Below the pieces are notes generated by a model. It worked only from the letters and a program-made list of their open reading frames with translations, did not search any database and was not told the DNA's origin. The translations under genes were made by a program, and so were the position numbers. DNA of 64,000 bases from Halorubrum salinum (lineage in GTDB: Archaea; Halobacteriota; Halobacteria; Halobacteriales; Haloferacaceae), in contig NZ_JANHDO010000001.1 in NCBI RefSeq assembly GCF_024494575.1, positions 372,001 through 436,000 on the forward strand. Reading direction: 5' to 3'. The stretch's first letter is position 1. Each line of letters starts with the position of its first letter. Below are positions 1-64,000 of the stretch, one piece after another.

Positions 1-303
1 TCGCGGTCGACGACCGCTCGTTCGGTGTGGTCTCCCGACCGATGAGAACCGCGGGAACGGGGACGATCGATACCACTACCGGGCCCCACGCCTCGCGCTT
101 CGTCGATCGGTCGGAAGGTCACGCTTGCGACAGGCTTCGTTCGACGACGCATAAACCCGCACCCCATGGAATCAAATTCGATAATCGGAAGCGGTCGGCG
201 GCGGTGATGTCTCGTCGGTTGCGGGTCTGATACTCTCGGAACACTTGTACATCGCTCCTCTCTGCGATCCGTCCCTGTCACATCTGGGATCGGGAGTCAG
301 AAG
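1..303. other. No gene recognised at left edge
   Basis: The open frames here are short and have no protein-like composition or start signal. It is probably the downstream region of a gene outside the window plus the upstream region of the tRNA gene. No repeat or strong hairpin was seen. Confidence 0.5.
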
Positions 304-312
304 CGTTAAACG
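304..312 (+). promoter_or_regulatory. TATA box of tRNA-Arg gene
   Basis: The AT-rich run gttaaacg lies about 25-30 bases before the first tRNA base, the usual haloarchaeal spacing between TATA box and transcription start. Confidence 0.5.
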
Positions 313-336
313 CTCTCCGGCGATACCCCGTCGTGA

Positions 337-409
337 GGGCGCGTAGCTCAGTGGACAGAGCACTTGGTTCCGGACCAAGATGCCGCGAGTTCAAATCTCG
401 TCGCGCCCG
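337..409 (+). tRNA. tRNA-Arg (anticodon CCG)
   Basis: A 73-base cloverleaf without intron. The acceptor arms GGGCGCG (337-343) and CGCGCCC (402-408) pair perfectly and are followed by discriminator G. The anticodon arm CTTGG-TTCCGGA-CCAAG places CCG at the anticodon, reading the Arg codon CGG. The T-loop GTTCAAAT is canonical, and the D-arm contains TAGCTCAGTGG. CCA is not encoded. The T-rich stretch right after it (410-419) may serve as terminator. Confidence 0.96.
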
Positions 410-419
410 TTTCGTTTCC
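410..419 (+). terminator. Possible T-rich terminator after tRNA-Arg
   Basis: The stretch tttcgtttcc follows the tRNA directly. Archaeal RNA polymerase stops at T-runs; this one is interrupted, so the call is tentative. Confidence 0.3.
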
Positions 420-497
420 TAACGAACCGGATCCAATAGCGCTGCGGTTATCGCACGTCGCCTCCGAGACGACCCGACACCGCGCCGGTCGCCGCGT

Positions 498-896
498 TCA
501 CACCGCGGTCACCCACGCCCGGTAGTCGTCGTCGAGCGCATACACCTCACGGAACGCGCGTTCGATGAACCCGGCCACGCGATTCGCGTCAGACCGCGCG
601 GTGATCACCGCGTTCGTCCCCTCTGCCTCCTCCGGACTGACGAGTTCGTCGATGCGGAACTCCGGAAACTCGCCGAGCAGCGCCTTCAGTCGCTCCAGTT
701 CCGCGTCGGTGCAGTCGAGTACCACCTCCGTCCCTGCAAGCTGGATCCACGGCGGAACCTCGCCGCCGTCGGTCCCGTCGCTATCGGGGTCGACGTCGAC
801 GGTCATCACGTCGCTCGACCGGTTCCGGTGTGCGGCCGCGGCGTCTGCGAACAGCTTCAGCCGCTCCGCCTCGGTCGCGGCGTCGAATCGAGTCAT
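498..896 (-). CDS. Conserved hypothetical acidic protein, 132 aa
   Basis: I do not recognise a named family. The protein is acidic and soluble, with no signal peptide or membrane segment. The N-terminal third looks helical (TRFDAATEAERLKLFADAAAAH), followed by an Asp/Gly-rich linker, and the middle resembles a small alpha/beta fold (PPWIQLAGTEVVLDC... then a helix). The C-terminal part contains a helix with a conserved-looking FIERAFREVYAL. It is the last gene of a leftward run (DUF92, acetyltransferase, hisI, coiled-coil protein), but 73 bases separate it from the gene before it. Composition and codon use match its neighbours, which is the main reason to accept it; the opposite frame is a shadow. 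Confidence 0.75.
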   Translation of the reverse strand: MTRFDAATEAERLKLFADAAAAHRNRSSDVMTVDVDPDSDGTDGGEVPPWIQLAGTEVVLDCTDAELERLKALLGEFPEFRIDELVSPEEAEGTNAVITARSDANRVAGFIERAFREVYALDDDYRAWVTAV

Positions 897-969
897 GCCC
901 GCCTCTCGGCTCCGACGCGTCTTAAAAAGCGGCCACGCGGGCGACGCCTCGCACGCAATCGGCCGCCGC

Positions 970-2118
970 TCACGTCCGTTCCGTCTCCGCGAGCACGTCC
1001 TCGACGATCGACCGCGTCCGTTCCGCCTCTTTCACGCGCTCGTCGACGACGCCGCGCTCGATGAGCGCTACCTCGGCGTCGTCGAGGGCGTCGCGTACCT
1101 CGGCCGCGCGCCGCAGCCGCTCGTAGTCGTCCTCGCGGGCGAGTTCTCGAACCGACCGCAGCGTCGCGACCGTCTCGTCGTCGGCCACCCGCGAGACGAG
1201 CGGGATCAGCTCGTCGATCTCGTAGCCGAGTTCGTCGCCGCCGGCGGGGGGCCAGTCGAGCGTCAGGGGTTCGCCGTCGAGCCGCTCGATGTAGGTCCGG
1301 TGGACCGCGACCGCCGTCCGGAGCGCGCCGGGGTCGTCGACGTAGTGGTCGAGCTTCGAGTTCGAGTAGTCGGCGTACTCTACGAGCGTCGGCAGCGGCT
1401 CCTCGCCCGCCTCGTAGTCGGCGACGTAGTCGGCGAGGTCGGTCGGCGGCACGTCGACGTCGACGAACGGCGTCCCGTCGGCCCTTTCAAGGAAGGCGAA
1501 CACCTCGCGGGCGGACGCCGAGGCGTAAAACGACGCGAACGCCTCGCGCACCGCCTCGTTGTACGCCTCTATCGGCTCGCGGAGGCGGTCGACGTCGACG
1601 TCGAGGTCGGCGTCAGCCATTTCGGCGACCGATCGGAGTTCGTCGAGCCGCGAGTCGAGGTCTTTTTTCGCCGCTTTCGCCTCCTTGCGAGCGATCCGGT
1701 ACGCGTCGACGGCGTCGTCGTACGCGTCGAGGAGGTCGACGTACTCGCCCGCGGGGTCGAGCGCGTCGCGGGCGGCGTCGAAGTCGCCCTCGGAGAGTCG
1801 TTTCTTGTCGACGGCGCCGTCCGCGGCGTCGAACGCGTCGGCCGCGAGCGCCCCGTCGCCGACGTCCACGGCGTCGGCGAACTCGCCGCGGAACTGGACG
1901 TAGGATCCGAAGTCGCCGGTCCCGACCGCGTCCTCCTCGTACTGGTCGAGCACGCGGTGCGCCCGGCGGTAGGCGTCCGCGGCGGCCTCGACCCGCTCCC
2001 GTCCGAGGTCGTCGATCCGGCTCTCGATCCGCCGAAGCTCGTCGTACCGCTCTCTGAGTGTCGCAGCCGCCTCGCCGGCCTCGGCGATCGGCCCGTCGTC
2101 GGTGTCCCCCGCGGCCAT
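970..2118 (-). CDS. Helix-rich conserved protein (DUF7118-like), 382 aa
   Basis: A long acidic, almost entirely helical soluble protein with extended coiled-coil-like stretches: residues about 15-60, 110-170 and 310-380 are rich in Leu/Ala heptads with Glu, Asp and Arg. No catalytic motif or metal site is seen. From memory it resembles the haloarchaeal family DUF7118, with no known function. Its ATG (2116-2118) sits immediately before the stop codon of hisI (2119-2121), so the two genes are back to back and almost certainly share a transcript. This link to histidine synthesis may be only positional. A structural or DNA-associated role would fit the fold, but that is a guess. Confidence 0.8.
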   Translation of the reverse strand: MAAGDTDDGPIAEAGEAAATLRERYDELRRIESRIDDLGRERVEAAADAYRRAHRVLDQYEEDAVGTGDFGSYVQFRGEFADAVDVGDGALAADAFDAADGAVDKKRLSEGDFDAARDALDPAGEYVDLLDAYDDAVDAYRIARKEAKAAKKDLDSRLDELRSVAEMADADLDVDVDRLREPIEAYNEAVREAFASFYASASAREVFAFLERADGTPFVDVDVPPTDLADYVADYEAGEEPLPTLVEYADYSNSKLDHYVDDPGALRTAVAVHRTYIERLDGEPLTLDWPPAGGDELGYEIDELIPLVSRVADDETVATLRSVRELAREDDYERLRRAAEVRDALDDAEVALIERGVVDERVKEAERTRSIVEDVLAETERT

Positions 2119-2562
2119 TCAGTACACCTCGTCGGGGTCGAACACGCGGTCGCCGACGTGTTCGCCGTCGATCGTGCGGTGAAAACACGACCGGTGGCCC
2201 GTGTGACACGCGCCGACGTTCTGATCGACGAGGTACAACAGCGTGTCGGCGTCGCAGTCGACGCGCACCTCCCGGACCGCCTGCGTGTGTCCCGACGACG
2301 CGCCCTTGTGCCACAGCTCGTCGCGAGAGCGCGAGTAGTAGTGAGCTTCGCCGGTCTCGCGGGTCCGTTCGAGCGCCTCCGGCGAGACGTACGCGAGCAT
2401 CAACACCCCTCCCGAGTCGGCGTCTTGGGCGATCGCGGGCACGAGCCCGTCGTCGCCGAAGTCGACGTCGATCGGCCCGGTCGAGTCCGTCTCACTCCGG
2501 TCCGCCTCGTCGACGGCCTCGTCCCGGTCGGCGTCTCCGGTGTCCGCGTCGACATCGCTCAT
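2119..2562 (-). CDS. hisI: Phosphoribosyl-AMP cyclohydrolase
   Basis: Third step of histidine biosynthesis: opens the adenine ring of phosphoribosyl-AMP to give ProFAR. Residues about 34-147 form the catalytic domain. Visible signatures are the substrate motif W84-H-K-G-x-S-S-G, the metal-binding D102-C-D-A-D106 cluster, and the conserved Cys/His segment G-A-C119-H-T-G-H-R-S-C126-F. The enzyme is stand-alone: there is no HisE (phosphoribosyl-ATP pyrophosphatase) domain fused as in many bacteria. The first 33 residues are an acidic extension typical of haloarchaea, and a shorter start is possible. It is directly adjacent to the downstream coiled-coil gene. No other his gene lies in the window, so the pathway is scattered. 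Confidence 0.95.
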
Positions 2563-2629
2563 GTCTCGCCGGACGCGCGGATGTCGAATAGGCCTTTTGT
2601 CTGTCTCCGCCGTCGGAACGCGCCGTCGC

Positions 2630-3181
2630 TCACTCCAGCCGCAACACCAGCGCGTCGCCGTCGTCGTACGCGTCCGCCCGGCGGTCGACGACCGAGAACC
2701 CGAGGCTCTCGTACAGCGCGAGCGCGGCCTCGTTGTTCGGGTGCGCCTGCAGCGTCACGGGGCCCGACGCCTCGCGGACGACGGCGCGGAGCAGTTCGCT
2801 CGCCCGCCCATCTCGACGACAGTCCGGGGCGACGACGAGCTCCGCGAGGTGGACCCCCGACCGGTTCGGCGCGTCGACCGGCAACAGGTATCCCGCGACC
2901 CGCCCGCCCGGACCGGCGTCGCTCGCCGTCCCGCTGTCACTCGCCGATCCGCTGTCGCTCCCTGACCCGCTGCTCGCCGTCCCGCCGTCGGCGACGCTCA
3001 CCCGAACGGCCCCCACCGCGAGCCCGTACTCCAGCAGGTCCGGGTTCGGCTGGCGGAGGTGCGACTGTAGCTCGCGGATGCGGCCGGCGTCGGCGGGGCG
3101 CGCGGCGCGGACCCGAGACATCTCCCTGCGTCCGGACCCGGACGACGGCTCCGAGTCGCCGCCGCGGTCGCGTCCCGTCAT
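2630..3181 (-). CDS. GNAT family N-acetyltransferase
   Basis: Transfers an acetyl group from acetyl-CoA to an unknown amine. The RimI-like signature is clear: the core strand [10 protein letters not shown] is followed by the acetyl-CoA loop [11 protein letters not shown], and the C-terminal half carries the N[12 protein letters not shown] motif typical of the family. Between strands there is a low-complexity Gly/Ser/Asp insert (residues about 68-94) encoded by repeated codons. The start at 3181 is chosen because it overlaps the stop of the upstream DUF92 gene as ATGA, which implies translational coupling; an internal ATG at 3121 is an alternative that begins right at the GNAT fold. The substrate cannot be inferred. 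Confidence 0.88.
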
Positions 3182-4527
3182 CGAAGCATCACCGCCCAGA
3201 GCGTCACCGCGGCCGCCGCGCCCGAAAGCGTCGCGAGGAAGTTGACCGCCTGGTTTCCGACGGCCTCTCCCTCGACCAGCGCGCCGAGGAGGCTGTCGAC
3301 GGTCATCCCGACGACGCCGGCGCAGACGACGACCGCGCCGCCCACGACGGGGTCGCCGAGCGGCATGCCGAGCGCGGCGAGCCCGCCGACGAGGAGCCCG
3401 CCGGTCCCCCCGGCCACCTCGCCCTGCCACGTCACCGCGCCGTCCGTTCCCGGCTCGACCCGCCGCAGCGTCGTGACGAGCCGCGGACCGTCGTACAGCC
3501 CGCCGATCTCAGAGGAGAGGGTGTCGGCCATCGCCGTCGCGGTCGCGCCGGCGAACGCGAGCGCGAACGGGGCCGCCGGCACGGCGACGTGCGCCGTCGC
3601 CGCGTAGCCGACGACCGCGGCGAGCGCGACGGCGGAGTTGGCAAGCACGTTGCCCGTGCCGCGGGCTCCCTCGTTCTCCTGTGCGACGCCGCGTTCCGCC
3701 TTCTCGTCGAACCGGTACTTCGAGGCGAGTCCCCCGACGGCGTAAAACGACATGAGCGTGAGGAACCACCCGACGCCGCCGAGCACGACCGCCAGCAGCG
3801 CGGAGAGCACGCCGGTCAACATACCGGAGACCGAGGCGGTGCCGAGCGCGACCGAGACGTAGCCGAGCGCGACGGTCACGCCGAGCCCGAAGGCCACGAG
3901 CGCGACGGTCACGCCCGGGTCGAGCGCGATGAACCCCCAGACGGCGAAGGCGACGAGGATAACCGTGATGTGCGCGTCACGGGAGAACACCAGCGACCGG
4001 ACGAGCGCGGCCGTCAGCGCCGCGACCGCGGCGAGGAAGCCGACGCCGGGGAGCGTCGCGGTGACGCCGCCGGTCGCGGCGCCGACGGAGACCAGTCCGC
4101 CGGTCTGAGCCAGCACGGCGACCTGTCCGGCGACCGCGCCGAGCGTGCCGCCGGCGACGTAGCCGGCGACGAGGACGAACTCGTCTGTCGACCGGGAGCC
4201 GACGAGTTCGCGGCCGAGGCGACCGAAGCCGACCGAGAGCGTCGCCGCGGCGAGCGCCGCGTAGGGGAGCGGCGCGCGGGGGAGGGAGGCGAAAAGCGCG
4301 AGCCCGGCCGCGGCGAGCGAGAAGGCGACGAACCCGTAGAGCCGCTCTTCGTCGCGGTCGCCGGGGAGCGCGAGCGTCTCGAACCACTCTCCGTCGCGGA
4401 CGCCGAAGAAGGCGAGGCCGGCGACGGCGAGAAACGGCACGGGCGCGGCGTCGCCGAGCGCCGGAGCGAGGACCGCAAGTGCGGCCACCGCGGCGAAGGC
4501 GCTCGCGCGTCGGAGCCTCCGTGTCAC
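3178..4527 (-). CDS. DUF92 family integral membrane protein
   Basis: A 449-residue membrane protein with about 11-12 hydrophobic helices spread over its length. The C-terminal half (from about residue 265) shows the DUF92/TIGR00297 hallmarks: K-Y-R-F-D-E-K with a following R-G-T-G-N-V-L-A-N-S, the A-D-T-L-S-S-E-I-G segment, and a conserved G-A-L-V-E-G-E-A-V-G-N-Q-A-V-N-F near the end. Plant members include phytyl-phosphate kinase VTE6, and archaeal members are suspected prenyl-phosphate or CTP-using kinases; that role is inferred. The N-terminal half is longer than in bacterial relatives and also transmembrane. Its stop overlaps the acetyltransferase start (ATGA), so the two are co-translated. 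Confidence 0.9.
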   Translation of the reverse strand: MTRRLRRASAFAAVAALAVLAPALGDAAPVPFLAVAGLAFFGVRDGEWFETLALPGDRDEERLYGFVAFSLAAAGLALFASLPRAPLPYAALAAATLSVGFGRLGRELVGSRSTDEFVLVAGYVAGGTLGAVAGQVAVLAQTGGLVSVGAATGGVTATLPGVGFLAAVAALTAALVRSLVFSRDAHITVILVAFAVWGFIALDPGVTVALVAFGLGVTVALGYVSVALGTASVSGMLTGVLSALLAVVLGGVGWFLTLMSFYAVGGLASKYRFDEKAERGVAQENEGARGTGNVLANSAVALAAVVGYAATAHVAVPAAPFALAFAGATATAMADTLSSEIGGLYDGPRLVTTLRRVEPGTDGAVTWQGEVAGGTGGLLVGGLAALGMPLGDPVVGGAVVVCAGVVGMTVDSLLGALVEGEAVGNQAVNFLATLSGAAAAVTLWAVMLR

Positions 4528-4641
4528 ACACTCGGCTACCCGGGACGCGCACTTAACGGTCCCGACAGCGGCCGACTCACCGCGGCGGCGACGACGAGCG
4601 CCGCGAGGCGATCGACGGCGAACCGCCGACTATCAGGCCGC

Positions 4642-4749
4642 TCAGTATCGATACTCGTTGAACTGCACCGCGTGTCCCTCGATGATCCGGACGGACCGTT
4701 CCGGGTCCTCTCCGTCGCTCGCGCCCTCGCGTGTGTCTCCCATACTCAT
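4642..4749 (-). CDS. Leaderless microprotein, 35 aa
   Basis: A short frame starting MSMGDTREGAS and ending FNEYRY. It is acidic with one basic patch (ERSVRIIEGHAV). The support is positional: a good TATA box (4772-4779, read leftwards) lies about 23-30 bases before the ATG, the spacing expected for a leaderless transcript. A second in-frame ATG is 6 bases further in. The codon choice (GAC, GAG, CGG) fits highly G+C-rich coding DNA. I do not recognise the family. Three 25-bp tandem repeats lie directly upstream of the promoter. It could still be a chance frame. Confidence 0.5.
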   Translation of the reverse strand: MSMGDTREGASDGEDPERSVRIIEGHAVQFNEYRY

Positions 4750-4771
4750 ACGGTAGCCGAAGTCGGAATCC

Positions 4772-4779
4772 GATATAAA
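4772..4779 (-). promoter_or_regulatory. TATA box before microprotein gene
   Basis: Read on the minus strand this is TTTATATC, about 25 bases before the ATG at 4749. It is the clearest AT-rich hexamer in this G+C-rich gap and supports a leaderless start. Confidence 0.55.
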
Positions 4780-4800
4780 CGTTACCCGCGCGGCGAAAGT

Positions 4801-4870
4801 GAGATCGGAGCGTGCACCGCTAAATGAGATCGGAGCGTGCGCCGCTAAATGAGATCGGAGCGTGCGCCGC
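4801..4870. repeat. 25-bp tandem repeat, 2.8 copies
   Basis: Copies start at 4801, 4826 and 4851 with gagatcggagcgtgc; the first two end in ccgctaaat, the third stops after ccgc. Copies 2 and 3 are identical over 20 bases and copy 1 differs at one base (gca for gcg). The block lies downstream of the HAD phosphatase gene and just upstream of the microprotein promoter. Confidence 0.95.
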
Positions 4871-4926
4871 TGGCCGATCCGCGGTCGCGGGCGACGATCT
4901 CGTCGCGGCGGTCGACCCGCCTCGGA

Positions 4927-5706
4927 TCAGTCGAGCACTCGACCGACCTCGCCGAGGTCGTCGAGCACGTAGTCGGGCGAGACGGCGGCGTCCTCCACCG
5001 CCGCCTCGTCCGTGATCCCGGACAGCACGAGAGCGGTCGTCATTCCCGCGCGCTCGCCGAGCGCGATGTCGGTGTCGAGGCGGTCGCCGACGACGAGACA
5101 CTCCTCCGGCGGGTAGGGGAGCCGCTCGCGGACCATCTCGATCGCGGGGTCGGAGGGCTTGCCGAGCACGACGTCGGGCTCGCGCTCGGCGACGCCGGCG
5201 ATCGCGTTGATCACGGCTCCGGACCCGGGGACGTCGCGCTCGGGCGCGGGGATGACGACGTCGGGGTCGGTCCCGACGAACGGGACTCCACGCTCTAAGG
5301 TCCACAGCGCGGTACACAGATCGTCGTAGTCGAACTCCCGATCGATGGAGGCCACGAGCGCGTCCGCCGCCGCGGGGTCGTCCGTGGTGGTGAGTCCCGC
5401 GTCGGCGAACTGAGAGAGCAGCCCCGCGTCGCCGATACACAGCAGGTCGTCTGCCGCGTGGTGCTCTCGGAGGTAGCGCGTCGTCACCGTCCCGGCGGTG
5501 AACACCTGTTCCGCGTCGACGTCGTAGCCCGCGGAACCGAGGCGGTCGACGTACGCCGGCGGCGCTTTCGTCGGGTTGTTCGAGACGAACAGCGTCTTGA
5601 TCCCGGCCGATCGCAGTCGTTCGTACCCCGCCGGCGCGCCGCCGATCGGATCGTCGCCTCGCACGACCGTCCCGTCCACGTCGAGGACGGCTCCGCTGAA
5701 TGACAT
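4927..5706 (-). CDS. HAD superfamily hydrolase, class IIA (NagD-like)
   Basis: A soluble phosphatase of 259 residues. HAD motif I is L-D9-V-D11-G-T-V-V with the nucleophile Asp9 and acid/base Asp11; motif II is the S-N-N-P-T of about residues 42-46; motif III Lys is in V-L-G-K-P-S; and motif IV is G-D-R-L-D-T-D-I near residue 215. The central cap domain (about 70-185) is the class IIA type, as in NagD and p-nitrophenyl phosphatases. In haloarchaea such enzymes are usually annotated as glycerol-1-phosphate or 4-nitrophenyl phosphatase-like; the real substrate is not visible. It stands alone and is divergent from the flavin-binding gene, 54 bases away. Confidence 0.92.
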   Translation of the reverse strand: MSFSGAVLDVDGTVVRGDDPIGGAPAGYERLRSAGIKTLFVSNNPTKAPPAYVDRLGSAGYDVDAEQVFTAGTVTTRYLREHHAADDLLCIGDAGLLSQFADAGLTTTDDPAAADALVASIDREFDYDDLCTALWTLERGVPFVGTDPDVVIPAPERDVPGSGAVINAIAGVAEREPDVVLGKPSDPAIEMVRERLPYPPEECLVVGDRLDTDIALGERAGMTTALVLSGITDEAAVEDAAVSPDYVLDDLGEVGRVLD

Positions 5707-5760
5707 GGTCTCCGTCGGGTCGCCACGACCCTATTTGTGTCGTCGTCGCGTCTACCGCGC

Positions 5761-6195
5761 ATGGAGCACGCCGAGTACGTCTACACGAGCGGCATGACCG
5801 AGTCGGACGTCGACGATCACCTGCGAGCGGGTCACCACGGCGTCCTCGGACTGGCACGCGACGACGACGCGTACGCCGTCCCGCTGAGCTACCACTACGA
5901 CGGCGAGCGGCTCCTGATCCGCGTCAGCGGCCACGACCGCGACAGCGAGAAGCGGCGGTTCCTCGACGCGACCGACACCGCCACGTTCGTCTGTTATGAC
6001 GCGTCGGCGGACGCGTCGTGGAGCGTCCACGTCCGCGGACCGATACGAGAGTGGGACGGCGACGTCGACGAGGCGACCCTCAACGAGTGGTTCCCGCCCT
6101 TTCGCCTGTTCGACGAAGCGGTCGAACAGGTCGCATTCACGCTGTACGCCCTAGAGATGGAGACCGTGGTCGGTCGGCAGACGACCCAAGGGTGA
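5761..6195 (+). CDS. Pyridoxamine 5'-phosphate oxidase family protein (split-barrel FMN)
   Basis: A 144-residue split beta-barrel protein of the kind that binds FMN or F420. The segment G-L-A-R-D-D-D-A-Y-A-V-P-L-S-Y-H-Y is the characteristic first two strands, and K-R-R-F-L-D-A-T-D-T-A-T-F-V-C-Y follows as in the family. Residues W-S-V-H-V-R-G-P-I form the next strand pair. Substrate is unknown; such haloarchaeal proteins are usually not true PdxH enzymes. The start at 5761 is the first in-frame ATG with good coding sequence; a frame open further left (5737) adds eight residues with no family match. A second protein of the same superfamily is at 21310-21759. Confidence 0.88.
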   Translation: MEHAEYVYTSGMTESDVDDHLRAGHHGVLGLARDDDAYAVPLSYHYDGERLLIRVSGHDRDSEKRRFLDATDTATFVCYDASADASWSVHVRGPIREWDGDVDEATLNEWFPPFRLFDEAVEQVAFTLYALEMETVVGRQTTQG

Positions 6196-6255
6196 CGACG
6201 CGGTGGGGCCGCTGTCCCAGATCCGATACCGCTAACGCGTTCGGGATAACGGAAG

Positions 6256-6263
6256 CATAAAGC
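6256..6263 (+). promoter_or_regulatory. TATA box of GTP cyclohydrolase III gene
   Basis: The run cataaagc, preceded by gaag, ends about 18-25 bases before the GTG at 6281. The spacing supports leaderless translation from that GTG. Confidence 0.55.
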
Positions 6264-6280
6264 GGCACGACTCCGTATCG

Positions 6281-7063
6281 GTGTCTACTGTGACGACGAC
6301 CCAGGTGACCCTCGTCCAGATCGACAACTACGGGCCGTGGACCGTGACCCCGGAGCCGCGCCGCGAGATGGACCTCCAGACGCTTCAGTCGCGGCTCTTC
6401 GCCGACATCGCACAGTTCGTCGGCCACCGCGACGCGTACGTCTTCTTCACGCGCTTCGACAACATGATCGCGGTGACGAACGGGGTCGACGACGCCGCCC
6501 ACGCGGCGCTGCAAGAATCGATCGGAAATCGCTATCCGGTGAGTATCAGCCTCGGGACCGCGGTCGCCGAGCGCCCGGTCGACGCCCTCACGGCGGCGAA
6601 CCACAGGCTCCAGACCGAGGGGAGCGCCCAAGACGAGAGCCGGACCGAGGTGCTCGCCGGTGAGTACCTCACGGAGACGACGGACACCGACCTCCAGATC
6701 GCACACTTCGACGTCGTCGACGTCACCGGAAAGTACACGGACCAGATCAACGAGTTCGACACGTTCATCAACGTCGAGCGGGCGTACGCTTCGCTGATGC
6801 ACTACCTCCGTGAGACCCACGGGGCGCTCTCGTTTTTCGTCGGCGGCGACAACATTATCTCCGTCTGTCCGGACCTCCCCGAACGCGCCTTCACCGACGC
6901 GGTCGCACACGTCGAAGACGACGTGGGCGTCGAACTACAGGTCGGCGTCGGCAGCGGGGCGTCCGCACACGAGGCCGGCTTCGCGGCCAAACACGCGCTC
7001 GAGGACTGCCGTCGCGACGGGACGAGCGTCGAACTGTTCGCCGCGCCCGCGATCGGTGACTGA
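6281..7063 (+). CDS. gch3: GTP cyclohydrolase III
   Basis: Converts GTP to the formylaminopyrimidine ribosyl phosphate (FAPy) with release of pyrophosphate, the archaeal entry to riboflavin and coenzyme F420 synthesis. The 260-residue protein is full length and consists of two related halves with nucleotidyl-cyclase-like folds: the first has F-T-R-F-D60-N-M-I-A-V and the second V-G-G-D-N-I-I-S-V-C, each supplying metal-binding Asp. The N-terminal VTLVQIDNYGPW and the C-terminal G-V-G-S-G-x-S-A-H-E-A are typical of the family. GTG at 6281 is preferred because of its spacing to a TATA box; a GTG three codons later is possible. No other flavin or F420 gene is adjacent. Confidence 0.95.
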   Translation: MSTVTTTQVTLVQIDNYGPWTVTPEPRREMDLQTLQSRLFADIAQFVGHRDAYVFFTRFDNMIAVTNGVDDAAHAALQESIGNRYPVSISLGTAVAERPVDALTAANHRLQTEGSAQDESRTEVLAGEYLTETTDTDLQIAHFDVVDVTGKYTDQINEFDTFINVERAYASLMHYLRETHGALSFFVGGDNIISVCPDLPERAFTDAVAHVEDDVGVELQVGVGSGASAHEAGFAAKHALEDCRRDGTSVELFAAPAIGD

Positions 7064-7185
7064 CGCCGACGTGGTCTTGACGCCGACGCGATCTCGGCTC
7101 CGACGTGGTCTCACAGCCGACGCGGCGAGTTCTCTCGCCACCCGGAGCACGTGAATATCTGATATGATAATTGGGGGTGTAGAGT

Positions 7186-7192
7186 TTTTATA
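7186..7192 (+). promoter_or_regulatory. TATA box of 76-aa gene
   Basis: The AT-rich run gtttttatac centred here is about 26-32 bases before the ATG at 7218, consistent with a leaderless or near-leaderless transcript. Confidence 0.55.
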
Positions 7193-7217
7193 CGCATCCT
7201 GTGAACGGCCGAATAAC

Positions 7218-7448
7218 ATGTCCGAGGACATCGTATTCGTCTGTACCGCAGACGACTGTGACGCTGGGCCGTGGGAGGGATCCCACGACGCGATGGCCCA
7301 CTGCGCCGAGCATTCAGACCACGGCTACACGGGACACCCCCGGTCGGAAGTGACGGACGTCATTCCGGCGACGGTGACGCGAAAACGCGACAATCGGAAC
7401 CTCCAGCACAAGGGGCACCCCCGCGGCGCGCTCGCGCAGGACGACTGA
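7218..7448 (+). CDS. Small Cys/His protein, 76 aa
   Basis: A short soluble protein of unknown function. The N-terminus has V-F-V-C-T-A-D-D-C, then an alternating His/Cys segment (S-H-D-A-M-A-H-C-A-E-H-S-D-H), which looks like a metal-binding cluster with two Cys before and several His after, as in degenerate C2H2 fingers. The C-terminal 25 residues are basic and polar. ATG 7218 is chosen over an upstream frame start at 7164 because a TATA box at 7186-7192 lies inside that longer version and gives the right spacing to 7218. A second zinc-finger-like microprotein is encoded on the other strand just downstream. Confidence 0.72.
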   Translation: MSEDIVFVCTADDCDAGPWEGSHDAMAHCAEHSDHGYTGHPRSEVTDVIPATVTRKRDNRNLQHKGHPRGALAQDD

Positions 7449-7500
7449 GTCGGACTCCCGACGCGCCGAGCGCGGTTCGGTCCCGCCGGTGAGCGTCCGA

Positions 7501-7710
7501 CTACTCCGTCTCGTCGAACAGCCCGAGATCGTCGGCGACGAGATCGGCGAGCTGGTCTTTCAGGGCCGGATCGACCTCGGCTACGTCGTCTCCGTCGTGT
7601 TTTCCGTCGTTGTGTCTGGTGAGTGCTCCCTCGACGTCGGACAGCGGGACGCGGGTCTCCGTCTCGCACTCGGTGCACACGATCGGGACGGACGGATCGT
7701 CACTGGACAT
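7501..7710 (-). CDS. Small zinc-finger-like protein, 69 aa
   Basis: An acidic microprotein with the pattern C12-T-E-C15 followed after 17 residues by H33-N-D-G-K-H38, i.e. CxxC...HxxxxH as in a C2H2 zinc finger. The first 40 residues hold the finger, and the rest is an acidic helix (VDPALKDQLADLVADDLGLF). Haloarchaea encode many such fingers, mostly unstudied; a regulatory or protein-interaction role is an inference. It is convergent with the 76-aa gene and divergent from the heme-binding fusion gene, with about 108 bases to that start. Confidence 0.8.
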   Translation of the reverse strand: MSSDDPSVPIVCTECETETRVPLSDVEGALTRHNDGKHDGDDVAEVDPALKDQLADLVADDLGLFDETE

Positions 7711-7818
7711 CGTCCGAGTAGTCGCGGGTGCCCGGTATCAACCTTCGGGACCGGACGAGAGTTTCCGCCGCGTGGGACGACTCACAAACCCCTAAGTCGC
7801 GGCGTCCCAAGGCGACGT

Positions 7819-9423
7819 ATGGTCGAGGCTCCACAGACCGAAGAGGGCTGGTTCGCGCTGCACGACTTCCGGTCGATCGACTGGGACGCGTGGCGCGACG
7901 CCCCCGAACGCGAGCGACGGCGGGCGATCGAGGAGGGTATCTCCTTCCTGAACCGCCGCGAACGGGTCGTAGACGCCGACGAGGGCGACTCCGGACTGTT
8001 CTCGGTGCTCGGACACAAAGCCGACCTCCTTTTCGTCCACTTCCGGCCGTCTCTCGACGACCTCTCTGCGATCGAGCGTCGGTTCGAGGACACGGCGCTC
8101 GCGCAGTTCACCGAGCGGACGACCTCGTACGTCTCCGTCACCGAGGTCTCCGGCTACGTCTCCGACGAGTACTTCGAGGACCCCGACGCCGTAGACGAGG
8201 GGCTCCGCCGCTACATCGAGGGGAAGCTCACGCCTGAGATCCCCGACGACGAGTACGTCTGCTTCTACCCGATGAGCAAGCGCCGCGGCGAGGAGCACAA
8301 CTGGTACGACCTCTCATTCGAGGAGCGCGCCGACCTCATGGCCGGCCACGGCGACGTCGGCCGCGAGTACGCCGGCAAGATCAAGCAGGTGATCGCCTCC
8401 TCGGTCGGCTTCGACAGCCACGAGTGGGGGGTCACGCTGTTCGGCTCCGACCCGACGGACATCAAGGACATCGTCTACGAGATGCGGTTCGATCCCGCCT
8501 CCTCGCGGTACGGGGAGTTCGGCGAGTTCTACATCGGGCGGCGGTTCCCGCCCGCCGACCTCGGCGCGTTCCTCGCCGGCGAGACGGTGCCGACGGGCGA
8601 CGGCGAGAGCGGGGGGCCCCACGGCGACCGCGGTGAGGGGGGCCACGGCGAAGGCCACCGCGGCGACGACGGCGGCCGCGGCGAGGGCCACGATCGCTCC
8701 GGTGCCGGCGGCGGCTCCGCGCACGGCGACCACCCGCACGGCGAGGAGGGCGCGGGCGGCGAGGGCGACCACCCGCACGCGAGCGGTGAGAGCGGGGGAC
8801 ATCACGGCGGTGGTCAGGACGCGGGCGACGACGCCTCTGACGAGGAGATCCGCGGCGAACTCGCGGACCTCGACATCTACGCCGGGAAGCCGCACGGCGA
8901 GGACGTGTACGCCACGGTGCTGTACAGCGAGGCCGACGTCGACGAGCTGTTCGACGAGGTCGAGGGGCTCCGCGGCAACTTCGACCACTACGGCACGCAC
9001 GTGAAGACGGCCGTCTACGAGGGGCGCGCGACCGACCGCGCCGCCGTCGTCTCCATCTGGGACACCGCCTCCGCGGCGGAGACCGCCGCCGGCTTCCTCT
9101 CGGAGCTGCCCGGGATCGTCGCCCGCGCCGGCGAGGAGTCCGGCTTCGGCACGATGGGGATGTTCTACACCGTCAAGCCCGACTACCGCGAGGAGTTCGG
9201 CGACACCTTCGACGACGTCGGCGAGATCCTCGCGGAGATGGACGGTCACGTCGAGACCGACCTGATGTCGAACGTCGAGGACGAAAACGACATGTTCATC
9301 GCCAGTCAGTGGGAGGCGAAGGAGGACGCGATGACCTTCTTCGGCTCCGACGAGTTCCGCGAGACGGTCGAGTGGGGCCGCGAGGTGCTCGCCGACCGGC
9401 CGCGGCACGTCTTCTTGGCCTGA
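7819..9423 (+). CDS. pitA: Chlorite dismutase/coproheme decarboxylase-like domain fused to ABM domain (PitA-like)
   Basis: A 534-residue fusion known in haloarchaea as PitA. Residues 1-255 are the heme-binding chlorite-dismutase/HemQ domain, 258-340 a Gly/His/Asp-rich linker with about twenty His that could bind metal, and 345-534 an antibiotic-biosynthesis monooxygenase-like ferredoxin fold, probably duplicated. The first domain keeps residues described for coproheme decarboxylases: Y150-P-M-S-K154, the proximal heme ligand H177 in L-M-A-G-H-G-D-V-G-R, Q190 in the G-K-I-K-Q segment, and the E-W-G-V-T-L-F strand. So it may decarboxylate coproheme, bind heme, or act in oxidative stress; true chlorite dismutase activity is less likely. 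It is monocistronic. Start ATG 7819 is where the family similarity begins. Confidence 0.93.
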   Translation: MVEAPQTEEGWFALHDFRSIDWDAWRDAPERERRRAIEEGISFLNRRERVVDADEGDSGLFSVLGHKADLLFVHFRPSLDDLSAIERRFEDTALAQFTERTTSYVSVTEVSGYVSDEYFEDPDAVDEGLRRYIEGKLTPEIPDDEYVCFYPMSKRRGEEHNWYDLSFEERADLMAGHGDVGREYAGKIKQVIASSVGFDSHEWGVTLFGSDPTDIKDIVYEMRFDPASSRYGEFGEFYIGRRFPPADLGAFLAGETVPTGDGESGGPHGDRGEGGHGEGHRGDDGGRGEGHDRSGAGGGSAHGDHPHGEEGAGGEGDHPHASGESGGHHGGGQDAGDDASDEEIRGELADLDIYAGKPHGEDVYATVLYSEADVDELFDEVEGLRGNFDHYGTHVKTAVYEGRATDRAAVVSIWDTASAAETAAGFLSELPGIVARAGEESGFGTMGMFYTVKPDYREEFGDTFDDVGEILAEMDGHVETDLMSNVEDENDMFIASQWEAKEDAMTFFGSDEFRETVEWGREVLADRPRHVFLA

Positions 9424-9548
9424 GGTAGGGCGCGGACGCCGCGGGCTCGATCTCTCTCGGTCGCCTGACCGCCGCTGTCTTCCGATAGCCGTGTCGCTGT
9501 CGGGTCCGACCGCCGGGTTTTAGGTGTCGTTACGGCGAACGCCCGGCT

Positions 9549-10013
9549 ATGTTCGACACGATCGTGGTCGCGACCGACGGCTCCGACAGCGTCCGGCGAG
9601 CCGTCGACGTCGCGGTCGACATCGCCGCGCGGTTCGAAGGGGAGGTCCACGCCGTCTACGTCGTCGACAGCGGCGAGGTCGAGTCCACGCCCGACGAGGT
9701 CCGCGAAGACCTCCGTGACGCGCTCGACGACCACGGCGAGTCGGCGCTCGCCGAGGTCGAAGACGCCGCCGCCGCCCGCGACCCCGAACTCGACGTCACC
9801 GTCGACGTGCGCGAGGGACGCCCCGCCGCGGAGATCGCCGGCTACGCCCGCGAGGTCGACGCCGACGTGGTCGCGATGGGGACGCGCGGACGACACGGAG
9901 AGAACCGCTTCCTCATCGGTTCCGTCGCCGAGCGCGTCGTCCGGACCTGCCCGGTCCCCGTCCTCACCGTGCGCCAGCTCACGGACGAGGACCCCCGGCG
10001 GACGACGATCTGA
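9549..10013 (+). CDS. Universal stress protein (UspA family)
   Basis: A single-domain 154-residue USP. The N-terminal strand F-D-T-I-V-V-A-T-D-G-S-D-S is standard, and the nucleotide-binding motif G-T-R-G-R-H-G followed by the G-S of F-L-I-G-S-V-A-E-R-V is intact, so ATP binding is likely. The C-terminal strand C-P-V-P-V-L-T-V-R ends the fold. Its role is stress-related signalling, but the target is unknown. It is followed 135 bases later by the DHH phosphoesterase. A two-domain USP lies at 47381-48277. Confidence 0.93.
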   Translation: MFDTIVVATDGSDSVRRAVDVAVDIAARFEGEVHAVYVVDSGEVESTPDEVREDLRDALDDHGESALAEVEDAAAARDPELDVTVDVREGRPAAEIAGYAREVDADVVAMGTRGRHGENRFLIGSVAERVVRTCPVPVLTVRQLTDEDPRRTTI

Positions 10014-10148
10014 CACTCCGCGACGACGGTCCGATCGCTCCCCGTGGACGACGGTCTGACCGCACTCCGAGGGCGACCCGCCGGACTCCCCCGAGCGCGT
10101 CCGACGCGAGAGCGGCGGAGTTTTCCCGTTCCCGCCCGCCTCGTCGGT

Positions 10149-11450
10149 ATGGACGACGATCTCATCGACGAGGGGAACACTCCCCGATCCCGGTACACGC
10201 GCCTGCCCGGCAAGGGCTTTTTTTACCCCGATTCGCTTGACGAGGAGCGCGCCGAGCGGCGGGCGAGAGAGGCGATAGAGGGCAGCGAGGCGGTCGTCGT
10301 CGCCGACGGCGACGCCGACGGACTCGCCTGCGCGGCGATGGTCCGCGAGGCGTACGACGCCGCGCTCGACGTGGCCGACTTCGAGGCCGCCATCGCGGCC
10401 CGACTGGAGGACGGCGACGACGCGGAGGGCGAGGGCGACGACGCGGATGCAGAAGGCGGCGACGAGGGTGTCGCCGGCGACGCCGAGAGCGACCCCGACG
10501 ACCCGACCGCAGACGCCCACGCCGAGTCGCCGGTCGGGCTCGTCTCGGCGGGCCCGTACTCGATCGACACGTCGCTAGAGCGCGTGCTCGCGTACGCCGA
10601 CGACGGGGTCGACCTCTTCGTCTGTGACCTCTGTCCGGACGACTACGAGTGGATCGCGGAGCCGCTGGAGACGCTCGCGGAGACGGCCGACTCGATCCGC
10701 TGGTTCGACCACCACCAGTGGGACCCGGAGACCGCCGAGTCCGTGCGCGACCTCGGCGTCGACCTCGTGGTCGGCGAGTCCGACGAGGAGTGCACCGCCG
10801 ACGTGGCCCTGCGCTCTCTCGACCACGCGTTCGACGACCGCTTCTCGGAGCTGGCGGCAGTCACCCGCGACCACGACCTCTGGATCAAGGAGGACCCGCG
10901 ATCGGACGACCTGGCCGACTACTCCTACTGGGCCGGTGCCGAGGAGTACGCGACGGTCGTGGGCGCGTACGGGGCCGACCTCCCCGGAACGGTGCAGGCG
11001 TTCGTCGCCGAGCGCCGCGTCGAGAAGGAGGCGCGGATCGACGCCGCCGTCGACCGCGCGGTCACCCACGAGGTGGGTGACTGGACCGTCGCCGTGACGT
11101 ACGGCCGGTGCTCGCAGAACGAGGTCGCGGAGGCGCTTCGAGAGTCGGGCGCGGACGCGGCCGTGATCGTCAAGCCGGCGGGCTCCGCGTCGATCCGCGG
11201 CTCCGAGGATTTCCGACACGCCCACGAGGTCGCCGGGAAGGTGAACGGCGGGGGCCACCCGCAGGCGGCCGGCTGCAAGCCCGACATCTACGACGACATG
11301 CTGGATTACGCCCAGCACTGGACCACCGAGGGACAGGCCTGCAAGCGCGTGATCCTCGCGGCGTTCGAGGCGGTCGCCGAGGAGGTCGCCGGGACGGAAG
11401 ACGGGGAAGACGAAGCCGACGACGCGAGCGACGCCGCCGAGTCGGAGTAG
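10149..11450 (+). CDS. DHH/DHHA1 family phosphoesterase
   Basis: A 433-residue soluble metal-dependent phosphoesterase. The DHH domain carries V-V-A-D53-G-D-A-D-G (metal site), D160 in F-V-C-D-L, and the signature F-D187-H-H-Q. The DHHA1 domain near the C-terminus has the G-G-G-H-P-Q-A-A-G motif that binds nucleic-acid ends or nucleotides. An acidic low-complexity insert occupies about residues 86-127. The relatives include RecJ-like exonucleases/GAN of archaea, nano-RNases and cyclic-dinucleotide phosphodiesterases; which activity applies is not visible. ATG 10149 starts just before family similarity (MDDDLIDEG). The acidic tail after residue 410 is probably disordered. Confidence 0.9.
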   Translation: MDDDLIDEGNTPRSRYTRLPGKGFFYPDSLDEERAERRAREAIEGSEAVVVADGDADGLACAAMVREAYDAALDVADFEAAIAARLEDGDDAEGEGDDADAEGGDEGVAGDAESDPDDPTADAHAESPVGLVSAGPYSIDTSLERVLAYADDGVDLFVCDLCPDDYEWIAEPLETLAETADSIRWFDHHQWDPETAESVRDLGVDLVVGESDEECTADVALRSLDHAFDDRFSELAAVTRDHDLWIKEDPRSDDLADYSYWAGAEEYATVVGAYGADLPGTVQAFVAERRVEKEARIDAAVDRAVTHEVGDWTVAVTYGRCSQNEVAEALRESGADAAVIVKPAGSASIRGSEDFRHAHEVAGKVNGGGHPQAAGCKPDIYDDMLDYAQHWTTEGQACKRVILAAFEAVAEEVAGTEDGEDEADDASDAAESE

Positions 11451-11585
11451 CTCGCGACCAGACCGCCCCCGTGGCCATGCTCCCCGCGACCATGCCTCCC
11501 GTGACTCGGCCCCACACGCGACACCGGTGACGTCCCGCGACGCGGAACCGTACCTTGATACCGCCCGCCCGTTCTCCTGTAGCCA

Positions 11586-12548
11586 ATGGCTGACATCCTC
11601 GTCGCCGGCGAGACGCTCGTCGACCTGCTCCCCGACTCGGGCGCGACACTTCACGACGTCGACGGCTTCAGCCACCGCCCCGGCGGTGCGCCAGCCAACG
11701 TCGCCGTCGGACTCTCGCGGCTCGGTGCCGACCCGGCGTTCTGGACCCGGCTCGGCGGCGACCCCTTCGGCGGCTTCCTCGGCGAGACGCTCGGCGACGA
11801 GTCGATCGACGACGCGCACGTCGAGCGCGTCGCGGGCAACACGACGCTCGCGGTGGTCTCCCCGCCGGGCGTCGACGACCGACGATTCCGGTTTTACGGC
11901 TCCCGGGACGTGACCTTCGGATTCGATCCGGACGCGGTCCCGACCCACGCGCTGGACGACTGCTCGTGGGTACACCTCGGCGGCGTCGCCCTGACGCATC
12001 CGGACGGCCGCGCCGCGATGCGAGCGCTGGCCGCGGAGGCCAGCGACCGCGGCTGCACCGTCTCCTTCGACGTCAACTACCGCCCGGACCTCGTGGCCGA
12101 CGGAGACGGCGAGTCGGTCCGCGACGCGATCCGCTCGATCCTCGCCGACAGCGACGTGGCGTTCGCGAGCGACGAGGACGTGGAGGCGGCGGGGCTCTCC
12201 TCCAGCGAGGGGGCGGCGCTTTGCCGCGACCTGCTCGAACTCGGGCCGCACACGGTCGTCGTCACGCTCGGCGCGGCCGGCGCGCTCGCCGTCGGATCGC
12301 CCGAGTCACCGTGGGGCGACGTGACGGCGCGACACGAGGGGTTCACCGTCGACGCCGTCGACGCGACGGGGGCCGGCGACGCGTTCACGTCCGGGTTGAT
12401 CGCACGGCTCGCCGGGGGGGCCACCGATCTCGACGCGTCGCTCGGGTTCGCCAACGCGACCGCCGCGCTCTCGGTGCAGGACCGCGGCGGGATGGCGGCG
12501 CTCCCGACCCGGGAGGCGGTCGAGGCGTTCCGCGAGGAGCGTCGATAG
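11586..12548 (+). CDS. PfkB family sugar kinase (fructokinase-like)
   Basis: An ATP-dependent ribokinase-fold kinase of 320 residues. The N-terminal signature is H-R-P-G-G-A-P-A-N-V-A (residues 30-40), and the C-terminal one is D259-A-T-G-A-G-D265-A-F, where Asp265 is the catalytic base and G-A-G-D forms the anion hole. The G-G-A-P-A-N variant and A-G-E-T-L-V-D-L near the N-terminus are usual in fructokinases and 2-keto-3-deoxygluconate kinases, so fructose is the best guess. No sugar transporter or other carbohydrate gene is adjacent, so the substrate remains open. Convergent with the DUF457 gene, 42 bases apart. Confidence 0.9.
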   Translation: MADILVAGETLVDLLPDSGATLHDVDGFSHRPGGAPANVAVGLSRLGADPAFWTRLGGDPFGGFLGETLGDESIDDAHVERVAGNTTLAVVSPPGVDDRRFRFYGSRDVTFGFDPDAVPTHALDDCSWVHLGGVALTHPDGRAAMRALAAEASDRGCTVSFDVNYRPDLVADGDGESVRDAIRSILADSDVAFASDEDVEAAGLSSSEGAALCRDLLELGPHTVVVTLGAAGALAVGSPESPWGDVTARHEGFTVDAVDATGAGDAFTSGLIARLAGGATDLDASLGFANATAALSVQDRGGMAALPTREAVEAFREERR

Positions 12549-12590
12549 GCGCGGGAGCGGAGCTTCACGCCGGACGCGGACGCGTAGCGC

Positions 12591-13208
12591 TCACCGCGGC
12601 GGGCCGTCGTTCCTGTACCGGTCTGGGAGGTACGGCGTCGCCGCCGCGGGCACGAACGAGACCGCGTACGCGGCCAGGTCGGCGAGGTGGCGGCGGAGCG
12701 CCGTGTACACGACGGCGACGGCCAGCGTCGCGGCCACGACGACGCGGAGCGGTCCGTCGAGCAGGGCGAGCAGGGGCAGCGACAGTCCGACGGAGAGCGC
12801 GAGGTCCTCGACCGCGCCGTCGTACCTGACGCCGCGGCGCGGCGCGACCCACCGGTTTCGGTAGTGGTCGTACACCGCGCGGTCGGAGTTCCCCTCCCAC
12901 GGACGGAGTTCCAGCCCCCCGCCGTACATGTCGGCGAGGCTGTGGACCGCAGCGCCGAGTAGGAACAGCGCGAGCGCCACGGTGAGCGCGGAGGGAGACA
13001 CGAGCGCGGAGCCGACGGCGACCACGGAAGCGGCGGCGTAGTAGACGGGGTAATGAAGCGTCTTCCGATGGCCGACGTACATGTCGAGGTCCGGGAAGAG
13101 CCCGCCGAGAAAGCCCGCGATAAACCCGACGGTCGCGAACTCCGGGGCCACGCGGACCAGCGGCGCGGCGAGCAGCATCCCGCCGAGCACGTGGGTCGGA
13201 AGCATCAT
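12591..13208 (-). CDS. DUF457 / YdjM-type membrane-bound metal-dependent hydrolase
   Basis: A 205-residue membrane protein with about four to five transmembrane segments. The N-terminus M-M-L-P-T-H-V-L-G-G supplies a His, the first loop has G-G-L-F-P-D-L-D-M with the D-x-D metal site, and a third segment contains A-V-H-S-L-A-D. These scattered His/Asp are the conserved metal ligands of the family (relatives include the LexA-regulated YdjM). Substrate is unknown; roles in membrane lipid turnover have been suggested. The promoter at 13231-13240 gives a leaderless start at 13208; the second codon is also ATG, so 13205 is possible. Confidence 0.88.
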   Translation of the reverse strand: MMLPTHVLGGMLLAAPLVRVAPEFATVGFIAGFLGGLFPDLDMYVGHRKTLHYPVYYAAASVVAVGSALVSPSALTVALALFLLGAAVHSLADMYGGGLELRPWEGNSDRAVYDHYRNRWVAPRRGVRYDGAVEDLALSVGLSLPLLALLDGPLRVVVAATLAVAVVYTALRRHLADLAAYAVSFVPAAATPYLPDRYRNDGPPR

Positions 13209-13230
13209 CGTGTCCGTATCGAAGCAACGG

Positions 13231-13240
13231 AAATATATGA
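13231..13240 (-). promoter_or_regulatory. TATA box of DUF457 gene
   Basis: On the minus strand this is TCATATATTT, about 22-32 bases before the ATG at 13208, as expected for a leaderless haloarchaeal transcript. Confidence 0.55.
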
Positions 13241-13344
13241 ACGTATCGGATGTTCGGATCGGCAGATCTGCCGTGTCCGGGTCGTCTCGCTCGGCGAATA
13301 CGTCTTCACGACGGCTCGACCGGCGAATCTGCGGGCGCGGCGGA

Positions 13345-14130
13345 TCAGAGGTCGCGACGCTCGAACGCCGCCACCGAGAGCAGGATGAGCCCGGCGAACG
13401 CGACGAGCAGAATCGCCGAGTCGATCGGGTCGAACGAGCCGTCGATCAGGGTCGGTGTCGGGTCGTAGTACTGGGTGGGACTGAGGTATTGGATCCAGTC
13501 GTACTCGTCTGCGCCGCCCACGACAGACTCAACGAGATAGAGGACGAACACGGTCGCGACCGCGCCCCGCTCGGCGACGGTCGCGCGGTTTGCGGCGACG
13601 GAGAAGACGAGGCCGATCCCCCCGCAGACGAGGAAAAACGGGATCGAAAGAAGGTGCGTCAGAGCCAGGTGAGAGGCGGGTATCGACTCTCCGATGGCGA
13701 CGACGAACACGTAGATTATCGGGCCGCCGAGGACGTTGACAGCGAGCATGGGAACGAAAAGCGCGGCGAACTTCTCGACGAGCAGCCGCGAGCGTGCCAC
13801 CGGGAGTGACACCAGGAGGTCGATCCGTCCCGTCTCGATGTCGCCCGCCACGGTCCCGCCCGCGACGTACGCGAAGTATAGACCGAGCCCGAGCAACCAG
13901 ACGAAACTGAACAGCTGCGCGCCGAGGAACCCCTCGATAGTCGAGAGGTTCTCGATGCCGAACGCCTCCAACATCGCCGGCGGCAGGTCCGCGAAGACGT
14001 CCTCGTAGTCGACGCCCTCTAAGACGGTGAAGTACCAGACGATGAACCCCGCGTACGCACCGACGCCCGCCGTGAGTATCAGCGTCCCTCTTATCTTCCG
14101 GCGGGCCTCGTACCGGGCCGTCTCAAACAC
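13345..14130 (-). CDS. ABC-2 type exporter permease
   Basis: The membrane part of an ABC exporter, 261 residues with six hydrophobic helices. After the N-terminal F-E-T-A-R-Y-E-A-R-R-K-I-R-G the first helix follows, then a periplasmic-side loop (about 40-85), and five more helices; the short conserved D-I-E-T-G-R-I-D-L-L-V-S-L-P-V motif before helix 3 is typical of ABC-2 permeases (NosY-like). The start is assigned to GTG 14130, which overlaps the end of the ATPase gene by 8 bases (GTGTTTGA); a frame open further upstream runs through the ATPase gene and is not credible. It is the last gene of a three-gene cassette with a surface protein. Confidence 0.88.
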   Translation of the reverse strand: MFETARYEARRKIRGTLILTAGVGAYAGFIVWYFTVLEGVDYEDVFADLPPAMLEAFGIENLSTIEGFLGAQLFSFVWLLGLGLYFAYVAGGTVAGDIETGRIDLLVSLPVARSRLLVEKFAALFVPMLAVNVLGGPIIYVFVVAIGESIPASHLALTHLLSIPFFLVCGGIGLVFSVAANRATVAERGAVATVFVLYLVESVVGGADEYDWIQYLSPTQYYDPTPTLIDGSFDPIDSAILLVAFAGLILLSVAAFERRDL

Positions 14131-15142
14131 CGCCCGGCCCTCCGTCCGAGTCTTGGCTCGGCGAGCCCGGACCTGCTCCGGTTTCGCCTCCACCTTCGCC
14201 GTGTGCGTCGTCCAGTTCGGGGTTCCGTCCGTAGTAGTGGGCGAACACGTCCTCGATCGCCGGTTCGCCGATCTCGACGTCACGAACGTCGTATGCCGCG
14301 AGTTTGCGGAGGAGATCGTTAGTGTCGCCCACGTAGACGAACTGGATCCCCTCGGCGAACCGCTCGGGATCGACAATCCCGTCGAGCGCAGTGAGGCCCG
14401 TCAACGCCGCGTCGTCGGCGTGAACGCGGACGTGCTTTCCGCCGCGGTGGAGCAGCGTGTCCACGTTTTCGAGTTCGACGAGAGAGCCTGACCGGAGGAT
14501 GCCGACCCGGTCGCAGACGCGCCGAACCTCGCTCAGAACGTGCGAGGAGAAGAAGATCGTCGTACCGCGGTCGCGTTCGCGTCGGACGAACGCGTTGAAT
14601 CGCTCCTGTTTGAGCGGATCGAGTCCTGACGTTGGCTCGTCCATGATCACCAGGTCGGGGTCGTGCATGAACGCCTGCACTAACCCGAGCATCCGCTCGT
14701 TCCCCGTCGAGTACTCGCGGACCGGTCGCTCGATCGGTGGGGTGAACAGTTCGAGGAGTTCCGCTCGACGGGCCTCGCCTTTGATCGCGCCATGGTAGTT
14801 GAGCACCGCCTCGCCCGTCACCTCCTCGCCGAAGCGCAGCGTCGACGGAAGATATCCGATCCGGCTCTTGGCCGCCGTGAGCGCGTCCTCGTCTCTGACG
14901 TCCGCCCCGAGGACCCTCGCCGTGCCAGCGGTGGGACGCAACAGTCCGAGTAGCAGTCGGATCGTGGTCGATTTCCCCGCGCCGTTCGGGCCGAGAAAGC
15001 CGAATATCTCGCCCTCCTGCACCGCGAAGGAGACGTCGTCGTTCGCGACGATGCTCCCGAACTCCTTCGTGAGCCCGTCGACGACGAGGGGCGCGTCGCC
15101 GTCGGTGCGGTCATCGGCCGTAGTGATGCGGTCATCGACCAT
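14123..15142 (-). CDS. ABC transporter ATP-binding protein
   Basis: A 339-residue ATPase that would power the adjacent ABC-2 permease. Walker A is G51-P-N-G-A-G-K-S58, Walker B is V-I-M-D-E-P at about 165-170 with the D-loop S-G-L-D-P, and the switch His is in F-F-S-S-H-V-L. The signature motif is S-T-G-N-E, as in DrrA/NosF-type exporters, not the importer LSGGQ. Residues 225-320 form a C-terminal regulatory domain of the drug-exporter type, and the last 30 residues are Gly/Ser/Pro-rich and likely disordered. Start ATG 15142 overlaps the end of the surface-protein gene by 11 bases, and the permease gene overlaps its own end. Confidence 0.93.
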   Translation of the reverse strand: MVDDRITTADDRTDGDAPLVVDGLTKEFGSIVANDDVSFAVQEGEIFGFLGPNGAGKSTTIRLLLGLLRPTAGTARVLGADVRDEDALTAAKSRIGYLPSTLRFGEEVTGEAVLNYHGAIKGEARRAELLELFTPPIERPVREYSTGNERMLGLVQAFMHDPDLVIMDEPTSGLDPLKQERFNAFVRRERDRGTTIFFSSHVLSEVRRVCDRVGILRSGSLVELENVDTLLHRGGKHVRVHADDAALTGLTALDGIVDPERFAEGIQFVYVGDTNDLLRKLAAYDVRDVEIGEPAIEDVFAHYYGRNPELDDAHGEGGGETGAGPGSPSQDSDGGPGGV

Positions 15143-16751
15143 AGTACCACCACGCGCCCGCACTGACGACGATCAACAGCAGTGCGAGCACGAGACGCTC
15201 GGCCGGAAACGTGCCGCCGACGTCGGTGACCGCCACGGCGACGATCGCGCTCTGTTCCGTGATTCGTCGGTCCTCGGGGTCAGTGTAGTCGACGGAGACC
15301 GTCGCCGGATACTGACTCGCGGGTGCGTCGCCGTCGACGTCGAGGTCGAACGCGACCCGTCCGGTTTCACCCGGAGCGAGCGACGGAACCACCGTGGTGC
15401 GGAACTCGCTTTCGAGAGGCGGCTCGACCGCGAGCCGGAGTTCGACGTCTCGGATCGGCACGTCGCGCCCGTTCGTGACGTCGAGCCGCAGCGTCCCCGA
15501 CTCGCCCGCGGCGAACGTCGGGCTCGCGGCCGTCACATCCACCGCGTCCCGGCGTTCGGCCACCGGAATGCGGACGGTCTCCTCCGCGGTTCGGGCGTCG
15601 TCCGCGGCGGTCCGGTAGCTCGTCGAGAGCGCGATCTGCTGTGGCACCGCGTCGGCCGACGCCGGGACCGCTCCGCGGAAAGTGAACGACCCTGACTGCC
15701 CGGCAGCGAGGTCACCGACCGCGTACCGCGGGCTGCGTGGCACGAAGGAGGGACTATCGATCGCAACGACGACGCCGTGAGCGTCCGCCGGCCCGTCGTT
15801 CCCTATCGTCCCGCGGACTGTTCCGTTCTCGCCGACCCGGAGCGACGAGTTCTCCACGGCGATCGAGAACGACTGTTCGGGCGCGGGTCGGAGACCGACC
15901 GAAATCCCGTCGTGGACCTTCCGGACGCCGTCTGGACCGGTGTAGCGCACGGTGCCGGTCATCCCGAGCGTCTCGGTGACTGCGGTTTCGCGAACGCTCG
16001 CCGGGAACCGGACCGAGACGGTCGCGCCGGGTGCGATCCGGTCGATCCGCGCCTCGGTCCGATCGCCCCCGCTCAACGAGAGGTCGGGCGCGTCGGTACT
16101 AAGTCCGATCGAGAGGTCGCGTGCGGTCTCGCCTCCGACGTTGGTCACGTCCGCCGCGAACGCGCCGGAACCGCCGACCTGCACGTCGCTCTCGGTGGTC
16201 CGAATCTCGAAGCGAGGCGCGTCCTCGACGGTCACGGGGACCGACACTCGCGTCGTCCGCGAGCGCTCGCGGGCGACGCCCTCGCTCGGCACAGAGCGGT
16301 AAGTGTGCCCGTATCGGAGCCGTACGTCGAGTTCGTACCGTCCCGGCTCCGCGTCGGCGGGGACCGACACCCGAACCGGGACCTCCCGCACCGCGTCCTC
16401 CCCGACGGAGCCGACGGCGAACTCCCCCGTCTCGACGGTCAGTGGCGTGCCGGCGCGCTCCACCTCGACCACGACACCCCGAGCGGTCGTCACCACGCCG
16501 CGGCGGGCGTCGGAACCCGCATCCACGTCGCCGTCGTTGACCACCTGAAGCGTGATCGTCGTCTCCGTCCCCGGCGTCACCGTCGCGTCCGGCGCGTACA
16601 CGCTCAGTTCAGGCTCACCGCGGACGGACGGCTCCTCTTGAGCGAGTCCGGATCCGGCGAGCGTGCCCACCAGCACGACGGCGACGAACACGACGGCGAC
16701 GAGCACGAGAGCGCCGACCGCGGGATGCTCGACGCCGATCTGTCGATCCAT
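15132..16751 (-). CDS. Surface-exposed membrane protein with repeated NEW3/CARDB-like domains (COG1361)
   Basis: A 539-residue protein with one N-terminal hydrophobic segment (about residues 13-37) and one at the C-terminus (about 518-535) ending in W-W-Y-Y-G-R. Between them lie about four Ig-like beta domains of around 110 residues each, recognisable by recurring phrases such as N-D-G-D-V-D-A, V-x-V-T-N-V-G-G, I-A-P-G-A-T-V-S-V and S-L-A-P-G-E-T-G-R-V. This is the NPCBM-associated NEW3/S-layer-like family. It probably sits outside the membrane, anchored at both ends, and is the first gene of the cassette with the exporter ATPase and permease, so it may be a substrate-binding or accessory part. 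The substrate is unknown. Confidence 0.87.
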   Translation of the reverse strand: MDRQIGVEHPAVGALVLVAVVFVAVVLVGTLAGSGLAQEEPSVRGEPELSVYAPDATVTPGTETTITLQVVNDGDVDAGSDARRGVVTTARGVVVEVERAGTPLTVETGEFAVGSVGEDAVREVPVRVSVPADAEPGRYELDVRLRYGHTYRSVPSEGVARERSRTTRVSVPVTVEDAPRFEIRTTESDVQVGGSGAFAADVTNVGGETARDLSIGLSTDAPDLSLSGGDRTEARIDRIAPGATVSVRFPASVRETAVTETLGMTGTVRYTGPDGVRKVHDGISVGLRPAPEQSFSIAVENSSLRVGENGTVRGTIGNDGPADAHGVVVAIDSPSFVPRSPRYAVGDLAAGQSGSFTFRGAVPASADAVPQQIALSTSYRTAADDARTAEETVRIPVAERRDAVDVTAASPTFAAGESGTLRLDVTNGRDVPIRDVELRLAVEPPLESEFRTTVVPSLAPGETGRVAFDLDVDGDAPASQYPATVSVDYTDPEDRRITEQSAIVAVAVTDVGGTFPAERLVLALLLIVVSAGAWWYYGR

Positions 16752-16969
16752 CTACGCCTCCCGGACACCGGACGTCTCGCTTCGATTCTTGACACCGGTC
16801 GAACGCGGCCGGTGGTGACGGCTGAGCGTCATGTGTACCGCTCCGACTCGGAGGCACATATGTGTACGTGTGGGTGCGACGGCGGGACGACCGGCGACGG
16901 AACGCCCGAAGCGTCGCGCTCCCGCCCGGTGGACAGGGCGCTTATGCCGCCGGACGCGAGTATCGACGT

Positions 16970-18052
16970 ATGCTCATGACGCCGGGACCGACCGCGGTCC
17001 CCGAACCCGTCCGCGACGCGATGAGCCGCGAGCTGATCAACCCCGACGTCGACCCGGCGTTCGACGCGATCTACGCCGACCTCGTCGACCGGCTGAGTTG
17101 GGTGTACGGCGTCGCGGGCGGTTCTACCACCACCCGCGACATCGCCGTCCTCGGCGGCGAGGGCATCCTCGGCCTAGAGGCCGCGATAGCCTCGCTCGTC
17201 GAGCCCGGTACCGAGGTGTTGTGTCTCTCGAACGGGCTCTACGGCGACGGATTCGCCGACTTCGTCGAGTCGTACGGCGGCGAGGCGACGCTCGTCTCGG
17301 CGGCGTACGACGAGCCGCTTCCCCTCGACGACCTCGACGCCGTCCTCGCCGACCGCGACCGCGCGTTCGACCTCGCGACGATGGTCCACTGCGAGACGCC
17401 GACGGGAGCGCTCAACGACCTCGACCCCGTGCTCGACCGCTTGGAGGCGGCCGACGGAGCGACCCTCACCGTCGTCGACGCCGTCTCGTCGCTCGGCGGC
17501 ACGCCCGTCCCCACGGAGCGGATCGACGTCTGTCTCGGGGCCTCCCAGAAGTGTTTCAGCGCGCCGCCGGGGCTCGCCACCGCCGCGATCAGCGACCGCG
17601 CGTGGGCCGCGATGGAGGCGCGCGACCCCGACTCGCTGTACACGAACTTCCTCCCGTGGCGCGACACGTCCGAGGGGTTCCCGTACACCCACCTCACCAC
17701 GAACGTCGTCGCGCTCGACGAGGCGCTCTCGCTGCTTCTGGAGGAGGGGCTCGACGAGGCGTACGCGCGCCACGAGGCGGCCGCGACCCGCTGCCGCGAT
17801 CGCGGCGCTGCGCTTGGGCTCGACCCGTATCCCGACCCGGAGCGCAGTTCGCCCACGGTGACGGCGTTTCACGTCCCCGGACGCGCCCCGGCGCTTCAGC
17901 GCGCGCTCCGCGAGGACCACGACGTGACCGTCGCGACCGGACTCGGCGATCTCGCCGACGACACTCTGCGCATCGGTCACATGGGACACAACGCCCGGAC
18001 GGAGCGCGTCGACGAGGCGATGGACGCGCTCGCGGCGGTCCTCGACGGATAG
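16970..18052 (+). CDS. Alanine-glyoxylate aminotransferase family enzyme (PLP)
   Basis: A 360-residue class V fold-type I aminotransferase. The N-terminal M-T-P-G-P-T-A-V-P is the hallmark of serine-pyruvate/alanine-glyoxylate aminotransferases, and the PLP Lys lies in G-A-S-Q-K-C-F-S-A-P-P-G. The Asp that contacts the pyridine nitrogen is in T-V-V-D-A-V-S-S-L-G. It may work in glycine/serine interconversion; substrate specificity cannot be read. The start is ATG 16970, after a weak TATA (cttatg at about 16941); a longer frame from 16862 adds residues with no family match. It converges with arcS. Confidence 0.9.
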   Translation: MLMTPGPTAVPEPVRDAMSRELINPDVDPAFDAIYADLVDRLSWVYGVAGGSTTTRDIAVLGGEGILGLEAAIASLVEPGTEVLCLSNGLYGDGFADFVESYGGEATLVSAAYDEPLPLDDLDAVLADRDRAFDLATMVHCETPTGALNDLDPVLDRLEAADGATLTVVDAVSSLGGTPVPTERIDVCLGASQKCFSAPPGLATAAISDRAWAAMEARDPDSLYTNFLPWRDTSEGFPYTHLTTNVVALDEALSLLLEEGLDEAYARHEAAATRCRDRGAALGLDPYPDPERSSPTVTAFHVPGRAPALQRALREDHDVTVATGLGDLADDTLRIGHMGHNARTERVDEAMDALAAVLDG

Positions 18053-18088
18053 GAGAGTCGGTGCTCGGCGGGCTCGTCGGCGCGACCG

Positions 18089-19924
18089 TCAGCGCTCGTC
18101 GACGTGTCTGACCTCGCTCGCGACGCCGCGCGTCGAGTCGACCATCTCCGGGCCGGACATCTCGGCGCGGCCGACCGCGAACGCCTTCGGCCCCTCGATG
18201 ACGACCTCGTCGCCGACGCGGATCTCGTCGTCCGCGTCGACGACGCCGGGCGCGAGCACGGAGCCGTGCGGGACGAACGCGTCGATCTCGACGCGCTTCG
18301 TGGGCGCGTCGCTCGCGAGCCACCGGCGCGCGCCGGCGAGCGTGAAAGAGAGGGTGCCGTACTGGGGAACCATCGTCGCGAGCTGTTCGCCCGGTTCGCC
18401 CTCGCGGCCGGCGTCGGGGTCGTCGCCCCACACCTGGAGCTTCGGGTAGCGGCCGGTCGTGCGGATGTCGGCCGCGCCGTCTGCGCCCCGCCCGTCTCCG
18501 CTCCCGCTCGCGTCGCCGCCGAACAGCTCGTCGCCCGCACCGTCGCCGAGCAGGTAATCGGCGATCGCCCGAACGGTGTTGTGTTCGCGCTCCCGCTTGC
18601 TGTACGCGGGCTCGCCCTGGAGGGCGGCGTTCAACTCGCCGAGCGACTCGTCTCCCGTCGGGTGGTCGACGCAGGTGTACTCGAAGGAGACGTCGATCGC
18701 GGGGTCGCGCTCGACGCGCTCGCAGATCTCGCGGTAGCCGTCCTCGGGGACGTGCGCGATCACCCGCGAGTAGTCGTTGCGCGTGAGATAGCGGCGGAGA
18801 ACCTCCGCGACGAACGCGATCTCGTCTTCCGACCAGTCGCCGGTGACGACCGCGTCGTAGTGTTGTGCCGGGTAGGTCGTCTCCAACTCTTGGGGTACCA
18901 CCCCGATCGGCGAGGTCATCGAGACGGTGTGGCCGCGCCACTGTATCGCGTCGTGGAACTGGCGGTGACTCTGCGAGTCGCTGTACGGCTTGGTCGCCGA
19001 ACAGGGCACTAACACGAGCGGCTGGTCGGAAAAGCGGTTCCGGTACCGGCTCGTCACGCGGTCGGCGAACCGCTGGATCTCGACGCGGTCGAGCGTCTCC
19101 GCGCTCGCGGCCGTCACCTCCGCGTCGCGCATCAGCGGCGTCCGTTCTTCGAGGTACGACCACTGGTCGTCGAACTCGCGGAACGCCGCCGTGAGCCACT
19201 GCTCGTGGCGCGTCTGTCCCTCGATGTAATCGCGCAGACGACCCGACCGGATCCGCTCGCGGACGCGCCGAAGCTCGGCTCGCAGGGCGTTTTCGTTGTG
19301 CTCGGCACAGTCCGCACGGCCGAACGACTCGCGGGACTGCGCGCAGGCCGGACAGGCGCAGGGGAGTTCGTCGAGGTCTTCGAGGAAGTGTTCGGCGTCG
19401 CTCGTGAGGTACATCCCCTGCGTGCCCTTCGTCCGCGCGAGCGACGCGTCCACGAGGTCGACGCCGGCGTACGCGAGGAGCGCGACGTTCCGAGGGGTCG
19501 CAACGCCGGCGAGGCCGAGGGCGGTGTCGGCCGGCAGCGCCGATTTCGCGCGCACGACGGCGTCTCTGAACGCCTCGCCGTGGCCGACGAACCCGGTCGC
19601 GTCGGAGAGCAGGTACGCGTCGACGCCGATATCGCGGGCGCTCTCGCTGTCGACGACGGCCGCCGCCGGGAAGTCGACGTCGGGGTGGTCCACCGCGAAC
19701 GACTCGCGGACCTCCTCGCGGGTGCCCGCCGGGAACGCGCGGTGCGGCAAGAGGGTGAGCGCGTCGTCGTCGCCGTCGGGCACCTCGCGGTCGGCGGCCC
19801 AGAGGCTCCCCGCGTCCGTGAGGAACGGGTCCGTGAGCGCCGGCGTCGTCACCGGCTCTGCGAGGCGAAGCTCGCCGAGCCGGGCCGCGCCGTCGCGCTC
19901 GTGGACCTCGAAGTACTCGGTCAT
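18089..19924 (-). CDS. arcS: Archaeosine synthase ArcS
   Basis: Second enzyme of archaeosine (G+) formation at tRNA position 15: it acts on preQ0-modified tRNA, with lysine or a nitrogen donor, after TgtA has inserted preQ0. The 611-residue protein is full length. Residues 1-260 are TGT-like but lack a catalytic TGT Asp motif, with a Cys-rich segment C189-A-C-P-A-C194. The ArcS core motif P307-C-x3-K-P-Y-x2-S-x2-H320 is fully present. A PUA RNA-binding domain occupies about 535-611 (F-V-P-H-G-S-V-L-A-P-G-V). An acidic Gly/Ser insert lies around 470-505. The start at 19924 is the first ATG at the family N-terminus. TgtA is encoded 1.9 kb away. Confidence 0.95.
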   Translation of the reverse strand: MTEYFEVHERDGAARLGELRLAEPVTTPALTDPFLTDAGSLWAADREVPDGDDDALTLLPHRAFPAGTREEVRESFAVDHPDVDFPAAAVVDSESARDIGVDAYLLSDATGFVGHGEAFRDAVVRAKSALPADTALGLAGVATPRNVALLAYAGVDLVDASLARTKGTQGMYLTSDAEHFLEDLDELPCACPACAQSRESFGRADCAEHNENALRAELRRVRERIRSGRLRDYIEGQTRHEQWLTAAFREFDDQWSYLEERTPLMRDAEVTAASAETLDRVEIQRFADRVTSRYRNRFSDQPLVLVPCSATKPYSDSQSHRQFHDAIQWRGHTVSMTSPIGVVPQELETTYPAQHYDAVVTGDWSEDEIAFVAEVLRRYLTRNDYSRVIAHVPEDGYREICERVERDPAIDVSFEYTCVDHPTGDESLGELNAALQGEPAYSKREREHNTVRAIADYLLGDGAGDELFGGDASGSGDGRGADGAADIRTTGRYPKLQVWGDDPDAGREGEPGEQLATMVPQYGTLSFTLAGARRWLASDAPTKRVEIDAFVPHGSVLAPGVVDADDEIRVGDEVVIEGPKAFAVGRAEMSGPEMVDSTRGVASEVRHVDER

Positions 19925-20039
19925 ACGCCTCCTCGCGCGGGGACGGTCAACTCTCTTGTGTTCCCGACTTCGCCGCCCACTCTCACGTCCGATACCGACG
20001 GAGCAAACGTTATGCCGTTCACCGACTTCGCCGTGACCG

Positions 20040-21209
20040 ATGGGGAATCGGTTCGACACGCGGGAGGCGAGCGTCGATCGACTGCGAGAGCTACTGGAGG
20101 CGCTCGGGGTGACGGCCCCCGATCAGGTCGCCGAGACGCCGGAGGGCGGACCGGCCAGGGTCGCGGCCGCTCTGTTCGTCTCGCTGGCCGGGTTCGCGCT
20201 TCTCATACCGAACGTCACTCCGCTCGTGACGGGCGGAGAGCCGCCGATCGGCGTCGTCTTGTCCGTGCTCGGCACGGTGTTGTCCGTCGCGCTGATACTC
20301 GTCGGCGCGCTGTTGTACCGGAGCACGTTCACGACGCGAAACGCCGTCCGAATCGCCGTCTGGAGCCTGTTCGGGATCGTCGTTCTCGGCGGGATCATGG
20401 TCGGGATCATCCGGTATCAGGCGGCGCTCGGATCGCCGATGATCGCGCCGACGTTCACGGTCGCGAAGGTGCTCGCGATCGGCGCGGTCGCGCACGTCAT
20501 CATCGGCGTCTACGACGCTCGCCGGGTCCGCGCCCAGCAGCTCGCGAAAGAGCAGCGCAAACTCGCCGTGTTGAACCGCGTGATCAGACACAACCTCCGC
20601 AACGAGACCACCGTGCTCGGCGGACACGCCTCGATCATCGCGGAGCGCGCCGACGACCCCGACCTCCGCGAGTCCGCGGAGAAGGTCGCGGAGAGCGCGG
20701 CGACCATCGGCGGGCTCGCGGAGGACGCGAAGCGGCTGCAGGCGGCCTTCGAGCGCCGCCCGGACGCGCGCGAGCCGGTGACGGTGGCTCCGGTCTTGGA
20801 CGCCGCCGCGACGGCGGCCCGCGAGGCCGGGGCGGCGTCCGTCGAGGTCGACGGCGACGACGCGGTGGCGCTCGCCGACGACCGGCTCGCGACGGCCGTC
20901 GAGGAGCTCGCGACGAACGCGGTCGAACACGGGGCCGACACGGTGGCGCTGTCCGCCCGCGATCGGGGAGACGACGTCGAGATCCGGGTCGCCGACGACG
21001 GACCGGGGATCCACGAGGCCGAGAGTCGCGTCATCACCGGCCGCGACCCGGAGACCCAGCTCGAACACGCCAGCGGGCTCGGCCTCTGGATCGTGCGGGC
21101 CACCGCCGACGCGCTCGGCGGCTGGCTCGCGATCGAGACGACGCGGTCCGAGGACGCGGCGGACGGCGAGAGCGGGACGACCGTGACGCTCGGCGTGCCC
21201 GCGGCCTGA
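20040..21209 (+). CDS. Membrane histidine kinase with four TM helices
   Basis: A sensor kinase of 389 residues. A short soluble N-terminus (1-38) is followed by four membrane helices (about 41-60, 71-93, 103-123 and 139-157) with very short loops, so it may sense something within the membrane. The DHp domain has the haloarchaeal H-box V-L-N-R-V-I-R-H184-N-L-R-N-E, with His184 as phosphate acceptor. The ATPase domain follows with N-box E-E-L-A-T-N-A-V-E-H and G1 box V-A-D-D-G-P-G-I. The signal and the partner response regulator are unknown; no receiver gene is adjacent. It lies between the two archaeosine genes. Confidence 0.92.
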   Translation: MGNRFDTREASVDRLRELLEALGVTAPDQVAETPEGGPARVAAALFVSLAGFALLIPNVTPLVTGGEPPIGVVLSVLGTVLSVALILVGALLYRSTFTTRNAVRIAVWSLFGIVVLGGIMVGIIRYQAALGSPMIAPTFTVAKVLAIGAVAHVIIGVYDARRVRAQQLAKEQRKLAVLNRVIRHNLRNETTVLGGHASIIAERADDPDLRESAEKVAESAATIGGLAEDAKRLQAAFERRPDAREPVTVAPVLDAAATAAREAGAASVEVDGDDAVALADDRLATAVEELATNAVEHGADTVALSARDRGDDVEIRVADDGPGIHEAESRVITGRDPETQLEHASGLGLWIVRATADALGGWLAIETTRSEDAADGESGTTVTLGVPAA

Positions 21210-21309
21210 GACGCGAGCTGCGACGCGGCGTCCGCCCCGGGACCGGCACGGCGACGACGCCCCACGAGACCGCCGGAACCATTAGGCCGTTCCCGGCCGA
21301 TCCGTTCAC

Positions 21310-21759
21310 ATGGAGATCACCGGCCCGTGGGATCGGGAACGTGTCGACGAGTTCCTGACCGACGCCCGGGTGCCGGTTCGGATCGGCTGTCGAACCCCGA
21401 ATGACGCCCCGTGGATCGTCTCGCTGTGGTTCAGGTGGGACGGCGCGGTCCACTGCGCGACGAGCGCGAACGCCGACCTCGTCGACTTCCTCGCGTACGA
21501 CGACCACGTCTCGTTCGAGGTGTCGACGAACGATCCGCCGTACAAGGGCGTCAGGGGACGCGGGCGCGCGACGGTCGAGCCCGACGAGGGGAAGGACCTG
21601 CTCTCCGCCCTCCTCGTCCGGTACCTCGACGGGGTCGACAACCCGGTCGGCGACCGGCTCCTCCGCCCGGAGCGCGAAGAGGTCCGGATCCGGATCGATC
21701 CCGAGCGACTCCACACGTGGGACTACAGCGAGCGCATGGGCGGCGGGGACGACGACTGA
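21310..21759 (+). CDS. Pyridoxamine 5'-phosphate oxidase family protein, 149 aa
   Basis: A split-barrel flavin/F420-binding type protein. The segment V-R-I-G-C-R-T-P-N-D-A-P-W-I-V-S-L-W-F-R-W is the typical strand pair, and L-V-D-F-L-A-Y-D-D-H-V-S-F-E-V follows as in the family; the G-V-R-G-R-G-R-A-T-V strand and the C-terminal W-D-Y-S complete the fold. Function is unknown. It lies 100 bases after the histidine kinase and converges with tgtA (29 bases apart). It is distinct in sequence from the other protein of this superfamily at 5761-6195. Confidence 0.87.
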   Translation: MEITGPWDRERVDEFLTDARVPVRIGCRTPNDAPWIVSLWFRWDGAVHCATSANADLVDFLAYDDHVSFEVSTNDPPYKGVRGRGRATVEPDEGKDLLSALLVRYLDGVDNPVGDRLLRPEREEVRIRIDPERLHTWDYSERMGGGDDD

Positions 21760-21788
21760 CGGGGCGATGGTCCCGCCCACCTGTCGGA

Positions 21789-23270
21789 CTACCGTCCGAG
21801 CGTTCGGAGGTCCTCGGTGTCGACGCCGTCGGGAACGCGTTCGAGCGCCGCGGCACACCAGCCGTCGTGGCCGAGCGTGATCGCCGTCTCCGGGTTGGCG
21901 TCGGCGAGGCTCGCGACGCCCGCCGCGGCCGCGACCTGCGCCGCGTCGTCGACCCGATCCGGGACCTCCGCGGTGAGCGGGTACGTCTCCGAGAGCGCCC
22001 GCGGGAACGGGCCGAACGGCGGTTTCACGCGCCAGACCGCGTCGTAGTCGTGCGAGGAGGGCGCGTTCGACTCGGTGAGGAGCAACCGGTCCGGGACCGC
22101 GAGCCGCGAGAGCCGGTCGTGGTGGCGGCTGACCTCGGGGCGTCGCGCCGCCTCGTGGGAACTGTAAAAGAACGCGTCCTTCGAGACCGGATCCGTCCGC
22201 TCCAGTTCCTCGGCGTGGTCGAGCAGCGCGCGGTACCCGTCGAGCATGGCGGGGTGGCCGCGAGCGCGGCGGTCGACCAGATCGAGGAGCGTCCCCGACC
22301 GGATCGCGGCTTTCACGCGGCGGATCTCCTCGAACGTGACGTGGAGGTTGTGCTCGGCGAGCAGCCGCTCCGTCTCGCCGCCGCCGCGCTCGCGGACGTC
22401 CTCGGGCGTGTGGTCCGCACAGACCGGACACGAGCACGGGAAGTACGTCATCTCGTCTAGGTGTTCGGTCCCCGAGACGGTGAGGTACCGCCCGTCGCGG
22501 GCCATCAGCGCGTAGGCGGCCGAGTCGAACAGGTCGCAGCCGGCCGCGACCGCGAGCGCGAACATCATCGGGTGGCCCGCGCCGAACAGGTGGACCGGCG
22601 CGTCGGGTGCGAGCCCGCGTTTCGCCGCCCGGACCTGCTCGACCACGTCGGCGTACCGGTAGGCGTTCAGCAAGGGTACCATCGCGCCGACCGGAAACAC
22701 GTCGAGATCGGTCGAGGCCGCGTGTCTGCCCGCGGCCTCCCGCAGGTCCGGGAACGTCGACCCCTGCACGGGCGCGTTCACCAGCATCTCGCCGGTGTCC
22801 GCGTCCTCCGCGTCCGCGAGCGCCTGTTTCGTGGTCTCTAGCTCTCGTTCCGCGCGCTCGCGGTCGACGTCCGGCGGCGTGGGCACGTCGACGGGAGTCG
22901 CCACGTCGCTGCCGATACGGCGCTGGAAGTCGAGGATCTCCGCGGTGGTCACGTCGATGTCGCCGTACTCGGCGAGCTGGAACGACCCGGAGTCGGTCAT
23001 GATAGCGCCGTCGAACCCCAGAAAGTCGTGTAACCCTTCCTCTAGGACTCGGTCGCGGATCCGGTCCGTGCTCCGGATGATGTAGGAGTTCGTGATCAGC
23101 ATCTCCGCGCCGAACTCCTCGCGGAGCCGCCGCGGCTCGATCGTGAGCACGTTGGGGTTGACGACGGGCAGTAGCGCGGGCGTCTCGACAGTGACGTCCG
23201 CGCGCGGGACCGACAGCCGGCCGATCCGACCGGCCGCGTCGTGGTCCCGGATCTCGAAGTGATCGCGCAT
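21789..23270 (-). CDS. tgtA: tRNA-guanine(15) transglycosylase
   Basis: First archaeosine step: exchanges guanine-15 in the D-loop of tRNA for preQ0. The protein is 493 residues. The catalytic Asp is D93 in M-T-D93[10 protein letters not shown], and the second nucleophile region is in [11 protein letters not shown] zinc site C-S-C-P-V-C with a downstream His (H-N-L-H) is present. Residues about 360-493 form the C-terminal archaeal extension, shorter than in full-length TgtA, which usually carries C1-C2-PUA (about 580 residues); here PUA is not evident, as in other haloarchaea where it resides in ArcS. Start ATG 23270 is the family start. Confidence 0.95.
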
Positions 23271-23355
23271 ATCCGGTGTCCGCGGAGCCGAGCGGTAAGG
23301 GTTGCGTTCGGATTCGGGCCTAAGACCGCGCTGCGTCGCCCGGGTCACGCCCCGC

Positions 23356-24132
23356 TCACAGCCCCGTCGGGTGCGAGACGTACACCGTCTCCAGCCCCCA
23401 CTCCTCGGAGAGCGACTGCAACGACCGCACGCCGAACGTCTCGGTGGCGTAGTGGCCGCCGAGGAAGACCGTGAGTCCGGCCTCGCGCGCCTCGTGGTAC
23501 ACCTTCCCCTTCCCCTCGCCGACGACGAGCGCGTCCGCGCCGCGCTCCGCCGCCTCGTCGAGCCAGTCGGCACCCGACCCCGTCACGATCGCCACCCGCT
23601 CGATCTCGTCGGGGCCGAAGTCGACGACCCGCGTCGGCGCGTCCTCGTCGTCCGGCTGGCCCTCGAACGCGTCGAGCGTCTCGCGGAGCGCCGCCGTCGA
23701 CCGCGGCGTCGCGGTCTCCCCGATCGTCCCGATCGTGACCGGGCCGAGCGTGCCGAACGGCTCGCGGTCGCCGAGCCCGATCGCCTCCGCGACGCCGGCC
23801 GCGTTGCCGAGGTCCGCGTGGCCGTCGAGCGGGAGGTGTGAGACGTATAACGCGATGTCGTGCTCTGCGAGCGCCGCGATCCGGTCGTACGTCGCGCCCG
23901 TGACGCGGTCGATCCCGCCCCACGAGAGCCCGTGGTGGACGACCAAGGCGTCCGCGTCCGCCTCGGCCGCGGCCTCGATCGTCGCCGCGGCGGCGTCGAC
24001 CGCGAACGCGACGCGCTCGATCTCGGCGTCGTCCGGACCGACCTGCAGGCCGTTCGCGCTGGCGTCCACGTCGGCGTAGGCCGCGGTGTCGAGCCGGTCG
24101 TCGAGTCGCCCTGCGTACTCGGAGAGTTGCAT
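23356..24132 (-). CDS. NIF3-family dinuclear metal protein (YbgI/GTP cyclohydrolase I type 2-like)
   Basis: A 258-residue protein of the Nif3 fold, which forms a toroidal hexamer with a two-metal site. Visible ligands are the H-H of V-V-H-H-G-L-S-W, the His of S-H-L-P-L-D-G-H, and the C-terminal H-Y-A-T-E-T-F-G with conserved Glu. The segment [11 protein letters not shown] is the usual family motif. Biochemical role is not settled; some members hydrolyse GTP or nucleotides. It is separate from tgtA (85 bases) and divergent from alkA. Start ATG 24132 begins with M-Q-L-S-E-Y as in family members. Confidence 0.93.
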
Positions 24133-24205
24133 GCGCGGCGGTACGCCGCCCGCGACGTAAAGAGCCGGGAAACGTACAGGTGCGTCCGGCCCCGATCGCG
24201 GATCG

Positions 24206-24802
24206 ATGGACGACCGAATCGCGGAGACGCTGCGCGCGGACCCGACCATGGCGTCGCTCGTCGACCGGCACGGCCCGCTGACCGTGGAGCCCGCGACGGA
24301 CGAGTTCGCCCGGCTGTGCACGTCGATCGTGAACCAGCAGCTCTCGACCGCCTCGGCGACGGCCATCCACGACCGCTTTCTCGACCGACTCGACGGCGAG
24401 GTGACGCCGGAGCGCGTGCTCGCGGCCGACGAGGAACACCTCCGCGAGACCGGGCTCAGCGGCACCAAAGTCGAGTACCTGCGGTCCGCGGCGCGGGCGT
24501 TCCGCGACGACGACCGCGACCTCACGCGCGAGGGGTTCGCGGACGCGACCGACGACGAGGTCGTCGAGGCGCTCACCGCGGTCCGCGGGATCGGCGAGTG
24601 GACCGCGCGGATGTACCTGATATTCGCGCTCGGCCGTGAGGACGTGCTGCCGCTCGGCGATCTCGCGGTGCGCAAGGGGATCGGGCGGGTGTACGCCGAC
24701 GGCGACGACCTCGACCGCACGGCGATGCGCGAGATCGCCGAGACGTGGCGGCCCTACCGGAGCTACGGAACGCGGTACATCTGGGCCGAGTACGAGTCGT
24801 GA
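24206..24802 (+). CDS. alkA: DNA-3-methyladenine glycosylase II (AlkA-like)
   Basis: Base-excision repair enzyme that removes alkylated purines. The 198-residue protein is an HhH-GPD domain. The helix-hairpin-helix is A125-V-R-G-I-G-E-W-T-A134, the catalytic Asp is D152 in L-P-L-G-D-L-A-V-R-K-G, and I-V-N-Q-Q-L-S-T is the N-terminal substrate-pocket helix. No Fe-S cluster Cys is present, unlike MutY/Nth proteins. The bacterial AlkA N-terminal domain is missing, as is usual in archaea. Divergent from the NIF3 gene; monocistronic. Confidence 0.93.
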   Translation: MDDRIAETLRADPTMASLVDRHGPLTVEPATDEFARLCTSIVNQQLSTASATAIHDRFLDRLDGEVTPERVLAADEEHLRETGLSGTKVEYLRSAARAFRDDDRDLTREGFADATDDEVVEALTAVRGIGEWTARMYLIFALGREDVLPLGDLAVRKGIGRVYADGDDLDRTAMREIAETWRPYRSYGTRYIWAEYES

Positions 24803-25017
24803 GGGCGGGCCGGGTGACGATCCGCCCGCGACGCCGACCGAAATAATACCCATACGTTATCGGTGGCTCTCCGTCCGGTATGTGGATATAGTATTGTACA
24901 AAAATCCCAAAACCATTATCACCGCGCGTCCGCTACGGTCGGGTGTATGACCGAATCCGACCCGGTACAGCCGTGTGGCGTCGCCGTCTTCGCGGGGCCC
25001 GCGGCGGAGGGGAGTCG

Positions 25018-25176
25018 ATGACGGGAACCGAACTGCTCCCCGGCGCGTCGCCGTCGGTGGCGGCGCTCGCCGTCATCGCCGTCGTCCTCGCCGAGGCCGC
25101 GCTCTTGTACGCCGGATACGGTTTCCTCGAAGACAGGCTCGGACCGACGCTGTTCGACCGGCTCAGGCGGATATAG
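25018..25176 (+). CDS. DUF7512-like single-pass membrane microprotein, 52 aa
   Basis: A short protein with one transmembrane helix (about residues 14-34) flanked by T-G-T-E-L-L-P-G-A-S-P-S before and L-E-D-R-L-G-P-T-L-F-D-R-L-R-R-I after. From memory it resembles haloarchaeal DUF7512, commonly next to TauE/SafE exporters. The start is ATG 25018; a GTG at 24943 in frame would add 25 basic residues that do not look membrane-targeted. It ends (TAG) directly before the ATG of the exporter at 25177, so the two are co-transcribed. An overlapping 24-codon frame precedes it (see findings). A subunit or regulator role for the exporter is an inference. Confidence 0.68.
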   Translation: MTGTELLPGASPSVAALAVIAVVLAEAALLYAGYGFLEDRLGPTLFDRLRRI

Positions 25177-26217
25177 ATGTTCGGACTGCTCGGGTTGAGC
25201 CCCGGCCTGTTCGGCCTCTTCGTCGTCTTCGGCTTCATGGTCGGCGTGTTCTTCGGCTTCTTCGGGATGGGCGGCTCGTTCCTCGTCACGCCCGCGCTCC
25301 TCATCCTCGGATACCCGGCACCGGTCGCCATCGGCAGTTCGATGACGTTCGTCTTCGGGACCGCCGTGATCGCGACGCTGAAACACCACGACGCCGGACA
25401 GGTGGACTACCGGCTCGGCGGGCTGATGTTCGTCGGGATCACCGTCGGCATCGAACTCGGCAGCCGACTGGTGTTCGGACTGGAGGTGCTCGGGATCGCC
25501 GAGGCCGTCGTCGGGGCCGCGTACGTCGTCCTGCTCGCCGCCATCGGTGCCCTGTTCACCCGGAGCGCGATGGCCGACGAGGAAGACGACGGCGCTGGCG
25601 ACGGACGCGAGCGCGCCACCGAAAGTGACGGGTCCGAGCGCGACGACGTCCCCGCGATCGCAAAGCGGATCCAGTCGTACGAGATCCCGCCGATGATGAC
25701 GCTTTCCGACGGGAGCCGGGCCTCGCTGTGGACGATCTCGGGCGTGGGCGGCGGCGTCGGTCTGGTGTCCGGGTTCCTCGGCGTCGGCGGCGGCTTCGTC
25801 CGGATGCCGGCGATCTACTACGTCGTCGGGACCTCGCTCGCCGCGGCCGTCGGCACCAGCCTGTTCGGCGGGCTGATGTCCGGCGCGGTCGGCGCGTTCA
25901 CGTACGGCCGGGCGGGCGTGATCGACCTCGGCGTCGTCACCGCGCTCCTACTCGGCAGCGCGCTCGGTGCCCGGATCGGCTCGGGCGCGACCGCCTACGT
26001 GGACGAGGACGACGTGACGATCTACTTCGGCGTCATGCTGCTCCTCGCCAGCCTCGCGGTCGCGCTCGGCGAGGCGGCGACGTGGCTCTCGATGCCGGTC
26101 TTCGACCGGATCAGCTTCGTGCTCCTCGTCGGATCCGCGCTGTTCGTCTGCGCCGTGATACTCTACCACGGCGTGCTCGCCGTGCGCGACGAGCGGCGGT
26201 CCGCCCCGTCGGCGTAA
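25177..26217 (+). CDS. TauE/SafE family sulfite/anion exporter
   Basis: A 346-residue membrane protein with eight or more helices and two repeated halves. Each half opens with a Gly-rich helix: G-F-F-G-M-G-G-S-F-L near residue 30 and S-G-F-L-G-V-G-G-G-F-V near residue 200, which is the family signature. A hydrophilic acidic loop of about 50 residues (about 130-180) separates the halves. The family exports sulfite, sulfoacetate or related anions. It follows the DUF7512-like gene directly. No other gene nearby points to sulfite metabolism, so substrate is inferred from family only. Confidence 0.92.
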   Translation: MFGLLGLSPGLFGLFVVFGFMVGVFFGFFGMGGSFLVTPALLILGYPAPVAIGSSMTFVFGTAVIATLKHHDAGQVDYRLGGLMFVGITVGIELGSRLVFGLEVLGIAEAVVGAAYVVLLAAIGALFTRSAMADEEDDGAGDGRERATESDGSERDDVPAIAKRIQSYEIPPMMTLSDGSRASLWTISGVGGGVGLVSGFLGVGGGFVRMPAIYYVVGTSLAAAVGTSLFGGLMSGAVGAFTYGRAGVIDLGVVTALLLGSALGARIGSGATAYVDEDDVTIYFGVMLLLASLAVALGEAATWLSMPVFDRISFVLLVGSALFVCAVILYHGVLAVRDERRSAPSA

Positions 26218-26254
26218 CGCCGAGACACGCCTTCCTCGGCCGGTGCGAGCGGCG

Positions 26255-27514
26255 TCAGGATGCGTCGTCCGCCTCCGCGCGCGCCGACCGCCAGCTCTCG
26301 AAGGCCGCGCTCGCGGGGTGGTAGTCGGGCTCGACGCCCGGCGGCTCCGGCGCGACGAGGTCGCCGTCGGCGTCGGACGGCAGACGCTTCTCGTACCAGA
26401 CGCCCGCCGGACCGCGGAACAGGTCGGTACACACGAGGAACCGGCGGTGCCAGTCGCGGAGCCGCGCGGCCGTCTCCGCGTCGCCGCGGGCGACCGCGCG
26501 CTCGGTCAGCGCCGCGGCCGCGCCGATCCCCTCGGCGAGCGCCCAGCCGTACCGGTCCTCGACGATCGGCGAGCCGTCTGCGCGATGCGTGTAGACGAAC
26601 CCGTTCTCCGCCCAGCCGTTCTCGACGGCGGCGTCGAACAGGTCGAGCGCGCGCCCGTACCAGCCGGTGTCGGTGCCAGCGCCCCCCTGTCCAAGCGAGT
26701 TCGGGACGGCGGCGTCGTACCGGTCGAGCAGCGCGAGGAACTTCGCCCACTCGACGTGGTGGCCCGGCTGGTAGCCCGGCGGGCGGAACTGGTGGCGCGG
26801 CTCGTCCGCGTTGTACTCGAAGTCGTGCTCCCAGTCGGTCGTGTAGTGTTCCCACAACAGCCCATCGGTGTCGGTCGCCAGATCGACGGTGACGGTCTCG
26901 GCGATGTGGCGCGCGCGGTCCAGATACGTCGCCTCGCCCGTGGCCTCGTAGGCCGCGACGTACGCCTCACAGGCGTGCATGTTCGCGTTCTGCCCGCGGT
27001 ACGGCTCCAGTTCGGACCAGTCGGGGCTGCAGTCGCTCCGGAGCAGCCCCGCCTCGTCGCGGAACCGGTCGTCGACGAGGTCGTGGGTCGCCGCGAGCCC
27101 CTCTCGCGCGCCGTCGACCCCGGCGGCGGTCGCGCGAGCGTACGCCAACAGCGCGAACGCGTGGCCGTACGCCGACCGCGTCCGGTCGACGGGCGTGCCG
27201 TCCGCCTCGACGACGAGCCGATACCCGCCGTCGTCGCTCCCGTGTGCCTCCTCGAGGAACGACAGTCCGTGTTCCGCGGCGTCGAGACACCAGTCGGGGC
27301 CGTCGGCGAGCGCCCCGGCCGCGAAGTTCGCGACCGACCGGCAGGTGGCGACGAGGTGTCTGCGGTCGCCGGTGTAGTGATCGCCCGTCTCTGGGTGTAA
27401 CAGCCGGTAGCCGCGCTCGGCGAGCGCGTCGGGGTACTGGACGCGGAGCGTCGCGAGCAGCCGCGCGCGGCTCGTCCGCGCCCGACGCTCGGCGTCGGCC
27501 CGCGTCCCGGTCAT
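26255..27514 (-). CDS. AGE family sugar epimerase/isomerase
   Basis: A 419-residue alpha/alpha barrel enzyme of the N-acylglucosamine 2-epimerase family, which interconverts aldose and ketose or C2 epimers. Family phrases are N-A-N-M-H-A-C-E-A near residue 180, P-R-H-Q-F-R-P-P-G-Y-Q-P-G-H-H-V-E-W near 245, and the catalytic His pair in the barrel. The W-x-E-H-Y-T-T-D-W segment is also typical. Substrate is unknown (mannose, cellobiose or N-acylglucosamine are the family options). The start ATG (27514) overlaps the stop of the DUF5813 gene (ATGA, 27511-27514), so the two are translationally coupled. Convergent with the exporter. Confidence 0.9.
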   Translation of the reverse strand: MTGTRADAERRARTSRARLLATLRVQYPDALAERGYRLLHPETGDHYTGDRRHLVATCRSVANFAAGALADGPDWCLDAAEHGLSFLEEAHGSDDGGYRLVVEADGTPVDRTRSAYGHAFALLAYARATAAGVDGAREGLAATHDLVDDRFRDEAGLLRSDCSPDWSELEPYRGQNANMHACEAYVAAYEATGEATYLDRARHIAETVTVDLATDTDGLLWEHYTTDWEHDFEYNADEPRHQFRPPGYQPGHHVEWAKFLALLDRYDAAVPNSLGQGGAGTDTGWYGRALDLFDAAVENGWAENGFVYTHRADGSPIVEDRYGWALAEGIGAAAALTERAVARGDAETAARLRDWHRRFLVCTDLFRGPAGVWYEKRLPSDADGDLVAPEPPGVEPDYHPASAAFESWRSARAEADDAS

Positions 27515-28023
27515 ACCGCCCCGTCGTTGCCCTGTCTGCGGGCCGCAGAGAGCAGGTCGGAGACCGGCTCCGTGTACTCGTAGCCGGGGATGACGCCCTG
27601 GACGTAGGTCCCCTCCACGAAGTCGACGAGCGCCTTGGCGTCGTCGACGGCGCGCGCCGCGTTCTCGTCACGTAACTCGAAGGTCACGGTGACCCCGCCG
27701 TCGTCGACCGCGACGCGCGGGTCGAACTCCCCGTCGCCGCGCGTGACACCGCCCACGTCGACGACGCGGCGCTCGAACGTCTCCGTCCATCCCTCCTCGA
27801 CCACGTCGGCGACCGTATCGGCCGTCACGGCGGAGAGGGTGGGCACGGTGACGCGCACGGTGAACCGCAGCCGCTCCGTCTCGGTCGGGTCGGCGCTGAC
27901 CGCGGCGTCGAAGGCGGTGGTCGCGACACGCCACGCGTCGTCTGCGGGCTCGAACGCGTCGTGGTCGGCGAACGCCCGGCGAGCCCGGTCCGGAGGCTCG
28001 GCGTCGGCGTCGGTTGCCGTCAT
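27511..28023 (-). CDS. Conserved haloarchaeal protein (DUF5813-like), 170 aa
   Basis: A soluble acidic protein resembling the haloarchaeal family DUF5813. No enzymatic motif is seen; the core is a beta-rich fold (R-F-T-V-R-V-T-V-P and V-T-V-T-F-E-L-R) with a helical C-terminus. Its stop overlaps the start of the AGE epimerase gene by four bases, so a shared transcript and probably a shared process are likely. Functional inference beyond that is not possible. Confidence 0.82.
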   Translation of the reverse strand: MTATDADAEPPDRARRAFADHDAFEPADDAWRVATTAFDAAVSADPTETERLRFTVRVTVPTLSAVTADTVADVVEEGWTETFERRVVDVGGVTRGDGEFDPRVAVDDGGVTVTFELRDENAARAVDDAKALVDFVEGTYVQGVIPGYEYTEPVSDLLSAARRQGNDGAV

Positions 28024-28100
28024 ACGCTATCGGAGGCGAGCCGCGAGTAAAAACGCGTTGCGTCGGCACCGAAGCGGTCCACTCGTCCGTCTCGCGGAGG

Positions 28101-28661
28101 TCAGGGCGCGCGAGCGACGACGGCGAACGTCTCCGTGCGCGTCGACGCGTCCTCGATCGTGAACCCCGCCGTCTCCAGCATCTCGACCGCGACGGCGGCG
28201 TCGTAGCGCTCGTCGACCGGTGGCCCGTCGTCGCCGTCGCCGTCGGCCGACCAGTCGAAGATCGCGAGCCGCGCGTCGGTCGCGAGCACGCGAGCGAGTT
28301 CGGCGACCGACCCGGGCGTCCCGAACTCGTGGAAGGTCATCGTCGAGAACGCGCCGTCGAGGTCGGCGTCGCCGAACGGGAGGTCGCTCACGTCGCTCGC
28401 GACGAGCTCGACGTTCTCCGGGACGCCCTTCTCGCGATAGAACTCGTGCATCTCGGCTTGCACGTCGACGCCGTAGACGGTCCCGACGTGCGGGGCGACG
28501 TCGTCGGTGTAAAAGCCGGTGCCGCTGCCGAGATCCGCCACCACGGCGTCCGCGGCGGGAGCGATCCCGCCGATCACCTCCTCGGACGACACCCAGCGGT
28601 AGCGGACGCCGGGGCGCTCCAGCCGCTCCGCCTGATCCGCGTCGAACGTGTGGAAACCCAT
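28101..28661 (-). CDS. Class I SAM-dependent methyltransferase
   Basis: A 186-residue Rossmann-fold methyltransferase. Motif I is V-A-D-L-G-S-G-T-G-F-Y near residue 45, and motif II acid is V-Y-G-V-D-V-Q-A; motif III is V-A-S-D-V-S-D-L-P-F and motif IV F-S-T-M-T-F-H-E-F. It belongs to the UbiE/arsenite methyltransferase-like group; the His in T-F-H-E-F is common in small-molecule methyltransferases. Substrate is unknown. Monocistronic, 77 bases from DUF5813. Confidence 0.92.
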   Translation of the reverse strand: MGFHTFDADQAERLERPGVRYRWVSSEEVIGGIAPAADAVVADLGSGTGFYTDDVAPHVGTVYGVDVQAEMHEFYREKGVPENVELVASDVSDLPFGDADLDGAFSTMTFHEFGTPGSVAELARVLATDARLAIFDWSADGDGDDGPPVDERYDAAVAVEMLETAGFTIEDASTRTETFAVVARAP

Positions 28662-28717
28662 GTCCTGTATTGCACACCGAGTGCTAAAACGCGTCCGATC
28701 TCACCGACCCCAGTCGC

Positions 28718-29860
28718 TCACCACTCTCCGTCGAGCGCCTCGACGAGCCGGTCGACCTCCGACTCCGTACAGACGGCGTGGACGGACGCTCGAACCGCGT
28801 CCGGGTGGGGAAGCGACCGAACCACGATGTCCTCCTCGGCGAGCCGCTCGACGGTCGCCTCGGGGTCGTCGACGTCGATCGTGACGAGTCCGGTCTCGTA
28901 CTCGCGGGGGCTCAACAGTCGGTCGTCCGGAACCCCGTCTTTCAGTCGGTCGGTGAGCGCTTCGATCCGCGCTTCGATCGCGTTGAGGCCGACCGCGTCG
29001 ATCGCGTCGAGCGCCTCGACCAGCCCGACGTGGGCGGCCGCCGTCGCCGTGCCGACCTCGAACCGCCGCGCGCCGTCCGCGTACGATATCTCGTCGGCAC
29101 TGGGGTCGTCGACGCTGCGGTACCCGACCGCGCGCGGCGCGAGGTCGGCCGCCGCGTCGCGGTCGACGTAGAGGAATCCGGCCCCCCACGGACCCAACAC
29201 CCACTTGTGGCCCGCCGCGGCGACGGCGTCGGCCCCCCACGCCGACACGTCCATCGGGACGTGCCCGGGAGACTGCACCGCGTCGACGAGGGTGAACGCG
29301 CCCGCCTCGTCGGCGATGTCCACGAGGTCTGCGACCGGCAGTCTGGTCCCGTGGGTCCACGTGATCGCGCTGAAGCAGACGAGCCGCGCGTCGGCGACCG
29401 CGTCGGCGTACGCCTCGCGGTCGACCCGGCCGTTCTCGGTCTCGACGACGCGGACCTCGACGCCCTCGCGTTCGAGCCGCTTCCAGGGGAGAATCCCCGC
29501 GGGGTGTTCGAGGTCGGTCCGGACGACCACGTCGCCCGGCTTCCAGTCGATCGCGCCGGCGATCCGCGTGATCCCGTCCGTCGTGCTTTCCGTCAGCGCG
29601 ATCTCGTCGGGCTCGGCCCCGACGAACGCCGCGATCCGCTCGCGGACCGTGTCGTACGTCCCGAAAGCGTACTCGTACGGATCTGTCGTCGCCGAACCGA
29701 ACTCGTGGTCCTCGACGAACGACGCGGCCGCCTCGACGACGTAGCGCGGACTGGGTCCGTGCGCGCCGAAGTTGAAGTACGCCGCCTCGGAGAGCGCCGG
29801 GACGTCCGCGCGGAGTTCCCGCGGCGTCATGCCCTCGACCTCGGTGTGGGCGTGCGACAT
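28718..29860 (-). CDS. Class V aminotransferase / cysteine desulfurase-like protein
   Basis: A PLP enzyme of 380 residues. The N-terminal Y-F-N-F-G-A-H-G-P-S-P is typical of isopenicillin N epimerase-like class V members, the Asp is in F-T-L-V-D-A-V-Q-S-P-G, and the PLP Lys is in A-A-A-G-H-K-W-V-L-G-P-W-G. The catalytic Cys loop of true cysteine desulfurases (about residue 330) is not evident, so sulfur release is uncertain. The gene begins one base after the stop of a thioredoxin gene on the same strand (29860/29861), which argues for a shared transcript and possibly a redox link. Confidence 0.88.
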   Translation of the reverse strand: MSHAHTEVEGMTPRELRADVPALSEAAYFNFGAHGPSPRYVVEAAASFVEDHEFGSATTDPYEYAFGTYDTVRERIAAFVGAEPDEIALTESTTDGITRIAGAIDWKPGDVVVRTDLEHPAGILPWKRLEREGVEVRVVETENGRVDREAYADAVADARLVCFSAITWTHGTRLPVADLVDIADEAGAFTLVDAVQSPGHVPMDVSAWGADAVAAAGHKWVLGPWGAGFLYVDRDAAADLAPRAVGYRSVDDPSADEISYADGARRFEVGTATAAAHVGLVEALDAIDAVGLNAIEARIEALTDRLKDGVPDDRLLSPREYETGLVTIDVDDPEATVERLAEEDIVVRSLPHPDAVRASVHAVCTESEVDRLVEALDGEW

Positions 29861-30202
29861 TCAGGCGACGTGCTCTGTGACCGCGTCCTGAAGCGCCGAC
29901 TCGGTCTGTGCGCCGACCATCCGTTCCGCCATCTCACCGCCGGAAAAGACGAGCAGCGTCGGAATCCCCTGGACGCCGTACTCTCCGGCGAGGGCCTGAT
30001 GCTGGTCCACGTCGACCTTCACGACCGCCGCGTCGGTGTCCGCCGCGACCGACTCCACTGCGGGCTCCATCATCTGGCACGGCCCGCACCAGTCGGCGTA
30101 GAAGTCGACGAGGACGGTGTCGTGCTCGGCCACGAGACCGTCGAAGTCGGCGGCGTCGTCCAGCTGTATCGGTTCCGTGGGGACGGATTCGGTAGAACTC
30201 AT
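29861..30202 (-). CDS. trxA: Thioredoxin
   Basis: A 113-residue thioredoxin. The active site is W38-C39-G-P-C42 in D-F-Y-A-D-W-C-G-P-C-Q-M-M, the conserved cis-Pro is in G-I-P-T-L-L-V-F, and the last helix contains the usual Q-x-x-S-A-L-Q-D-A-V. It reduces disulfides in the cytoplasm. The start is ATG 30202; the AT-rich run ctattatcc (minus strand) about 25-30 bases upstream looks like its TATA box. It is directly followed by the class V aminotransferase gene. Confidence 0.95.
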   Translation of the reverse strand: MSSTESVPTEPIQLDDAADFDGLVAEHDTVLVDFYADWCGPCQMMEPAVESVAADTDAAVVKVDVDQHQALAGEYGVQGIPTLLVFSGGEMAERMVGAQTESALQDAVTEHVA

Positions 30203-30291
30203 CACTACGGGGTACGCCCCGCGAGGGGATAATAGTTTTGGACGTATCGCACAATACACTGCGTTCGGTCCGACTCGGGAGCCGCGGCCGA

Positions 30292-31329
30292 TCACTCGTC
30301 GTCCGCGTCGGGGAGGGTCCGTTCGAGGCCGGTCGCCGGGAAAAGCGAGTCGACGTCGACGTCCGGATCGACGAGCCGGTAGCGGCCTCCGTCGCGCTCT
30401 GTGACGCCGGCGGCCGCGAGGTGATCGAGGTGTGCGAACGCCTCGCCCGGCCCGTGGAGGATGTGAATCTCGCTCAGCGCGCCGAAAAGCTCTGCGGACA
30501 CCTCCCACGGCGTCGCCGGGCCGACCTCGGCGAGAGCGTCCACCACCCGCCGCGTCCGCGTTCGGTGGTGTTCGAGGATGGTCGCCGCGCGCATCGAGGG
30601 CTCGTCGATCCGGTCGCGATGGCCCGGATACGCGACCGCGAAGTCGCGCTCGATCACCCGGACGAGGCTCCGGGCGTACGCGGCCAGCGGTTCGTCGACC
30701 CGGACGTCTGCCCCGCCGACGTTCGGCGTGTACGTCGGGAGGACGGCGTCGGCCGAGAACAGCCCCTCGGACGCGGTCTCCGCCGTCGAATCACCCACAG
30801 GCAGGTCGAAGGCAAACCCCGTGAGCCCGGCGGTGTGACCCGGGAGGTGGACGGCTTCGAGCGTCACGCCCCCGACCGTGAGTTCGTCCCCGTCCGACAG
30901 TGTCGTCACGTCGGCGGGCGGTCCCGAGATGTCCGCGCTGACCGACGCGAAGAAGTCCGTCAGCTCCTCGCGGGCGTCGTCCGGCAGTCCCCACGCCTCG
31001 AACGTCTCGCGTTGCAGGTCGGCGTCCGCCATCAGCGGGGGAACGCTCCCGTCGACGAGGGGAGCGTCGGACGCGTGGACGAACACGTCGGCCCCGCTCT
31101 CGTCTTGGATCTCGCCCGCCAGCCCGGCGTGGTCCGGGTGCCAGTGTGTCACCACCACCTCGTCGACGTCGCCGAACGCGACCCCGTGGTCGGCGAGCCC
31201 CGACCGAAGCTCGTCGCGAACGTCGGGAAGCGCGACGCCCGTGTCGACGAGCGCCGTCGTCGGCCCGTCGAGCAGATAGACGTTGTTCGCGCCCTCGAAG
31301 ACCGTGTTCCCGAGCTGGATACGGTGCAC
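30292..31329 (-). CDS. Metallo-beta-lactamase fold hydrolase
   Basis: A 345-residue soluble metallo-hydrolase. The metal motif is T61-H-W-H-P-D-H-A-G69, with further ligands H (P-G-H-T-A-G near residue 160), D in F-S-A-D-A-V-L, and H in Y-P-G-H. Residues 258-345 form a C-terminal winged-helix-like domain of the type seen in the lactamase B2/LACTB2-like group (E-V-G-P-A-T-P-W-E-V-S-A-E-L-F-G). Probable substrate: a thioester or a glyoxalase II-like ester; unknown. Monocistronic. Start ATG 31329 opens with M-H-R-I-Q-L-G-N-T-V-F-E-G-A. Confidence 0.9.
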   Translation of the reverse strand: MHRIQLGNTVFEGANNVYLLDGPTTALVDTGVALPDVRDELRSGLADHGVAFGDVDEVVVTHWHPDHAGLAGEIQDESGADVFVHASDAPLVDGSVPPLMADADLQRETFEAWGLPDDAREELTDFFASVSADISGPPADVTTLSDGDELTVGGVTLEAVHLPGHTAGLTGFAFDLPVGDSTAETASEGLFSADAVLPTYTPNVGGADVRVDEPLAAYARSLVRVIERDFAVAYPGHRDRIDEPSMRAATILEHHRTRTRRVVDALAEVGPATPWEVSAELFGALSEIHILHGPGEAFAHLDHLAAAGVTERDGGRYRLVDPDVDVDSLFPATGLERTLPDADDE

Positions 31330-31435
31330 GCCTCCCCTTCGACGGCGGTCCGTTTGAGTATTTGCACCGCGGAACCGCGACCCGCCGTCGTGGGGCGCGC
31401 GACCACCGCCGTGGAACGCACACGACTCGCCGCGT

Positions 31436-32095
31436 TCACGCGCGATCGAGCGCGTGTCGCATCACCGCCGCTTCGGCCTTCCTGAGGTGTTCGGCCGCGG
31501 TGCCCGGAGCGATGTCGAACTCGGCCGCCACGTCGGACACGGTACAGGCGCGCGGCGAGTCGTAGTAGCCGCGCTCGACGGCGGCGGCGACGACCGATCG
31601 CTGGCGGTCGGTGAGCCGCGACGCCGCCGGTCCCGCTCGGCGGTGATAGGGACCGACCGACCGGACGCTCGCTCGCATACCGTCGGGGAGACTCTCGACG
31701 GCGGCGCTCACGTCGGCCGCGGGCCCCGCCACCGTCAGGTCGGTCGTGCCGTCGGGATTGAACCTGATCGGCGGGAGCACCACGAGCGACCCCCGGGCGA
31801 CGGCACCGATGAACTCCTCGTCGGTCTCCGTCGCCCGCTCGCGCACGCAACAGTGGAACACGCCGTCTGACACCGGCGTGAGGCTGTATTCGACCGTCGA
31901 CGGTCGCGACTCCAGCTTCGCGCGAAACGGGTCCGGATCCCCGCGGACGCGGAACACGAAGGTGTTCGTCTCGTCGAGGACCGTGTTCCAGTGACGCAGT
32001 TCGGCGCTGTCGATCCGGTCGTGTGCCATCTCGAAGGCGTGCATCGGATGGCGCGTCTCGGCCGTGTGGTGAACGCGCAGGCGGGCGTACTTCAT
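31436..32095 (-). CDS. Bat-type helix-turn-helix transcriptional regulator
   Basis: A 219-residue regulator with the bacterio-opsin-activator HTH domain (HTH_10) at residues about 158-209: L-T-D-R-Q-R-S-V-V-A-A-A, then Y-Y-D-S-P-R-A-C-T-V-S-D-V-A-A-E-F-D-I and A-E-H-L-R-K-A-E. The N-terminal half is a ligand- or protein-binding domain of the GAF/BAT-like beta type found in haloarchaeal regulators, without heme or flavin motif visible. The target genes are unknown. It is divergent from an isoprenylcysteine-methyltransferase-like gene; the AT-rich TATA at 32113-32126 gives a leaderless start. Confidence 0.88.
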   Translation of the reverse strand: MKYARLRVHHTAETRHPMHAFEMAHDRIDSAELRHWNTVLDETNTFVFRVRGDPDPFRAKLESRPSTVEYSLTPVSDGVFHCCVRERATETDEEFIGAVARGSLVVLPPIRFNPDGTTDLTVAGPAADVSAAVESLPDGMRASVRSVGPYHRRAGPAASRLTDRQRSVVAAAVERGYYDSPRACTVSDVAAEFDIAPGTAAEHLRKAEAAVMRHALDRA

Positions 32096-32112
32096 CGGCG
32101 TCAGTTTGCGCC

Positions 32113-32126
32113 AGTATAAATAAAAA
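32113..32126 (-). promoter_or_regulatory. AT-rich TATA element of Bat-type regulator
   Basis: Minus strand TTTTTATTTATACT, 18-31 bases before the ATG at 32095. It lies in the 84-bp divergent intergenic region and may also affect the rightward gene. Confidence 0.55.
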
Positions 32127-32179
32127 CCTCATCCGTGAGGCAGCACGCCGGTCCGTTTCGAGCCGCAAGCACGACCCGT

Positions 32180-32770
32180 ATGTCACCGACACGACTCGCG
32201 TTCGGCGTCGGCGTGCTCGCGGCCGTCGGCGTCACAGGCATGATCCTCGCGACGCTCGTCACCGATCGGGAGTGGTGGCCGCCCGGCGACACGACGCCGG
32301 CGTACTACTGCCACTGGACGCTCGTGGCCGCGTTCAACTGCTCGCTCGTTGCGACCGCCGTCCTCACGTGGGGCGATCTGGGACTCGGCGGGCCGGCGCG
32401 GGTCGCCGGCGGCGGTCTCACGCTCGTCGGGACCACCGTGTTCGCGTGGGGCGCACGGCCGATGGGCTCCGAGGAGACCATGGGCGTGACCGGCGACCTC
32501 TACACCGGCGGCCCCTACGCGTACACTCGAAACCCCCAGTACCTCGGCATGATCGCCGGCGTCACCGGCTTCGCCCTCTTGTCCGACTCGCTTCTCGTGG
32601 CCGCGCTCGCGGCGGCCCACGTCGGATGGGTGCTGCTTCTCCCGCGCGCCGAGGAGCCGCACCTCCGCGCGGAGTTCGGCGAGGCGTACGACCGGTACGC
32701 CTCCCGAGTGCCGCGGTTCGTCGGCCTGCGGACGGTCCGAACGGCGGTCGAACGACGGCTGCGCGACTGA
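32180..32770 (+). CDS. Isoprenylcysteine/phospholipid methyltransferase-like membrane protein
   Basis: A 196-residue membrane protein with four to five transmembrane helices. The ICMT/PEMT signature is in the C-terminal half: T-G-G-P-Y-A-Y-T-R-N-P-Q-Y-L-G-M-I (about residues 111-127), then E-E-P-H-L-R-A-E-F-G-E-A-Y-D-R-Y, which is the SAM and substrate binding region. Substrate is unknown; haloarchaea use such proteins for lipid or small-molecule methylation. Start ATG 32180 (MSPTRL); a frame open from 32135 adds 15 residues with no family match and would overlap the divergent promoter. Confidence 0.87.
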   Translation: MSPTRLAFGVGVLAAVGVTGMILATLVTDREWWPPGDTTPAYYCHWTLVAAFNCSLVATAVLTWGDLGLGGPARVAGGGLTLVGTTVFAWGARPMGSEETMGVTGDLYTGGPYAYTRNPQYLGMIAGVTGFALLSDSLLVAALAAAHVGWVLLLPRAEEPHLRAEFGEAYDRYASRVPRFVGLRTVRTAVERRLRD

Positions 32771-32833
32771 CGGACAGACGCTCCCGAGGCGGCCGCGACG
32801 CGTCCCATCGCCCGCCGCGCGAACCGTCATTCG

Positions 32834-32841
32834 TTTATAAA
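32834..32841 (+). promoter_or_regulatory. TATA box of DUF5778 gene
   Basis: The octamer tttataaa is about 20-27 bases before the ATG at 32861, a strong haloarchaeal promoter match. Confidence 0.65.
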
Positions 32842-32860
32842 TGGAGGCGAACGAGTAGGT

Positions 32861-33259
32861 ATGAGCGAGACCGTCGACGCCGATCTCTACGCGCGGACGA
32901 AGGCCCTGCTCGAACCCGGCGACATCGACCTCGTCGGCTGTATCGTCCACACGGACCTCGGCGGCGAGGAGGACTTGGAGATGCACGAACTGACGGTCGC
33001 GGCCAACGACGTCATCGCCGAGCACGCCGAGAAGGGCGAGGCGTACATCGAAGCCGGAAACGACGACACCGATTTCTCGTCGAACCAGTTTCAGGGGCGC
33101 ACCCTCGACGACGAGGCGTTCGTCTGGGAGTGCCAGCAGCTGCTCCGCGACGGCACCTTCGACCTCGTGTTCTACTACGAGGCGGGCGTCGACCAGGCGG
33201 CGCTCACGGACGAGCTGGCCGCACTGGACGGCGTCGACCGCGTGACGCAGGTCCCGTGA
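32861..33259 (+). CDS. Conserved haloarchaeal protein (DUF5778-like), 132 aa
   Basis: A small acidic soluble protein resembling DUF5778, function unknown. It appears to be an alpha/beta fold: helix A-D-L-Y-A-R-T-K-A-L-L, strand V-G-C-I-V-H-T-D-L, a longer helix M-H-E-L-T-V-A-A-N-D-V-I-A-E-H, and a C-terminal strand pair D-L-V-F-Y-Y-E-A-G. The start ATG 32861 is supported by the TATA box 20-27 bases upstream. The next gene starts 34 bases downstream on the same strand, so they may form one transcript. Confidence 0.88.
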   Translation: MSETVDADLYARTKALLEPGDIDLVGCIVHTDLGGEEDLEMHELTVAANDVIAEHAEKGEAYIEAGNDDTDFSSNQFQGRTLDDEAFVWECQQLLRDGTFDLVFYYEAGVDQAALTDELAALDGVDRVTQVP

Positions 33260-33293
33260 CCGGCCCGCAACTACGACGCTCGGAGCCGCACGC

Positions 33294-33920
33294 GTGACCG
33301 ACACCGTTCTCATTCCCGGCGGCCGCGACGTGCGCGCCAGCCTCGATACCGCCGCGAGCGACGGGAGCCGGTCGGACCGCGTCGTCGTCGCCTGCCCGCC
33401 GCACCCGCAACAGCGCGGCCACCGCGGCGACGAGCGACTGGTCGCCGTGAGCGACGCCCTGACCGATCGGGGGATCGACTGCCTCCGGTTCGATTACGGC
33501 GACTGGGACGAGGGGTACGGCGAGAGCACGGACGCGGACGAGGCGGTCGCGTGGGCGGTCGAGCGCTACGACCGCGTCGGGCTGTTCGGGTTCTCGTTCG
33601 GTGGAACTGTCGCGCTCGTTGCGGCCGCCTCACGCCCCGGACTGGCCGGCGTCTGCGCGCTCGCACCGACCGCGCGGCTGAATCCCGACGTCGACGCCGT
33701 GAGCGCGCTCGCGGAGGTCGACCGGCTCGGCGTGCCCGCGCGGATCTGTTATGCGACCCGAGACTCGACGGCCGACTGGAGGCCCGTCGTCGAGCGCGCG
33801 GAGGAGCTGGGGATAGAGACGGTCGCGTTCGAGTCCGACCACTTCTTCGTGGGGCGCGCCGGGGAGGTCGGCGAGGCCGTAGCGGCGTTTTTCCGACCGC
33901 GGCTGGGCGATGGGAGATAG
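33294..33920 (+). CDS. Alpha/beta hydrolase (dienelactone hydrolase-like)
   Basis: A 208-residue alpha/beta hydrolase. The nucleophile elbow is G-F-S-F-G-G near residue 100, with the oxyanion region V-V-A-C-P-P-H-P-Q-Q-R-G near 33 (H-P), typical of the archaeal DLH/prolyl-oligopeptidase-like group, and the acid/His pair lie in Y-A-T-R-D-S-T-A-D and E-S-D-H-F-F. Substrate is unknown. GTG 33294 is the likely start (first in-frame start near family N-terminus). It lies 34 bases after the DUF5778-like gene. Confidence 0.87.
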   Translation: MTDTVLIPGGRDVRASLDTAASDGSRSDRVVVACPPHPQQRGHRGDERLVAVSDALTDRGIDCLRFDYGDWDEGYGESTDADEAVAWAVERYDRVGLFGFSFGGTVALVAAASRPGLAGVCALAPTARLNPDVDAVSALAEVDRLGVPARICYATRDSTADWRPVVERAEELGIETVAFESDHFFVGRAGEVGEAVAAFFRPRLGDGR

Positions 33921-34055
33921 ACGGTTGTCGGTCGGCTGGTGGGATGTTCGACGGACGGGCCGGGCCCTCCGGACGTCCTCTGTGACTCGGCGTGGAGGAT
34001 GGCTCGACGCCGATAGAGCCGTTCCTTCTCCGGTTCAGCATTTTCGAGGTGGAGC

Positions 34056-34098
34056 CCCCGACCTCAAGGAGCGAACGGAGTGAGCGAGTAGGTCGGGG
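34056..34098 (+). repeat. Left-end hairpin of the TnpB element
   Basis: A 9-bp perfect stem, CCCCGACCT (34056-34064) with AGGTCGGGG (34090-34098), with a 25-base loop containing ctcaaggagcgaacggag. IS605-family ends are recognised as such single-strand hairpins. Confidence 0.8.
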
Positions 34099-34153
34099 AG
34101 GAAACCGACATGGGACGACACAACCGCCACACAGCGACCGACTGACTCCCAAG

Positions 34154-34162
34154 CGTATAAGT
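34154..34162 (+). promoter_or_regulatory. TATA box of tnpB
   Basis: The run cgtataagt is about 24-32 bases before ATG 34186, consistent with a leaderless tnpB transcript. Confidence 0.55.
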
Positions 34163-34185
34163 ACCGTCGGGTACTCTCTGAAACT

Positions 34186-35433
34186 ATGGGCGTGCGTCGA
34201 ACCGCCGTCGTGAAACTCGCTGTTTCCGACGAGCAACGCGACGCACTCCACCGAACCGCCGAGCAATACCTGTACTGCGCGAACCGAACCGCCGACTACT
34301 GTTGGTCCGACACCTCCTACACTGAGTGTGAGACCAACAAGCGAGAGGTTCGTGACGCGCTCTATTCCGAACTTCGGGAGGAGACGGACCTACAGGCCCA
34401 ACTTGTCCAAGCCGCTATCAAACGCGCTGTCGAAGCCGTCAAAGCGTGTGTCGAACGGTGGAAAAAGGGACAGCGCGTCTCTCAACCGACGTTCACCGCT
34501 GAAACGATGGACTACGACACGCGAAGCGCGACGTTCTACCGGAACAAGGTGTCGCTGGCAACTGTTGAGAGCCGAGTCGAACCGTCGTTCGTTCTCCCGG
34601 CAGACAGTCCGACGCCCTACGAGCGGTACGTACTCTCCGAGAACTACGAGTTCCGCGAGAGTACGCTTCGGTACGACGCGGCCACTGACGAGTTCTACCT
34701 CAACATTTCGACGCGGCGGATAGACAGTGACGATGAGGTTTCGGAAGATACCGGGCACTCCGACCAAACGGTCCTCGGTATCGACCTCGGCGTTAATAGC
34801 CTCGCCGTCTCCTCAACCGGTCGTTTCTGGCAGGGAGACGACTACGACCATTGGTGCCGCGAGTTCGAGAAGCGGCGTGGTGAGATGCAACAGCGCGGCA
34901 CGCAGGCCGCACACAAGGCCCTGCTTCGCCTCGGGAAGCGTGAAGAAGCCTGGCGCAAACAGTACATCCACACGATCGCCAACGAACTCGTCTCGGAAGC
35001 TGTCGAACACGACTGCGACGTAATCGCGTTCGAGGACTTGAGCGACATTCGAGAGCGGCTTCCACAGGCGAAGTGGCACCACGTCTGGGCGTTCCGACGC
35101 CTGTTTGACTACGTCTCCTACAAAGCCCCTGAACAGGGAGTCTCCGTGGAGCAGGTTGAGCCGACCCATACATCCCAACGCTGTTCTCGGACGGACTGTG
35201 GCTTTACGCACGACGGCAACCGCCACGGCGAACAGTTCGAGTGCCAGAAGTGTGGGTATGAAGTGAACGCGGATTACAACGCCGCAAAGAATATCGGCGT
35301 GCGGTACGCTCGGAAGCGGCAACACAAACTCCGTTCCTCGCCCAAGTCGGGGAGCGGAGACGCACAAGTAGACGTGCGTGTGAATGGTGGGACGTTGAAC
35401 GGTGAGAGTCACCAGCCTCTTGCTGGCGACTGA
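34186..35433 (+). CDS. tnpB: TnpB RNA-guided endonuclease (IS1341-type)
   Basis: A 415-residue TnpB, the family from which Cas12 derives; it cuts DNA at sites matching its omega RNA guide. RuvC catalytic residues are visible: D200 in V-L-G-I-D-L-G-V-N, E283 in A-F-E-D-L-S-D, and D363 in N-A-D-Y-N-A-A-K-N. A zinc finger C333-x4-C338...C353-x2-C356 lies before the last. The N-terminal part (about 1-110) is the helical domain with W-K-K-G-Q-R and the WED-like region. All three acidic residues are intact, so activity is plausible. The reading frame is complete. ATG 34186 follows the promoter spacing. Confidence 0.96.
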   Translation: MGVRRTAVVKLAVSDEQRDALHRTAEQYLYCANRTADYCWSDTSYTECETNKREVRDALYSELREETDLQAQLVQAAIKRAVEAVKACVERWKKGQRVSQPTFTAETMDYDTRSATFYRNKVSLATVESRVEPSFVLPADSPTPYERYVLSENYEFRESTLRYDAATDEFYLNISTRRIDSDDEVSEDTGHSDQTVLGIDLGVNSLAVSSTGRFWQGDDYDHWCREFEKRRGEMQQRGTQAAHKALLRLGKREEAWRKQYIHTIANELVSEAVEHDCDVIAFEDLSDIRERLPQAKWHHVWAFRRLFDYVSYKAPEQGVSVEQVEPTHTSQRCSRTDCGFTHDGNRHGEQFECQKCGYEVNADYNAAKNIGVRYARKRQHKLRSSPKSGSGDAQVDVRVNGGTLNGESHQPLAGD

Positions 35434-35504
35434 TTGCCGGGAGTCCACATCAAAGCCCTACCCTCAAGGACCGAGGCGCGTAGCGCCGAGGGAGTAGGGT
35501 AGGG
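35330..35504 (+). ncRNA. Candidate omega RNA (reRNA) overlapping tnpB 3' end
   Basis: The 3' end of tnpB and the following right end fold into several hairpins: ACGCAC/GTGCGT (35360-35365 with 35374-35379), CCAGC/GCTGG (35412-35416 with 35422-35426), and the terminal right-end hairpin (35456-35504) with an inner GGCGC-gta-GCGCC. In TnpB elements the guide RNA scaffold comes from exactly this region, and in Halobacterium salinarum sense overlapping transcripts are known from IS1341 genes. The guide would begin just after the element end. Boundaries are estimated. Confidence 0.55.
35456..35504 (+). repeat. Right-end hairpin of the TnpB element
   Basis: Stem CCCTACCCT (35456-35464) with AGGGTAGGG (35496-35504); the loop holds an inner 5-bp stem GGCGC-gta-GCGCC (35475-35487). 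The ctcaagga motif at 35463-35470 is shared with the left end. Confidence 0.82.
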
Positions 35505-35508
35505 TAGT

Positions 35509-36753
35509 TTACTCGCTTCCCACTTTCGTTGTGACTCGGAATGTCTCCGGCGGGCTGACGATTCCGGCGACCGTCCCCATAGAGTGGATAACGGTGATCA
35601 GCGGGGCCAGCGGGACCGCGATCGCCCACTGGCGGTGCTTGTCGCCGTAGTAGCCGACGCCCAAGAGGAACCAGCCGATCGTACACAGCGCCAGCCCCAT
35701 CGACGCCGCGAAGAACAGCCCGCTGTACGCGATCGTCACGCTCAACAGCGACAGCGGGACGACGAGCAGGGTGACGATCGGCGAGAGCGCCCACGCGTAG
35801 TTTCGCACCCTCGTCAACAGCTCGTACCGGAGCGGCAGCATCGCCGACGCCTGAAGGTTTCCTGCCGCCCAGCGGCGGCGCTGCTGAATGATCTCGTACA
35901 GCGAGGGCGGAGCCTCGTTCCGGCAGACCGCGTCCGACAGCGCGAACGTCACGTCGAGTTCCCGGAAGGCCGCCCAGACGAACGCGGTGTCCTCGACCAA
36001 CGTTTCGCGGTCCCACGTCGTCGCGTCTTCCACCTCGGTGCGGACAGCGATGCCGCCGCCCCACGCGAACAGCGGGATCGAGAGACGCGCGAACGCGCGC
36101 TGTTCGATCTGAACGCCCATCCGGTACATGTCGGCCAGATAGCTGAGGTTGGACCCCGTGAGTCGGGGCTTCTCGCGGAGTTGAACGACGTCCGCGTCCG
36201 GCAGCCCGTCGAACGACTCGACGATGCTGTCTTCGTCGAGATAGAGGACGAACTCGGTCTGACAGTCCAGCGCCTGCCGGGCCCACTCCTGCGCGCGACC
36301 CTTGCGGACCGCGCGACAGGTGAATTCCTCAGGGACGGCGTGGACCGTTGCCCCGGTCACGTCAATGTCCGACTCCGCGATCACGTGGACGTCGTCGAGC
36401 CCATCGGGCAGGGAATCGACGGTGTCCTGAACGACCTCGGTGGCGTCGACGGTCATGATACGAACCTGTATCTCGTCGAGGCCGTACTCGTTCGGCGGGG
36501 GCTCGTAGCCCGCTCCCACGATCCCCGTGAGCACGAACCAGACGAGCGCGGTCGCCCCGAAGAGGAGCGTCACGCCCCAGAGCACGATTCCGAACAGCGA
36601 CCCGAGTCCGCCGTCGGCGACGGCGGTGGTGGTCGCCGCTTGGGCGGGAGCGCTGCCCGGTCCGGAGACGACGGTCGGTGCGAAAAGCGTCGCGAGACCG
36701 CCGACGACGAGTGCCAGCGTGACCGCGACCAGTGCGATGCGTTCGGTGTTCAT
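35509..36753 (-). CDS. Membrane glycosyltransferase, family 2
   Basis: A 414-residue processive-type GT2. Two N-terminal helices (about 5-30 and 52-80) precede the cytoplasmic catalytic domain. Motifs visible: D173-E-D in V-L-Y-L-D-E-D-S-I-V, the E-D of L-V-E-D-T-A-F (about 254-255), and Q290-Q-R-R-R-W295, the Q/RxxRW motif of polysaccharide synthases. Four further helices follow (about 318-400). It builds an extracellular polysaccharide or glycolipid from nucleotide sugars; product unknown. The start at 36753 is chosen because a TATA-like TTCATATGG is about 27 bases upstream; the frame runs further upstream without family similarity. The stop codon lies five bases from the TnpB element's right hairpin. 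Confidence 0.87.
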   Translation of the reverse strand: MNTERIALVAVTLALVVGGLATLFAPTVVSGPGSAPAQAATTTAVADGGLGSLFGIVLWGVTLLFGATALVWFVLTGIVGAGYEPPPNEYGLDEIQVRIMTVDATEVVQDTVDSLPDGLDDVHVIAESDIDVTGATVHAVPEEFTCRAVRKGRAQEWARQALDCQTEFVLYLDEDSIVESFDGLPDADVVQLREKPRLTGSNLSYLADMYRMGVQIEQRAFARLSIPLFAWGGGIAVRTEVEDATTWDRETLVEDTAFVWAAFRELDVTFALSDAVCRNEAPPSLYEIIQQRRRWAAGNLQASAMLPLRYELLTRVRNYAWALSPIVTLLVVPLSLLSVTIAYSGLFFAASMGLALCTIGWFLLGVGYYGDKHRQWAIAVPLAPLITVIHSMGTVAGIVSPPETFRVTTKVGSE

Positions 36754-37178
36754 CGTGGCTCCCCCTCCCGCGCCGAGCCATATGAACCGCCGAAACGCTG
36801 TACCGGGATTGGGCCGCGTTTCGATCGGATTTACGACGGTAATCCGGACTAACTCGAATAAATCGATAGACTGCAAAGCCATGATGTGTGTTGGTGTGTG
36901 TCGAGGTATCGGGCTGCTCGATCAAGGAGTAAACCACCGATCAGGCGGGGCGACCACGTCGCGCGCGTCGGGGGGCCGAGCCGCTCCACCGCCAGCCGCC
37001 TGCCGCGGGGAGGCGAGCGCCCCCGTACGCAGGTGCGCCAGCGGCGCGACGGTGGATCCGCCCCGTTGGATCCACACCATCGAGCGCGGGGAACTGCCAG
37101 ACGTGGACCTGCCAGTCGCCGGTGAGGTGATCGGGCGGGTGGACGAAGCCTCCACCCCGTGACCACTCCCCGTCGCGG
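36754..37178. other. 425-bp intergenic region without a clear gene
   Basis: Between the glycosyltransferase start and the TFS stop. An 8-bp inverted repeat GTGGATCC (37052-37059) and GGATCCAC (37068-37075) with an 8-base loop is present. The rightward frame ending at 37162 has a protein-like last part (W-I-H-T-I-E-R-G-E-L-P-D-V-D-L), but no convincing start, so a remnant gene is possible. Confidence 0.4.
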
Positions 37179-37508
37179 TCAGTTGTAGCCGCGCCAGCGC
37201 CGTCCGCACTCTTTGCATTTAAAAAATCGCGTCGGCGGCTCGTCGGCCGCGCCCGTCTGTTTGATCGTGTACCACGCCTCGCCGTGGCCGCACTCCTCGC
37301 AGACGACGTCGGTCGCGGTGGGCTTCCCCTCGAAGTTCGCGCCCTCTTCCGTCTCGATCACCTCGTCGCCGGTCTGTTCGGCGGTGGATTCGAACTGCGC
37401 GGCGAGCTCCTCGTCGCGCTCGGTGGTCGCGCCGCAGTCGTCGTTTTGACACACCATCTCTCCTTCGACCGAGACCATCATCGAGCCACAGTCGTCACAG
37501 AACTGCAT
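37179..37508 (-). CDS. tfs: Transcription factor S (TFIIS/RpoM-like)
   Basis: Rescues backtracked RNA polymerase by stimulating transcript cleavage. The 109-residue protein has two zinc ribbons. The first has C4-x2-C7...C20-x4-C25 (CQNDDC), and the second C70-x2-C73...C98-x2-C101 with the catalytic acidic pair D89-E90 in A-A-D-E-P-P-T-R-F-F. The end C-K-E-C-G-R-R-W-R-G-Y-N is typical. Start ATG 37508 gives the usual length; a longer frame is not conserved. The gene is monocistronic. Confidence 0.95.
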   Translation of the reverse strand: MQFCDDCGSMMVSVEGEMVCQNDDCGATTERDEELAAQFESTAEQTGDEVIETEEGANFEGKPTATDVVCEECGHGEAWYTIKQTGAADEPPTRFFKCKECGRRWRGYN

Positions 37509-37604
37509 ATGCGAGTAGGATACGGGATCGAGCGGTTTAGCTCCCGTGACTGCGCGCCGAACGAAGAGGGGCGGGCAGTGGGTGCTGGTGCGGTGACCTC
37601 CCGC

Positions 37605-37684
37605 AGTCTCACACCTCTCCAGTCTCACACCTCTCCAGCCTCACACCTCTCCAGCCTCACACCTCTCCAGCCTCACGCCTCCCC
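37605..37684. repeat. 16-bp tandem repeat, five copies
   Basis: Five copies of agtctcacacctctcc or agcctcacacctctcc from 37605, 37621, 37637, 37653 and 37669, the last one degenerate (agcctcacgcctcccc). The next bases (accctcgcg) look like a sixth broken copy. Period 16 is not a multiple of three, so no protein repeat is implied. Confidence 0.93.
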
Positions 37685-37726
37685 ACCCTCGCGCTTCGCG
37701 CTCTGCGAGCGCTCACCGCGTCCAGC

Positions 37727-37743
37727 GAGAATCGAAGATTCTC
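37727..37743. repeat. Perfect 7-bp hairpin
   Basis: GAGAATC (37727-37733), loop GAA, GATTCTC (37737-37743). It may act as a bidirectional transcript end for the converging signals, or be part of a dispersed repeat. Confidence 0.6.
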
Positions 37744-37819
37744 TGGCAGCCGGCGCTACGCGCGGGCGACCACCCGGAGGCGCGCCAGCCGCGACCGGTT
37801 CTCGACATCCCTCCGTCTG

Positions 37820-38950
37820 TCACACACCGCGCTCCGCGTCGACGCGCTCCCACGCGAGGTGCGCGACCACGCCGAGCAGGAACGCCACGCCGAGGTTCGT
37901 CGCCAGCGCGAGGACGCCGATCCCGACCGAGAGCGCGAGGTTCCCGGAGTCGGTGACGTTGCGCGCGAGCGAGACGGCGACGATCGCGAGCAGCGCGCCG
38001 AGCATCGCCACGGGGAACGCGGCGAGAAGCGCGGGGGTCGCGAAGAGGGCGGCGGCGAGGTAGCCGGCCCCGAGAACGACGTTCGCGCCTCCCGTTCGCG
38101 CGCCGAACGCGTGCTTGCCGGCCACGCCGTCACAGCCGTGACACATGGGTATCCCGCCCATCGGAACCGCGAGCAGGTTCGTCACGCCCATGCTCGCCGA
38201 TAGCTCGTCCGCCGTCACGTCGGCGTCGAACAGGTCGGCGAAAAGCAGGGAGGTCGCCAGCGCGGCGTTGCCGATCGTCATCGCGAGCTGGGCGAACACC
38301 CCGTCGAGCGTGCTCCGAGTGACGGCCGTTCCGAGGGCGGGCAGCGGCGGCGCGCCCGGCAGCCGGGGCGCGGGGACCCCCGCGGCGGCGAGCGCGACGA
38401 CGACGCCGGCGACTGCCACCGCCAGCGCGCTCGCCTTCCGGTGTCCCGCGAGCGCGGCGGCGGCCGCGATCGCCACGCCGCCGAGCGCGAGGACGGGGTC
38501 GCCGAGCGCGAGGTCGACGCCCGTCTGGAAGAGGATCAGCCCGACGGCGAACTGCACCCCGCGGATCACGGGCTCGCCGATCCACCGCTCGACGCGCGCG
38601 AGCGTCCCGGAGAGTCCGATCACGAGCAAGAGGGCGCCGAGCGCGAGCCCGGCGAGCGCCAGCTCCGCGTACGTCAGCGCCCCGGCGATCGCGAGCGCCG
38701 CGAGCGCCTTCATCGGCTCGACGGAGACGGGCAACCCGTACCGCATACCCCAGACGACCTGAAAGACGCCGAACGCGACGAGCACGTGCGGCAGCGACAC
38801 GTCGGTCAGGAGCGCGAGGGCGACGACGAGCGGAACGACAGTAATCGAATCTCCTATCGCTCCGGTCACCGACCCCCGATCGAATCGGATCTCGTGGTGT
38901 CGCTGCGTGACCGGTTCCAACACGAACGAGCGCCTCTCGGAGGCGAACAC
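37820..38950 (-). CDS. Molybdate/sulfate transporter (MOT1/SulP-like)
   Basis: A 376-residue membrane transporter with about ten helices. The MOT1 signatures are P-V-S-V-E-P-M-K-A (74-82, usual PVPVQPMKA) and G-G-I-P-M-C-H-G-C-D-G-V-A-G-K-H-A-F-G-A-R-T-G-G, which bind the oxyanion. The family imports molybdate and in some cases sulfate, by proton symport. The region is close to sulfur and molybdopterin-related genes, which fits either ion. The start is uncertain: GTG 38950 is the longest; another GTG nine codons in may be real. No TATA is clear. Confidence 0.85.
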   Translation of the reverse strand: MFASERRSFVLEPVTQRHHEIRFDRGSVTGAIGDSITVVPLVVALALLTDVSLPHVLVAFGVFQVVWGMRYGLPVSVEPMKALAALAIAGALTYAELALAGLALGALLLVIGLSGTLARVERWIGEPVIRGVQFAVGLILFQTGVDLALGDPVLALGGVAIAAAAALAGHRKASALAVAVAGVVVALAAAGVPAPRLPGAPPLPALGTAVTRSTLDGVFAQLAMTIGNAALATSLLFADLFDADVTADELSASMGVTNLLAVPMGGIPMCHGCDGVAGKHAFGARTGGANVVLGAGYLAAALFATPALLAAFPVAMLGALLAIVAVSLARNVTDSGNLALSVGIGVLALATNLGVAFLLGVVAHLAWERVDAERGV

Positions 38951-39010
38951 GCTTGAGTGTGTTCAGAAACCGAAGGCGACATCACCGCTGGCGTGTGTGT
39001 CCGATACCGG

Positions 39011-39658
39011 TTACGTGTCGCGCGCCGACTCGGCCGCCCGATCCGCCCTGGAGACCACCGGGCAGTTGCGAACGCGGAACTCGTCGACGTCGACGACTTC
39101 GACGATCTCCGTCCCCTCGTGCGTACAGGCGGCCTCGGGCGGCGCGGTGAAGTGCGGACACTGCTGGCAGTACGCGCGCTTGTCGACGGTGCGGTCGGCG
39201 CGCCCCGCGTCCGGCGCGTCGCCTCGACCCGGCGCGTCCGTCTCGCTCGGGCCGAACTCGGCTGCCGGACCGCCGACCCCGTCGGCGTCCCCGTCGAGCG
39301 ACTCCCAGACGTCCCCGTCGCCGAGGTCGCCGACCTCCATCTGTTCGAACGCGTCGTCGAGGTCGTCGATGTCGCCCGCATCACCCGAGGCCGGACCGAG
39401 TTCGTCGAAGGGATCCGTCGCCCCCTCATTGAGAGGGTCCGCCGCTCCGTCACCGAAGGCGTCCGTCGCCCCGCCCGATCCCAACTCCGGGCCGGGTCCG
39501 TCGCGGTCGGGTTCGGTGAACTCGACCCCGTCGTCAGTGACGTCGTCCGCGCCGTCCGTGTCTGTGCCGCTCGTGTCTGCGCCGCTCGTGTCTGCGCTCC
39601 CCGCGTCACGTTCCGCCCCGTCGTCCCTGTCGGTCGGTCCGCCGTCGCCGTCGCTCAC
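39011..39658 (-). CDS. Acidic protein with C-terminal Cys cluster, 215 aa
   Basis: I do not recognise the family. The first 145 residues are highly acidic low-complexity sequence (Asp, Gly, Ser, Thr), with repeated S-G-A-D-T-S-G-T-D-T encoded by 15-bp near-repeats. The last 60 residues form a compact Cys-rich domain: Y-C-Q-Q-C-P-H-F ... A-A-C-T-H-E-G-T-E-I-V-E-V-V-D ... N-C-P-V-V, a likely four-Cys/His zinc site. Its start overlaps the stop of the zinc-ribbon/coiled-coil gene (39655-39658), so translation is coupled. The pair probably act together; the role is unknown. Confidence 0.8.
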   Translation of the reverse strand: MSDGDGGPTDRDDGAERDAGSADTSGADTSGTDTDGADDVTDDGVEFTEPDRDGPGPELGSGGATDAFGDGAADPLNEGATDPFDELGPASGDAGDIDDLDDAFEQMEVGDLGDGDVWESLDGDADGVGGPAAEFGPSETDAPGRGDAPDAGRADRTVDKRAYCQQCPHFTAPPEAACTHEGTEIVEVVDVDEFRVRNCPVVSRADRAAESARDT

Positions 39659-40572
39659 GGGTCTCCTCCGTTCTCGTCCGTTCCGTTCGCGCCGTCTCTA
39701 GCGCCCTCTGCGGTGTCGGCTCCGTCCACGTCGCCGTCGAGCGCCGGCCGGTCGGCGACGACGAGGCGTGAACTCTTGAAAAACCACGTCCGCGGGTCGA
39801 TGTCGGCGAACGCTCGGCCGCAGTGGGGACACTCGGCGGTCGTCAAAAGCCCCAGTCTGACCGTCTCGCCGCAGTCGCCGCACGCCGCGGTCTCGACCCC
39901 GTGGCGGTTCGCGACGGTGGTCAAGGCGTCGAGCCGCTGGCGGTCGTCACGCTCGTCTTCGAGCGTCTCGATCCGGCGGCGGACGCGGAGGATCGCGCTC
40001 GCGACGCGAGAGAGCTTGTCCTCGACCGCGTCGACGTCGAGGTCGCCGACCTCCGCCTCCACGTCCGCGAGGCGGTCCTCCACGTCGGTCAGGTCGGTCG
40101 TGGCCGCATCGAGGTCGCCGGCCACCGAGTCGACCTCCGTCGCAACCTCGTCGAGACCGTCTTCGACCGAGCCGAGGTCGTCCTCGACCGAGTCGAGTCG
40201 GTCGACCGTCTCCTCGTGGACGTGGTCGGCAGGAGCCTTCGATTCGAGGTCGCGATACAGCTCCACGAACCGCTCTCTGAGGTCGGTCACCTTCTCGTCG
40301 ACGTCGGCGTCGAGTTCGTCGAGCCGGGAGCGTATCGACGCCACCTCGTCCGCGTCCGGGACCGCGATCCCCTCGGACTCCGCGAGTCCGACGATGGCGC
40401 GTTTCAACGCCTCCTCGCGGTCGACGCCGACCTCGTCGGCCGCGGCCCCGACAGCGCGGTCACGCAGTTCCGCGTCCGACCAGCCGCCGGCGCTCGACTC
40501 GTCGCCGACGCCGGATCCGTCGCTGACGCTCGACTCGTCGCCGACGCCGTCGGCCGGATCGAGGTCGCTCAT
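39655..40572 (-). CDS. Coiled-coil protein with C-terminal zinc ribbon, 305 aa
   Basis: An acidic protein with a long heptad-repeat coiled coil (about residues 75-215, e.g. V-E-D-D-L-G-S-V-E-D-G-L-D-E-V-A-T) and a zinc ribbon C-G-D-C ... C-P-H-C at about 228-247. After the ribbon comes W-F-F-K-S-S-R-L-V-V. A helical N-terminal segment (about 35-70, D-A-E-L-R-D-R-A-V-G-A-A-A-D-E-V) resembles a small winged or ribbon-helix domain. Function unknown. Overlaps the start of the following acidic Cys-cluster gene, and 85 bases separate it from the RecA-like gene upstream. Confidence 0.8.
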   Translation of the reverse strand: MSDLDPADGVGDESSVSDGSGVGDESSAGGWSDAELRDRAVGAAADEVGVDREEALKRAIVGLAESEGIAVPDADEVASIRSRLDELDADVDEKVTDLRERFVELYRDLESKAPADHVHEETVDRLDSVEDDLGSVEDGLDEVATEVDSVAGDLDAATTDLTDVEDRLADVEAEVGDLDVDAVEDKLSRVASAILRVRRRIETLEDERDDRQRLDALTTVANRHGVETAACGDCGETVRLGLLTTAECPHCGRAFADIDPRTWFFKSSRLVVADRPALDGDVDGADTAEGARDGANGTDENGGDP

Positions 40573-40657
40573 CGCGGATCCTCCGTCATCTACGGCTCGT
40601 AGAGGAGGGAGCCTTAAGTAATCTGCCGCGCCGTTCTCGGAATCGAGACTCGCGGCG

Positions 40658-41503
40658 TCACCTGATCTTCCGCACGTCGCTGATGTCGAACCCGCCGTCG
40701 TGGATCTCCGTCTCGAACCGGACGATGTTCTCCGATTCCAGCCGCGAGAGCACCCCGCGGAACTCGCGGACGAACATCGTTCGAGCGCGCTTCGAGCCGC
40801 CGCTCTCCCACGCGAACTGGAAGGTTCCGCCGGCGGCGTCGGTCAGCGCGCCGAACTCCCGATCGGTTATCGAGTCGGTGTTCACCAACACGAGGATGAG
40901 CCCGCCCCACTCGTAGGCCGCCTTCTTCAGCCCCTTCAACACCGTCGCGATGTCGCTCCACTCGGTGTCGCCGGAGACCATCGAGACGAGGTCGGTCACG
41001 GAGTCGATACAGACGAGGCTCCCCTCCGCGTTCGCGGACAGGTAGTCGCCGAACGCCGTGAGGACGTCCTCGTACTCTCCGCGGTCGCCCAAGTCCGTGA
41101 TCGACGTCGTCTCGTCTTCGTACCAGTCTCGCGGGATCGGACTGAGTTGGAAGTACTCGGCAGAGAGGTCCCGAAACGCGATCTCGTCGATCGCGGCGTC
41201 GACGATCTCGTCGACCATCGTATATCCCATCTCCCGCGTGATCGGTCCCGTGCCGGCGGTAAACGAGAGGTAGTGCACCTCGTCGGGGAGCCTCGCCCCC
41301 TCCGGGAGGTCGCCGTAGTACAGATCGAACAGCTCCTCGTCGGCGCGCGCGAGCGCGTTCATCGCGGCGCTCGTGTAGAGGAACTCCCGCGCTCCGGCTC
41401 CCGACTCGCCGGCGAGCAGCACGACGCTCCCCGGCGGTGCGCCCCCGTCGAGTATCGAGTCGAGGCGGGCGACGCCGAACGGCAGGCTCGTCATGTCACT
41501 CAT
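40658..41503 (-). CDS. RecA/KaiC-like (HTR-type) protein with degenerate Walker A
   Basis: A RecA-fold protein of 281 residues (start uncertain: ATG 41503 or the internal ATG 41494; a GTG at 41539 is also in frame). Walker A is broken: V-L-L-A-G-E-S-G-A-G-A-R-E-F, where the invariant Lys and Thr are Ala and Arg. Walker B is weak, V-C-I-D-S-V-T-D-L. The C-terminal part (F-V-R-E-F-R-G-V-L-S-R-L-E-S-E-N-I-V-R-F) is the usual KaiC-like end. It probably binds without hydrolysis; haloarchaea use such proteins in signalling near gas-vesicle, motility and sensory genes. Start position is not resolved. Confidence 0.83.
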   Translation of the reverse strand: MSDMTSLPFGVARLDSILDGGAPPGSVVLLAGESGAGAREFLYTSAAMNALARADEELFDLYYGDLPEGARLPDEVHYLSFTAGTGPITREMGYTMVDEIVDAAIDEIAFRDLSAEYFQLSPIPRDWYEDETTSITDLGDRGEYEDVLTAFGDYLSANAEGSLVCIDSVTDLVSMVSGDTEWSDIATVLKGLKKAAYEWGGLILVLVNTDSITDREFGALTDAAGGTFQFAWESGGSKRARTMFVREFRGVLSRLESENIVRFETEIHDGGFDISDVRKIR

Positions 41504-41597
41504 GGAGTCGCCGCTCCGCTTAGTGTTGTTGCTCGTCACCCCTCGCGTCGCCGCAGGTCATCCGTCGCGACTCGCGCGTCACCCGTCGAGCGACGCG

Positions 41598-42614
41598 TCA
41601 CTCGCGCGTCACGCGCGCTCCCCGCGTCGCCGCTTCGACGACGGACACCGTCCCCTCGACGCCCGCCTCGTCGAGGGCGCGCTCGCCCGCGTCGGCGGCC
41701 GCCGCGACGTGATCCGCGTCGGTGACGCCGTAGACGGCCGGCCCCCACGAGGACTGCCCGGCACCGAACACGCCCGCGGCCCCCGACAGCGACGCCACCA
41801 CGTCGCCGACCGGCGGGCGGTAGACCCCGCCCTGTTCGTCGGCGTACCACGCGCCGTTGAGCCGACCGATCTCCGCGACCGCGGCACCGAACCGCTCGGC
41901 GTTCCCGGTCGCGACGGCGGGGAGCACGCGCCGCGTGACGATCCCCCCGATCCGGTCGGCCAGCCCCGGTTCGGCCCGCTCGACCGCCGCGCGCATCGCG
42001 TCGTCTTCGCCGTCACCGCTCCGTCCGGGGTCGGCGTCCGGCCGCACGAGCAGGAAGCGCCAGTCGTCTGGCACCGCGTGTCTGGCCGCGACCGGCGGCA
42101 CCGTCCACTCGCCGTCGTCGGGGCGGTCGGTCGTGAACCGCGCGGTGGGATGACCCGCGTCGAGGACGAACCCACCGTCCTCGAACGTCGCGACGCCGAC
42201 GCCGGAGCGACCGCCTCGGCCGAAAAGCGGTGCGCGCTCGCGAACGCGGGCCGGCTCGCCGTGGGCGGCCGCGACGGCCGCGAGCGTCGCCGCGGCGAGT
42301 TGCGTCCCGCTCCCGAGCCCGGCGTGCCGCGGGAGCGACTCGCGGAGGACGACGCGCGCGCCGTCGACGCCGAGACAGTCGACGGCCGTGGTCGCGTGCG
42401 CACGGAGGTCGGCCGTCGTTTCCTCTCCGGCGTCGGACCGTAGCCCGTCAGCGCCGTCTGCGACCGCGACGCTCACTCCCTCGGCCGGCTCGGCGTCGAC
42501 GACGACGCGCGGCTCGCGGAGGCCTAATCCGAGAGCCCCGTATAGACGCTCGTGTGAGAGGCTGAGGTTACAGAAACCGAAGTGGATCCGGGCTCCGGCG
42601 CTTGCGCGTGCCAT
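41598..42614 (-). CDS. Beta-ribofuranosylaminobenzene 5'-phosphate synthase family (GHMP)
   Basis: GHMP-superfamily enzyme of 338 residues that in methanogens makes RFA-P from PRPP and 4-aminobenzoate, the first committed step of tetrahydromethanopterin. The GHMP ATP-site motif is L-P-R-H-A-G-L-G-S-G-T-Q at 94-105, and the N-terminal G-A-R-I-H-F-G-F-C-N-L is the family start. Haloarchaea are thought to use folate, so the pterin role here is uncertain. The start 42614 has a TATA-like CATTTAGC 25-35 bases before it. Monocistronic. Confidence 0.88.
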   Translation of the reverse strand: MARASAGARIHFGFCNLSLSHERLYGALGLGLREPRVVVDAEPAEGVSVAVADGADGLRSDAGEETTADLRAHATTAVDCLGVDGARVVLRESLPRHAGLGSGTQLAAATLAAVAAAHGEPARVRERAPLFGRGGRSGVGVATFEDGGFVLDAGHPTARFTTDRPDDGEWTVPPVAARHAVPDDWRFLLVRPDADPGRSGDGEDDAMRAAVERAEPGLADRIGGIVTRRVLPAVATGNAERFGAAVAEIGRLNGAWYADEQGGVYRPPVGDVVASLSGAAGVFGAGQSSWGPAVYGVTDADHVAAAADAGERALDEAGVEGTVSVVEAATRGARVTRE

Positions 42615-42751
42615 TTGTGAGTCGGTGCTTCACGCCCGAATGCTAAATGGTGCGTGGCCGTGGCGGGCCTTGCCCGGTCCGGTCACAGACGCGTCGCCGT
42701 GGACCGGTCACGGACGTGTCATTACGGCCTCGGCGCGTCACCGCGACCCGA

Positions 42752-43087
42752 TCACGCGTCGGCGGCCGGTCCGGTCTCTAAGTCGAACTCCCACTCCTCG
42801 TACCCGCCGGCCATGCTCGCGACGAGCACGTCCTCTTCGACGCCCTCGTAGCTCTGGATCAGCATCGCGGCCTGCTTCGACGACTGTCCGACGGGACAGG
42901 CACAGACCACGTCCGTGCCGTCCCAGTCGATGTCGGAGACGCGCGACGGGAGGTCGCCGAGCGGGACGTTGATCGCGCCGGGAATGTGGCCCTGTTCGTA
43001 CTGCTCTGGCGAGCGCGTGTCGATGACGCGGACCTCGCCCGCCTGAACGCGCTCGTTGACTTCGTCGGGGGTGAGCTCTTCGACCAT
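42752..43087 (-). CDS. Rhodanese-domain sulfurtransferase
   Basis: A single rhodanese domain of 111 residues. Catalytic loop C64-P-V-G-Q-S-S70, after V-V-C-A-C, with the usual E-E-L-T-P-D-E-V-N-E-R and R-V-I-D-T-R-S-P-E-Q-Y near the N-terminus. It carries sulfur as a Cys persulfide. It begins two bases after the stop of tusA, so the two are co-transcribed. In this neighbourhood (TusA, cysteine synthase, SAMP, UbaA) a role in providing sulfur for tRNA thiolation or molybdopterin is likely; that is an inference. Confidence 0.93.
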   Translation of the reverse strand: MVEELTPDEVNERVQAGEVRVIDTRSPEQYEQGHIPGAINVPLGDLPSRVSDIDWDGTDVVCACPVGQSSKQAAMLIQSYEGVEEDVLVASMAGGYEEWEFDLETGPAADA

Positions 43088-43089
43088 GA

Positions 43090-43389
43090 TCAGTTCTTTC
43101 GCAGGAAGATCCGGTAGCGACCGTCGCCCGATTTCCACACCTTCGCGGTGGCGTCGTCGCCGACCGCCTTCGGGACGTTCTCGGTGCTCGGCACGTGGTC
43201 CGTCTTCTGGACGAGCACGTCGCCCGGGGAGAGCCCGGCGACGGCCTTCTTCGCTTCGACCTGCGGATACGGACACACCTCGCCGGTCATGTCCTGTACC
43301 TCGGTCGCGTCTTCGAGCAGTGCCTCGGCCGTCTCGTCGTCGAGCTCGTCCGGCATCTCGACGACGTCGTCCCACGATGGTTGGCTCAT
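43090..43389 (-). CDS. tusA: TusA family sulfur carrier
   Basis: A TusA/SirA-type 99-residue protein. The sulfur-accepting Cys is C39 in G-E-V-C-P-Y-P-Q-V-E-A, the CPxP motif. The fold is the small alpha/beta two-layer of the family, with K-K-A-V-A-G-L-S-P-G-D-V-L-V following as standard. An acidic N-terminal extension (about 30 residues) is unusual for bacterial members but common in haloarchaea. It passes persulfide sulfur between donors and acceptors, here most likely with the rhodanese encoded directly downstream. Confidence 0.93.
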   Translation of the reverse strand: MSQPSWDDVVEMPDELDDETAEALLEDATEVQDMTGEVCPYPQVEAKKAVAGLSPGDVLVQKTDHVPSTENVPKAVGDDATAKVWKSGDGRYRIFLRKN

Positions 43390-43513
43390 GGAGCCCGATA
43401 GGCCACTCGCCCGTTAACGGGTTACGTGACCGGCAGAGTTCTCCCGTATCTCTGACGAGCGATCCGACCGGTGTCGCCCGCGACGACACCCGAGACCGCC
43501 GTTTCCGTCGGAC

Positions 43514-43521
43514 TCTTATCG
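43514..43521 (+). promoter_or_regulatory. TATA box of cysteine synthase gene
   Basis: The run ctcttatc is about 21-28 bases before ATG 43542, matching a leaderless transcript. It lies in the 150-bp divergent gap with tusA. Confidence 0.5.
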
Positions 43522-43541
43522 GCCTGCGATCTACGGAGCGT

Positions 43542-44561
43542 ATGAGCGATCACGCCGTCGACGAGTCGACGATCTTCGAGACGCCCCTCGTCGAGGTCGA
43601 CCTCGGACTGCGGTCCGACGCGACCGTGTACGCGAAAGTCGAGTGGTTCAACCTCTACGCCGCCCCGCACGGCGGCGGATCGGTCAAATCGCGGATCGCG
43701 AAGGGAATGCTAGACGGTGCGGAGGCGCGCGGCGACCTCGAACCGGGCGACACCGTGATAGAGCCCACCTCGGGCAACACCGGCAGCGAGATCGCCCGGC
43801 TCGCGAGCGCCCGCGGCTACGACGTCGAGATCGTCATGCCCGACAACGCCGCTGGCGGGAAGGTCGAGGCCGTCCGCGACGCGGGCGCGGAGATACACTT
43901 CGTCGACGCCGACCTCGGCTACGACGCGGTGATCGAGCGCGCAGAGGAGCTAATCGCGGCCGACCCGGACGCCTACTACCGGCCGAACCAGTACGAGAAC
44001 CCGGACAACCCCGGAACCCACGAGCGGACGACTGCACGCGAGATCCACGAGGCGACCGACGGGAAAGTGACGCACTTCGTCGCGGGCGTCGGGACGGGGG
44101 GAACGATCACGGGGACGGGCCGCGGACTGACCGAACTGACCGACGGCGGCGCGGCGATCGTCGGCTTCGAGCCGGACGAACCGCTCCACGCGATAGACGG
44201 GCTGAAATACCTGAAGACGGGCGACCACTACCACCCCGACACGTACGACGAGTCCGTGCTCGACCGACGGGAGTACGTCTCTACAGGCGACGCCTACGAC
44301 CGGGCGCGGGCGCTCCGCGACCGGTATCAGGACGAGGCGATCCCGATCGCCGACCCCGGACAACACGACGCCGAGACAGTCCGCGAGCACCTCCGCGTCG
44401 GCGGCCAGTTCGTCGTGGGCACCTCCGCCGGTGCGGGCGCGGCCGCCGTGGCCGCGCTCGACGAGGCGGGCGATCTCGCGGACGACGACGTGGTCGTGTT
44501 CATGCTGTGCGACCGCGGGGACAAGTACGCCGACATCCCGCTGTGGGAGGAGTACCTGTAG
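43542..44561 (+). CDS. PLP-dependent cysteine synthase family protein
   Basis: A 339-residue fold-type II enzyme that makes cysteine from O-acetyl- or O-phosphoserine and sulfide, or acts as a cystathionine beta-synthase relative. PLP Lys is K49 in G-G-G-S-V-K-S-R, the phosphate loop is P-T-S-G-N-T-G, and the Gly-rich V-A-G-V-G-T-G-G-T-I-T-G holds PLP. Unusual: the residue after the PLP Lys is Ser, where most CysK have Asp (SVKDR). No ACT/CBS domain follows. It lies between tusA and the SAMP gene, so it belongs to the sulfur neighbourhood, but is transcribed in the opposite direction. A frame open from 43056 is a shadow. Confidence 0.9.
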   Translation: MSDHAVDESTIFETPLVEVDLGLRSDATVYAKVEWFNLYAAPHGGGSVKSRIAKGMLDGAEARGDLEPGDTVIEPTSGNTGSEIARLASARGYDVEIVMPDNAAGGKVEAVRDAGAEIHFVDADLGYDAVIERAEELIAADPDAYYRPNQYENPDNPGTHERTTAREIHEATDGKVTHFVAGVGTGGTITGTGRGLTELTDGGAAIVGFEPDEPLHAIDGLKYLKTGDHYHPDTYDESVLDRREYVSTGDAYDRARALRDRYQDEAIPIADPGQHDAETVREHLRVGGQFVVGTSAGAGAAAVAALDEAGDLADDDVVVFMLCDRGDKYADIPLWEEYL

Positions 44562-44594
44562 GCGCGCGAGCCCGGCGAGACGACCGAGAACCGC

Positions 44595-44858
44595 CTACCG
44601 ACCGCCGCTGGCCGCGGGGATGACGCGGACCTGCGCGTCGTCCGGGACCTCGGCGTCGAGCCCGTCGACGGGCGTGCCGTCGACGTAGACGTTGATGAAC
44701 TCCTTGATCTCGCCGTCCTCGACGACGCTGTCTCTCAGTTCCGAGCCGTGTTCGGCGGCGTGGTTGTCGAACAGGTCACCGACGGTGTCGCCGTCGACTT
44801 CGACCTCGGAGGTCGACGACCCGCCGACGAGTACGGCCGGCAGCTTGATCGTAGCCAT
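44595..44858 (-). CDS. samp1: Ubiquitin-like small archaeal modifier protein (SAMP1/MoaD-like)
   Basis: A beta-grasp protein of 87 residues, the same length as Haloferax volcanii SAMP1. It serves as sulfur carrier in molybdopterin or as a protein modifier after activation by UbaA. The sequence ends A-A-S-G-G-R; the diglycine is thus followed by an extra Arg before the TAG (44595-44597). Because E1 needs a free C-terminal Gly carboxylate, the Arg must be removed first, or the gene is for a non-conjugated role. The TATA at 44881-44890 supports a leaderless start at 44858. It converges with the cysteine synthase (33 bases) and is divergent from ubaA (228 bases). Confidence 0.9.
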   Translation of the reverse strand: MATIKLPAVLVGGSSTSEVEVDGDTVGDLFDNHAAEHGSELRDSVVEDGEIKEFINVYVDGTPVDGLDAEVPDDAQVRVIPAASGGR

Positions 44859-44880
44859 GTGCCCCGTTCGCGGTTCGGCA

Positions 44881-44890
44881 CAAAAAAGCG
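44881..44890 (-). promoter_or_regulatory. TATA box of SAMP gene
   Basis: Minus strand CGCTTTTTTG, about 23-32 bases before ATG 44858. Confidence 0.5.
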
Positions 44891-45055
44891 TCCGCCGACG
44901 GCAACGTCGGCCACGGTCTCTGACGCCGGTGAACGGTGGCGTGTCCCCCGGCCGCCGCCCGGAGACTGACCGTTTGGTCCGACCGGGCGTCTCGCCGACC
45001 TGCGCGCTCTGCGCGCTCCTCCGAGATCGCGGCAGATCACACCGGTGGACGGCCG

Positions 45056-45063
45056 GCTTATGC
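45056..45063 (+). promoter_or_regulatory. TATA box of ubaA
   Basis: The run gcttatgc is about 24-31 bases before ATG 45087, as expected for leaderless transcription. Confidence 0.5.
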
Positions 45064-45086
45064 GTCTGTAGCCGTTATGAGGGACA

Positions 45087-45950
45087 ATGAGCGATCTCGA
45101 TCTCGACCCGACCCAGCTTGACCGCTACTCCAGACACATCATCATGGACGACGTGGGCCCCGACGGACAGAAGGCCTTACTCGACGCGGAGGTGCTCGTG
45201 CTCGGTGCCGGCGGGCTCGGCGCGCCGATCATCCAGTACCTCGCGGCCGCAGGCGTCGGAACGCTCGGAATCGCCGACGACGACGAGGTGGAGCTGTCGA
45301 ACCTCCAGCGACAGGTGATTCACGGGAACGACGACGTGGGGCGCAAGAAGGTGGACTCCGCCGCCGACTTCGTCGCCCAGCTCAACCCCGACATCGACGT
45401 GCGAAAACACGAGCTGCGCGTCACGCCCGACAACATCGAGGAGCTGATCTCCGGATACGACTTCGTCGTCGACGGCACCGACAACTTCGCGACGCGGTAC
45501 CTCGTCAACGACGCGTGTACGCTCGCCGGGATCCCCTTCTCGCACGGCTCCATCTTCAAGTTCGAGGGGCAGGTGACGACGTTCGCGGGAGACGACGACT
45601 CCCCGTGTTACCGCTGTCTGTTCCCCGAGGCACCGCCCGCCGGGATGGTCCCGAACTGTGCGACCGCCGGCGTGCTCGGCGTGCTCCCCGGCACCGTCGG
45701 CTGTCTGCAGGCCACGGAGACGGTCAAACACGTCATCGGCGAGGGCGAGAGCCTCGACGGCTCCATGCTCTTCTTCGACGCGCTCGACATGGAGTTCGAC
45801 AAAGTCGAGATCCCCAAGCGCGACGACTGCCCCGTCTGCGGCGACGACCCCGCCATCGAGTCGGTCCACGACGTGGAGTACACCGCCTCCTGTGCGATCG
45901 ACGTCGGCGGCGACGACGAGTCCGAACCCGAGATCGAAGCGACCGACTGA
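45087..45950 (+). CDS. ubaA: E1-like activating enzyme UbaA (HesA/MoeB/ThiF)
   Basis: Adenylates the C-terminal Gly of SAMP proteins and drives both sampylation and sulfur transfer for tRNA thiolation and molybdopterin. Residues 35-47 hold the nucleotide loop L-V-L-G40-A-G-G-L-G-A-P, followed by the ATP-contact segment N-L-Q-R-Q-V. The zinc site is C174-x2-C177 and C248-x2-C251. The active-site Cys is C191 in M-V-P-N-C-A-T-A-G-V. The 287 residues match the haloarchaeal family; no rhodanese domain is fused, although a separate rhodanese lies 2 kb away. It is flanked by the SAMP and JAMM genes. Confidence 0.95.
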   Translation: MSDLDLDPTQLDRYSRHIIMDDVGPDGQKALLDAEVLVLGAGGLGAPIIQYLAAAGVGTLGIADDDEVELSNLQRQVIHGNDDVGRKKVDSAADFVAQLNPDIDVRKHELRVTPDNIEELISGYDFVVDGTDNFATRYLVNDACTLAGIPFSHGSIFKFEGQVTTFAGDDDSPCYRCLFPEAPPAGMVPNCATAGVLGVLPGTVGCLQATETVKHVIGEGESLDGSMLFFDALDMEFDKVEIPKRDDCPVCGDDPAIESVHDVEYTASCAIDVGGDDESEPEIEATD

Positions 45951-46287
45951 GCCCCGACGCTCGGACCGCTTTGACGGTTCCGCGTTTCCGCGTTTCTGCG
46001 TTTCTCACGCGATCACTGACAGTGAGATCACATCTGAAAAGCGCGAGCGTCAGCGGCGACAGTTCGCACATAAATCAGTGCGGTGGCGCGTGCCCGTGAG
46101 CGGCCGCCCTCGGCGGCCGCGAACGGCACCGCGCGAGGGAGTCAGTCGCCGGAGCGAAGCGGCGGCGACTGACGAGGCTGGGGAGGCGTGAGGTGCTGTG
46201 CGGAGCGGTCGGGTGGGACTCGAGGGGCAGTCACGAGGACGAAGGCGACCCAGCGAGGTATCAGCAGACCGAATACCCGTTCCCGTG
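45951..46287. other. Intergenic region with short repeats and hairpin
   Basis: No gene supported. It has three copies of cgcgtttc (45981-46004) and a strong hairpin (46141-46173) followed by a sequence that also occurs inverted near 37669. Confidence 0.6.
46141..46173. repeat. Strong hairpin in intergenic region
   Basis: GTCAGTCGCC (46141-46150) pairs perfectly with GGCGACTGAC (46164-46173), loop 13 bases. A 10-bp G+C-rich stem is likely functional as terminator, small RNA or part of a dispersed repeat. Confidence 0.7.
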
Positions 46288-46716
46288 TTACCGCTCGCTC
46301 CGCACCGCGACCGTCTCCTGTTCGAATCCCGCGTCGTCGCCGCGCCAGCGCCACGATCCGACGAACGGGTAGCCGTCGAGCGCGCAGATGACGTACGAGT
46401 GGTCGGGCCACGTCGCCCGCGCCGCGTCCGTCTCGCTCGGGTGCGTCGGCCCGGTCGGGTGCGAGTGGTAGAAGCCGACCAGGTCGCGGCCGTCGCCTTC
46501 GACCGCTTCGATCAGTTCGAACTGCTCTTCGGGATCGATGAGGTAGCGGATCTCCGGCGTCTCCGCGACGTTCTCCGCCTCGTAGGTTTCGGTGACGACG
46601 CTCGGTTCGTCGCCGTCGCCGCGCGTGCCGGCGAGCACGCCGCAGATCTCGGCTTCCCCGCCGCTGTAGGCGTGATACACGATGTCGTCGTAGACCGCAC
46701 GCGAGAGTTCGATCAT
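46288..46716 (-). CDS. jamm1: JAMM/MPN+ metalloprotease (desampylase)
   Basis: Zinc isopeptidase like Haloferax HvJAMM1, which removes SAMP from target proteins and cuts SAMP fusions. The protein is 142 residues. JAMM ligands: E23 in E-A-E-I-C-G, H84-S-H86-P, and S94-x2-D97 in H-S-H-P-T-G-P-T-H-P-S-E-T-D. All are intact. It belongs with the SAMP and UbaA genes just upstream, so the locus has modifier, activator and deconjugase; in H. volcanii these are scattered, as I recall. Stop is TAA at 46288. Confidence 0.92.
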   Translation of the reverse strand: MIELSRAVYDDIVYHAYSGGEAEICGVLAGTRGDGDEPSVVTETYEAENVAETPEIRYLIDPEEQFELIEAVEGDGRDLVGFYHSHPTGPTHPSETDAARATWPDHSYVICALDGYPFVGSWRWRGDDAGFEQETVAVRSER

Positions 46717-46810
46717 GCGCGAAACGAGGGGCGTCCGCTCAATAAGTCCGTCCCGACCGGCAAAGGGTGTGCCGCGTCCGCGATAGCGGCAGGCGTTGTC
46801 CGGGCCGCCG

Positions 46811-47209
46811 CTAGCTCGACGCCTGCGGCGGCTCGGCCTGGTCGTACTTCTCTTCGAACTCGCGGATGAGCTGGCCCATCTTCGCGTACCAGTCGTTGAG
46901 CATCCGCTGCATCTCGTTCGTGATCTTCTCGGGATCGGTCGGCGAGTAGACGTGGTAGTAGCCGCCCTGGTCGTAGTTGATCTGCTCTTTCGTGATGAAC
47001 CCGGTCTGTAAGAGCCGCTGGACCGAGCGGTAGGCGGTCGAACGCTCGCGGTCGACCGCCTCGGCGACGGCGTCGATCGTCATGGGTTCCTCGCTCTCGA
47101 CGAGGACGGAGAAACACTCCCGGTCGAGCGGTTTGAGCCCGTGAAAACACTCCAAGAGCCCCTCACACTGCATGTCGCTCTGGAGCTGTTCGGACAGAGA
47201 GTCTGGCAT
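46811..47209 (-). CDS. TrmB-type winged-helix regulator with N-terminal Cys pair (OxsR-like?)
   Basis: A 132-residue transcription regulator. Winged helix at about residues 28-85 (C-F-S-V-L-V-E-S-E-E-P-M-T-I-D-A-V-A-E-A-V-D-R-E-R-S-T-A-Y-R), then a helical C-terminal dimerisation segment. The N-terminus has C15 and C21 in M-Q-C-E-G-L-L-E-C-F. From memory this resembles OxsR, a thiol-based oxidative stress regulator of Haloferax volcanii in the TrmB family, but I cannot confirm. It lies 94 bases past the start of the JAMM gene, on the same strand, and 171 bases from a USP gene. Confidence 0.85.
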   Translation of the reverse strand: MPDSLSEQLQSDMQCEGLLECFHGLKPLDRECFSVLVESEEPMTIDAVAEAVDRERSTAYRSVQRLLQTGFITKEQINYDQGGYYHVYSPTDPEKITNEMQRMLNDWYAKMGQLIREFEEKYDQAEPPQASS

Positions 47210-47380
47210 TGTCTTACCGTGCGTATGTCGTACGCGCCTAAAAGGCTTGTGTGTGGATAATACAATTGTGCTTCGTTCTGATAACCGACACGGCCGACGC
47301 GCGAGCGTCCGCGTCGACGCTGATGGGCGACCGCGCCAGCGACTCGGCGCTCGCCGACCGCGCGCGTCGCGGGAGAGACG

Positions 47381-48277
47381 CTACGCCGACCGCGGCGGCG
47401 GAACGAGGAAGACGTTCCCGGTCGCCCGCGCGACCACCTCCTCGGAGACGCTGCCGAGGAGCAGCCGCCGGAGACGGCTCTGTCCGCGCGATCCGAGGAG
47501 AAGGGTACTCGGGTCGTGTGCCTCCTCGGCGGCGAGTATCTCGTCGGCCGGATCGCCGCGCCTGATCTCGGTTCGAGTGTCGATGTCCCACTCGTCGAGC
47601 CGCGTCGCGAGCTCTGACAGCCGCGATTCGGGGTCCTCGCCGGCGTCGTCTTTCGGCGACTCGACGTGTACTAGGGTCACTTCGGCGGTCGCGTGCCGGA
47701 GGTACTCGAACGCCCGAAATGCGCGCTCGGCGTTCTCGGAGAAGTCGGTCGCGAACAGCGTGCGCTCGAACAGGTGCCGCCGGATCGTGTCGGGGTCGTC
47801 GACCCCGCGCTCGATCCGATCGACGAGCAGCGGAACGACGGCCGTCCGCGCGAGGTTCCGCGCCGTCGACCCGATGACGCGGTTCTCGAGCGGGCTCTTC
47901 CCCCGCGACCCCACGAGGATCAGGTCGGCTGCGACCGAGTCGGCGATCCCGTTGATCCGTCGGTGCGGCGTCCCTCGGACGACGTGCGTCTCGACGGTGA
48001 AGCCGGCGTCTTCGACGCGCGATCGATAGCGCTGGAGCGCTTTCTTTCGCCGTTCTTGGAACTTCATTCCCGGCATTCCCGAGTGCACGTTCGAGGGGAC
48101 GACCGTGACGAGGTGGATCCGGTCGACGCCGATCCGGGCGAGACAGTTCAACCCCGTCTCGGACTCGATCATCGACTCGCTGGCCGTCGACAGGTCCGTC
48201 GCGAGCACCGCCGACTTCCCGCGCGTGGCCGGCCCGTCGAACGCCGAGGCGCTGGCGCTCGGCCCGCCCGCCGTCAT
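47381..48277 (-). CDS. Tandem universal stress protein (two UspA domains)
   Basis: A 298-residue protein with two USP domains, residues about 22-155 and 168-298. Each has the motif G-S-R-G-x2-x-L followed by G-S: first G-S-R-G-K-S-P-L-E-N-R-V-I-G-S, second G-S-R-G-Q-S-R-L-R-R-L-L-L-G-S. Both look able to bind ATP. The N-terminal 20 residues are a low-complexity extension; start ATG 48277 is the usual choice, but an internal start near V-L-A-T-D-L-S-T could be correct. It is transcribed towards the TrmB-type regulator. Confidence 0.9.
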   Translation of the reverse strand: MTAGGPSASASAFDGPATRGKSAVLATDLSTASESMIESETGLNCLARIGVDRIHLVTVVPSNVHSGMPGMKFQERRKKALQRYRSRVEDAGFTVETHVVRGTPHRRINGIADSVAADLILVGSRGKSPLENRVIGSTARNLARTAVVPLLVDRIERGVDDPDTIRRHLFERTLFATDFSENAERAFRAFEYLRHATAEVTLVHVESPKDDAGEDPESRLSELATRLDEWDIDTRTEIRRGDPADEILAAEEAHDPSTLLLGSRGQSRLRRLLLGSVSEEVVARATGNVFLVPPPRSA

Positions 48278-48370
48278 CGCCGGCCGCCCCCCGGCCTCTC
48301 TGCCGTCGCCCAGACAGTAATTCTCATATCACACAATACTCTCGGCGTGTTAATAAACCTCTCGGTCGGG

Positions 48371-48378
48371 AAATATAA
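48371..48378 (+). promoter_or_regulatory. TATA box of DUF7553-like gene
   Basis: The run aaatataa is about 27-34 bases before ATG 48405, an excellent promoter match. Confidence 0.6.
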
Positions 48379-48404
48379 CCCACCCGGGACCGAACGCCCG
48401 AGTC

Positions 48405-48581
48405 ATGAGCGACGACCCGATCGAGACGGCGGTCGAGCAGTTCCTCACCGAGGCCGGCTCCGCGCTGGACGACTACGAGCAGGGATACGCCGACGCCGAC
48501 GCGACGCTGTCCGTGATCCGGTCCCGGATGGACGAACTGGAACACGCGGTGGACGAGGACAGCGGCGGCGACAGCGGCTGA
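48405..48581 (+). CDS. Small acidic helical protein (DUF7553-like), 58 aa
   Basis: A microprotein of 58 residues, all helical by composition: V-E-Q-F-L-T-E-A-G-S-A-L-D-D-Y-E-Q-G-Y and a second helix L-S-V-I-R-S-R-M-D-E-L-E, then a disordered acidic tail. From memory it matches haloarchaeal DUF7553. The TATA box with correct spacing, the leaderless ATG and good codon use make the gene convincing even though it is short. It lies alone between a USP gene and the ABC importer. Confidence 0.75.
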   Translation: MSDDPIETAVEQFLTEAGSALDDYEQGYADADATLSVIRSRMDELEHAVDEDSGGDSG

Positions 48582-48648
48582 GACACGCGGTGTCCGGAAC
48601 ACGGCACTCGGGGTGAGAACGGGCGAGCATGCGCCGCCCCGATCGCGG

Positions 48649-49581
48649 CTACTCGCCGGTCCCGATCAGGTCGCGGACGCGGGCGACGTGCTCGCCGAAG
48701 GCCGGATCGCCGCGCTCGCGGGGACGGTCGACGTCGACGTCGACGACCTCGCGGACGCGGCCCGGATCGGCCGCCATCACCACGATCCGGTCGGCGAGCG
48801 TCACCGCCTCGGCCACGTCGTGGGTGACGAAGAGCACGGTTTTCCCGGTCGATCGCCACACGTCGAGGAGTTCGCGTTGGAGCATCTCTCTGGTCTGCGC
48901 GTCGACCGCGCCGAACGGCTCGTCCATCAGCAGAAGCGCCGGGTCGACGGCGAGCGCCCGCGCGATGGCGACGCGCTGTTTCATGCCACCCGACAGCGAC
49001 TTCGGGTAGGCGTCACGGAACTCGTCGAGGCCGACGAGTTCGAGCATCTCCGTCACCCGAGCGTCCCTGTCGGCCTCGGGTCGGTCGGTGCGGTCGAGGC
49101 CGAACCCGACGTTCTCTTCGACCGTGAGCCACGGGAAGAGGTGGTACTCCTGAAAGACCACGCCCATGTCGGTGGTCGGTCCCGTGACGGGCGCGCCGCC
49201 GAGCCGGACCGTCCCGTCCGTCGCCTCGATGAGCCCGGCGATGATCCGGAACAGCGTCGTCTTGCCACACCCGGAGGGGCCGACGAGACAGACGAACTCC
49301 CCGCGATCGACGGCGAAGGAGACGTCGTCGAGCGCGCGGACGGCGGTCTCGCCAGAGCTGGAGCCGGAGCCGCCGTACGTCTTTCCGACGCGATCGACCA
49401 CGACCCCCTCGTCGGCCGCGCGTCGTCCGTCCGTCCCCGCGGTCGCGCCGCCGTTTTCCGTCCCTCCGGCGGTGTCGGTCGTGCCGCCGTTTTCCGTCCC
49501 TCCGGCGGTGTCGGTCGTGCCGCCGTTTTCCGCTCCTCCGACGTCGCTGGTCGACGCGCCGTCGCCGTTCACGCCTGCCAT
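48649..49581 (-). CDS. ABC importer ATP-binding protein (nitrate/taurine type)
   Basis: A 310-residue ATPase of the SsuB/TauB/NrtD class. Walker A is G101-P-S-G-C-G-K-T108, signature L-S-G-G-M-K-Q-R, Walker B L-L-L-M-D-E-P-F-G-A-V-D, and H-loop F-V-T-H-D-V-A. The first 55 residues are an Asn/Gly/Thr-rich repeat (T-D-T-A-G-G-T-E-N-G-G-T) encoded by a 36-bp tandem repeat at 49447-49539. ATG 49581 overlaps the permease gene by 13 bases. It is the last gene of the importer operon (binding protein, permease, ATPase). Confidence 0.92.
   Translation of the reverse strand: MAGVNGDGASTSDVGGAENGGTTDTAGGTENGGTTDTAGGTENGGATAGTDGRRAADEGVVVDRVGKTYGGSGSSSGETAVRALDDVSFAVDRGEFVCLVGPSGCGKTTLFRIIAGLIEATDGTVRLGGAPVTGPTTDMGVVFQEYHLFPWLTVEENVGFGLDRTDRPEADRDARVTEMLELVGLDEFRDAYPKSLSGGMKQRVAIARALAVDPALLLMDEPFGAVDAQTREMLQRELLDVWRSTGKTVLFVTHDVAEAVTLADRIVVMAADPGRVREVVDVDVDRPRERGDPAFGEHVARVRDLIGTGE
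49447..49539. repeat. 36-bp tandem repeat inside the importer ATPase gene
   Basis: Units of 36 bases at 49447-49482 and 49483-49518, identical, with a partial third copy from 49519. They encode a 12-residue repeat in the N-terminal tail of the ATPase, in frame. Confidence 0.9.
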
Positions 49582-50396
49582 GCTAACACCCGCCTCTGGG
49601 TCGCGCGGAACGCCACGTCGACGACGAGGTACATCAGACTCAACACGAGGATGTACGCGATCGACGTGTCGACGAGCAGGTTGTTGCTCGCTCGGAGTAT
49701 CTCGCGTCCGATGCCCGGAACGCCGAATATCTCCGCGGCGACGACGAGCATCCAACAGCGCCCGAGTCCCGTCCGGATCCCGGTCGTGATCCCCGGAAGC
49801 GACGCGGGGAGGACGACGGACCGGATCATGTCGAGGTCGTCCCGAACTCCGAGCGTTCGCCCCACGTCGAGGAGGTCCTCTGAGACGCCTTCGACGGCGC
49901 CGTAGGCCGCGTAGAAGTTGATCCAGAACGCGCCCACGGCGATGATGAAGGCGGCACCCGCGTGGTTGAGACCGAACCACGCTATCGCGAACCCGATCAG
50001 CGCGAGCGGCGGCACGGGCCTGAGCGCGCGCACCAGCGGAGCCGTCACGTCGTCGAGGACGCGGCTCCAGCCGAACGCGACGCCGGCCCCCACGCCGAGC
50101 CCCGTGCCGACGACCGTTCCCGGGATCCAGTGGCGAACGCTCGAAAGCAGCGCCGCGGTCATCGTCCCGGAGGCGAGTTCGACGACGAACGCCTCCGCGA
50201 CCGCGGCCGGCGACGGCAACACGATCGGCGACGTCGTGAGAGACACGAGGTGCCAGACGACGACGAACCCGACGACGCCCCCGACGCCGCGCCGGAGCCG
50301 CCGAGTGTCGCCGAGTCCGAGGTCCGCGCGGAGCCCGGTCGCGCCGCTCACGTCCCCGCCCGCCTCGTCGAACCGTCCGCCGGTGTCAGTCGCCAT
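49569..50396 (-). CDS. ABC importer permease (nitrate/taurine type)
   Basis: A 275-residue permease with six hydrophobic segments from about residue 35. The EAA loop, which contacts the ATPase, is D-V-G-R-T-L-G-V-R-D-D-L-D-M-I, followed by V-L-P-A-S-L-P-G-I-T-T-G. The R-P-V-P-P-L-A-L-I-G helix is typical of SsuC/TauC proteins. The start ATG (50396-50394) shares one base with the stop of the binding protein gene (TGATG), so the operon order is binding protein, permease, ATPase, all coupled. Confidence 0.92.
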   Translation of the reverse strand: MATDTGGRFDEAGGDVSGATGLRADLGLGDTRRLRRGVGGVVGFVVVWHLVSLTTSPIVLPSPAAVAEAFVVELASGTMTAALLSSVRHWIPGTVVGTGLGVGAGVAFGWSRVLDDVTAPLVRALRPVPPLALIGFAIAWFGLNHAGAAFIIAVGAFWINFYAAYGAVEGVSEDLLDVGRTLGVRDDLDMIRSVVLPASLPGITTGIRTGLGRCWMLVVAAEIFGVPGIGREILRASNNLLVDTSIAYILVLSLMYLVVDVAFRATQRRVLAWQA

Positions 50397-51415
50397 CAGA
50401 GCGAGTCGTAGACGTCGAGGTCGAATATCTGGTCCGTCGAGAGCTGTTCGTCTATCTGGCCGTTCGCGGCCGCGAACTCGGAGAACACCTGCGTCGCGTC
50501 GGTGATCTCCGCGGGGTCGGAGATGAAGTTCGACAGCGGCGAGTCGAGCGCGCGTCGCGCCCGGTCAGCGGGCATCCCGATCCCCGCCTCGACGTGCTGG
50601 GCGGTCGCGTCGGGGTTCTCGTCGATGAACTCGGTCGCGCGGACGTGCTGTTCGAGGAACTGCCCGGCGATCGGCGAGTCGCGGACCGCGTCGCTCATCA
50701 GCGTGACGGCCGCGGGCTGACCGGGGAGGATATCCGCCGCGGTTCGGAGCATCGTCACGGACGATCCCTCCGCCTCCGCGATCGTCGGCACGGGTTCCAT
50801 GATCGAGGTGCCGTCGATCTCGTCGTTCGCGATCGCCTGCCAGACCGCGCTCGCCCCGTTGATCTCGATGATCTCGACGGCGTCGTTCGTCGCCGGGTCG
50901 ACTCCCGTCTCCTGTAACCAGTAGCGAAGCAACACGTCGGGGACGCTCCCCTGCGGGAACGTACCGAAGCGGAACGGGCGGCCCCGCTCCTCGCGCCACG
51001 TCTCGAAGGCGTCCGCCCCCTCCGACTCGAACGTCTCGTGGAACGACGACTCGGCCATGATCCCCATCGGTTCGCGGATGTTCGCGGCGGTCACCTGCGC
51101 CGGGATACCGCGGTCGATGACGATCATCGCCGGCACGATACCGAACATCGCGACGTCGATCTCGCCGCTGCCGAACGCCTGCACGATCGCCGGTCCGTCG
51201 GTGAACTCCTCGCCCGTGACCTCGGCGTCGATCTCGGAGAAATACCCCTCGCCCTCCATCACGTACCACTGGAGGTCGGGATAGATCGGCATGTGCGCGA
51301 CCGTCAACTCGTCTACGCCGCCACCGCCGCCGAGACACCCGGCGACGCCGACGGTCGCCGCCCCGCCCGCGGCCGCGAGGACGGACCGACGGGAGGCAGA
51401 CGCGTGTTCGTACAT
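50396..51415 (-). CDS. ABC importer substrate-binding lipoprotein (NMT1/THI5-like)
   Basis: A 339-residue exported protein. The Tat signal S-R-R-S-V-L-A-A-A-G-G (residues 8-18) is followed by lipobox V-A-G-C27, so it is anchored outside by lipid. The mature part is a type II periplasmic-binding protein of the NMT1/OMP group, as in SsuA, TauA or ThiY (E-E-F-T-D-G-P-A-I-V-Q-A-F-G-S-G-E-I-D). The ligand may be a sulfonate, nitrate, or thiamine precursor; nothing nearby decides. First gene of the importer operon. Confidence 0.92.
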   Translation of the reverse strand: MYEHASASRRSVLAAAGGAATVGVAGCLGGGGGVDELTVAHMPIYPDLQWYVMEGEGYFSEIDAEVTGEEFTDGPAIVQAFGSGEIDVAMFGIVPAMIVIDRGIPAQVTAANIREPMGIMAESSFHETFESEGADAFETWREERGRPFRFGTFPQGSVPDVLLRYWLQETGVDPATNDAVEIIEINGASAVWQAIANDEIDGTSIMEPVPTIAEAEGSSVTMLRTAADILPGQPAAVTLMSDAVRDSPIAGQFLEQHVRATEFIDENPDATAQHVEAGIGMPADRARRALDSPLSNFISDPAEITDATQVFSEFAAANGQIDEQLSTDQIFDLDVYDSL

Positions 51416-51612
51416 ACCTCGTATGCGGGCTCCGCAGGCAACATCCTCTCGTCACCAGCAACGACCGCGTATTCCGATGACGCGGGGATCTCGGCGATAG
51501 CTCTCTTTGAGCCGCCACAGTAGACGTTTTTCGACCCTCCACCCTCGGAGGCGCGTCGCTGATCGATGCAATACTTGCTCGATCGGGGACGCGTGACCGT
51601 CGACCCGCCGTC

Positions 51613-51620
51613 GTTTATGA
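51613..51620 (+). promoter_or_regulatory. TATA box of menB
   Basis: The run gtttatga is about 23-30 bases before ATG 51643, consistent with a leaderless transcript. Confidence 0.5.
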
Positions 51621-51642
51621 GTACGGCGGCCTACGGGGCGAT

Positions 51643-52554
51643 ATGGTCTCGGAGACATTCGACCCCGACGCGTGGGAACCGGTCACGGACGAGTTCGACG
51701 ACATCACCTATCACCGGGGCGTCGACGTGCCCGTCGTCCGGATCGCCTTCGACCGCCCCGAGGTCCGCAACGCCTTCCGCCCCGGCACCGTCGACGAGCT
51801 GTACGCCGCGCTCGACCACGCCCGCAAGCAGGCCGACGTCGGCTGCGTGCTCCTCACCGGCAACGGTCCCTCGGAAAAAGACGGCGGCTGGGCGTTCTGT
51901 TCGGGCGGCGACCAGTCGGTCCGGGGCGGCTCGGGGTACGAGTACCGCGACGACGACGAGGCGGGCGAGGAGGACGACCCGCTGGTCCGCGAGGCGCGCG
52001 CCGGTCGGCTCCACATCCTGGAGGTCCAACGGCTGATCCGGTTCATGCCGAAGCCCGTGGTCGCGGTCGTGCCCGGCTGGGCGGTCGGCGGCGGTCACTC
52101 GCTACACGTGATCTGTGACCTCACGCTCGCCAGCGAGGAGCACGCGAAGTTCCTCCAGACGGACCCCGACGTGGCCTCCTTCGACGGCGGGTTCGGCTCG
52201 GCGTATCTGGCGAAGCAGATCGGCCAAAAGAAGGCCCGGGAAGTGTTTTTCCGCGGCAAGACCTACTCGGCCGAGGAGGCCGCGGACATGGGCATGGTGA
52301 ACGAGGCGGTTCCGCACGACGACCTCGAGAGCGTGGCGGTCGAGTGGGCCGACGAGATGACGAAGAAGTCGCCGACCGCGATGCGCATGCTGAAGTACGC
52401 GTTCAACATGACCGACGACGGGATGGTCGGCCAGCAGGTGTTCTCCGGCGAGGCGACCCGACTGGCGTACATGACCGAGGAGGCCCAAGAGGGTCGCGAC
52501 GCGTTCCTCGAAAAGCGCGAGCCCGGGTTCCGCGAGTTCCCGTGGCACTACTGA
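51643..52554 (+). CDS. menB: 1,4-dihydroxy-2-naphthoyl-CoA synthase
   Basis: Menaquinone biosynthesis: ring closure of o-succinylbenzoyl-CoA. The 303-residue crotonase-fold protein shows the MenB features W-A-F-C-S-G-G-D-Q-S near residue 90, W-A-V-G-G-G-H-S-L near 148, and D-P-D-V-A-S-F-D-G-G-F-G-S near 180, where Asp and Tyr/Ser shape the active site. An acidic loop (D-D-D-E-A-G-E-E-D-D) is typical of haloarchaea. No other men gene lies in the window. Start ATG 51643 follows a TATA box. Confidence 0.95.
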   Translation: MVSETFDPDAWEPVTDEFDDITYHRGVDVPVVRIAFDRPEVRNAFRPGTVDELYAALDHARKQADVGCVLLTGNGPSEKDGGWAFCSGGDQSVRGGSGYEYRDDDEAGEEDDPLVREARAGRLHILEVQRLIRFMPKPVVAVVPGWAVGGGHSLHVICDLTLASEEHAKFLQTDPDVASFDGGFGSAYLAKQIGQKKAREVFFRGKTYSAEEAADMGMVNEAVPHDDLESVAVEWADEMTKKSPTAMRMLKYAFNMTDDGMVGQQVFSGEATRLAYMTEEAQEGRDAFLEKREPGFREFPWHY

Positions 52555-52642
52555 GCGCGACGCGCATCGGCACCGCTCCCGTCTGCGACGCGGTCGCCGC
52601 CCCCACCGACAGCGTTTTTCGGTGCCGCCGCCGAGGGCGGCC

Positions 52643-55363
52643 GTGAACGTTCGGGGACCGATCTGCTCCGTCGGCGAGGCGCGGACGGTGTCGACGTCGT
52701 ACGGCGAGCGCGACCTCCGCGAGGTCCGGATCCGGCCCGACCGCGGCGCGGGCGACCCGGTCGACGTGACGCTGTGGGGTAAGTGGACGGAGACGGCCGA
52801 GCACGCGGAGACGGGGATGGAACTCCTCGTCACCGACGCCGAGGAAGACGAGTTCGGCGGCGAGACGGGATACGCCACCACGGGAGACTCGTGGGTCGTG
52901 CTCGAACCCGACTTCCTCGTCGACGTGACCGGGATCCGCTCGTGGGTGCAGTGTCCCCGCATGTATTATCTGAACAAGCTCTCCGGGATCCCGCTCAACT
53001 ACCCGGTCGTCAAGGGGACGATCGTCCACGAGGTGTTCGGCGACCTGCTGCGCGGGATGGACCTCGACGACTCGGTCGAGGAGCGCGTCGCGGAGGCCGG
53101 CCTGGAACTCGGCCTGCTGGGGTACGAGCCCGCGGAGGTCGAAGACGAGGTGCGGCGGAACGCCGCCGCGATCGAGGGGTGGCTCGCGCAGGGAACTCTC
53201 GGCGACGAGGACACGTGGCGGTCGGAGTTCACGCTCATCTCGCCGACGTTCGGACTGAAGGGCAGAGCCGACGCGCTCCGGCGCGGCACGCCCGTCGAGC
53301 TGAAGACCGGGAAGAACACGAAGCGGGAGCCGCGCTTCCACGACAAGGTCCAGGCGGCCTGTTACGCGCTCATGTTGGAGGAGCGCGGCGTCGACCCCGA
53401 CATCGGCACCCTGTTGTACACCAAAAACACCGCCGTAGAGCGCACCGAGGAGACCGGCGACCTCGCGCCGGCCAAGGAGTTCACGGTCGGGCGCGGCTTC
53501 CTGGAGTTCGTCGTGCGCGAGCGCAACGCCCTCGCCGCGATGGAGTGGCGCGCGCTCAACGACCCCGGCGAGCGCCCGACGGTCCCGACGGGCCACGAGG
53601 CCGACGCGAACTGCGGCTACTGCTTCGAGCAGGACGCCTGCATGGTCGTCTCCGGCCGCCTCGATCAGGAGTCGAAGGCCGGGCAGATCGGCACGCCCGT
53701 CCCCGACGAGGAGCGCGACTACTTCGACCGCTTCTACGCGGCCCTCGAAGAGGAGCGCCGCGAGACCCACGCCGAGTACCGGAAGCTGTGGGAGCAGACG
53801 CCGGAGGAGCGCGCCGCGGACGACCGCGCGCTGATCGACCTCGAACCCGTCGCGCAGACCGAGATCGACGACGCGCGGTGGCAACTGCGCGCCCGGAAGC
53901 CGGGCGACGCCGTCTCGAAGCTCCGCGAGGGCGACGTGGCGCTCGCGAGCGACGGCGACCCCGTGGGCGGCCACGCGGAGCTCGGCCGAATCACGTCGCT
54001 CGGGAGCGACGAGGTCGTCGTCGAGACGGACGAGCCGGTCGACCTCCGGCGGCTCGACGTGTACCCCTCCGAAATCTCCGTCGACCGCTCGCTCACCGCG
54101 CTCCACGACGCGGTCCTGAAGGGCGAGGCCGACCGCAAGGACGTGATCTTCGGTCGGCGCGATCCCGAGTTCCGTGACCCAGAAGCGCGGCCCGCGGGGA
54201 GCCCCGGCTCCGGCAGCCCGGACGCGCCGGACGCCTACATCGACAACAACGCCGCCCAGAACGAGGCGGTCGAACTCGCCGTCGACGCCGAGGATCTGGC
54301 GCTGATCCACGGGCCGCCCGGCACCGGGAAGACGTACACCATCGCCCGGACGATCCGCGCCCTCGTGGCCGAGGGGAACCGCGTGCTGCTGTCGGCGTTC
54401 ACCAACCGGGCGGTCGACAACGCCCTCGACGCGCTCCGCGATCAGGGGTTCGACGACGTGTTGCGCGTCGGGAGCGAGACCGGCGTCCGCGGCGACATGC
54501 AGGACGTGCGACTCGTCCAGCGCGGCGACCCGAACGAGAAGGCGGCCGAACTCCGTGACGCGCCCGTCGTCGCCGCCACCACCGCGGCCTGCGGCTCCCG
54601 CGTCATGCGCGAGTGCGAGTTCGACGTGGCCGTCGTCGACGAAGCCTCCCAGCTCACGGAGCCCGGCACGCACGCCGCCATCACCCGCGCCGACCGGTTC
54701 GTCCTCGTGGGCGACCACGAGCAGCTCCCGCCGGTCGTCCGCGCGGAGAACGACTTACAGACCTCTCTCTTCCAGCGGCTCATCGAGGCGTACCCCGACG
54801 CGAGCGTCATGCTCACCAGCCAGTACCGGATGAGCCAGCGCATCCAGGCGTTCGCCTCCGCAGAGTTCTACGACGGCGCGCTCCGTCCGGCGACGCCCGA
54901 GGTGGCCGGGCAGACGCTCGCGGACCTCGGCGTCGACCACGACGCGCTCGCGCCCGGGCTGACCGGCGGCGTGAGCTTCGTCGACCCCGACGGCGAGCGC
55001 GACGGGAACCGGAACGTCCGGGAGGCCGAACGCGTCGCGGGGATCGTCGACGCCTACGTCGATGCCGGCGTCGACCCGGACGACATCGGCGTGATCGCGC
55101 CGTTCCGCGCGCAGGTCGCGGAGATCGGCCGCCGGACCTCGGTCACCGTCGACACGGTCGACCGGTTTCAGGGCTCCTCGAAGGAAGTCATCGTCCTCTC
55201 GCTCGTCGCGAGCGGCGGCCTCGACGGACCGATCTTCGAGGACCACCGCCGGGTGAACGTCGCGCTCACCCGCGCGAAAAAGCAGCTCACGATCGTCGGC
55301 GACGCGGCCGCGCTCGCCTCGGACCCCTTCTACGCTCGCATGCTCGACTGGGCGCGGCGGTGA
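52643..55363 (+). CDS. Dna2-like nuclease-helicase (Cas4-like nuclease fused to SF1 helicase)
   Basis: A 906-residue DNA repair/replication enzyme. An OB-like N-terminus (1-90) precedes a PD-(D/E)xK nuclease domain of the Cas4/RecB type: Fe-S Cys C104, C324, C327 and C333; catalytic H129, G-R-A-D210, and E219-L-K221. A helicase of superfamily 1 follows: Walker A G557-P-P-G-T-G-K-T564, Walker B V-V-D-E-A-S (664-669), then Q-Y-R-M-S-Q and V-A-L-T-R-A-K motifs. Such proteins process Okazaki fragments and DNA ends. The start is GTG 52643, supported by a T-rich TATA-like run 52613-52620; a frame open from 52622 adds 7 residues. Confidence 0.93.
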   Translation: MNVRGPICSVGEARTVSTSYGERDLREVRIRPDRGAGDPVDVTLWGKWTETAEHAETGMELLVTDAEEDEFGGETGYATTGDSWVVLEPDFLVDVTGIRSWVQCPRMYYLNKLSGIPLNYPVVKGTIVHEVFGDLLRGMDLDDSVEERVAEAGLELGLLGYEPAEVEDEVRRNAAAIEGWLAQGTLGDEDTWRSEFTLISPTFGLKGRADALRRGTPVELKTGKNTKREPRFHDKVQAACYALMLEERGVDPDIGTLLYTKNTAVERTEETGDLAPAKEFTVGRGFLEFVVRERNALAAMEWRALNDPGERPTVPTGHEADANCGYCFEQDACMVVSGRLDQESKAGQIGTPVPDEERDYFDRFYAALEEERRETHAEYRKLWEQTPEERAADDRALIDLEPVAQTEIDDARWQLRARKPGDAVSKLREGDVALASDGDPVGGHAELGRITSLGSDEVVVETDEPVDLRRLDVYPSEISVDRSLTALHDAVLKGEADRKDVIFGRRDPEFRDPEARPAGSPGSGSPDAPDAYIDNNAAQNEAVELAVDAEDLALIHGPPGTGKTYTIARTIRALVAEGNRVLLSAFTNRAVDNALDALRDQGFDDVLRVGSETGVRGDMQDVRLVQRGDPNEKAAELRDAPVVAATTAACGSRVMRECEFDVAVVDEASQLTEPGTHAAITRADRFVLVGDHEQLPPVVRAENDLQTSLFQRLIEAYPDASVMLTSQYRMSQRIQAFASAEFYDGALRPATPEVAGQTLADLGVDHDALAPGLTGGVSFVDPDGERDGNRNVREAERVAGIVDAYVDAGVDPDDIGVIAPFRAQVAEIGRRTSVTVDTVDRFQGSSKEVIVLSLVASGGLDGPIFEDHRRVNVALTRAKKQLTIVGDAAALASDPFYARMLDWARR

Positions 55364-55382
55364 GGCGGGCGGTCGGGTCGAC

Positions 55383-56474
55383 TTACAGCTCGTCGACCGC
55401 CGCGAGCGCCGTCTCGACGTCTGGGACGTCGAACCACGCCGTCTCCGTGTAGGCGTTCGTTCCGGCCGCGTACATCGTCGAGACGGCCTCGACGACCTCG
55501 GCGGGAAGCGGGTCGGGCGACTCCGCACAGAGTTCCCGCCAGTCGTCGATCTCGCGGCCGTCGACCGCGGCCTTCGCCTCCTTTACGGCCTCGACCCACG
55601 CCGGGTCGTTCGCCTTGTACCACTGGCGGACGACCTCCTTCGAGACCCCTCGCCCGCCGTACGAGAAACGGTTCTCGTCGAAGGTGCCGACCACGTCCGC
55701 GACCCGGAGGTCCCCGTCGGCGTACAGGCACTCGATCTTCCCGTCCTCGTGGACGAAGCCGGCCGCCTCGGCGCGTTCCGTCACGACGCGGTTCACGTCG
55801 CGAGCGAGCGACTCCAGCGCCTCGATGTCGGCCGCGCCGGCGATCCGGTCGGCCTCCGCCCGGGTCAGGTAGCGGTCCTGCTCCTCGTACTTCGTCGAGA
55901 ACTCCACCACGGGCTTCGGCAGGTCGACGGGTTCGTCCGGCCACTCGCCGTCCGGGCCCGCGAGCGCGTCGAGTCCGAACTCGCTCGGCTCCGTTCGCGT
56001 CCGGAGGCTGGAGCCGACCGGGACGCGGTTCCGGAACACCACCTCGAGCGGGACGAGGTAGTTGCCCCCGCCCGCCGCGTGGAAGGCGTCGTAGTCGTAG
56101 CCCGTTCGAGGCCCCTCGTAGGGGAGGTCCGGTACCTGCGTCAGTTCGATCGCCATCTGCGTCGGCGGCGCGGTCGCCTCGGCGAGCGGGACGACCGCCG
56201 GCTCGGCGTCTCCGTCGCCGTCCGGGACGCCCTCGGATCCCCCGGCTCCGCCCGGATCGACGACCCCCCGGTAGTGCGTCTCGATCCCGTCGTCTTCCAG
56301 CAGTTCGAAGTTGTACGCCCCCATCGCACAGAGGCTCGCCCCCTTGTGCGGGATCGCGTCGGGCATCTGCCCCCAGTCGAACACCGAGTACGCGTCCGTG
56401 AAGACGAACCGACCCCGTCCGGTTGCGTCGGCGGTCGCGGGCTCGTCGACGCGGAACTCCTTGACGCTCGTCAT
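55383..56474 (-). CDS. purC: Phosphoribosylaminoimidazole-succinocarboxamide synthase
   Basis: Purine biosynthesis, step that joins aspartate to CAIR using ATP. The 363-residue protein is a SAICAR synthetase, with N-terminal K-E-F-R-V and [15 protein letters not shown], and C-terminal [17 protein letters not shown]. An Asp/Gly-rich insert (about residues 72-95) is unusual versus bacterial PurC. Longer than bacterial PurC (about 240), as in other haloarchaea. Monocistronic and convergent with the helicase gene. Confidence 0.94.
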
Positions 56475-56630
56475 ACGTCACTCGGCGACCGCCTCCCCCA
56501 TGAATCTTTCATTTACGTGGCTATCCCGTTCCGCCATCTGCCAAAACGATCCACAATCGTGGTTCACACGCGGCGTCGAGTCGGCGGAACGCATCGAAAG
56601 GACCACACCCGTCGCCGCGCACGCTCCGGT

Positions 56631-57293
56631 ATGCACGAGGCGCGCGAGGTCGTCGTCCTCCGGTACGGCCACCGCCCGGGACGCGACGACCGCATGACGA
56701 CGCACGTGGGGCTCACGGCCCGGGCGCTCGGCGCGGACCGGGTGGTGTTCCCCGACAACGCCGGACAGTCGGCGGAGACGGTGCGGGACATCACGGACCG
56801 GTTCGGCGGACCGTTCGACGTCGAACTCCGCGCGGACCAGAAGGCGATCGTTCGCGACTTCGAGGGGATCGTCGTCCACCTGACCATGTACGGCGAGCGC
56901 GTACAGGACGTCGAGGCCGACGTCCGCGAGGCGGTCGGGCTCGACGACGCGGGGGAGGAGTCACGACCGCGCGACCTCCTCGTCGTCGTCGGCGGCGAGA
57001 AGGTGCCGTGGGCGCTCTACGAGCGCGCGGACTACAACGTGGGCGTGACGAACCAGCCGCACTCCGAGGTCGCCGGGCTCGCCGTCTTCCTCGACAGGCT
57101 GTTCGGGGGGACGGAGCTGGAACGCGAGTGGGCTGACGCGGACCGCCGGGTCCGCCCAGAAGCGACCGGGAAGACGGTGGTCGACGCGGACGGGGTCGAC
57201 GAGGCGCGTGACGCGGGCGGCTCCGCCGAGGGCGACGCGGTCGCCGGCGACGACGAGCCGCGCGACCCCGGCGACGCCCGCGGCGCCGAGTGA
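56631..57293 (+). CDS. trm56: tRNA (cytidine(56)-2'-O)-methyltransferase Trm56
   Basis: SPOUT-class methyltransferase that methylates C56 in the T-loop of archaeal tRNAs. The protein is 220 residues. Typical phrases: V-V-V-L-R-Y-G-H-R-P-G-R-D-D-R at the N-terminus, and the C-terminal knot V-V-G-G-E-K-V-P-W-A-L-Y and N-V-G-V-T-N-Q-P-H-S-E-V-A-G-L-A. An acidic tail of about 50 residues follows. Start ATG 56631 gives the family N-terminus; the open frame extends further upstream but without similarity. Confidence 0.93.
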   Translation: MHEAREVVVLRYGHRPGRDDRMTTHVGLTARALGADRVVFPDNAGQSAETVRDITDRFGGPFDVELRADQKAIVRDFEGIVVHLTMYGERVQDVEADVREAVGLDDAGEESRPRDLLVVVGGEKVPWALYERADYNVGVTNQPHSEVAGLAVFLDRLFGGTELEREWADADRRVRPEATGKTVVDADGVDEARDAGGSAEGDAVAGDDEPRDPGDARGAE

Positions 57294-57302
57294 CCGGCTG
57301 AC

Positions 57303-58787
57303 CTACTCGCGGTCGTCGTCGCCTCTCCGGTTCCGGCCGTCGTCGACGATCTCCGGCGTCCCGCTCAGGATCCCTCGCATCTCCGACATCGGCTCGCCGA
57401 CCTTGATCCCGTGGCGCGTGATCTGGAACTCCCGGATCGTCCGCTCGAAGTCGCTGGTCCGCTTCTTCAACACGCCGAGCGCCTTCCGCATCTCGCCTTG
57501 CACCTCCAGGTGACGGAGGAAGATGATGTTGTCCGCGAGGTAGCTGATGTTCTCGACCGTCGCTTGGAACTCGCCCGTGATGTTCCGCGTCTCGTCGACG
57601 AAGATCCCCGTTACGCCCATGTTCTTGAGGTAACGACCGAGCGCGTGCATCTGCTGAAGCATCATCCCGTCCGCGCCCCGAAGCGTCAGCCGGTAGCCGG
57701 CGATCCCGTCGACCATCACGATGTCCGCGCCGCGGTCCTCGACCTCGTCGCGGACCATCCGCGCGAACTCCTGGGGCGACCGCTCTAACGCCTCGACTTC
57801 GTTCACCTGCAGCGCCCCCTTCTCTATCATCTCGTCGACGGGGATGTTCACCGCCCGCGACCGCGTGAGGAACGTCTCCTCGGTCTCCTCGAACAGGTAG
57901 ATGACGGAGCGCTCGCCGCGGCCGGCCGCCTCCTTCATGAACTGCGTGCTCAGGGTCGTCTTGCCCACCCCGGTCGGGCCGCTGACGATACTGACGGTCC
58001 CCCGCTCGATCCCGCCGTCGAGCAGCTCGTCGACCTCCGGAACGCCCGAGGATATCTGTTCGAGGTCGTACTCGCCCGTGTGATCGCCGGGCTGGAGCGC
58101 CGGATACACCTCTATCCCCGCGTCGGTGACGCGGTAGGCGTGTTCACCGCTCTGCGTGGACGACCCGCGGAACTTCGGGACCTCGACCGTCTTGCCGTAC
58201 TCCTCGCTCCCGAGCCCGATCGTCCCGTCGGTGATGAACTCCAGATCGTCCGTCGGCAGCGAGTCGGTGTCCTGCACGGTGAACATCACCGTGGCGTTTT
58301 GCGCCTTCAGAAACCGCATGAACCCGACGACCTGCTTGCGGAACTGGTAGTCGTCGGACAGGAGGAACCGGAGCTGCGTCAGCGGGTCGACCACGACTCG
58401 GTCCGGATCGGCCGCGGTCACGCCCTCGACTATCGCGTCGGTGAGCGGCTCTCGTTCGACCTCCTCGGGGGCGAACACCTCGTACGACTGGTCGTCGGTG
58501 AACACGTCCGCGCTCGGGCTGAGATCGAGGAACTCGATAGCGTCCGTGTCGAACCCGAGCGACTCCGCGTTCGCCTTCAGGTCGCTCACGTCCTCTTCGA
58601 GGTTGATGAACAGGCCCGTCTCTCCCGCGTCGAGCCCCGCCGTCAAGAAGTGGAGGCTGAGGATCGTCTTCCCGCTGCCCGCCCGTCCGCGCACCATGTA
58701 GCTCCGCTCCGGTATCAGCCCGCCCGAGAGGATCTCGTCGAGCCCGGCGATTCCGGTCGAGAGCCGATCGGATAGCGACGGTGTCAT
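57303..58787 (-). CDS. Two-domain KaiC-like ATPase
   Basis: A RecA-superfamily protein of 494 residues with two KaiC domains, as in cyanobacterial KaiC. Domain 1 has Walker A G34-R-A-G-S-G-K-T41 and catalytic E64-E65 in F-I-N-L-E-E-D. Domain 2 has Walker A G270-P-T-G-V-G-K-T277 and E300-E301 in L-F-E-E-T. By alignment in my head the KaiC phosphorylation pair S431-T432 corresponds to S415-Y416 in I-S-Y-L-A-D-N; Thr is lost. ATPase or chaperone-like signalling roles are likely. It is divergent from a LOV histidine kinase with a 74-bp gap, so the two may share a signalling pathway. TATA at 58813-58824. Confidence 0.92.
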   Translation of the reverse strand: MTPSLSDRLSTGIAGLDEILSGGLIPERSYMVRGRAGSGKTILSLHFLTAGLDAGETGLFINLEEDVSDLKANAESLGFDTDAIEFLDLSPSADVFTDDQSYEVFAPEEVEREPLTDAIVEGVTAADPDRVVVDPLTQLRFLLSDDYQFRKQVVGFMRFLKAQNATVMFTVQDTDSLPTDDLEFITDGTIGLGSEEYGKTVEVPKFRGSSTQSGEHAYRVTDAGIEVYPALQPGDHTGEYDLEQISSGVPEVDELLDGGIERGTVSIVSGPTGVGKTTLSTQFMKEAAGRGERSVIYLFEETEETFLTRSRAVNIPVDEMIEKGALQVNEVEALERSPQEFARMVRDEVEDRGADIVMVDGIAGYRLTLRGADGMMLQQMHALGRYLKNMGVTGIFVDETRNITGEFQATVENISYLADNIIFLRHLEVQGEMRKALGVLKKRTSDFERTIREFQITRHGIKVGEPMSEMRGILSGTPEIVDDGRNRRGDDDRE

Positions 58788-58812
58788 ACTGTCGCATTAC
58801 AGCCCGAGGAGC

Positions 58813-58824
58813 CATATAAATCCA
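58813..58824 (-). promoter_or_regulatory. TATA box of KaiC-like gene
   Basis: Minus strand GGATTTATATGG, about 26-37 bases before ATG 58787, in the 74-bp intergenic region shared with the divergent LOV kinase. Confidence 0.55.
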
Positions 58825-58861
58825 TAACTCTTAGTGACCGTAAACCCACTAGCGAAAGGAA

Positions 58862-60424
58862 ATGGGCCCCGACTCCGAGGTGTCGTCTGGCACACACGAC
58901 ACCGATAGAGCGGCGCACGCCGAATCGGAGCCCGATCCCGGCCGATCGACGGACGCCGACGCGGTCTCGCGTCCCCGGAAGGTCCGTCCTCAGGCGGCGA
59001 CCGGCGACCGCGACCGCGCCGCGCCCGCAGACGACCCCGCACGCGTCCTGTTGCTCATGCGCCCCGGCCGCGACCGCGACCTCGTCGCCGACGCCCTCGG
59101 CGAGCGGTACCGCGTCGACACCGCGACCGAAACGGGAGCGCTCGACCGCGCGTTCGACTGCTGCGTGCTCGACGACGCGGCCTTCGACCGCGTCGACGAC
59201 GCGATCGCGACGCAGCGGGCGGCCGCCGACCCCGTGTTCGTCCCGTTCGCGCTCCTCGTGAGCGAGCGGTCCGACACCGTCCCGGCCGACGCGTGGAACC
59301 GCGTCGACGACGTGATCGAGCTCCCGGTGAAACGACGCGCGCTCGTCGCTCGGATCGACAACCTGATCCAGCGGCGGACCACCTCGCGCCGGCTCGCAGA
59401 CACCGTCGACGAGCTTCGGCTGAAAGAGCGGGCGATGGACGAGTCCCCGATCGGCATCACCCTCGCGCGGTCGACGGAAGACGGATCGAACCCGCTCGTG
59501 TACTGCAACGAGGGGTTCGAGACGCTCACCGGCTACGGCCCGGAGATGCTCGGGAAGGACTGCCGGTTCCTGCAGGGCGAAGATACCGACGACGAGACGC
59601 GGGCGGAGCTTCGGGAGGCGATCGACGCCGAACGCCCGGTCGCCGTCGACATCCTGAACTACCGCGCGAACGACCAGAAGTTCTGGAACCGACTCACCGT
59701 CGCGCCGATCCGCGACGAGACGGGTTCGGTGACACACTACGTGGGGTTCCAGTCGGACATCACGGACCGGAAGATCCGGGAGCGCCGCCTGGAGGTGATG
59801 GGACGCGTGTTGAACCACAACCTCCGGAACAAGATGAACCTCATCGAGGGATACGCCGACCTCCTGCGGGCGGACATCGACGACGAGTCACACCGCCGAT
59901 CGCTCGACGTCATCACCGAGACCGCGACCGACCTGATGGGGATCGCTCGCGCGGTACAGAAGATCGACGAGACCCTCGCGGACGCCGACCCGGCCCGCGT
60001 GGACCTACGCGACCGGCTGGTCGAACTCCGGAACCGCATCCACAGCCGCCACCCCGACGCCGAAGTCGAGGTGTCCTTACCCGACGACGACCCGGTCGTC
60101 GTGACCGTCGTCGGACTGTTCACCGCGATCGAGGAGGGCGCGGAGAACGCCGTCAAACACAACGACGCGCCGTCGCCGTGGGTGGCGATACGCGTCGAGC
60201 GGCTCTCGAACGAGTGGATACGGGTCGAGATCGAAGACGACGGTCCGGGGATCCCGGACCACGAGACGCAGGTCCTCGAACGGGGGGAGACCTCGCTCAC
60301 CCACGCCGACCGGCTCGGGATCTGGCTCATGTACTGGGTCGTGAACCGGGCCGGCGGGGAGTTCACGGTGACCACCGGCGAGGCGGGGACGCTGCTCCGG
60401 CTCGACGTCCCCGCACACCCCTGA
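58862..60424 (+). CDS. LOV-domain histidine kinase with receiver-like N-terminus
   Basis: A soluble sensor kinase of 520 residues. Residues 59-170 are a receiver-like domain without clear phospho-acceptor. Residues 190-305 are a PAS domain with the LOV signature: G-K-D-C234-R-F-L-Q-G, where Cys234 would form the flavin adduct, N266 and N276 in N-Y-R-A-N-D-Q-K-F-W-N, and Q297 in G-F-Q-S-D. The canonical GxNCRFLQ has Asn before Cys; here it is Asp. DHp H-box V-L-N-H319-N-L-R-N-K, then the HATPase domain with E-D-D-G-P-G-I. So it probably senses blue light through FMN. No response regulator is adjacent; it is divergent from the KaiC-like gene. Confidence 0.93.
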   Translation: MGPDSEVSSGTHDTDRAAHAESEPDPGRSTDADAVSRPRKVRPQAATGDRDRAAPADDPARVLLLMRPGRDRDLVADALGERYRVDTATETGALDRAFDCCVLDDAAFDRVDDAIATQRAAADPVFVPFALLVSERSDTVPADAWNRVDDVIELPVKRRALVARIDNLIQRRTTSRRLADTVDELRLKERAMDESPIGITLARSTEDGSNPLVYCNEGFETLTGYGPEMLGKDCRFLQGEDTDDETRAELREAIDAERPVAVDILNYRANDQKFWNRLTVAPIRDETGSVTHYVGFQSDITDRKIRERRLEVMGRVLNHNLRNKMNLIEGYADLLRADIDDESHRRSLDVITETATDLMGIARAVQKIDETLADADPARVDLRDRLVELRNRIHSRHPDAEVEVSLPDDDPVVVTVVGLFTAIEEGAENAVKHNDAPSPWVAIRVERLSNEWIRVEIEDDGPGIPDHETQVLERGETSLTHADRLGIWLMYWVVNRAGGEFTVTTGEAGTLLRLDVPAHP

Positions 60425-60504
60425 ACGGAGCGGTCGACGATCGGAGCGGCCGCCGCTCGAAGCGGTCGACGATCAAAATGTCTACCGATCGAAACGCCCA
60501 CCGA

Positions 60505-61482
60505 TCAGAGCGCCCGCTTCGAGCGGAGCCGGGCGAGCCTGATCCGCGCTTCCTGCCGGCTCGTGCCTCTCACGCGGCCGGTCTCGCCGTCGGCCATCGA
60601 GACGAACGAGAGCCGGTCGAGGAGCGGAGGCCAGTCGGCGGCGCCCGCGGCGTCGCTGGCGAAGGCGACGGCGTTCCCGAGCCCGGTCCGCTCCCCTCCT
60701 CCGGCGCGTGCCACCGCGGCGTCCGCGTCGCGGCGTCCGCCCGCGACGGTGAGCCTGTCGCCGACGGCGGCGGGGACCCACGCGGGAGAGAGCAGCGCCC
60801 AGCACAGGACCCCGGCGACCGTGTACGCCCACGCCGGGACTCGCTCGCGGTCGGGTTCGTACCCGTGGATCCGGTTGACGCGGCGGTCGCCGGCCGTCCG
60901 TTCGCCGCGTCGGCCGACGAGGAGCGTCGCGAGCAGCGCCACCGTCTCGACGACGGCCACGGCGGGGAGGACGGCGGTAACGAGCAGCGGGTCGCGGGTC
61001 CGGAGCCGAACGAGCGCGTGTCTGAGCGCCGCGTCCCGGTCGGCCTCCGGGAGCGAGAGCAGCCGCGTGGAGACGACGAGCCGAGAGCCGCGGTAGCCGT
61101 CCGCGACGGCGACGTTCGCGGCCTCGGCGCGGACGACGGTGACCCGAGGCGCGTCGACCCCGACATCGTCGGCGAGCGTCGACACCCGGTCGGCGACGAA
61201 GTCCGCGGGGCGGTCGTCGAGGTCCGCCTCGGGCAGTCCCGCGACCCGGCGGTCGACGAGGAGCGGGCCGCCGAGCGCGGACCCGCCGAGGCCGACGACG
61301 ACGGCCGCGAGGAGTCCGCCGACGGCACCCGGTCCGAAAAGACCGAGGCCGCCGGGGCCGAGCACGGCGGCGAGCGGGACGAGCGGCAGCGCGACGAGCA
61401 CCACGGGGACGGAGAGGTACGCGAGCGCGCCGACCGCCCGGCGGCCGCGTCGGTCGCGCGTGCCGTCGTCTCCCGGAGCCAT
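60505..61482 (-). CDS. M48-like membrane protein with degenerate HExxH
   Basis: A membrane protein of 325 residues resembling M48 peptidases (HtpX/Ste24 group). Two N-terminal helices (about 18-65), a soluble region (V-A-V-A-D-G-Y-R-G-S-R-L-V-V-S-T-R-L-L, usual just before the active site), then A-A-L-R-H-A-L-V-R-L-R-T-R-D where family members have AVLAHELAHVKNRD. Glu and the second His are absent, so it is probably not a protease. Two further helices follow. Start ATG 61482 fits a TATA-like GCTTTAGG 25-30 bases upstream. Convergent with the LOV kinase gene. Confidence 0.82.
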   Translation of the reverse strand: MAPGDDGTRDRRGRRAVGALAYLSVPVVLVALPLVPLAAVLGPGGLGLFGPGAVGGLLAAVVVGLGGSALGGPLLVDRRVAGLPEADLDDRPADFVADRVSTLADDVGVDAPRVTVVRAEAANVAVADGYRGSRLVVSTRLLSLPEADRDAALRHALVRLRTRDPLLVTAVLPAVAVVETVALLATLLVGRRGERTAGDRRVNRIHGYEPDRERVPAWAYTVAGVLCWALLSPAWVPAAVGDRLTVAGGRRDADAAVARAGGGERTGLGNAVAFASDAAGAADWPPLLDRLSFVSMADGETGRVRGTSRQEARIRLARLRSKRAL

Positions 61483-61643
61483 ACGCACGAGTGGTGACAC
61501 AGCCGACCTAAAGCTTTGCCGGACTACCGGACCCCGTCGCTCGCACTCGGCGGGCCGGCGACCGCGAGTTCGGGCACGCGCGCCGGCCGGGAGCGCGGGA
61601 CGGCGAGGGGTGCCTCGCCGGCGGATCGTGGGGCTTTCGGAGG

Positions 61644-61651
61644 TTTTAATC
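61644..61651 (+). promoter_or_regulatory. TATA box of tfe
   Basis: The run ttttaatc is about 25-32 bases before ATG 61676, supporting a leaderless tfe transcript. Confidence 0.5.
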
Positions 61652-61675
61652 CCGTTCCGCCACCAGTTTCCCGTA

Positions 61676-62200
61676 ATGGCTTTTGAGGATCTACTGAACG
61701 ACCCCGTCATCCAGAAGTACCTCCACGAGTTGGTGGGACCGACGGGGATGCCGGTCGCGGCCGCGCCGCCCGACGGCGAGGTCACCGACGAGGAGCTGGC
61801 CGAGGAGCTGGGACTCGAGCTCAACGACGTCCGCCGCGCGCTGTTCATCCTGTACGAGAACGACCTCGCGAGCTACCGCCGGGTGCGCGACGAGGACTCC
61901 GGCTGGCTCACGTACCTGTGGACGTTCCACTACGACAACATCCCGGAGAACCTCCAGGAGGAGATGTACCGGCTTCTCGACGCCCTAGAGGAGCGCGAGG
62001 AGTACGAGCGAACCCACGAGTTCTACCTCTGTGAGGTGTGTTCGATCCGGTTCGAGTTCGGCGAGGCGATGGACTTCGGCTTCGAGTGCCCGGAGTGCGG
62101 CTCGCCCGTCGAAGCGATGGACAACGACCGGCTCCGCGAGGCGATGGAACGCCGTCTCGAGGAACTCCGCGAGGAACTCAACGTGGATGTGACCGGCTGA
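61676..62200 (+). CDS. tfe: Transcription initiation factor TFE (TFIIE alpha)
   Basis: Helps RNA polymerase open the promoter. The 174-residue protein has an N-terminal winged helix (about 8-85, L-A-E-E-L-G-L-E-L-N-D-V-R-R-A-L-F-I-L-Y) and a zinc ribbon C119-x2-C122...C138-x2-C141, followed by a helical tail. It overlaps the DUF2110 gene by one base (TGATG), and DUF5803 follows, an arrangement known in haloarchaea. ATG 61676 is preferred over the longer frame, because of the TATA spacing and family start M-A-F-E-D-L-L-N-D-P. Confidence 0.95.
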   Translation: MAFEDLLNDPVIQKYLHELVGPTGMPVAAAPPDGEVTDEELAEELGLELNDVRRALFILYENDLASYRRVRDEDSGWLTYLWTFHYDNIPENLQEEMYRLLDALEEREEYERTHEFYLCEVCSIRFEFGEAMDFGFECPECGSPVEAMDNDRLREAMERRLEELREELNVDVTG

Positions 62201-62895
62201 TGGTCGTCCTCGCAACCAAGTGCTACGTCGAGGGCGACGCCCGCGACCGCGCGCTCGACGGCATGGGCTCGCTCGTCGCGAACGACGTCGGGGACCTCCA
62301 CGTCGACTGGCAGGTCGGCGTCCGCGACGACGGCTTCGTGCAGGTCGACGTGACCGGCGACGACGCCGAGGTCGCCCGCAACGTCCTCGCGGAGACGTGG
62401 GGCGAGATCGTCTCGCACGACGCGGGACTCGTCGCCGGCGAGACGTACGTCGGGACCCTCGAATCGTGGGACGACGACGGGTTCGTGCTGGACGCGGGCG
62501 AGGACGTGCTCGTTCCCGCCGACGGGCTCGGCCTCGGGGTCGGATCGCCGGAGCAGGTCGTCGAGCGGTTCGGACTGGTCCAGCACCTTCCCATGACGTT
62601 CGTCTACGGCGGCGACGTCGGCGACCCGGACGCGGAGCCGAGCCGCCTCGCCGACAGCGAGCGCGATCGGCTGTACGACTGGCAGCGCGAGAACGGCCGC
62701 GTGAACGTCAACTCCGCGACCCGCGGCGAGGTTCGCGCGACGGTGAACCGCGCGGGCCACGCCCAAGACATCGTCACGGTCGAGCGGCTCGGCCTCTTAG
62801 AACAGAGCATCGTCTGCACCGAGAACACGGACCCGCCGGGACTGCTGGCCGCGATCGGATCGTACCTCCCGGCGGAGATGCGGTGTGTCGTCTGA
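62200..62895 (+). CDS. DUF2110 family protein
   Basis: A 231-residue soluble archaeal protein, DUF2110, usually next to tfe; possible RNA or transcription link, function unknown. The N-terminal M-V-V-L-A-T-K-C-Y-V-E-G and the middle V-V-E-R-F-G-L-V-Q-H-L-P-M-T-F are family traits. Its start overlaps the tfe stop (TGATG), so the genes are co-translated. The C-terminal part (V-N-R-A-G-H-A-Q-D-I-V-T-V-E-R-L-G-L-L-E-Q) resembles an OB- or KH-like nucleic acid fold, which is a guess. Confidence 0.92.
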   Translation: MVVLATKCYVEGDARDRALDGMGSLVANDVGDLHVDWQVGVRDDGFVQVDVTGDDAEVARNVLAETWGEIVSHDAGLVAGETYVGTLESWDDDGFVLDAGEDVLVPADGLGLGVGSPEQVVERFGLVQHLPMTFVYGGDVGDPDAEPSRLADSERDRLYDWQRENGRVNVNSATRGEVRATVNRAGHAQDIVTVERLGLLEQSIVCTENTDPPGLLAAIGSYLPAEMRCVV

Positions 62896-62909
62896 GGTGA
62901 TCTGACCCC

Positions 62910-63674
62910 GTGAACCGACGCTTCGCCCTCGCGGTCGCCGTCGTCGCGCTCCTCGCGGTAAGCGCCGGCTGTCTCACCTACGTCAACGACGGCGGCGACG
63001 TCGCGAACGCGACCCTCGATGCCGATCCCCCGCGCGAGTACGACTTCGCGACGGACCGCGACGCCGCGTTCACCCTCTCGACGGGAACGCAGTACACGGC
63101 CGTCTACAACGTCTCCGGCGTGGAGGAGCTTCGCCTGTACCGACAGACGCCGTACGCGGGCGACCAGCCGCTGGAGTTCGAGGCGTTCCGCTACCGAACG
63201 ACCGACGGCGAGGTGTTGAACGGCACCGAGTTCCGCGCCCGCGGCGGCGAGGTCGACCGGACGCCGGACGAGACGTGGATCCGGTTCGGCGACGGGCTGG
63301 GCGGCGGACAGGTGGCGTTTTCGGCGACCGGGTCGCCGCGGCGGTTCTCCACGCTCACCTACGTCGAGGGGTCGTACGCGGTGACGCTGCCGCCCGGATT
63401 CAGCACCGAGTTCCCGGTCGTCGGTCACATCTCTCCCCGGGGGTACGACGTCGAGACGGTCGGCGACCGCGACCGCATCGTCTGGGAGGACGTGACGAGC
63501 GGCTCCGTCGTTGTGCAGTCGTACCGCGAGACCGACCTTCTCGTCTTCGGCGTCATCCTCGCCGTCGCGATCCTCGCCGCGATCGTCGGGACGGTCTACT
63601 TCCGCCGACAGCTCGAAGCCCTCCGCGAGCGCCGCCGGGAGATGGGACTCGGCGTGTACGAGGACGACGAGTAA
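62910..63674 (+). CDS. Lipoprotein of unknown function (DUF5803-like)
   Basis: A 254-residue exported protein. Signal peptide with lipobox A-V-S-A-G-C21, then an extracellular beta-rich domain, then one helix (about 208-228, L-L-V-F-G-V-I-L-A-V-A-I-L-A-A-I-V-G) and a basic/acidic tail facing inwards. This is the haloarchaeal DUF5803 family. GTG 62910 is preceded by gaggtga, a good ribosome site, which decides this start. Third gene of the tfe cluster. Its last 50 bases are part of a 59-bp tandem duplication that extends past the stop codon. Confidence 0.88.
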   Translation: MNRRFALAVAVVALLAVSAGCLTYVNDGGDVANATLDADPPREYDFATDRDAAFTLSTGTQYTAVYNVSGVEELRLYRQTPYAGDQPLEFEAFRYRTTDGEVLNGTEFRARGGEVDRTPDETWIRFGDGLGGGQVAFSATGSPRRFSTLTYVEGSYAVTLPPGFSTEFPVVGHISPRGYDVETVGDRDRIVWEDVTSGSVVVQSYRETDLLVFGVILAVAILAAIVGTVYFRRQLEALRERRREMGLGVYEDDE

Positions 63675-63752
63675 CGCGTCGCCGCGAGCGCCGCCGGGAG
63701 ATGGGACTCGGCGTGTACGAGGACGACGAGTAACGCGTCGCCGCGAGCGCCG
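63623..63752. repeat. 59-bp tandem duplication at the 3' end of the DUF5803 gene
   Basis: Copy 1 (63623-63681) includes the last 16 sense codons and the TAA of the gene; copy 2 (63682-63740) is identical; a third partial copy begins at 63741 (ccgcgagcgccg). The period of 59 shifts the frame, so copy 2 is not translated as an extension; the first TAA ends the protein. Confidence 0.95.
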
Positions 63753-63827
63753 ACTGCACCGGCCGCCGCCTCCCGTGGTGGCCCTCGCCGGCCGCGTCCT
63801 TTTCTATCCCGCCCGCCTTGTGCGGGC

Positions 63828-64000
63828 ATGGACGCTGCAATCGTCACCGTCGGGGACGAACTCCTCGTCGGCGACACCGAGAACACGAACGCGACGTGGC
63901 TCTGTGACCGGCTCGACGCCCGCGGGGTGCGGGTCCGCCGCGTGACCGTCGTCCCGGACGAGGTCGGCGAGATCGCGAGGGTTGTCAACGAGTATCACGC
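63828..64000 (+). CDS. Molybdopterin-binding domain protein (CinA N-terminal type), partial
   Basis: The gene runs off the window after 57 codons. The N-terminus M-D-A-A-I-V-T-V-G-D-E-L-L-V-G-D-T-E-N-T-N is characteristic of MoCF-biosynthesis/CinA-like domains. Full-length family members are about 240-260 residues in haloarchaea. A tttctatcc run about 27 bases upstream is the likely promoter. Function is nicotinamide-nucleotide or molybdopterin-related; it cannot be settled from a partial sequence. Confidence 0.88.
   Translation, partial: MDAAIVTVGDELLVGDTENTNATWLCDRLDARGVRVRRVTVVPDEVGEIARVVNEYH

Follow-up and report, generated by a model that had tools for sequence, protein, structure and literature searches.

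A Gly-Gly-Arg-ending Ubl of Halorubrum salinum as a candidate CysO-like sulfur carrier, encoded with a JAMM protease, a second E1 and a CysM-like enzyme

What does a residue placed after the Gly-Gly of a Ubl mean, and which pathway does a Ubl with such a cap serve? The question is raised by a gene of Halorubrum salinum lying in the window, by which we mean the whole stretch of 64,000 nucleotides analysed here (contig 1, 372001-436000, of a 2.73-Mb genome that is 99.86% complete). The encoded protein, MATIKLPAVLVGG...PAASGGR, closes with the stretch VRVIPAASGGR. The initial annotation had stated that the stop codon follows Ser-Gly-Gly-Arg, and the open reading frame confirms this on the minus strand: 87 codons run from the ATG at 44858 to the TAG stop at 44595-44597, with the Gly-Gly codons at 44601-44606. 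A plus-strand reading of 44595-44858 was rejected, as the frame 1 translation is unrelated and has no initial Met. The gene belongs to a set of six (JAMM, UbaA2, Ubl, CysM-like enzyme, TusA and rhodanese), whose features are as follows.

44595..44858 (-): putative CysO-like Ubl sulfur carrier, 87 aa, ending PAASGGR; Pfam ThiS above cut-off
44598..44600 (-): Arg cap codon CGG after Gly-Gly; Arg or Gln in 28/28 genus copies
45087..45950 (+): UbaA2, second E1-like adenylyltransferase; NCBIfam SAMP-activating E1, 476 bits (cut-off 450)
43542..44561 (+): CysM-like PLP cysteine synthase; Pfam PALP above cut-off, NCBIfam cysKM best match but below cut-off
46288..46716 (-): JAMM metalloprotease of the desampylase type, likely cap remover; NCBIfam desamp_Halo, 153.4 bits (cut-off 130)
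43090..43389 (-): TusA-like sulfurtransferase with CPxP motif; Pfam TusA above cut-off
42752..43087 (-): stand-alone rhodanese domain protein; Pfam Rhodanese above cut-off

By searching 52 genomes of the genus, we found the Ubl gene in 27 of them, H. salinum included, with a total of 28 full-length copies. All 28 carry exactly one residue past Gly-Gly, which is Arg in 26 copies and Gln in 2, so that a sequencing error in the last codon is ruled out as the origin of the Arg tail. Among these copies, third-base variation is seen in the Arg codon, in the Gly codon before it and in the stop codon. On a tree of the flanking DNA, the tail codon underwent around eight changes, six synonymous and two between Arg and Gln, that is 0, 2 and 6 changes at codon positions 1, 2 and 3 and two amino-acid changes; the remaining 86 Ubl codons have on average 0.84 changes at positions 1 and 2 together, 3.63 at position 3 and 1.06 amino-acid changes. 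Finding at least six synonymous changes among eight has a P of 0.08 or 0.02 under two simple neutral guesses. We regard this synonymous excess as modest evidence of constraint, and the constant tail length in 28/28 copies as the stronger point. The tail residue resembles ordinary coding sequence and not random filler, although its amino-acid rate is not below that of the protein body.

We then compared wider relatives at the same position, as the initial annotation had proposed. A profile built from 11 Ubls (A1), in which Gly-Gly is invariant and followed by a cap, matched in 35 of 391 genomes of the class and in 8 of 86 genera. A cap is present in 40 of the 42 distinct relatives ending PAASGG (the window's own copy not counted), the other two being bare: the tail is R in 30 and Q in 2, and RR, AR, SR, QF, CSP, TRA, TGQ and G were found once each. 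The two bare Ubls (L084 and L085), together with those tailed by G and TGQ, belong to the distant families f5 and f11, and all four adjoin a JAMM gene. Since the two uncapped Ubls have this neighbour, cap removal cannot be the sole reason for the JAMM there. Nearly all members of the nearer group thus carry the Ubl cap, whereas more distant ones may carry or lack it.

Caps are also frequent on the other Ubls of the genus. In H. salinum itself, SAMP1 (G000:C1:922023-922292, plus strand) ends PPVSGGCAD, with CAD past Gly-Gly, and a SAMP3-like protein (G000:C3:272357-272623, minus strand) ends PPVAGGV, with V past Gly-Gly. In the 31 of 52 genus genomes covered by our SAMP1 tally, SAMP1 is capped in 20 loci, often by a four-residue tail with Arg in last place, whereas at 11 loci it is bare. 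The SAMP3-like protein is extended in 21/21 loci read (20 plus the one of H. salinum), in 15 of them by one to three residues and in 6 by a long linker with a further stretch. Taking the cap for an oddity, as the initial annotation did, is therefore not supported within this genus. Capped SAMP1 was found in 13 of 14 genomes with the CysO-like Ubl and in 7 of 17 others (Fisher P 0.007), a comparison in which kinship is uncontrolled and from which we draw no inference. The six SAMP3-like Ubls in which a linker plus another stretch is fused on past Gly-Gly (GWVRREVAYRGISRRLAAHYL and similar) are L128, L132, L133, L136, L137 and L138; in the one partial protein scanned, the only Pfam match was to ThiS. 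A ThiS-like protein of H. salinum (L010, G000:C1:656897-657214, minus strand) ends FMFCC and fits arCOG00539, which the available text of PMC2948915 presents as a haloarchaeal beta-grasp family with a Cys-Cys end.

To which family does the capped Ubl belong? With 31.9 bits against Pfam ThiS (cut-off 22.5) and a C-terminal Gly-Gly, it falls in the ThiS/MoaD beta-grasp superfamily. It scores below the NCBIfam cut-offs for SAMP1 (47.9 vs 60 bits) and for archaeal MoaD (moaD_arch, 32.7 vs 49.5 bits), and the SAMP1 cut-off is missed by all 28 genus copies as well. Against solved structures, the A1 profile matched first 4n6e_B (1.8e-9), which we take to be Amycolatopsis CysO, then the small chain of 3dwg (7.6e-5), presumably CysO too, then 2m19 (1.5e-4), which we assume to be SAMP3, and then SAMP1 (6.7e-4). 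In a Ubl tree of 37 rows, SAMP1 and SAMP3 are separated from CysO, the Ubl and its distant relatives by a 99/96 branch, to be read with a long-branch warning and with the shortness of the rows in mind. Profile order and tree together favour a grouping of the Ubl with actinobacterial CysO and not with SAMP1/SAMP3. The plain SAMP identity given in the initial annotation is accordingly not favoured.

The Ubl gene is divergent from UbaA2 (228-bp gap) and convergent with the CysM-like gene (33-bp gap). Ubl, E1, JAMM and PLP cysteine synthase are encoded together, matching the gene content of a CysO-type pathway. All six genes were found in the locus DNA of 21 of the 27 named genus loci, UbaA2 with CysM in 25/27 and JAMM in 23/27, some of the misses being contig ends. 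In four f4 genomes the set is split, with Ubl, UbaA2 and JAMM at one site and CysM, TusA and rhodanese at another, both of which are kept. The TusA CPxP motif is conserved in 24/24 loci, a candidate rhodanese active-site Cys loop is found in 25/25, and the NCATAG-type cysteine of UbaA is kept in 31/32. Two further genes flank the set. A Sta1/TrmB-like winged-helix regulator gene (window 46811-47209, minus strand) lies directly upstream of JAMM on the same strand, and its product is a possible regulator of the six genes; beyond the rhodanese gene lies a gene of the beta-ribofuranosylaminobenzene 5'-phosphate synthase family (window 41598-42614, minus strand; above the TIGR00144 cut-off).

All 27 genus Ubl genomes carry two kinds of UbaA, a general one with 61-68% identity to the window UbaA2 and a cluster copy with 91-97% (100% for the window's own). 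Whole UbaA2 was found in 27/27 genus Ubl genomes vs 0/25 of the other genus genomes. Outside the genus, UbaA2 (81-89%) is present in 8/8 Ubl genomes of families f1 and f4, and a single UbaA in the four f5/f11 Ubl genomes and in four genomes with CysM only. Pfam gave no rhodanese match in UbaA2, which thus differs from the MoeZR type with its fused rhodanese. One genome without the Ubl has a 74-residue UbaA2 remnant beside JAMM (G011:C106:18020-18814), which looks like a decayed cluster.

The CysM-like enzyme also co-occurs with the Ubl. Orthologues with 83-88% identity (100% for H. salinum) occur in 26 of the 27 genus Ubl genomes and in none of the 25 others; in the one genome missing it (G020, named copy L045) the contig ends inside the gene, and the copies of G032 and G042 are broken by frame changes. 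Over the 391 genomes of the class, CysM at 57% identity or more is found in 34/35 Ubl genomes vs 4/356 others, counts that kinship inflates. Of the 12 Ubl genomes outside the genus, 9 encode the enzyme at a distance of more than 5 kb or on a separate contig. Its link with the Ubl is thus not mere adjacency, and such recurrent pairing without linkage speaks for a common pathway. On the other hand, CysM at 58-73% is present in four genomes without Ubl or UbaA2, and most genomes of a CysM clade at 47-55% have no CysO-like Ubl; the enzyme may therefore use free sulfide or another carrier. At one locus (L140, G085), CysM, JAMM, TusA and rhodanese stand together in a genome in which neither the Ubl nor a second UbaA was found. 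At five loci (L145, L146, L149, L155 and L158), in genomes without a Ubl match, a CysM-like gene (51-53%) has a general-type UbaA (66-69%) no more than about 3 kb away, hinting that the link between E1 and PLP enzyme is older than the dedicated carrier. Another PALP match of the same superfamily was found in 50 of the 52 genus genomes, H. salinum included, so that cysteine synthesis as such may not depend on the set. None of the 52 reached the cut-off of the cysE model, which is weak in this genus.

We predicted the structure of the CysM-like enzyme with AlphaFold from a 30-row alignment (pLDDT 93.7, pTM 0.92); nine near copies gave a pLDDT of 65.5. The model matches cysteine synthases and their relatives over almost the full length: beta-cyanoalanine synthase with Z 39.5 (rmsd 2.0, 296 aligned), OASS-B with Z 38.8 (rmsd 1.8, 292 aligned), human CBS with Z 38.4 (rmsd 2.2, 295 aligned) and mycobacterial CysM (3dki) with Z 38.0 (rmsd 2.3, 296 aligned), the last at rank 39 among the best 50, with near-equal OASS and CBS rows. 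Mycobacterial CysM was not among the best 50 Foldseek matches of the model, nor was Rv1336 among the best 60 by sequence. The predicted fold is thus that of cysteine synthase and CBS, and the fold searches do not tell OASS, the O-phosphoserine enzyme and CBS apart. The motifs Ser-X-Lys, SGNT and G-GGT, which have roles in enzymes of this kind, are conserved.

How could the cap be removed? The JAMM gene lies 1429 bp beyond the Ubl, in agreement with the 1.4 kb noted earlier. Its product carries both HxHx7SxxD and ExCG and passes the desampylase model, as an archaeal desampylase JAMM1 does, and the HxHx7SxxD metal motif is found in 29/29 loci (28 with Ser or Gly between the histidines, and L075 with His-Thr-His). 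JAMM is present in 51 of the 52 genus genomes. H. salinum has only one JAMM of the desampylase type at E below 1e-8, which would therefore serve all its Ubls. E1 chemistry requires a free Gly carboxylate. The same is described for CysO in the available part of PMC3227635, so that the earlier claim that Arg must come off before adenylation is upheld. According to the accessible sections of the respective reports, a linear SAMP1-MoaE fusion is cleaved by the Haloferax JAMM precisely behind Gly-Gly, both in vitro and in vivo (PMC4443979), the Caldiarchaeum JAMM cuts SAMP precursors (PMC6043591), and bacteria are known to have capped sulfur carriers that are encoded beside JAMM genes and trimmed by proteases, QbsD for instance (PMC6006322). 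Because of these precedents, the JAMM is likely, by analogy, to be the agent that removes the Ubl cap, as the initial annotation had suggested. With one residue past Gly-Gly and a JAMM gene nearby, the Ubl has the features of a capped carrier with JAMM. The choice set up earlier between a trimmed protein and a pure sulfur carrier dissolves, since a bare Gly-Gly is required of a sulfur carrier as well, and carriers that are capped and trimmed are known (PMC6006322, available text). What stands of the earlier interpretation is the idea of processing, and what falls is the SAMP label, the either/or and the oddity; the context of cysteine synthase, second E1, TusA and rhodanese was absent from it.

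We propose, with a probability of about 0.6, that the Ubl carries sulfur for cysteine synthesis in the manner of CysO, and that it is produced as a precursor with a one-residue cap, which the JAMM trims. This reading builds on the conserved cap, the set of six genes, the co-occurrence of the Ubl with UbaA2 and with CysM, the intact catalytic motifs and the predicted enzyme fold. The JAMM would remove the Arg cap, and UbaA2, an E1 kept for this carrier, would adenylate the exposed Gly. Persulfide sulfur brought by TusA and rhodanese would then convert the Ubl to a thiocarboxylate, which the CysM-like PLP enzyme would use to form cysteine, probably from activated serine, as a Ubl-Cys adduct. Like Mec+ in Mycobacterium, the JAMM would also cleave Ubl-Cys.

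Other readings of the same genes have to be weighed. The Ubl could be a capped sulfur carrier whose PLP enzyme makes a different beta-substituted alanine, not cysteine. Among the matches of the enzyme model, beta-cyanoalanine synthase, S-methylcysteine synthase, OASS and CBS score almost alike, H. salinum has a further PALP protein of the same superfamily, and the spread of the Ubl is patchy (27/52 genus genomes), all of which would suit such a product. We nevertheless hold it to be unlikely, given that the gene set equals that of bacterial carrier-dependent cysteine synthase operons (type 4c in the available text of PMC1779556) and that no extra tailoring genes were recognised adjoining the cluster. 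It also seems quite improbable that the Ubl is a protein modifier, a fourth SAMP that UbaA2 conjugates to lysines and that the JAMM matures and removes, the CysM-like enzyme being a modified target or a chance neighbour. Such a role agrees with the desampylase and SAMP-E1 models passed by JAMM and UbaA2, and Haloferax SAMP1 is both carrier and modifier (PMC4443979, accessible sections); against it, the Ubl misses the SAMP1 cut-off and groups with CysO, CysM co-occurs with it even when unlinked, and TusA and rhodanese suit sulfur transfer.

The last reading concerns the cap itself, which might be a harmless leftover clipped by any carboxypeptidase, with the JAMM nearby only for deconjugation. 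Tail letters do differ between genera (R, RR, AR, SR, QF, CSP, TRA), and SAMP1 is bare in 11 of the 31 genus loci. The tail length of one residue in 28/28 genus copies, the mostly synonymous changes of the tail codon and the JAMM at 23/27 loci leave this account only a small chance of being right.

Parts of the proposed pathway resemble known systems. The Wolinella succinogenes HcyS/HcyD system is said to have one operon that encodes a PLP sulfhydrylase together with a JAMM and a capped carrier, a combination like that of the window, but reportedly with homocysteine as product and a different PLP enzyme. In the bacterial QbsD case, QbsE is presumably the partner. As far as the available text of PMC6006322 goes, the QbsD system and PtmS2/PtmS1 have one or two residues past Gly-Gly, a JAMM gene nearby and a cap that is removed first, as proposed here; they serve bacterial thiocarboxylate natural products and have other cap letters, whereas the haloarchaeal partner is a cysteine-synthase-like enzyme. 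In the CysO-CysM-Mec+-MoeZR pathway of Mycobacterium tuberculosis, a Ubl carrier, an E1, a protease and a PLP cysteine synthase likewise act together (PMC3227635, in part), a combination known here from the genes, and the Ubl profile matches the CysO structures 4n6e and 3dwg first. In contrast to the Ubl of the window, mycobacterial CysO ends in a bare Gly-Gly, and the rhodanese is fused in MoeZR whereas rhodanese and TusA are separate in the Halorubrum set (same source, available part). Moreover, unlike in the mycobacterial pathway, the E1 of the set comes as a second copy in addition to the general UbaA, and the CysM-like enzyme is not specially close to mycobacterial CysM. Haloferax SAMP/UbaA/HvJAMM1 (PMC4443979) and the Caldiarchaeum SAMP precursors with CsJAMM (PMC6043591) belong to the same curated E1 and JAMM families, with a JAMM that cuts after Gly-Gly according to the accessible text of both. 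Unlike in these systems, the Ubl of the window falls on the same side of the tree as CysO and comes with an E1 of its own; also, Haloferax SAMP1 stops at Gly-Gly in the solved structure (the 3po0 match reaches the chain end) whereas the Ubl is capped. Operon type 4c (ThiS/MoaD, E1, JAB and cysteine synthase) has the same four gene kinds, but its row is bacterial, with an E1 fused to rhodanese and no haloarchaeon in the part of PMC1779556 available. For archaea, the available text of PMC2948915 states in general words that E1 and cysteine synthase genes are neighbours, and that Jab genes rarely adjoin Ubl genes. We recognised no description of a haloarchaeal CysO-like cluster among the matches listed for the literature searched, whose coverage excluded most subscription journals. 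Thus, the mycobacterial CysO pathway, bacterial capped carriers, archaeal JAMM cleavage and archaeal E1-cysteine synthase neighbours are already known piecewise, and the haloarchaeal combination of a private E1, separate rhodanese and TusA, and an Arg cap is, as far as the literature searched goes, new.

Taken jointly, our observations allow a broader view, which we offer as speculative and rather doubtful as a whole. Capping would be general in Halorubrum, with most Ubls made inactive (the CysO-like Ubl, SAMP1 in many species and SAMP3-like in all loci read). One JAMM, in many genomes without a second of its type, would gate several sulfur or modifier pathways at once and, for this carrier, act twice, by opening the cap and by releasing cysteine; the duplicated E1 would separate the cysteine branch. 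If the CysO-like reading is true, the default name SAMP for such genes would change, and haloarchaea, too, would make cysteine on a carrier protein in the mycobacterial way, using a capped precursor and an E1 reserved for it. Since capped and bare Ubls coexist within one genus, a role of JAMM as an obligate maturation enzyme, beyond that of a deconjugase, becomes directly testable in archaea.

Follow-up and report, generated by a model that had tools for sequence, protein, structure and literature searches.

The partners of two-domain KaiC-like proteins in haloarchaea have one constant element, a pseudo-receiver (PsR) domain that is linked in both directions, and nearly exclusively, to two-domain KaiC. 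In Halorubrum salinum this domain precedes a LOV domain and a histidine kinase encoded next to a kaiC-like gene, within the 64,000 nt stretch of DNA analysed here (the window). Our best reading is that the PsR couples KaiC to swappable sensor and output proteins, and that at this locus the coupling yields a kinase gated by blue light and by KaiC.

The two genes are divergent, and both open reading frames were recovered exactly, which confirms the description in an earlier note of a two-domain KaiC homologue and a LOV kinase with a 74-bp region in common (Table 1). Conserved promoter-like elements of both genes overlap in this region and their spacing is fixed: the TATA-like box is found at a distance of 26 nt from the start codon of kaiC (26-27 nt in most relatives) and the CTTAGTG box 32 nt upstream of the ATG of the kinase gene (31-32 nt in all 18 scored relatives). 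Transcription of both genes may be leaderless and co-regulated, and the conserved pair is probably under common regulation.

Table 1. Features of the kaiC-kinase locus. Positions refer to the window; aa, amino acids of the respective protein.
Feature	Position	Strand	Basis or remark
Two-domain KaiC-like ATPase, 494 aa, ATG start	57303-58787	-	PF06745 and phmmer
CII domain, about aa 238-470	57378-58076	-	Walker A GPTGVGKT 57957-57980; Glu pair 57885-57890
Ser415-Tyr416, aligned with KaiC phosphosites Ser431-Thr432	57540-57545	-	alignment to solved KaiC
CI domain, aa 10-230	58098-58760	-	Walker A GRAGSGKT 58665-58688; Glu pair 58593-58598
Intergenic region common to kaiC and kinase, between start codons	58788-58861		74 bp
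TATA-like box of kaiC, ATTTATAT on minus strand	58814-58821	-	putative promoter role
CTTAGTG box of kinase gene	58830-58836	+	putative promoter role
Pseudo-receiver - LOV - histidine kinase, 520 aa	58862-60424	+	Pfam, NCBIfam, Foldseek, profile match
PsR domain, about aa 58-178	59033-59395	+	profile match to solved receivers; AF2 model
LOV domain, aa 188-311; adduct Cys234 at 59561-59563	59423-59794	+	NCBIfam YtvA, motif
His319, predicted phospho-acceptor (LNHNLRN)	59816-59818	+	invariant in 104 of 104 aligned partners
HATPase catalytic domain, aa 418-518	60113-60415	+	PF02518 (HATPase_c) 5.1e-11

The KaiC-like protein matches PF06745 in two stretches (1.1e-78) and resembles cyanobacterial KaiC (TIGR02655/PRK09302) in its full-length alignment to solved KaiC (phmmer, aa 7-481, 7.1e-64), its two P-loop domains, its catalytic Glu pairs (E64-E65 and E300-E301) and the Ser at Ser431. 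The P-loop and the Glu pair are intact in each of the two domains, as the earlier note had claimed for the Walker A motif and the catalytic Glu pair. The protein differs from cyanobacterial KaiC in that a Tyr occupies the position of Thr432, that its scores are far under the NCBIfam cut-offs for circadian KaiC (186 versus 546 bits for TIGR02655, 288 versus 408 for NF006799), and that a PF07689 search of the genome gave no match to KaiB, while the control search finds KaiB in Synechococcus. All 111 haloarchaeal KaiCs have Ser at the position of Ser431; directly after it, 97 of them have Tyr and none has Thr. The earlier statement that only the Ser of the Ser-Thr phosphosite is kept is therefore right, and the Tyr is a trait of the family.

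Analysis of the partner kinase with Pfam revealed a PAS_9 match (6e-20), and the NCBIfam model for the YtvA blue-light photoreceptor matched aa 188-311 with 7.6e-36, a score below the curated whole-protein cut-off of that family. The LOV motif GKDCRFLQ, which contains Cys234, is of the GxNCRFLQ type with Asp replacing Asn. A set of 10 Halorubrum-type orthologues shows no variation at Cys234, N266, N276, Q297 and H319; N266, N276 and Q297 are presumably the flavin-contact residues, as assigned by alignment to known LOV motifs. A Foldseek search with the kinase model gave the LOV histidine kinase 4gcz as best match (3.6e-21); the LOV part of this AF2 model is poor (pLDDT about 40). LOV histidine kinases and related proteins (YF1 4gcz, EL346 4r3a, YtvA-type LOV) are thus the best structural matches and have the LOV Cys, the flavin-contact residues, DHp and HATPase in common with the protein, which differs from them in the KaiC-linked PsR ahead of the LOV domain and in the Asp at the start of the motif. 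Judged from its sequence, the kinase partner in this clade keeps every hallmark of a photoactive LOV histidine kinase, and its LOV domain would be expected to undergo the corresponding photochemistry.

The approximately 120 aa ahead of the LOV domain form a receiver-fold domain, which was overlooked by the earlier note and by Pfam. Naming this domain with Pfam failed, since no receiver model matched the PsR region in any of 54 members; it was found with a profile against solved receivers (PleD, 1.2e-11), and the AF2 model shows a (beta-alpha)5 fold with a pLDDT of about 70-91. In the H. salinum protein Asp104 is kept, and the acidic pair and the beta5 Lys are lost. Of 104 partners, 98 retain Asp104 and 102 the cis-Pro; all have a hydrophobic residue at the first acidic position, only 25 have an acidic one at the second, and every major variant has another residue in place of the beta5 Lys. 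The PsR thus appears to be a receiver fold without the residues for the usual phosphotransfer chemistry (first acidic position, beta5 Lys), although phosphorylation might still occur, since Asp104 is kept in most partners. The combination of a histidine kinase with a pseudo-receiver linked to KaiC is reminiscent of CikA. CikA, however, is phytochrome-like with a GAF domain and a C-terminal pseudo-receiver that binds KaiB (PMC12632262), whereas the protein described here has LOV instead of GAF, an N-terminal PsR and no KaiB in its genome.

The refutation proposed in the earlier note included that the genes are not neighbours in relatives; they are neighbours, and conservation of the pair far exceeds chance. 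The 145 Halobacteria genomes analysed contain 112 two-domain kaiC copies; 107 of them have a PsR gene next to them, mostly overlapping or a few bp away, and five have no such neighbour. In the reverse direction, whole-genome searches gave 135 strong PsR matches, of which 105 start no more than 0.8 kb, and 120 no more than 5 kb, from a two-domain kaiC; the profile was trained on kaiC neighbours and could therefore favour that subfamily, and in a scan of 15 genomes its scores split cleanly (at least 58 versus at most 32 bits). Three further PsR copies (L199, L205, L208) are neighbours of a truncated KaiC ORF or a remnant, and single-domain KaiC paralogues in 15 genomes have no PsR neighbour. Both genes occur in 95 of the 145 genomes, kaiC alone in one, PsR alone in four and neither in 45 (Fisher 1.3e-31, computed without correction for phylogeny). 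PsR divergence tracks KaiC and that of the kinase core does not: in a mirror-tree analysis of 62 pairs rho was 0.59 for KaiC-PsR versus 0.17 for KaiC-kinase core, the difference excluding zero on resampling, and the partial correlation of KaiC and kinase given PsR was 0.008. The PsR-KaiC association is thus a dedicated one; adjacency, co-occurrence and co-divergence also fit co-inheritance at the end of an operon without physical contact.

The modules behind the PsR are swappable and include HisKA-type kinases, PAS/LOV kinases and GAF-BAT-HTH_10 regulators. Divergent arrangement and LOV cysteine are fixed in one clade of 18 members, mostly Halorubrum, while most haloarchaeal KaiC partners are co-directional and without LOV. 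The divergent arrangement was rejected as a rule, as it was found only in this clade and one further case (G124). The LOV cysteine is present in 20/20 divergent versus 14/84 co-directional partners and, in 15 genomes, in 9 of 23 partners versus 32 of 601 other HATPase genes; on the KaiC tree the LOV state changes at least seven times. Light as general input of haloarchaeal KaiC was likewise rejected, since the majority of partners lack the cysteine, and is better regarded as one of several inputs. The light-input signalling pair suggested by the earlier note therefore holds for this clade, with its conserved pair and LOV hallmarks, but cannot be generalized.

In Haloferax volcanii, transcript levels of the four KaiC-like genes in darkness exceed those in light 2- to 16-fold; cirC, the only two-domain gene among them, adjoins orc2 and a PAS kinase annotated as fixL (PMC3941300). 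Judged by description, CirC (52.7 kDa) resembles the protein studied here as a two-domain KaiC-like protein beside a PAS-type kinase, and its transcripts are light-dependent (PMC3941300). A genome of the same family (L124) has the gene order orc1/cdc6 - kaiC - PsR-LOV-PAS-kinase, matching the description of cirC; unlike in H. salinum, these genes are co-directional and the kinase is longer (870 aa, several PAS). Haloarchaeal Bat-type regulators and REC-PAS-HK proteins also have a divergent receiver at the N-terminus, followed by PAS/GAF and BAT-HTH_10 or kinase modules; in the part of the census considered here, this receiver is not tied to two-domain KaiC genes (Galperin et al., 2018, PMC5847659). 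A literature search for KaiC, haloarchaea and LOV together found no paper.

We consider it somewhat probable that the two proteins form a KaiC-based signalling pair, in which the PsR reads the state of KaiC and the kinase is gated by KaiC and blue light. The KaiC-like ATPase, which presumably forms a double-ring hexamer like KaiC itself, would shift its state with ATP turnover and probably also by phosphorylation on Ser415. The partner would bind or read this state via its PsR, which would be inert to the usual phosphorylation chemistry. From the PsR, the signal would then travel along the long helix that follows this domain and reach the LOV domain and kinase core, so that autophosphorylation of His319 would depend on KaiC state and blue light, and the phosphoryl group would be transferred to a response regulator encoded elsewhere in the genome. 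Physical binding of PsR and KaiC and the direction of the signal are inferred.

The signal might also run in the reverse direction, with the kinase protein as light and redox input, a PsR that alters KaiC ATPase or autophosphorylation like the KaiA and CikA pseudo-receivers, and KaiC as output hub. Both of these pseudo-receivers touch the cyanobacterial Kai machinery (PMC12632262), KaiC family proteins have been proposed as archaeal hubs (cited in PMC5847659), and the KaiC-like proteins CirA and CirD alter both the motility and the cell shape of H. volcanii (PMC13286277). This direction is nevertheless unlikely: in several partners the PsR is followed by a DNA-binding output module (GAF-BAT-HTH_10), which fits better with KaiC acting on output, and there would be no need for an intact kinase core whose His is invariant. 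It is less likely still that the N-terminal domain is a functional receiver that has simply diverged and receives its phosphate from some other kinase, with KaiC as a parallel, co-transcribed regulator. The frequent Asp104 and cis-Pro are consistent with it, as are the N-terminal receivers known in archaeal kinases and Bat (PMC5847659), but the hydrophobic first acidic position, the rarely acidic second one and the replaced beta5 Lys argue against it, and ordinary receivers show no such link to KaiC genes.

A genuine day-night or circadian timer built on an oscillating KaiC that the LOV kinase resets is very improbable. In H. volcanii, the cir transcripts change in step with 12 h light/dark cycles, a pattern disrupted by knock-outs (PMC3941300), and the LOV photochemistry residues are conserved throughout the clade; light-driven expression, however, is no free-running rhythm, and KaiA, Pex, LdpA and CdpA are reported only in cyanobacteria (PMC5520375). 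Together with the missing KaiB match and the Ser-Tyr pair in place of the dual phosphosite, this weakens the likeness to daily timing drawn in the earlier note. We give slightly less credence yet to functionally unconnected neighbours held together by the common promoter or by hitch-hiking. The order purC, trm56, kinase and the gene at 60505-61848 is indeed conserved throughout Halorubrum, but the association recurs in many genera with differing surroundings and in both orientations, and PsR persists beside truncated kaiC remnants.

According to a survey, the central cyanobacterial output path is missing in Archaea and a different output must be used (PMC5520375), and a review from 2025 was not aware of any publication on what archaeal pseudo-receivers do (PMC12632262). 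A role of KaiC as signalling hub in archaea has already been proposed, and the PsR-linked pair is a variant of that idea. As a tentative extension that we regard as possible, a dedicated KaiC-reading PsR of haloarchaea and some related methanogens might do the job of KaiA, KaiB-bound CikA and SasA, giving KaiC-only signalling or timing with interchangeable sensor and output modules, to which LOV blue-light input was coupled several times independently. The KaiC-PsR link is a concrete candidate for the missing connection of archaeal KaiC and pinpoints the protein segment to test; if it holds true, cirC and the adjacent kinase gene of H. volcanii would lend themselves readily to such a test. The pairing with a blue-light kinase in the Halorubrum lineage suggests how archaeal KaiC may connect to signals without KaiA or KaiB.

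The earlier note had placed a KaiC-like ATPase and a LOV kinase on either side of a shared 74-bp promoter region, and the ORFs and domains bear this out, including the coordinates and the 74 bp between the two start codons. The window itself spans 372001-436000 of contig C1 in a haloarchaeal genome (G000). Both Walker A motifs and both Glu pairs that it had read in the KaiC-like protein are present on checking, as is the Ser without the Thr of the phosphorylation site: Ser415-Tyr416 lies at the position of KaiC Ser431-Thr432. In haloarchaeal two-domain KaiCs this Ser is invariant (111/111) and is followed by Tyr in 97 of 111 and by Thr in none. In the CII pair the second Glu does not vary either, and the first position holds Glu or Asp in 110/111; the CI pair is less strictly kept. 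A second two-domain kaiC of this genome (locus L090, contig C6, 2577-11149), 64% identical to the window gene, lies in a co-directional cluster with another kinase and two genes bearing a pseudo-receiver (PsR), a divergent receiver-fold domain; its direct partner, as we call a PsR-bearing neighbor of a kaiC, is without the LOV cysteine.

Features of the kaiC-kinase locus (window positions unless stated)
Feature	Position	Strand	Basis or remark
Two-domain KaiC-like protein, 494 aa	57303-58787	-	two KaiC domains
TATA-like box ATATAAAT	58814-58821		kaiC side; kaiC start 58785-58787
CTTAGTG box	58830-58836		kinase side
LOV histidine kinase, 520 aa	58862-60424	+	ORF and domain matches
PsR domain	kinase aa ~58-178	+	profile match to solved receivers, AlphaFold2 model

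By sequence and overall fold the partner in the window is a LOV kinase, for which flavin binding is predicted. Residues 188-311 match the YtvA blue-light family of NCBIfam (7.6e-36, short of the curated cut-off for whole proteins of the family), and Cys234, N266, N276, Q297 and His319 are invariant in ten orthologues. The nearest named orthologues of the kinase are from Halorubrum (62-77% identity). His319 is invariant in 104 KaiC partners of every kind. Model quality in AlphaFold2 is high over the N-terminal domain (pLDDT peaking near 90), intermediate over the catalytic domain and low over the LOV domain; the structures closest to the model are the LOV histidine kinases 4gcz (3.6e-21) and 4r3a.

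None of 54 related N-terminal domains matches a Pfam receiver model, and the PsR region of the kinase has no Pfam match. A profile built from PsR domains (A2) does match solved receivers, best PleD residues 155-273 (1.2e-11), and the modeled domain is a (βα)5 fold in which Asp104 ends strand 3. In an alignment to PhoB, a canonical receiver, the first acidic receiver residue is hydrophobic in all partners, the second is acidic only in a minority and the β5 Lys is lost, while Asp104 (98/104) and the Pro following the Lys position (102/104) are retained. By these residue criteria the domain is classed as a pseudo-receiver.

Two-domain KaiC was found in 96 of 145 scanned Halobacteria genomes. A PsR is encoded next to 107 of 112 two-domain kaiC genes, mostly overlapping or 4 bp downstream; these are 111 distinct genes, the kaiC of G038 (L129), split by a frame break, having been entered twice. 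The partner gene of L075 (Halorubrum, G065, 7516-9024) is broken in the same way, with PsR and LOV-kinase part in separate reading frames (frameshift or sequence error). A reverse search irrespective of kaiC position (E 1e-12 or better), to be read with caution as the profile was trained on kaiC neighbors, yielded 135 PsR domains. Of these, 120 lie no more than 5 kb from a two-domain kaiC, and 105 start at most 0.8 kb away from one. Three of the remaining 15 adjoin truncated KaiC ORFs or remnants (L205:5392-5784, L208:5414-6457, L199:3877-4995), where kaiC looks as if decayed; Pfam gives a weak KaiC match at L205 and none at L208. At G047:C1:903667-905506, a second two-domain kaiC precedes a short PsR-like frame interrupted by a stop codon, which may be a partner gene in decay.

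Both components occur in 95 genomes, KaiC only in one, PsR only in four and neither in 45 (Fisher 1.3e-31, genomes being counted as independent without phylogenetic correction). In 15 genomes strong PsR matches (at least 68 bits) are clearly separated from the next (at most 32 bits), and none lies beside a single-domain KaiC paralogue. Outside Halobacteria, PsR was found weakly in one methanogen family alone (six cases). Because it follows a kaiC there in three (L193, L195, L197), the tie may predate Halobacteria; these kaiC genes are single-domain in two cases and two-domain in one.

The modules behind the PsR vary and include HisKA-type kinases, HNLRN-type PAS or LOV kinases and GAF-BAT-HTH_10 DNA-binding regulators. 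KaiC neighbors in two lineages (L104, L105, L106, L108, L111, L115) score in PsR alone; L104 and L105, the two scanned, have the architecture PsR-GAF-BAT-HTH_10, so that in these lineages a DNA-binding regulator may take its input directly from KaiC. Among 62 pairs, KaiC distances correlate with those of PsR (rho 0.59) and far less with those of the kinase core (rho 0.17; partial correlation given PsR 0.008), the mean distances of PsR and kinase core being alike. The kinase core is thus exchanged while the PsR stays with KaiC, which is our main reason for regarding the PsR as the coupling module. Recombination behind an operon end inherited together could also produce the co-divergence.

The LOV cysteine is present in 20/20 divergent partners (one entered twice, its kaiC being split) versus 14/84 co-directional ones. 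In the KaiC tree the window gene falls in an 18-row clade (SH-aLRT 100), all divergent with LOV; over the whole tree, LOV state changes at least seven times. A strict LOV motif occurs in 9/23 KaiC partners versus at most 32/601 other HATPase genes (15 genomes, rows not independent). The tree and the motif counts argue that light input was joined repeatedly to the KaiC-PsR system and became fixed in the Halorubrum clade.

Two boxes stand out as conserved when the intergenic regions are aligned, whereas the remainder drifts. Most rows have ATAAAT at 26-27 nt from the start of kaiC, and every scored row has CTTAG 31-32 nt ahead of the kinase start; the wrong CAT was taken for three rows besides the window, whose positions were set by hand. 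TATA elements of leaderless transcripts in haloarchaea are expected at such distances. The boxes are ~8-10 bp apart, so that the putative core promoters would overlap and may compete. Exceptions to the pattern are G006 (L077), G008 (L073, L185) and L188. The order purC, trm56, kaiC, kinase and gene 60505-61848 is kept in Halorubrum (window 55383-61848); the 447-aa product of the last gene has no match in Pfam or NCBIfam.

We lean towards a mechanism in which the PsR would read the state of KaiC and pass it on to the kinase, which would be gated by blue light in addition. The main rival is the opposite direction, light input to KaiC, which we think rather improbable. A true clock is possible but unsupported: KaiB was not found in the window genome and the dual phosphosite is missing in KaiC.

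In Haloferax volcanii, cirC is the only two-domain KaiC-like gene and adjoins an annotated fixL gene, orc2 being immediately upstream; all four cir genes have higher transcript levels in the dark (PMC3941300). The single-domain CirA and CirD affect motility and cell shape (PMC13286277). Since genome G112 has the fitting order orc1/cdc6, two-domain kaiC and PsR-LOV-PAS-kinase, the cirC locus, likened by published gene order, may be the same module.

Makarova et al. (2017), as cited in PMC5847659 and PMC13286277, put forward KaiC as an archaeal signaling hub, and Galperin et al. (2018; PMC5847659) pointed out the divergent receiver of Bat. What appears to be new is the two-way, near-exclusive tie of two-domain KaiC to one pseudo-receiver type, the co-divergence of the two and the repeated coupling of LOV sensing to this system.
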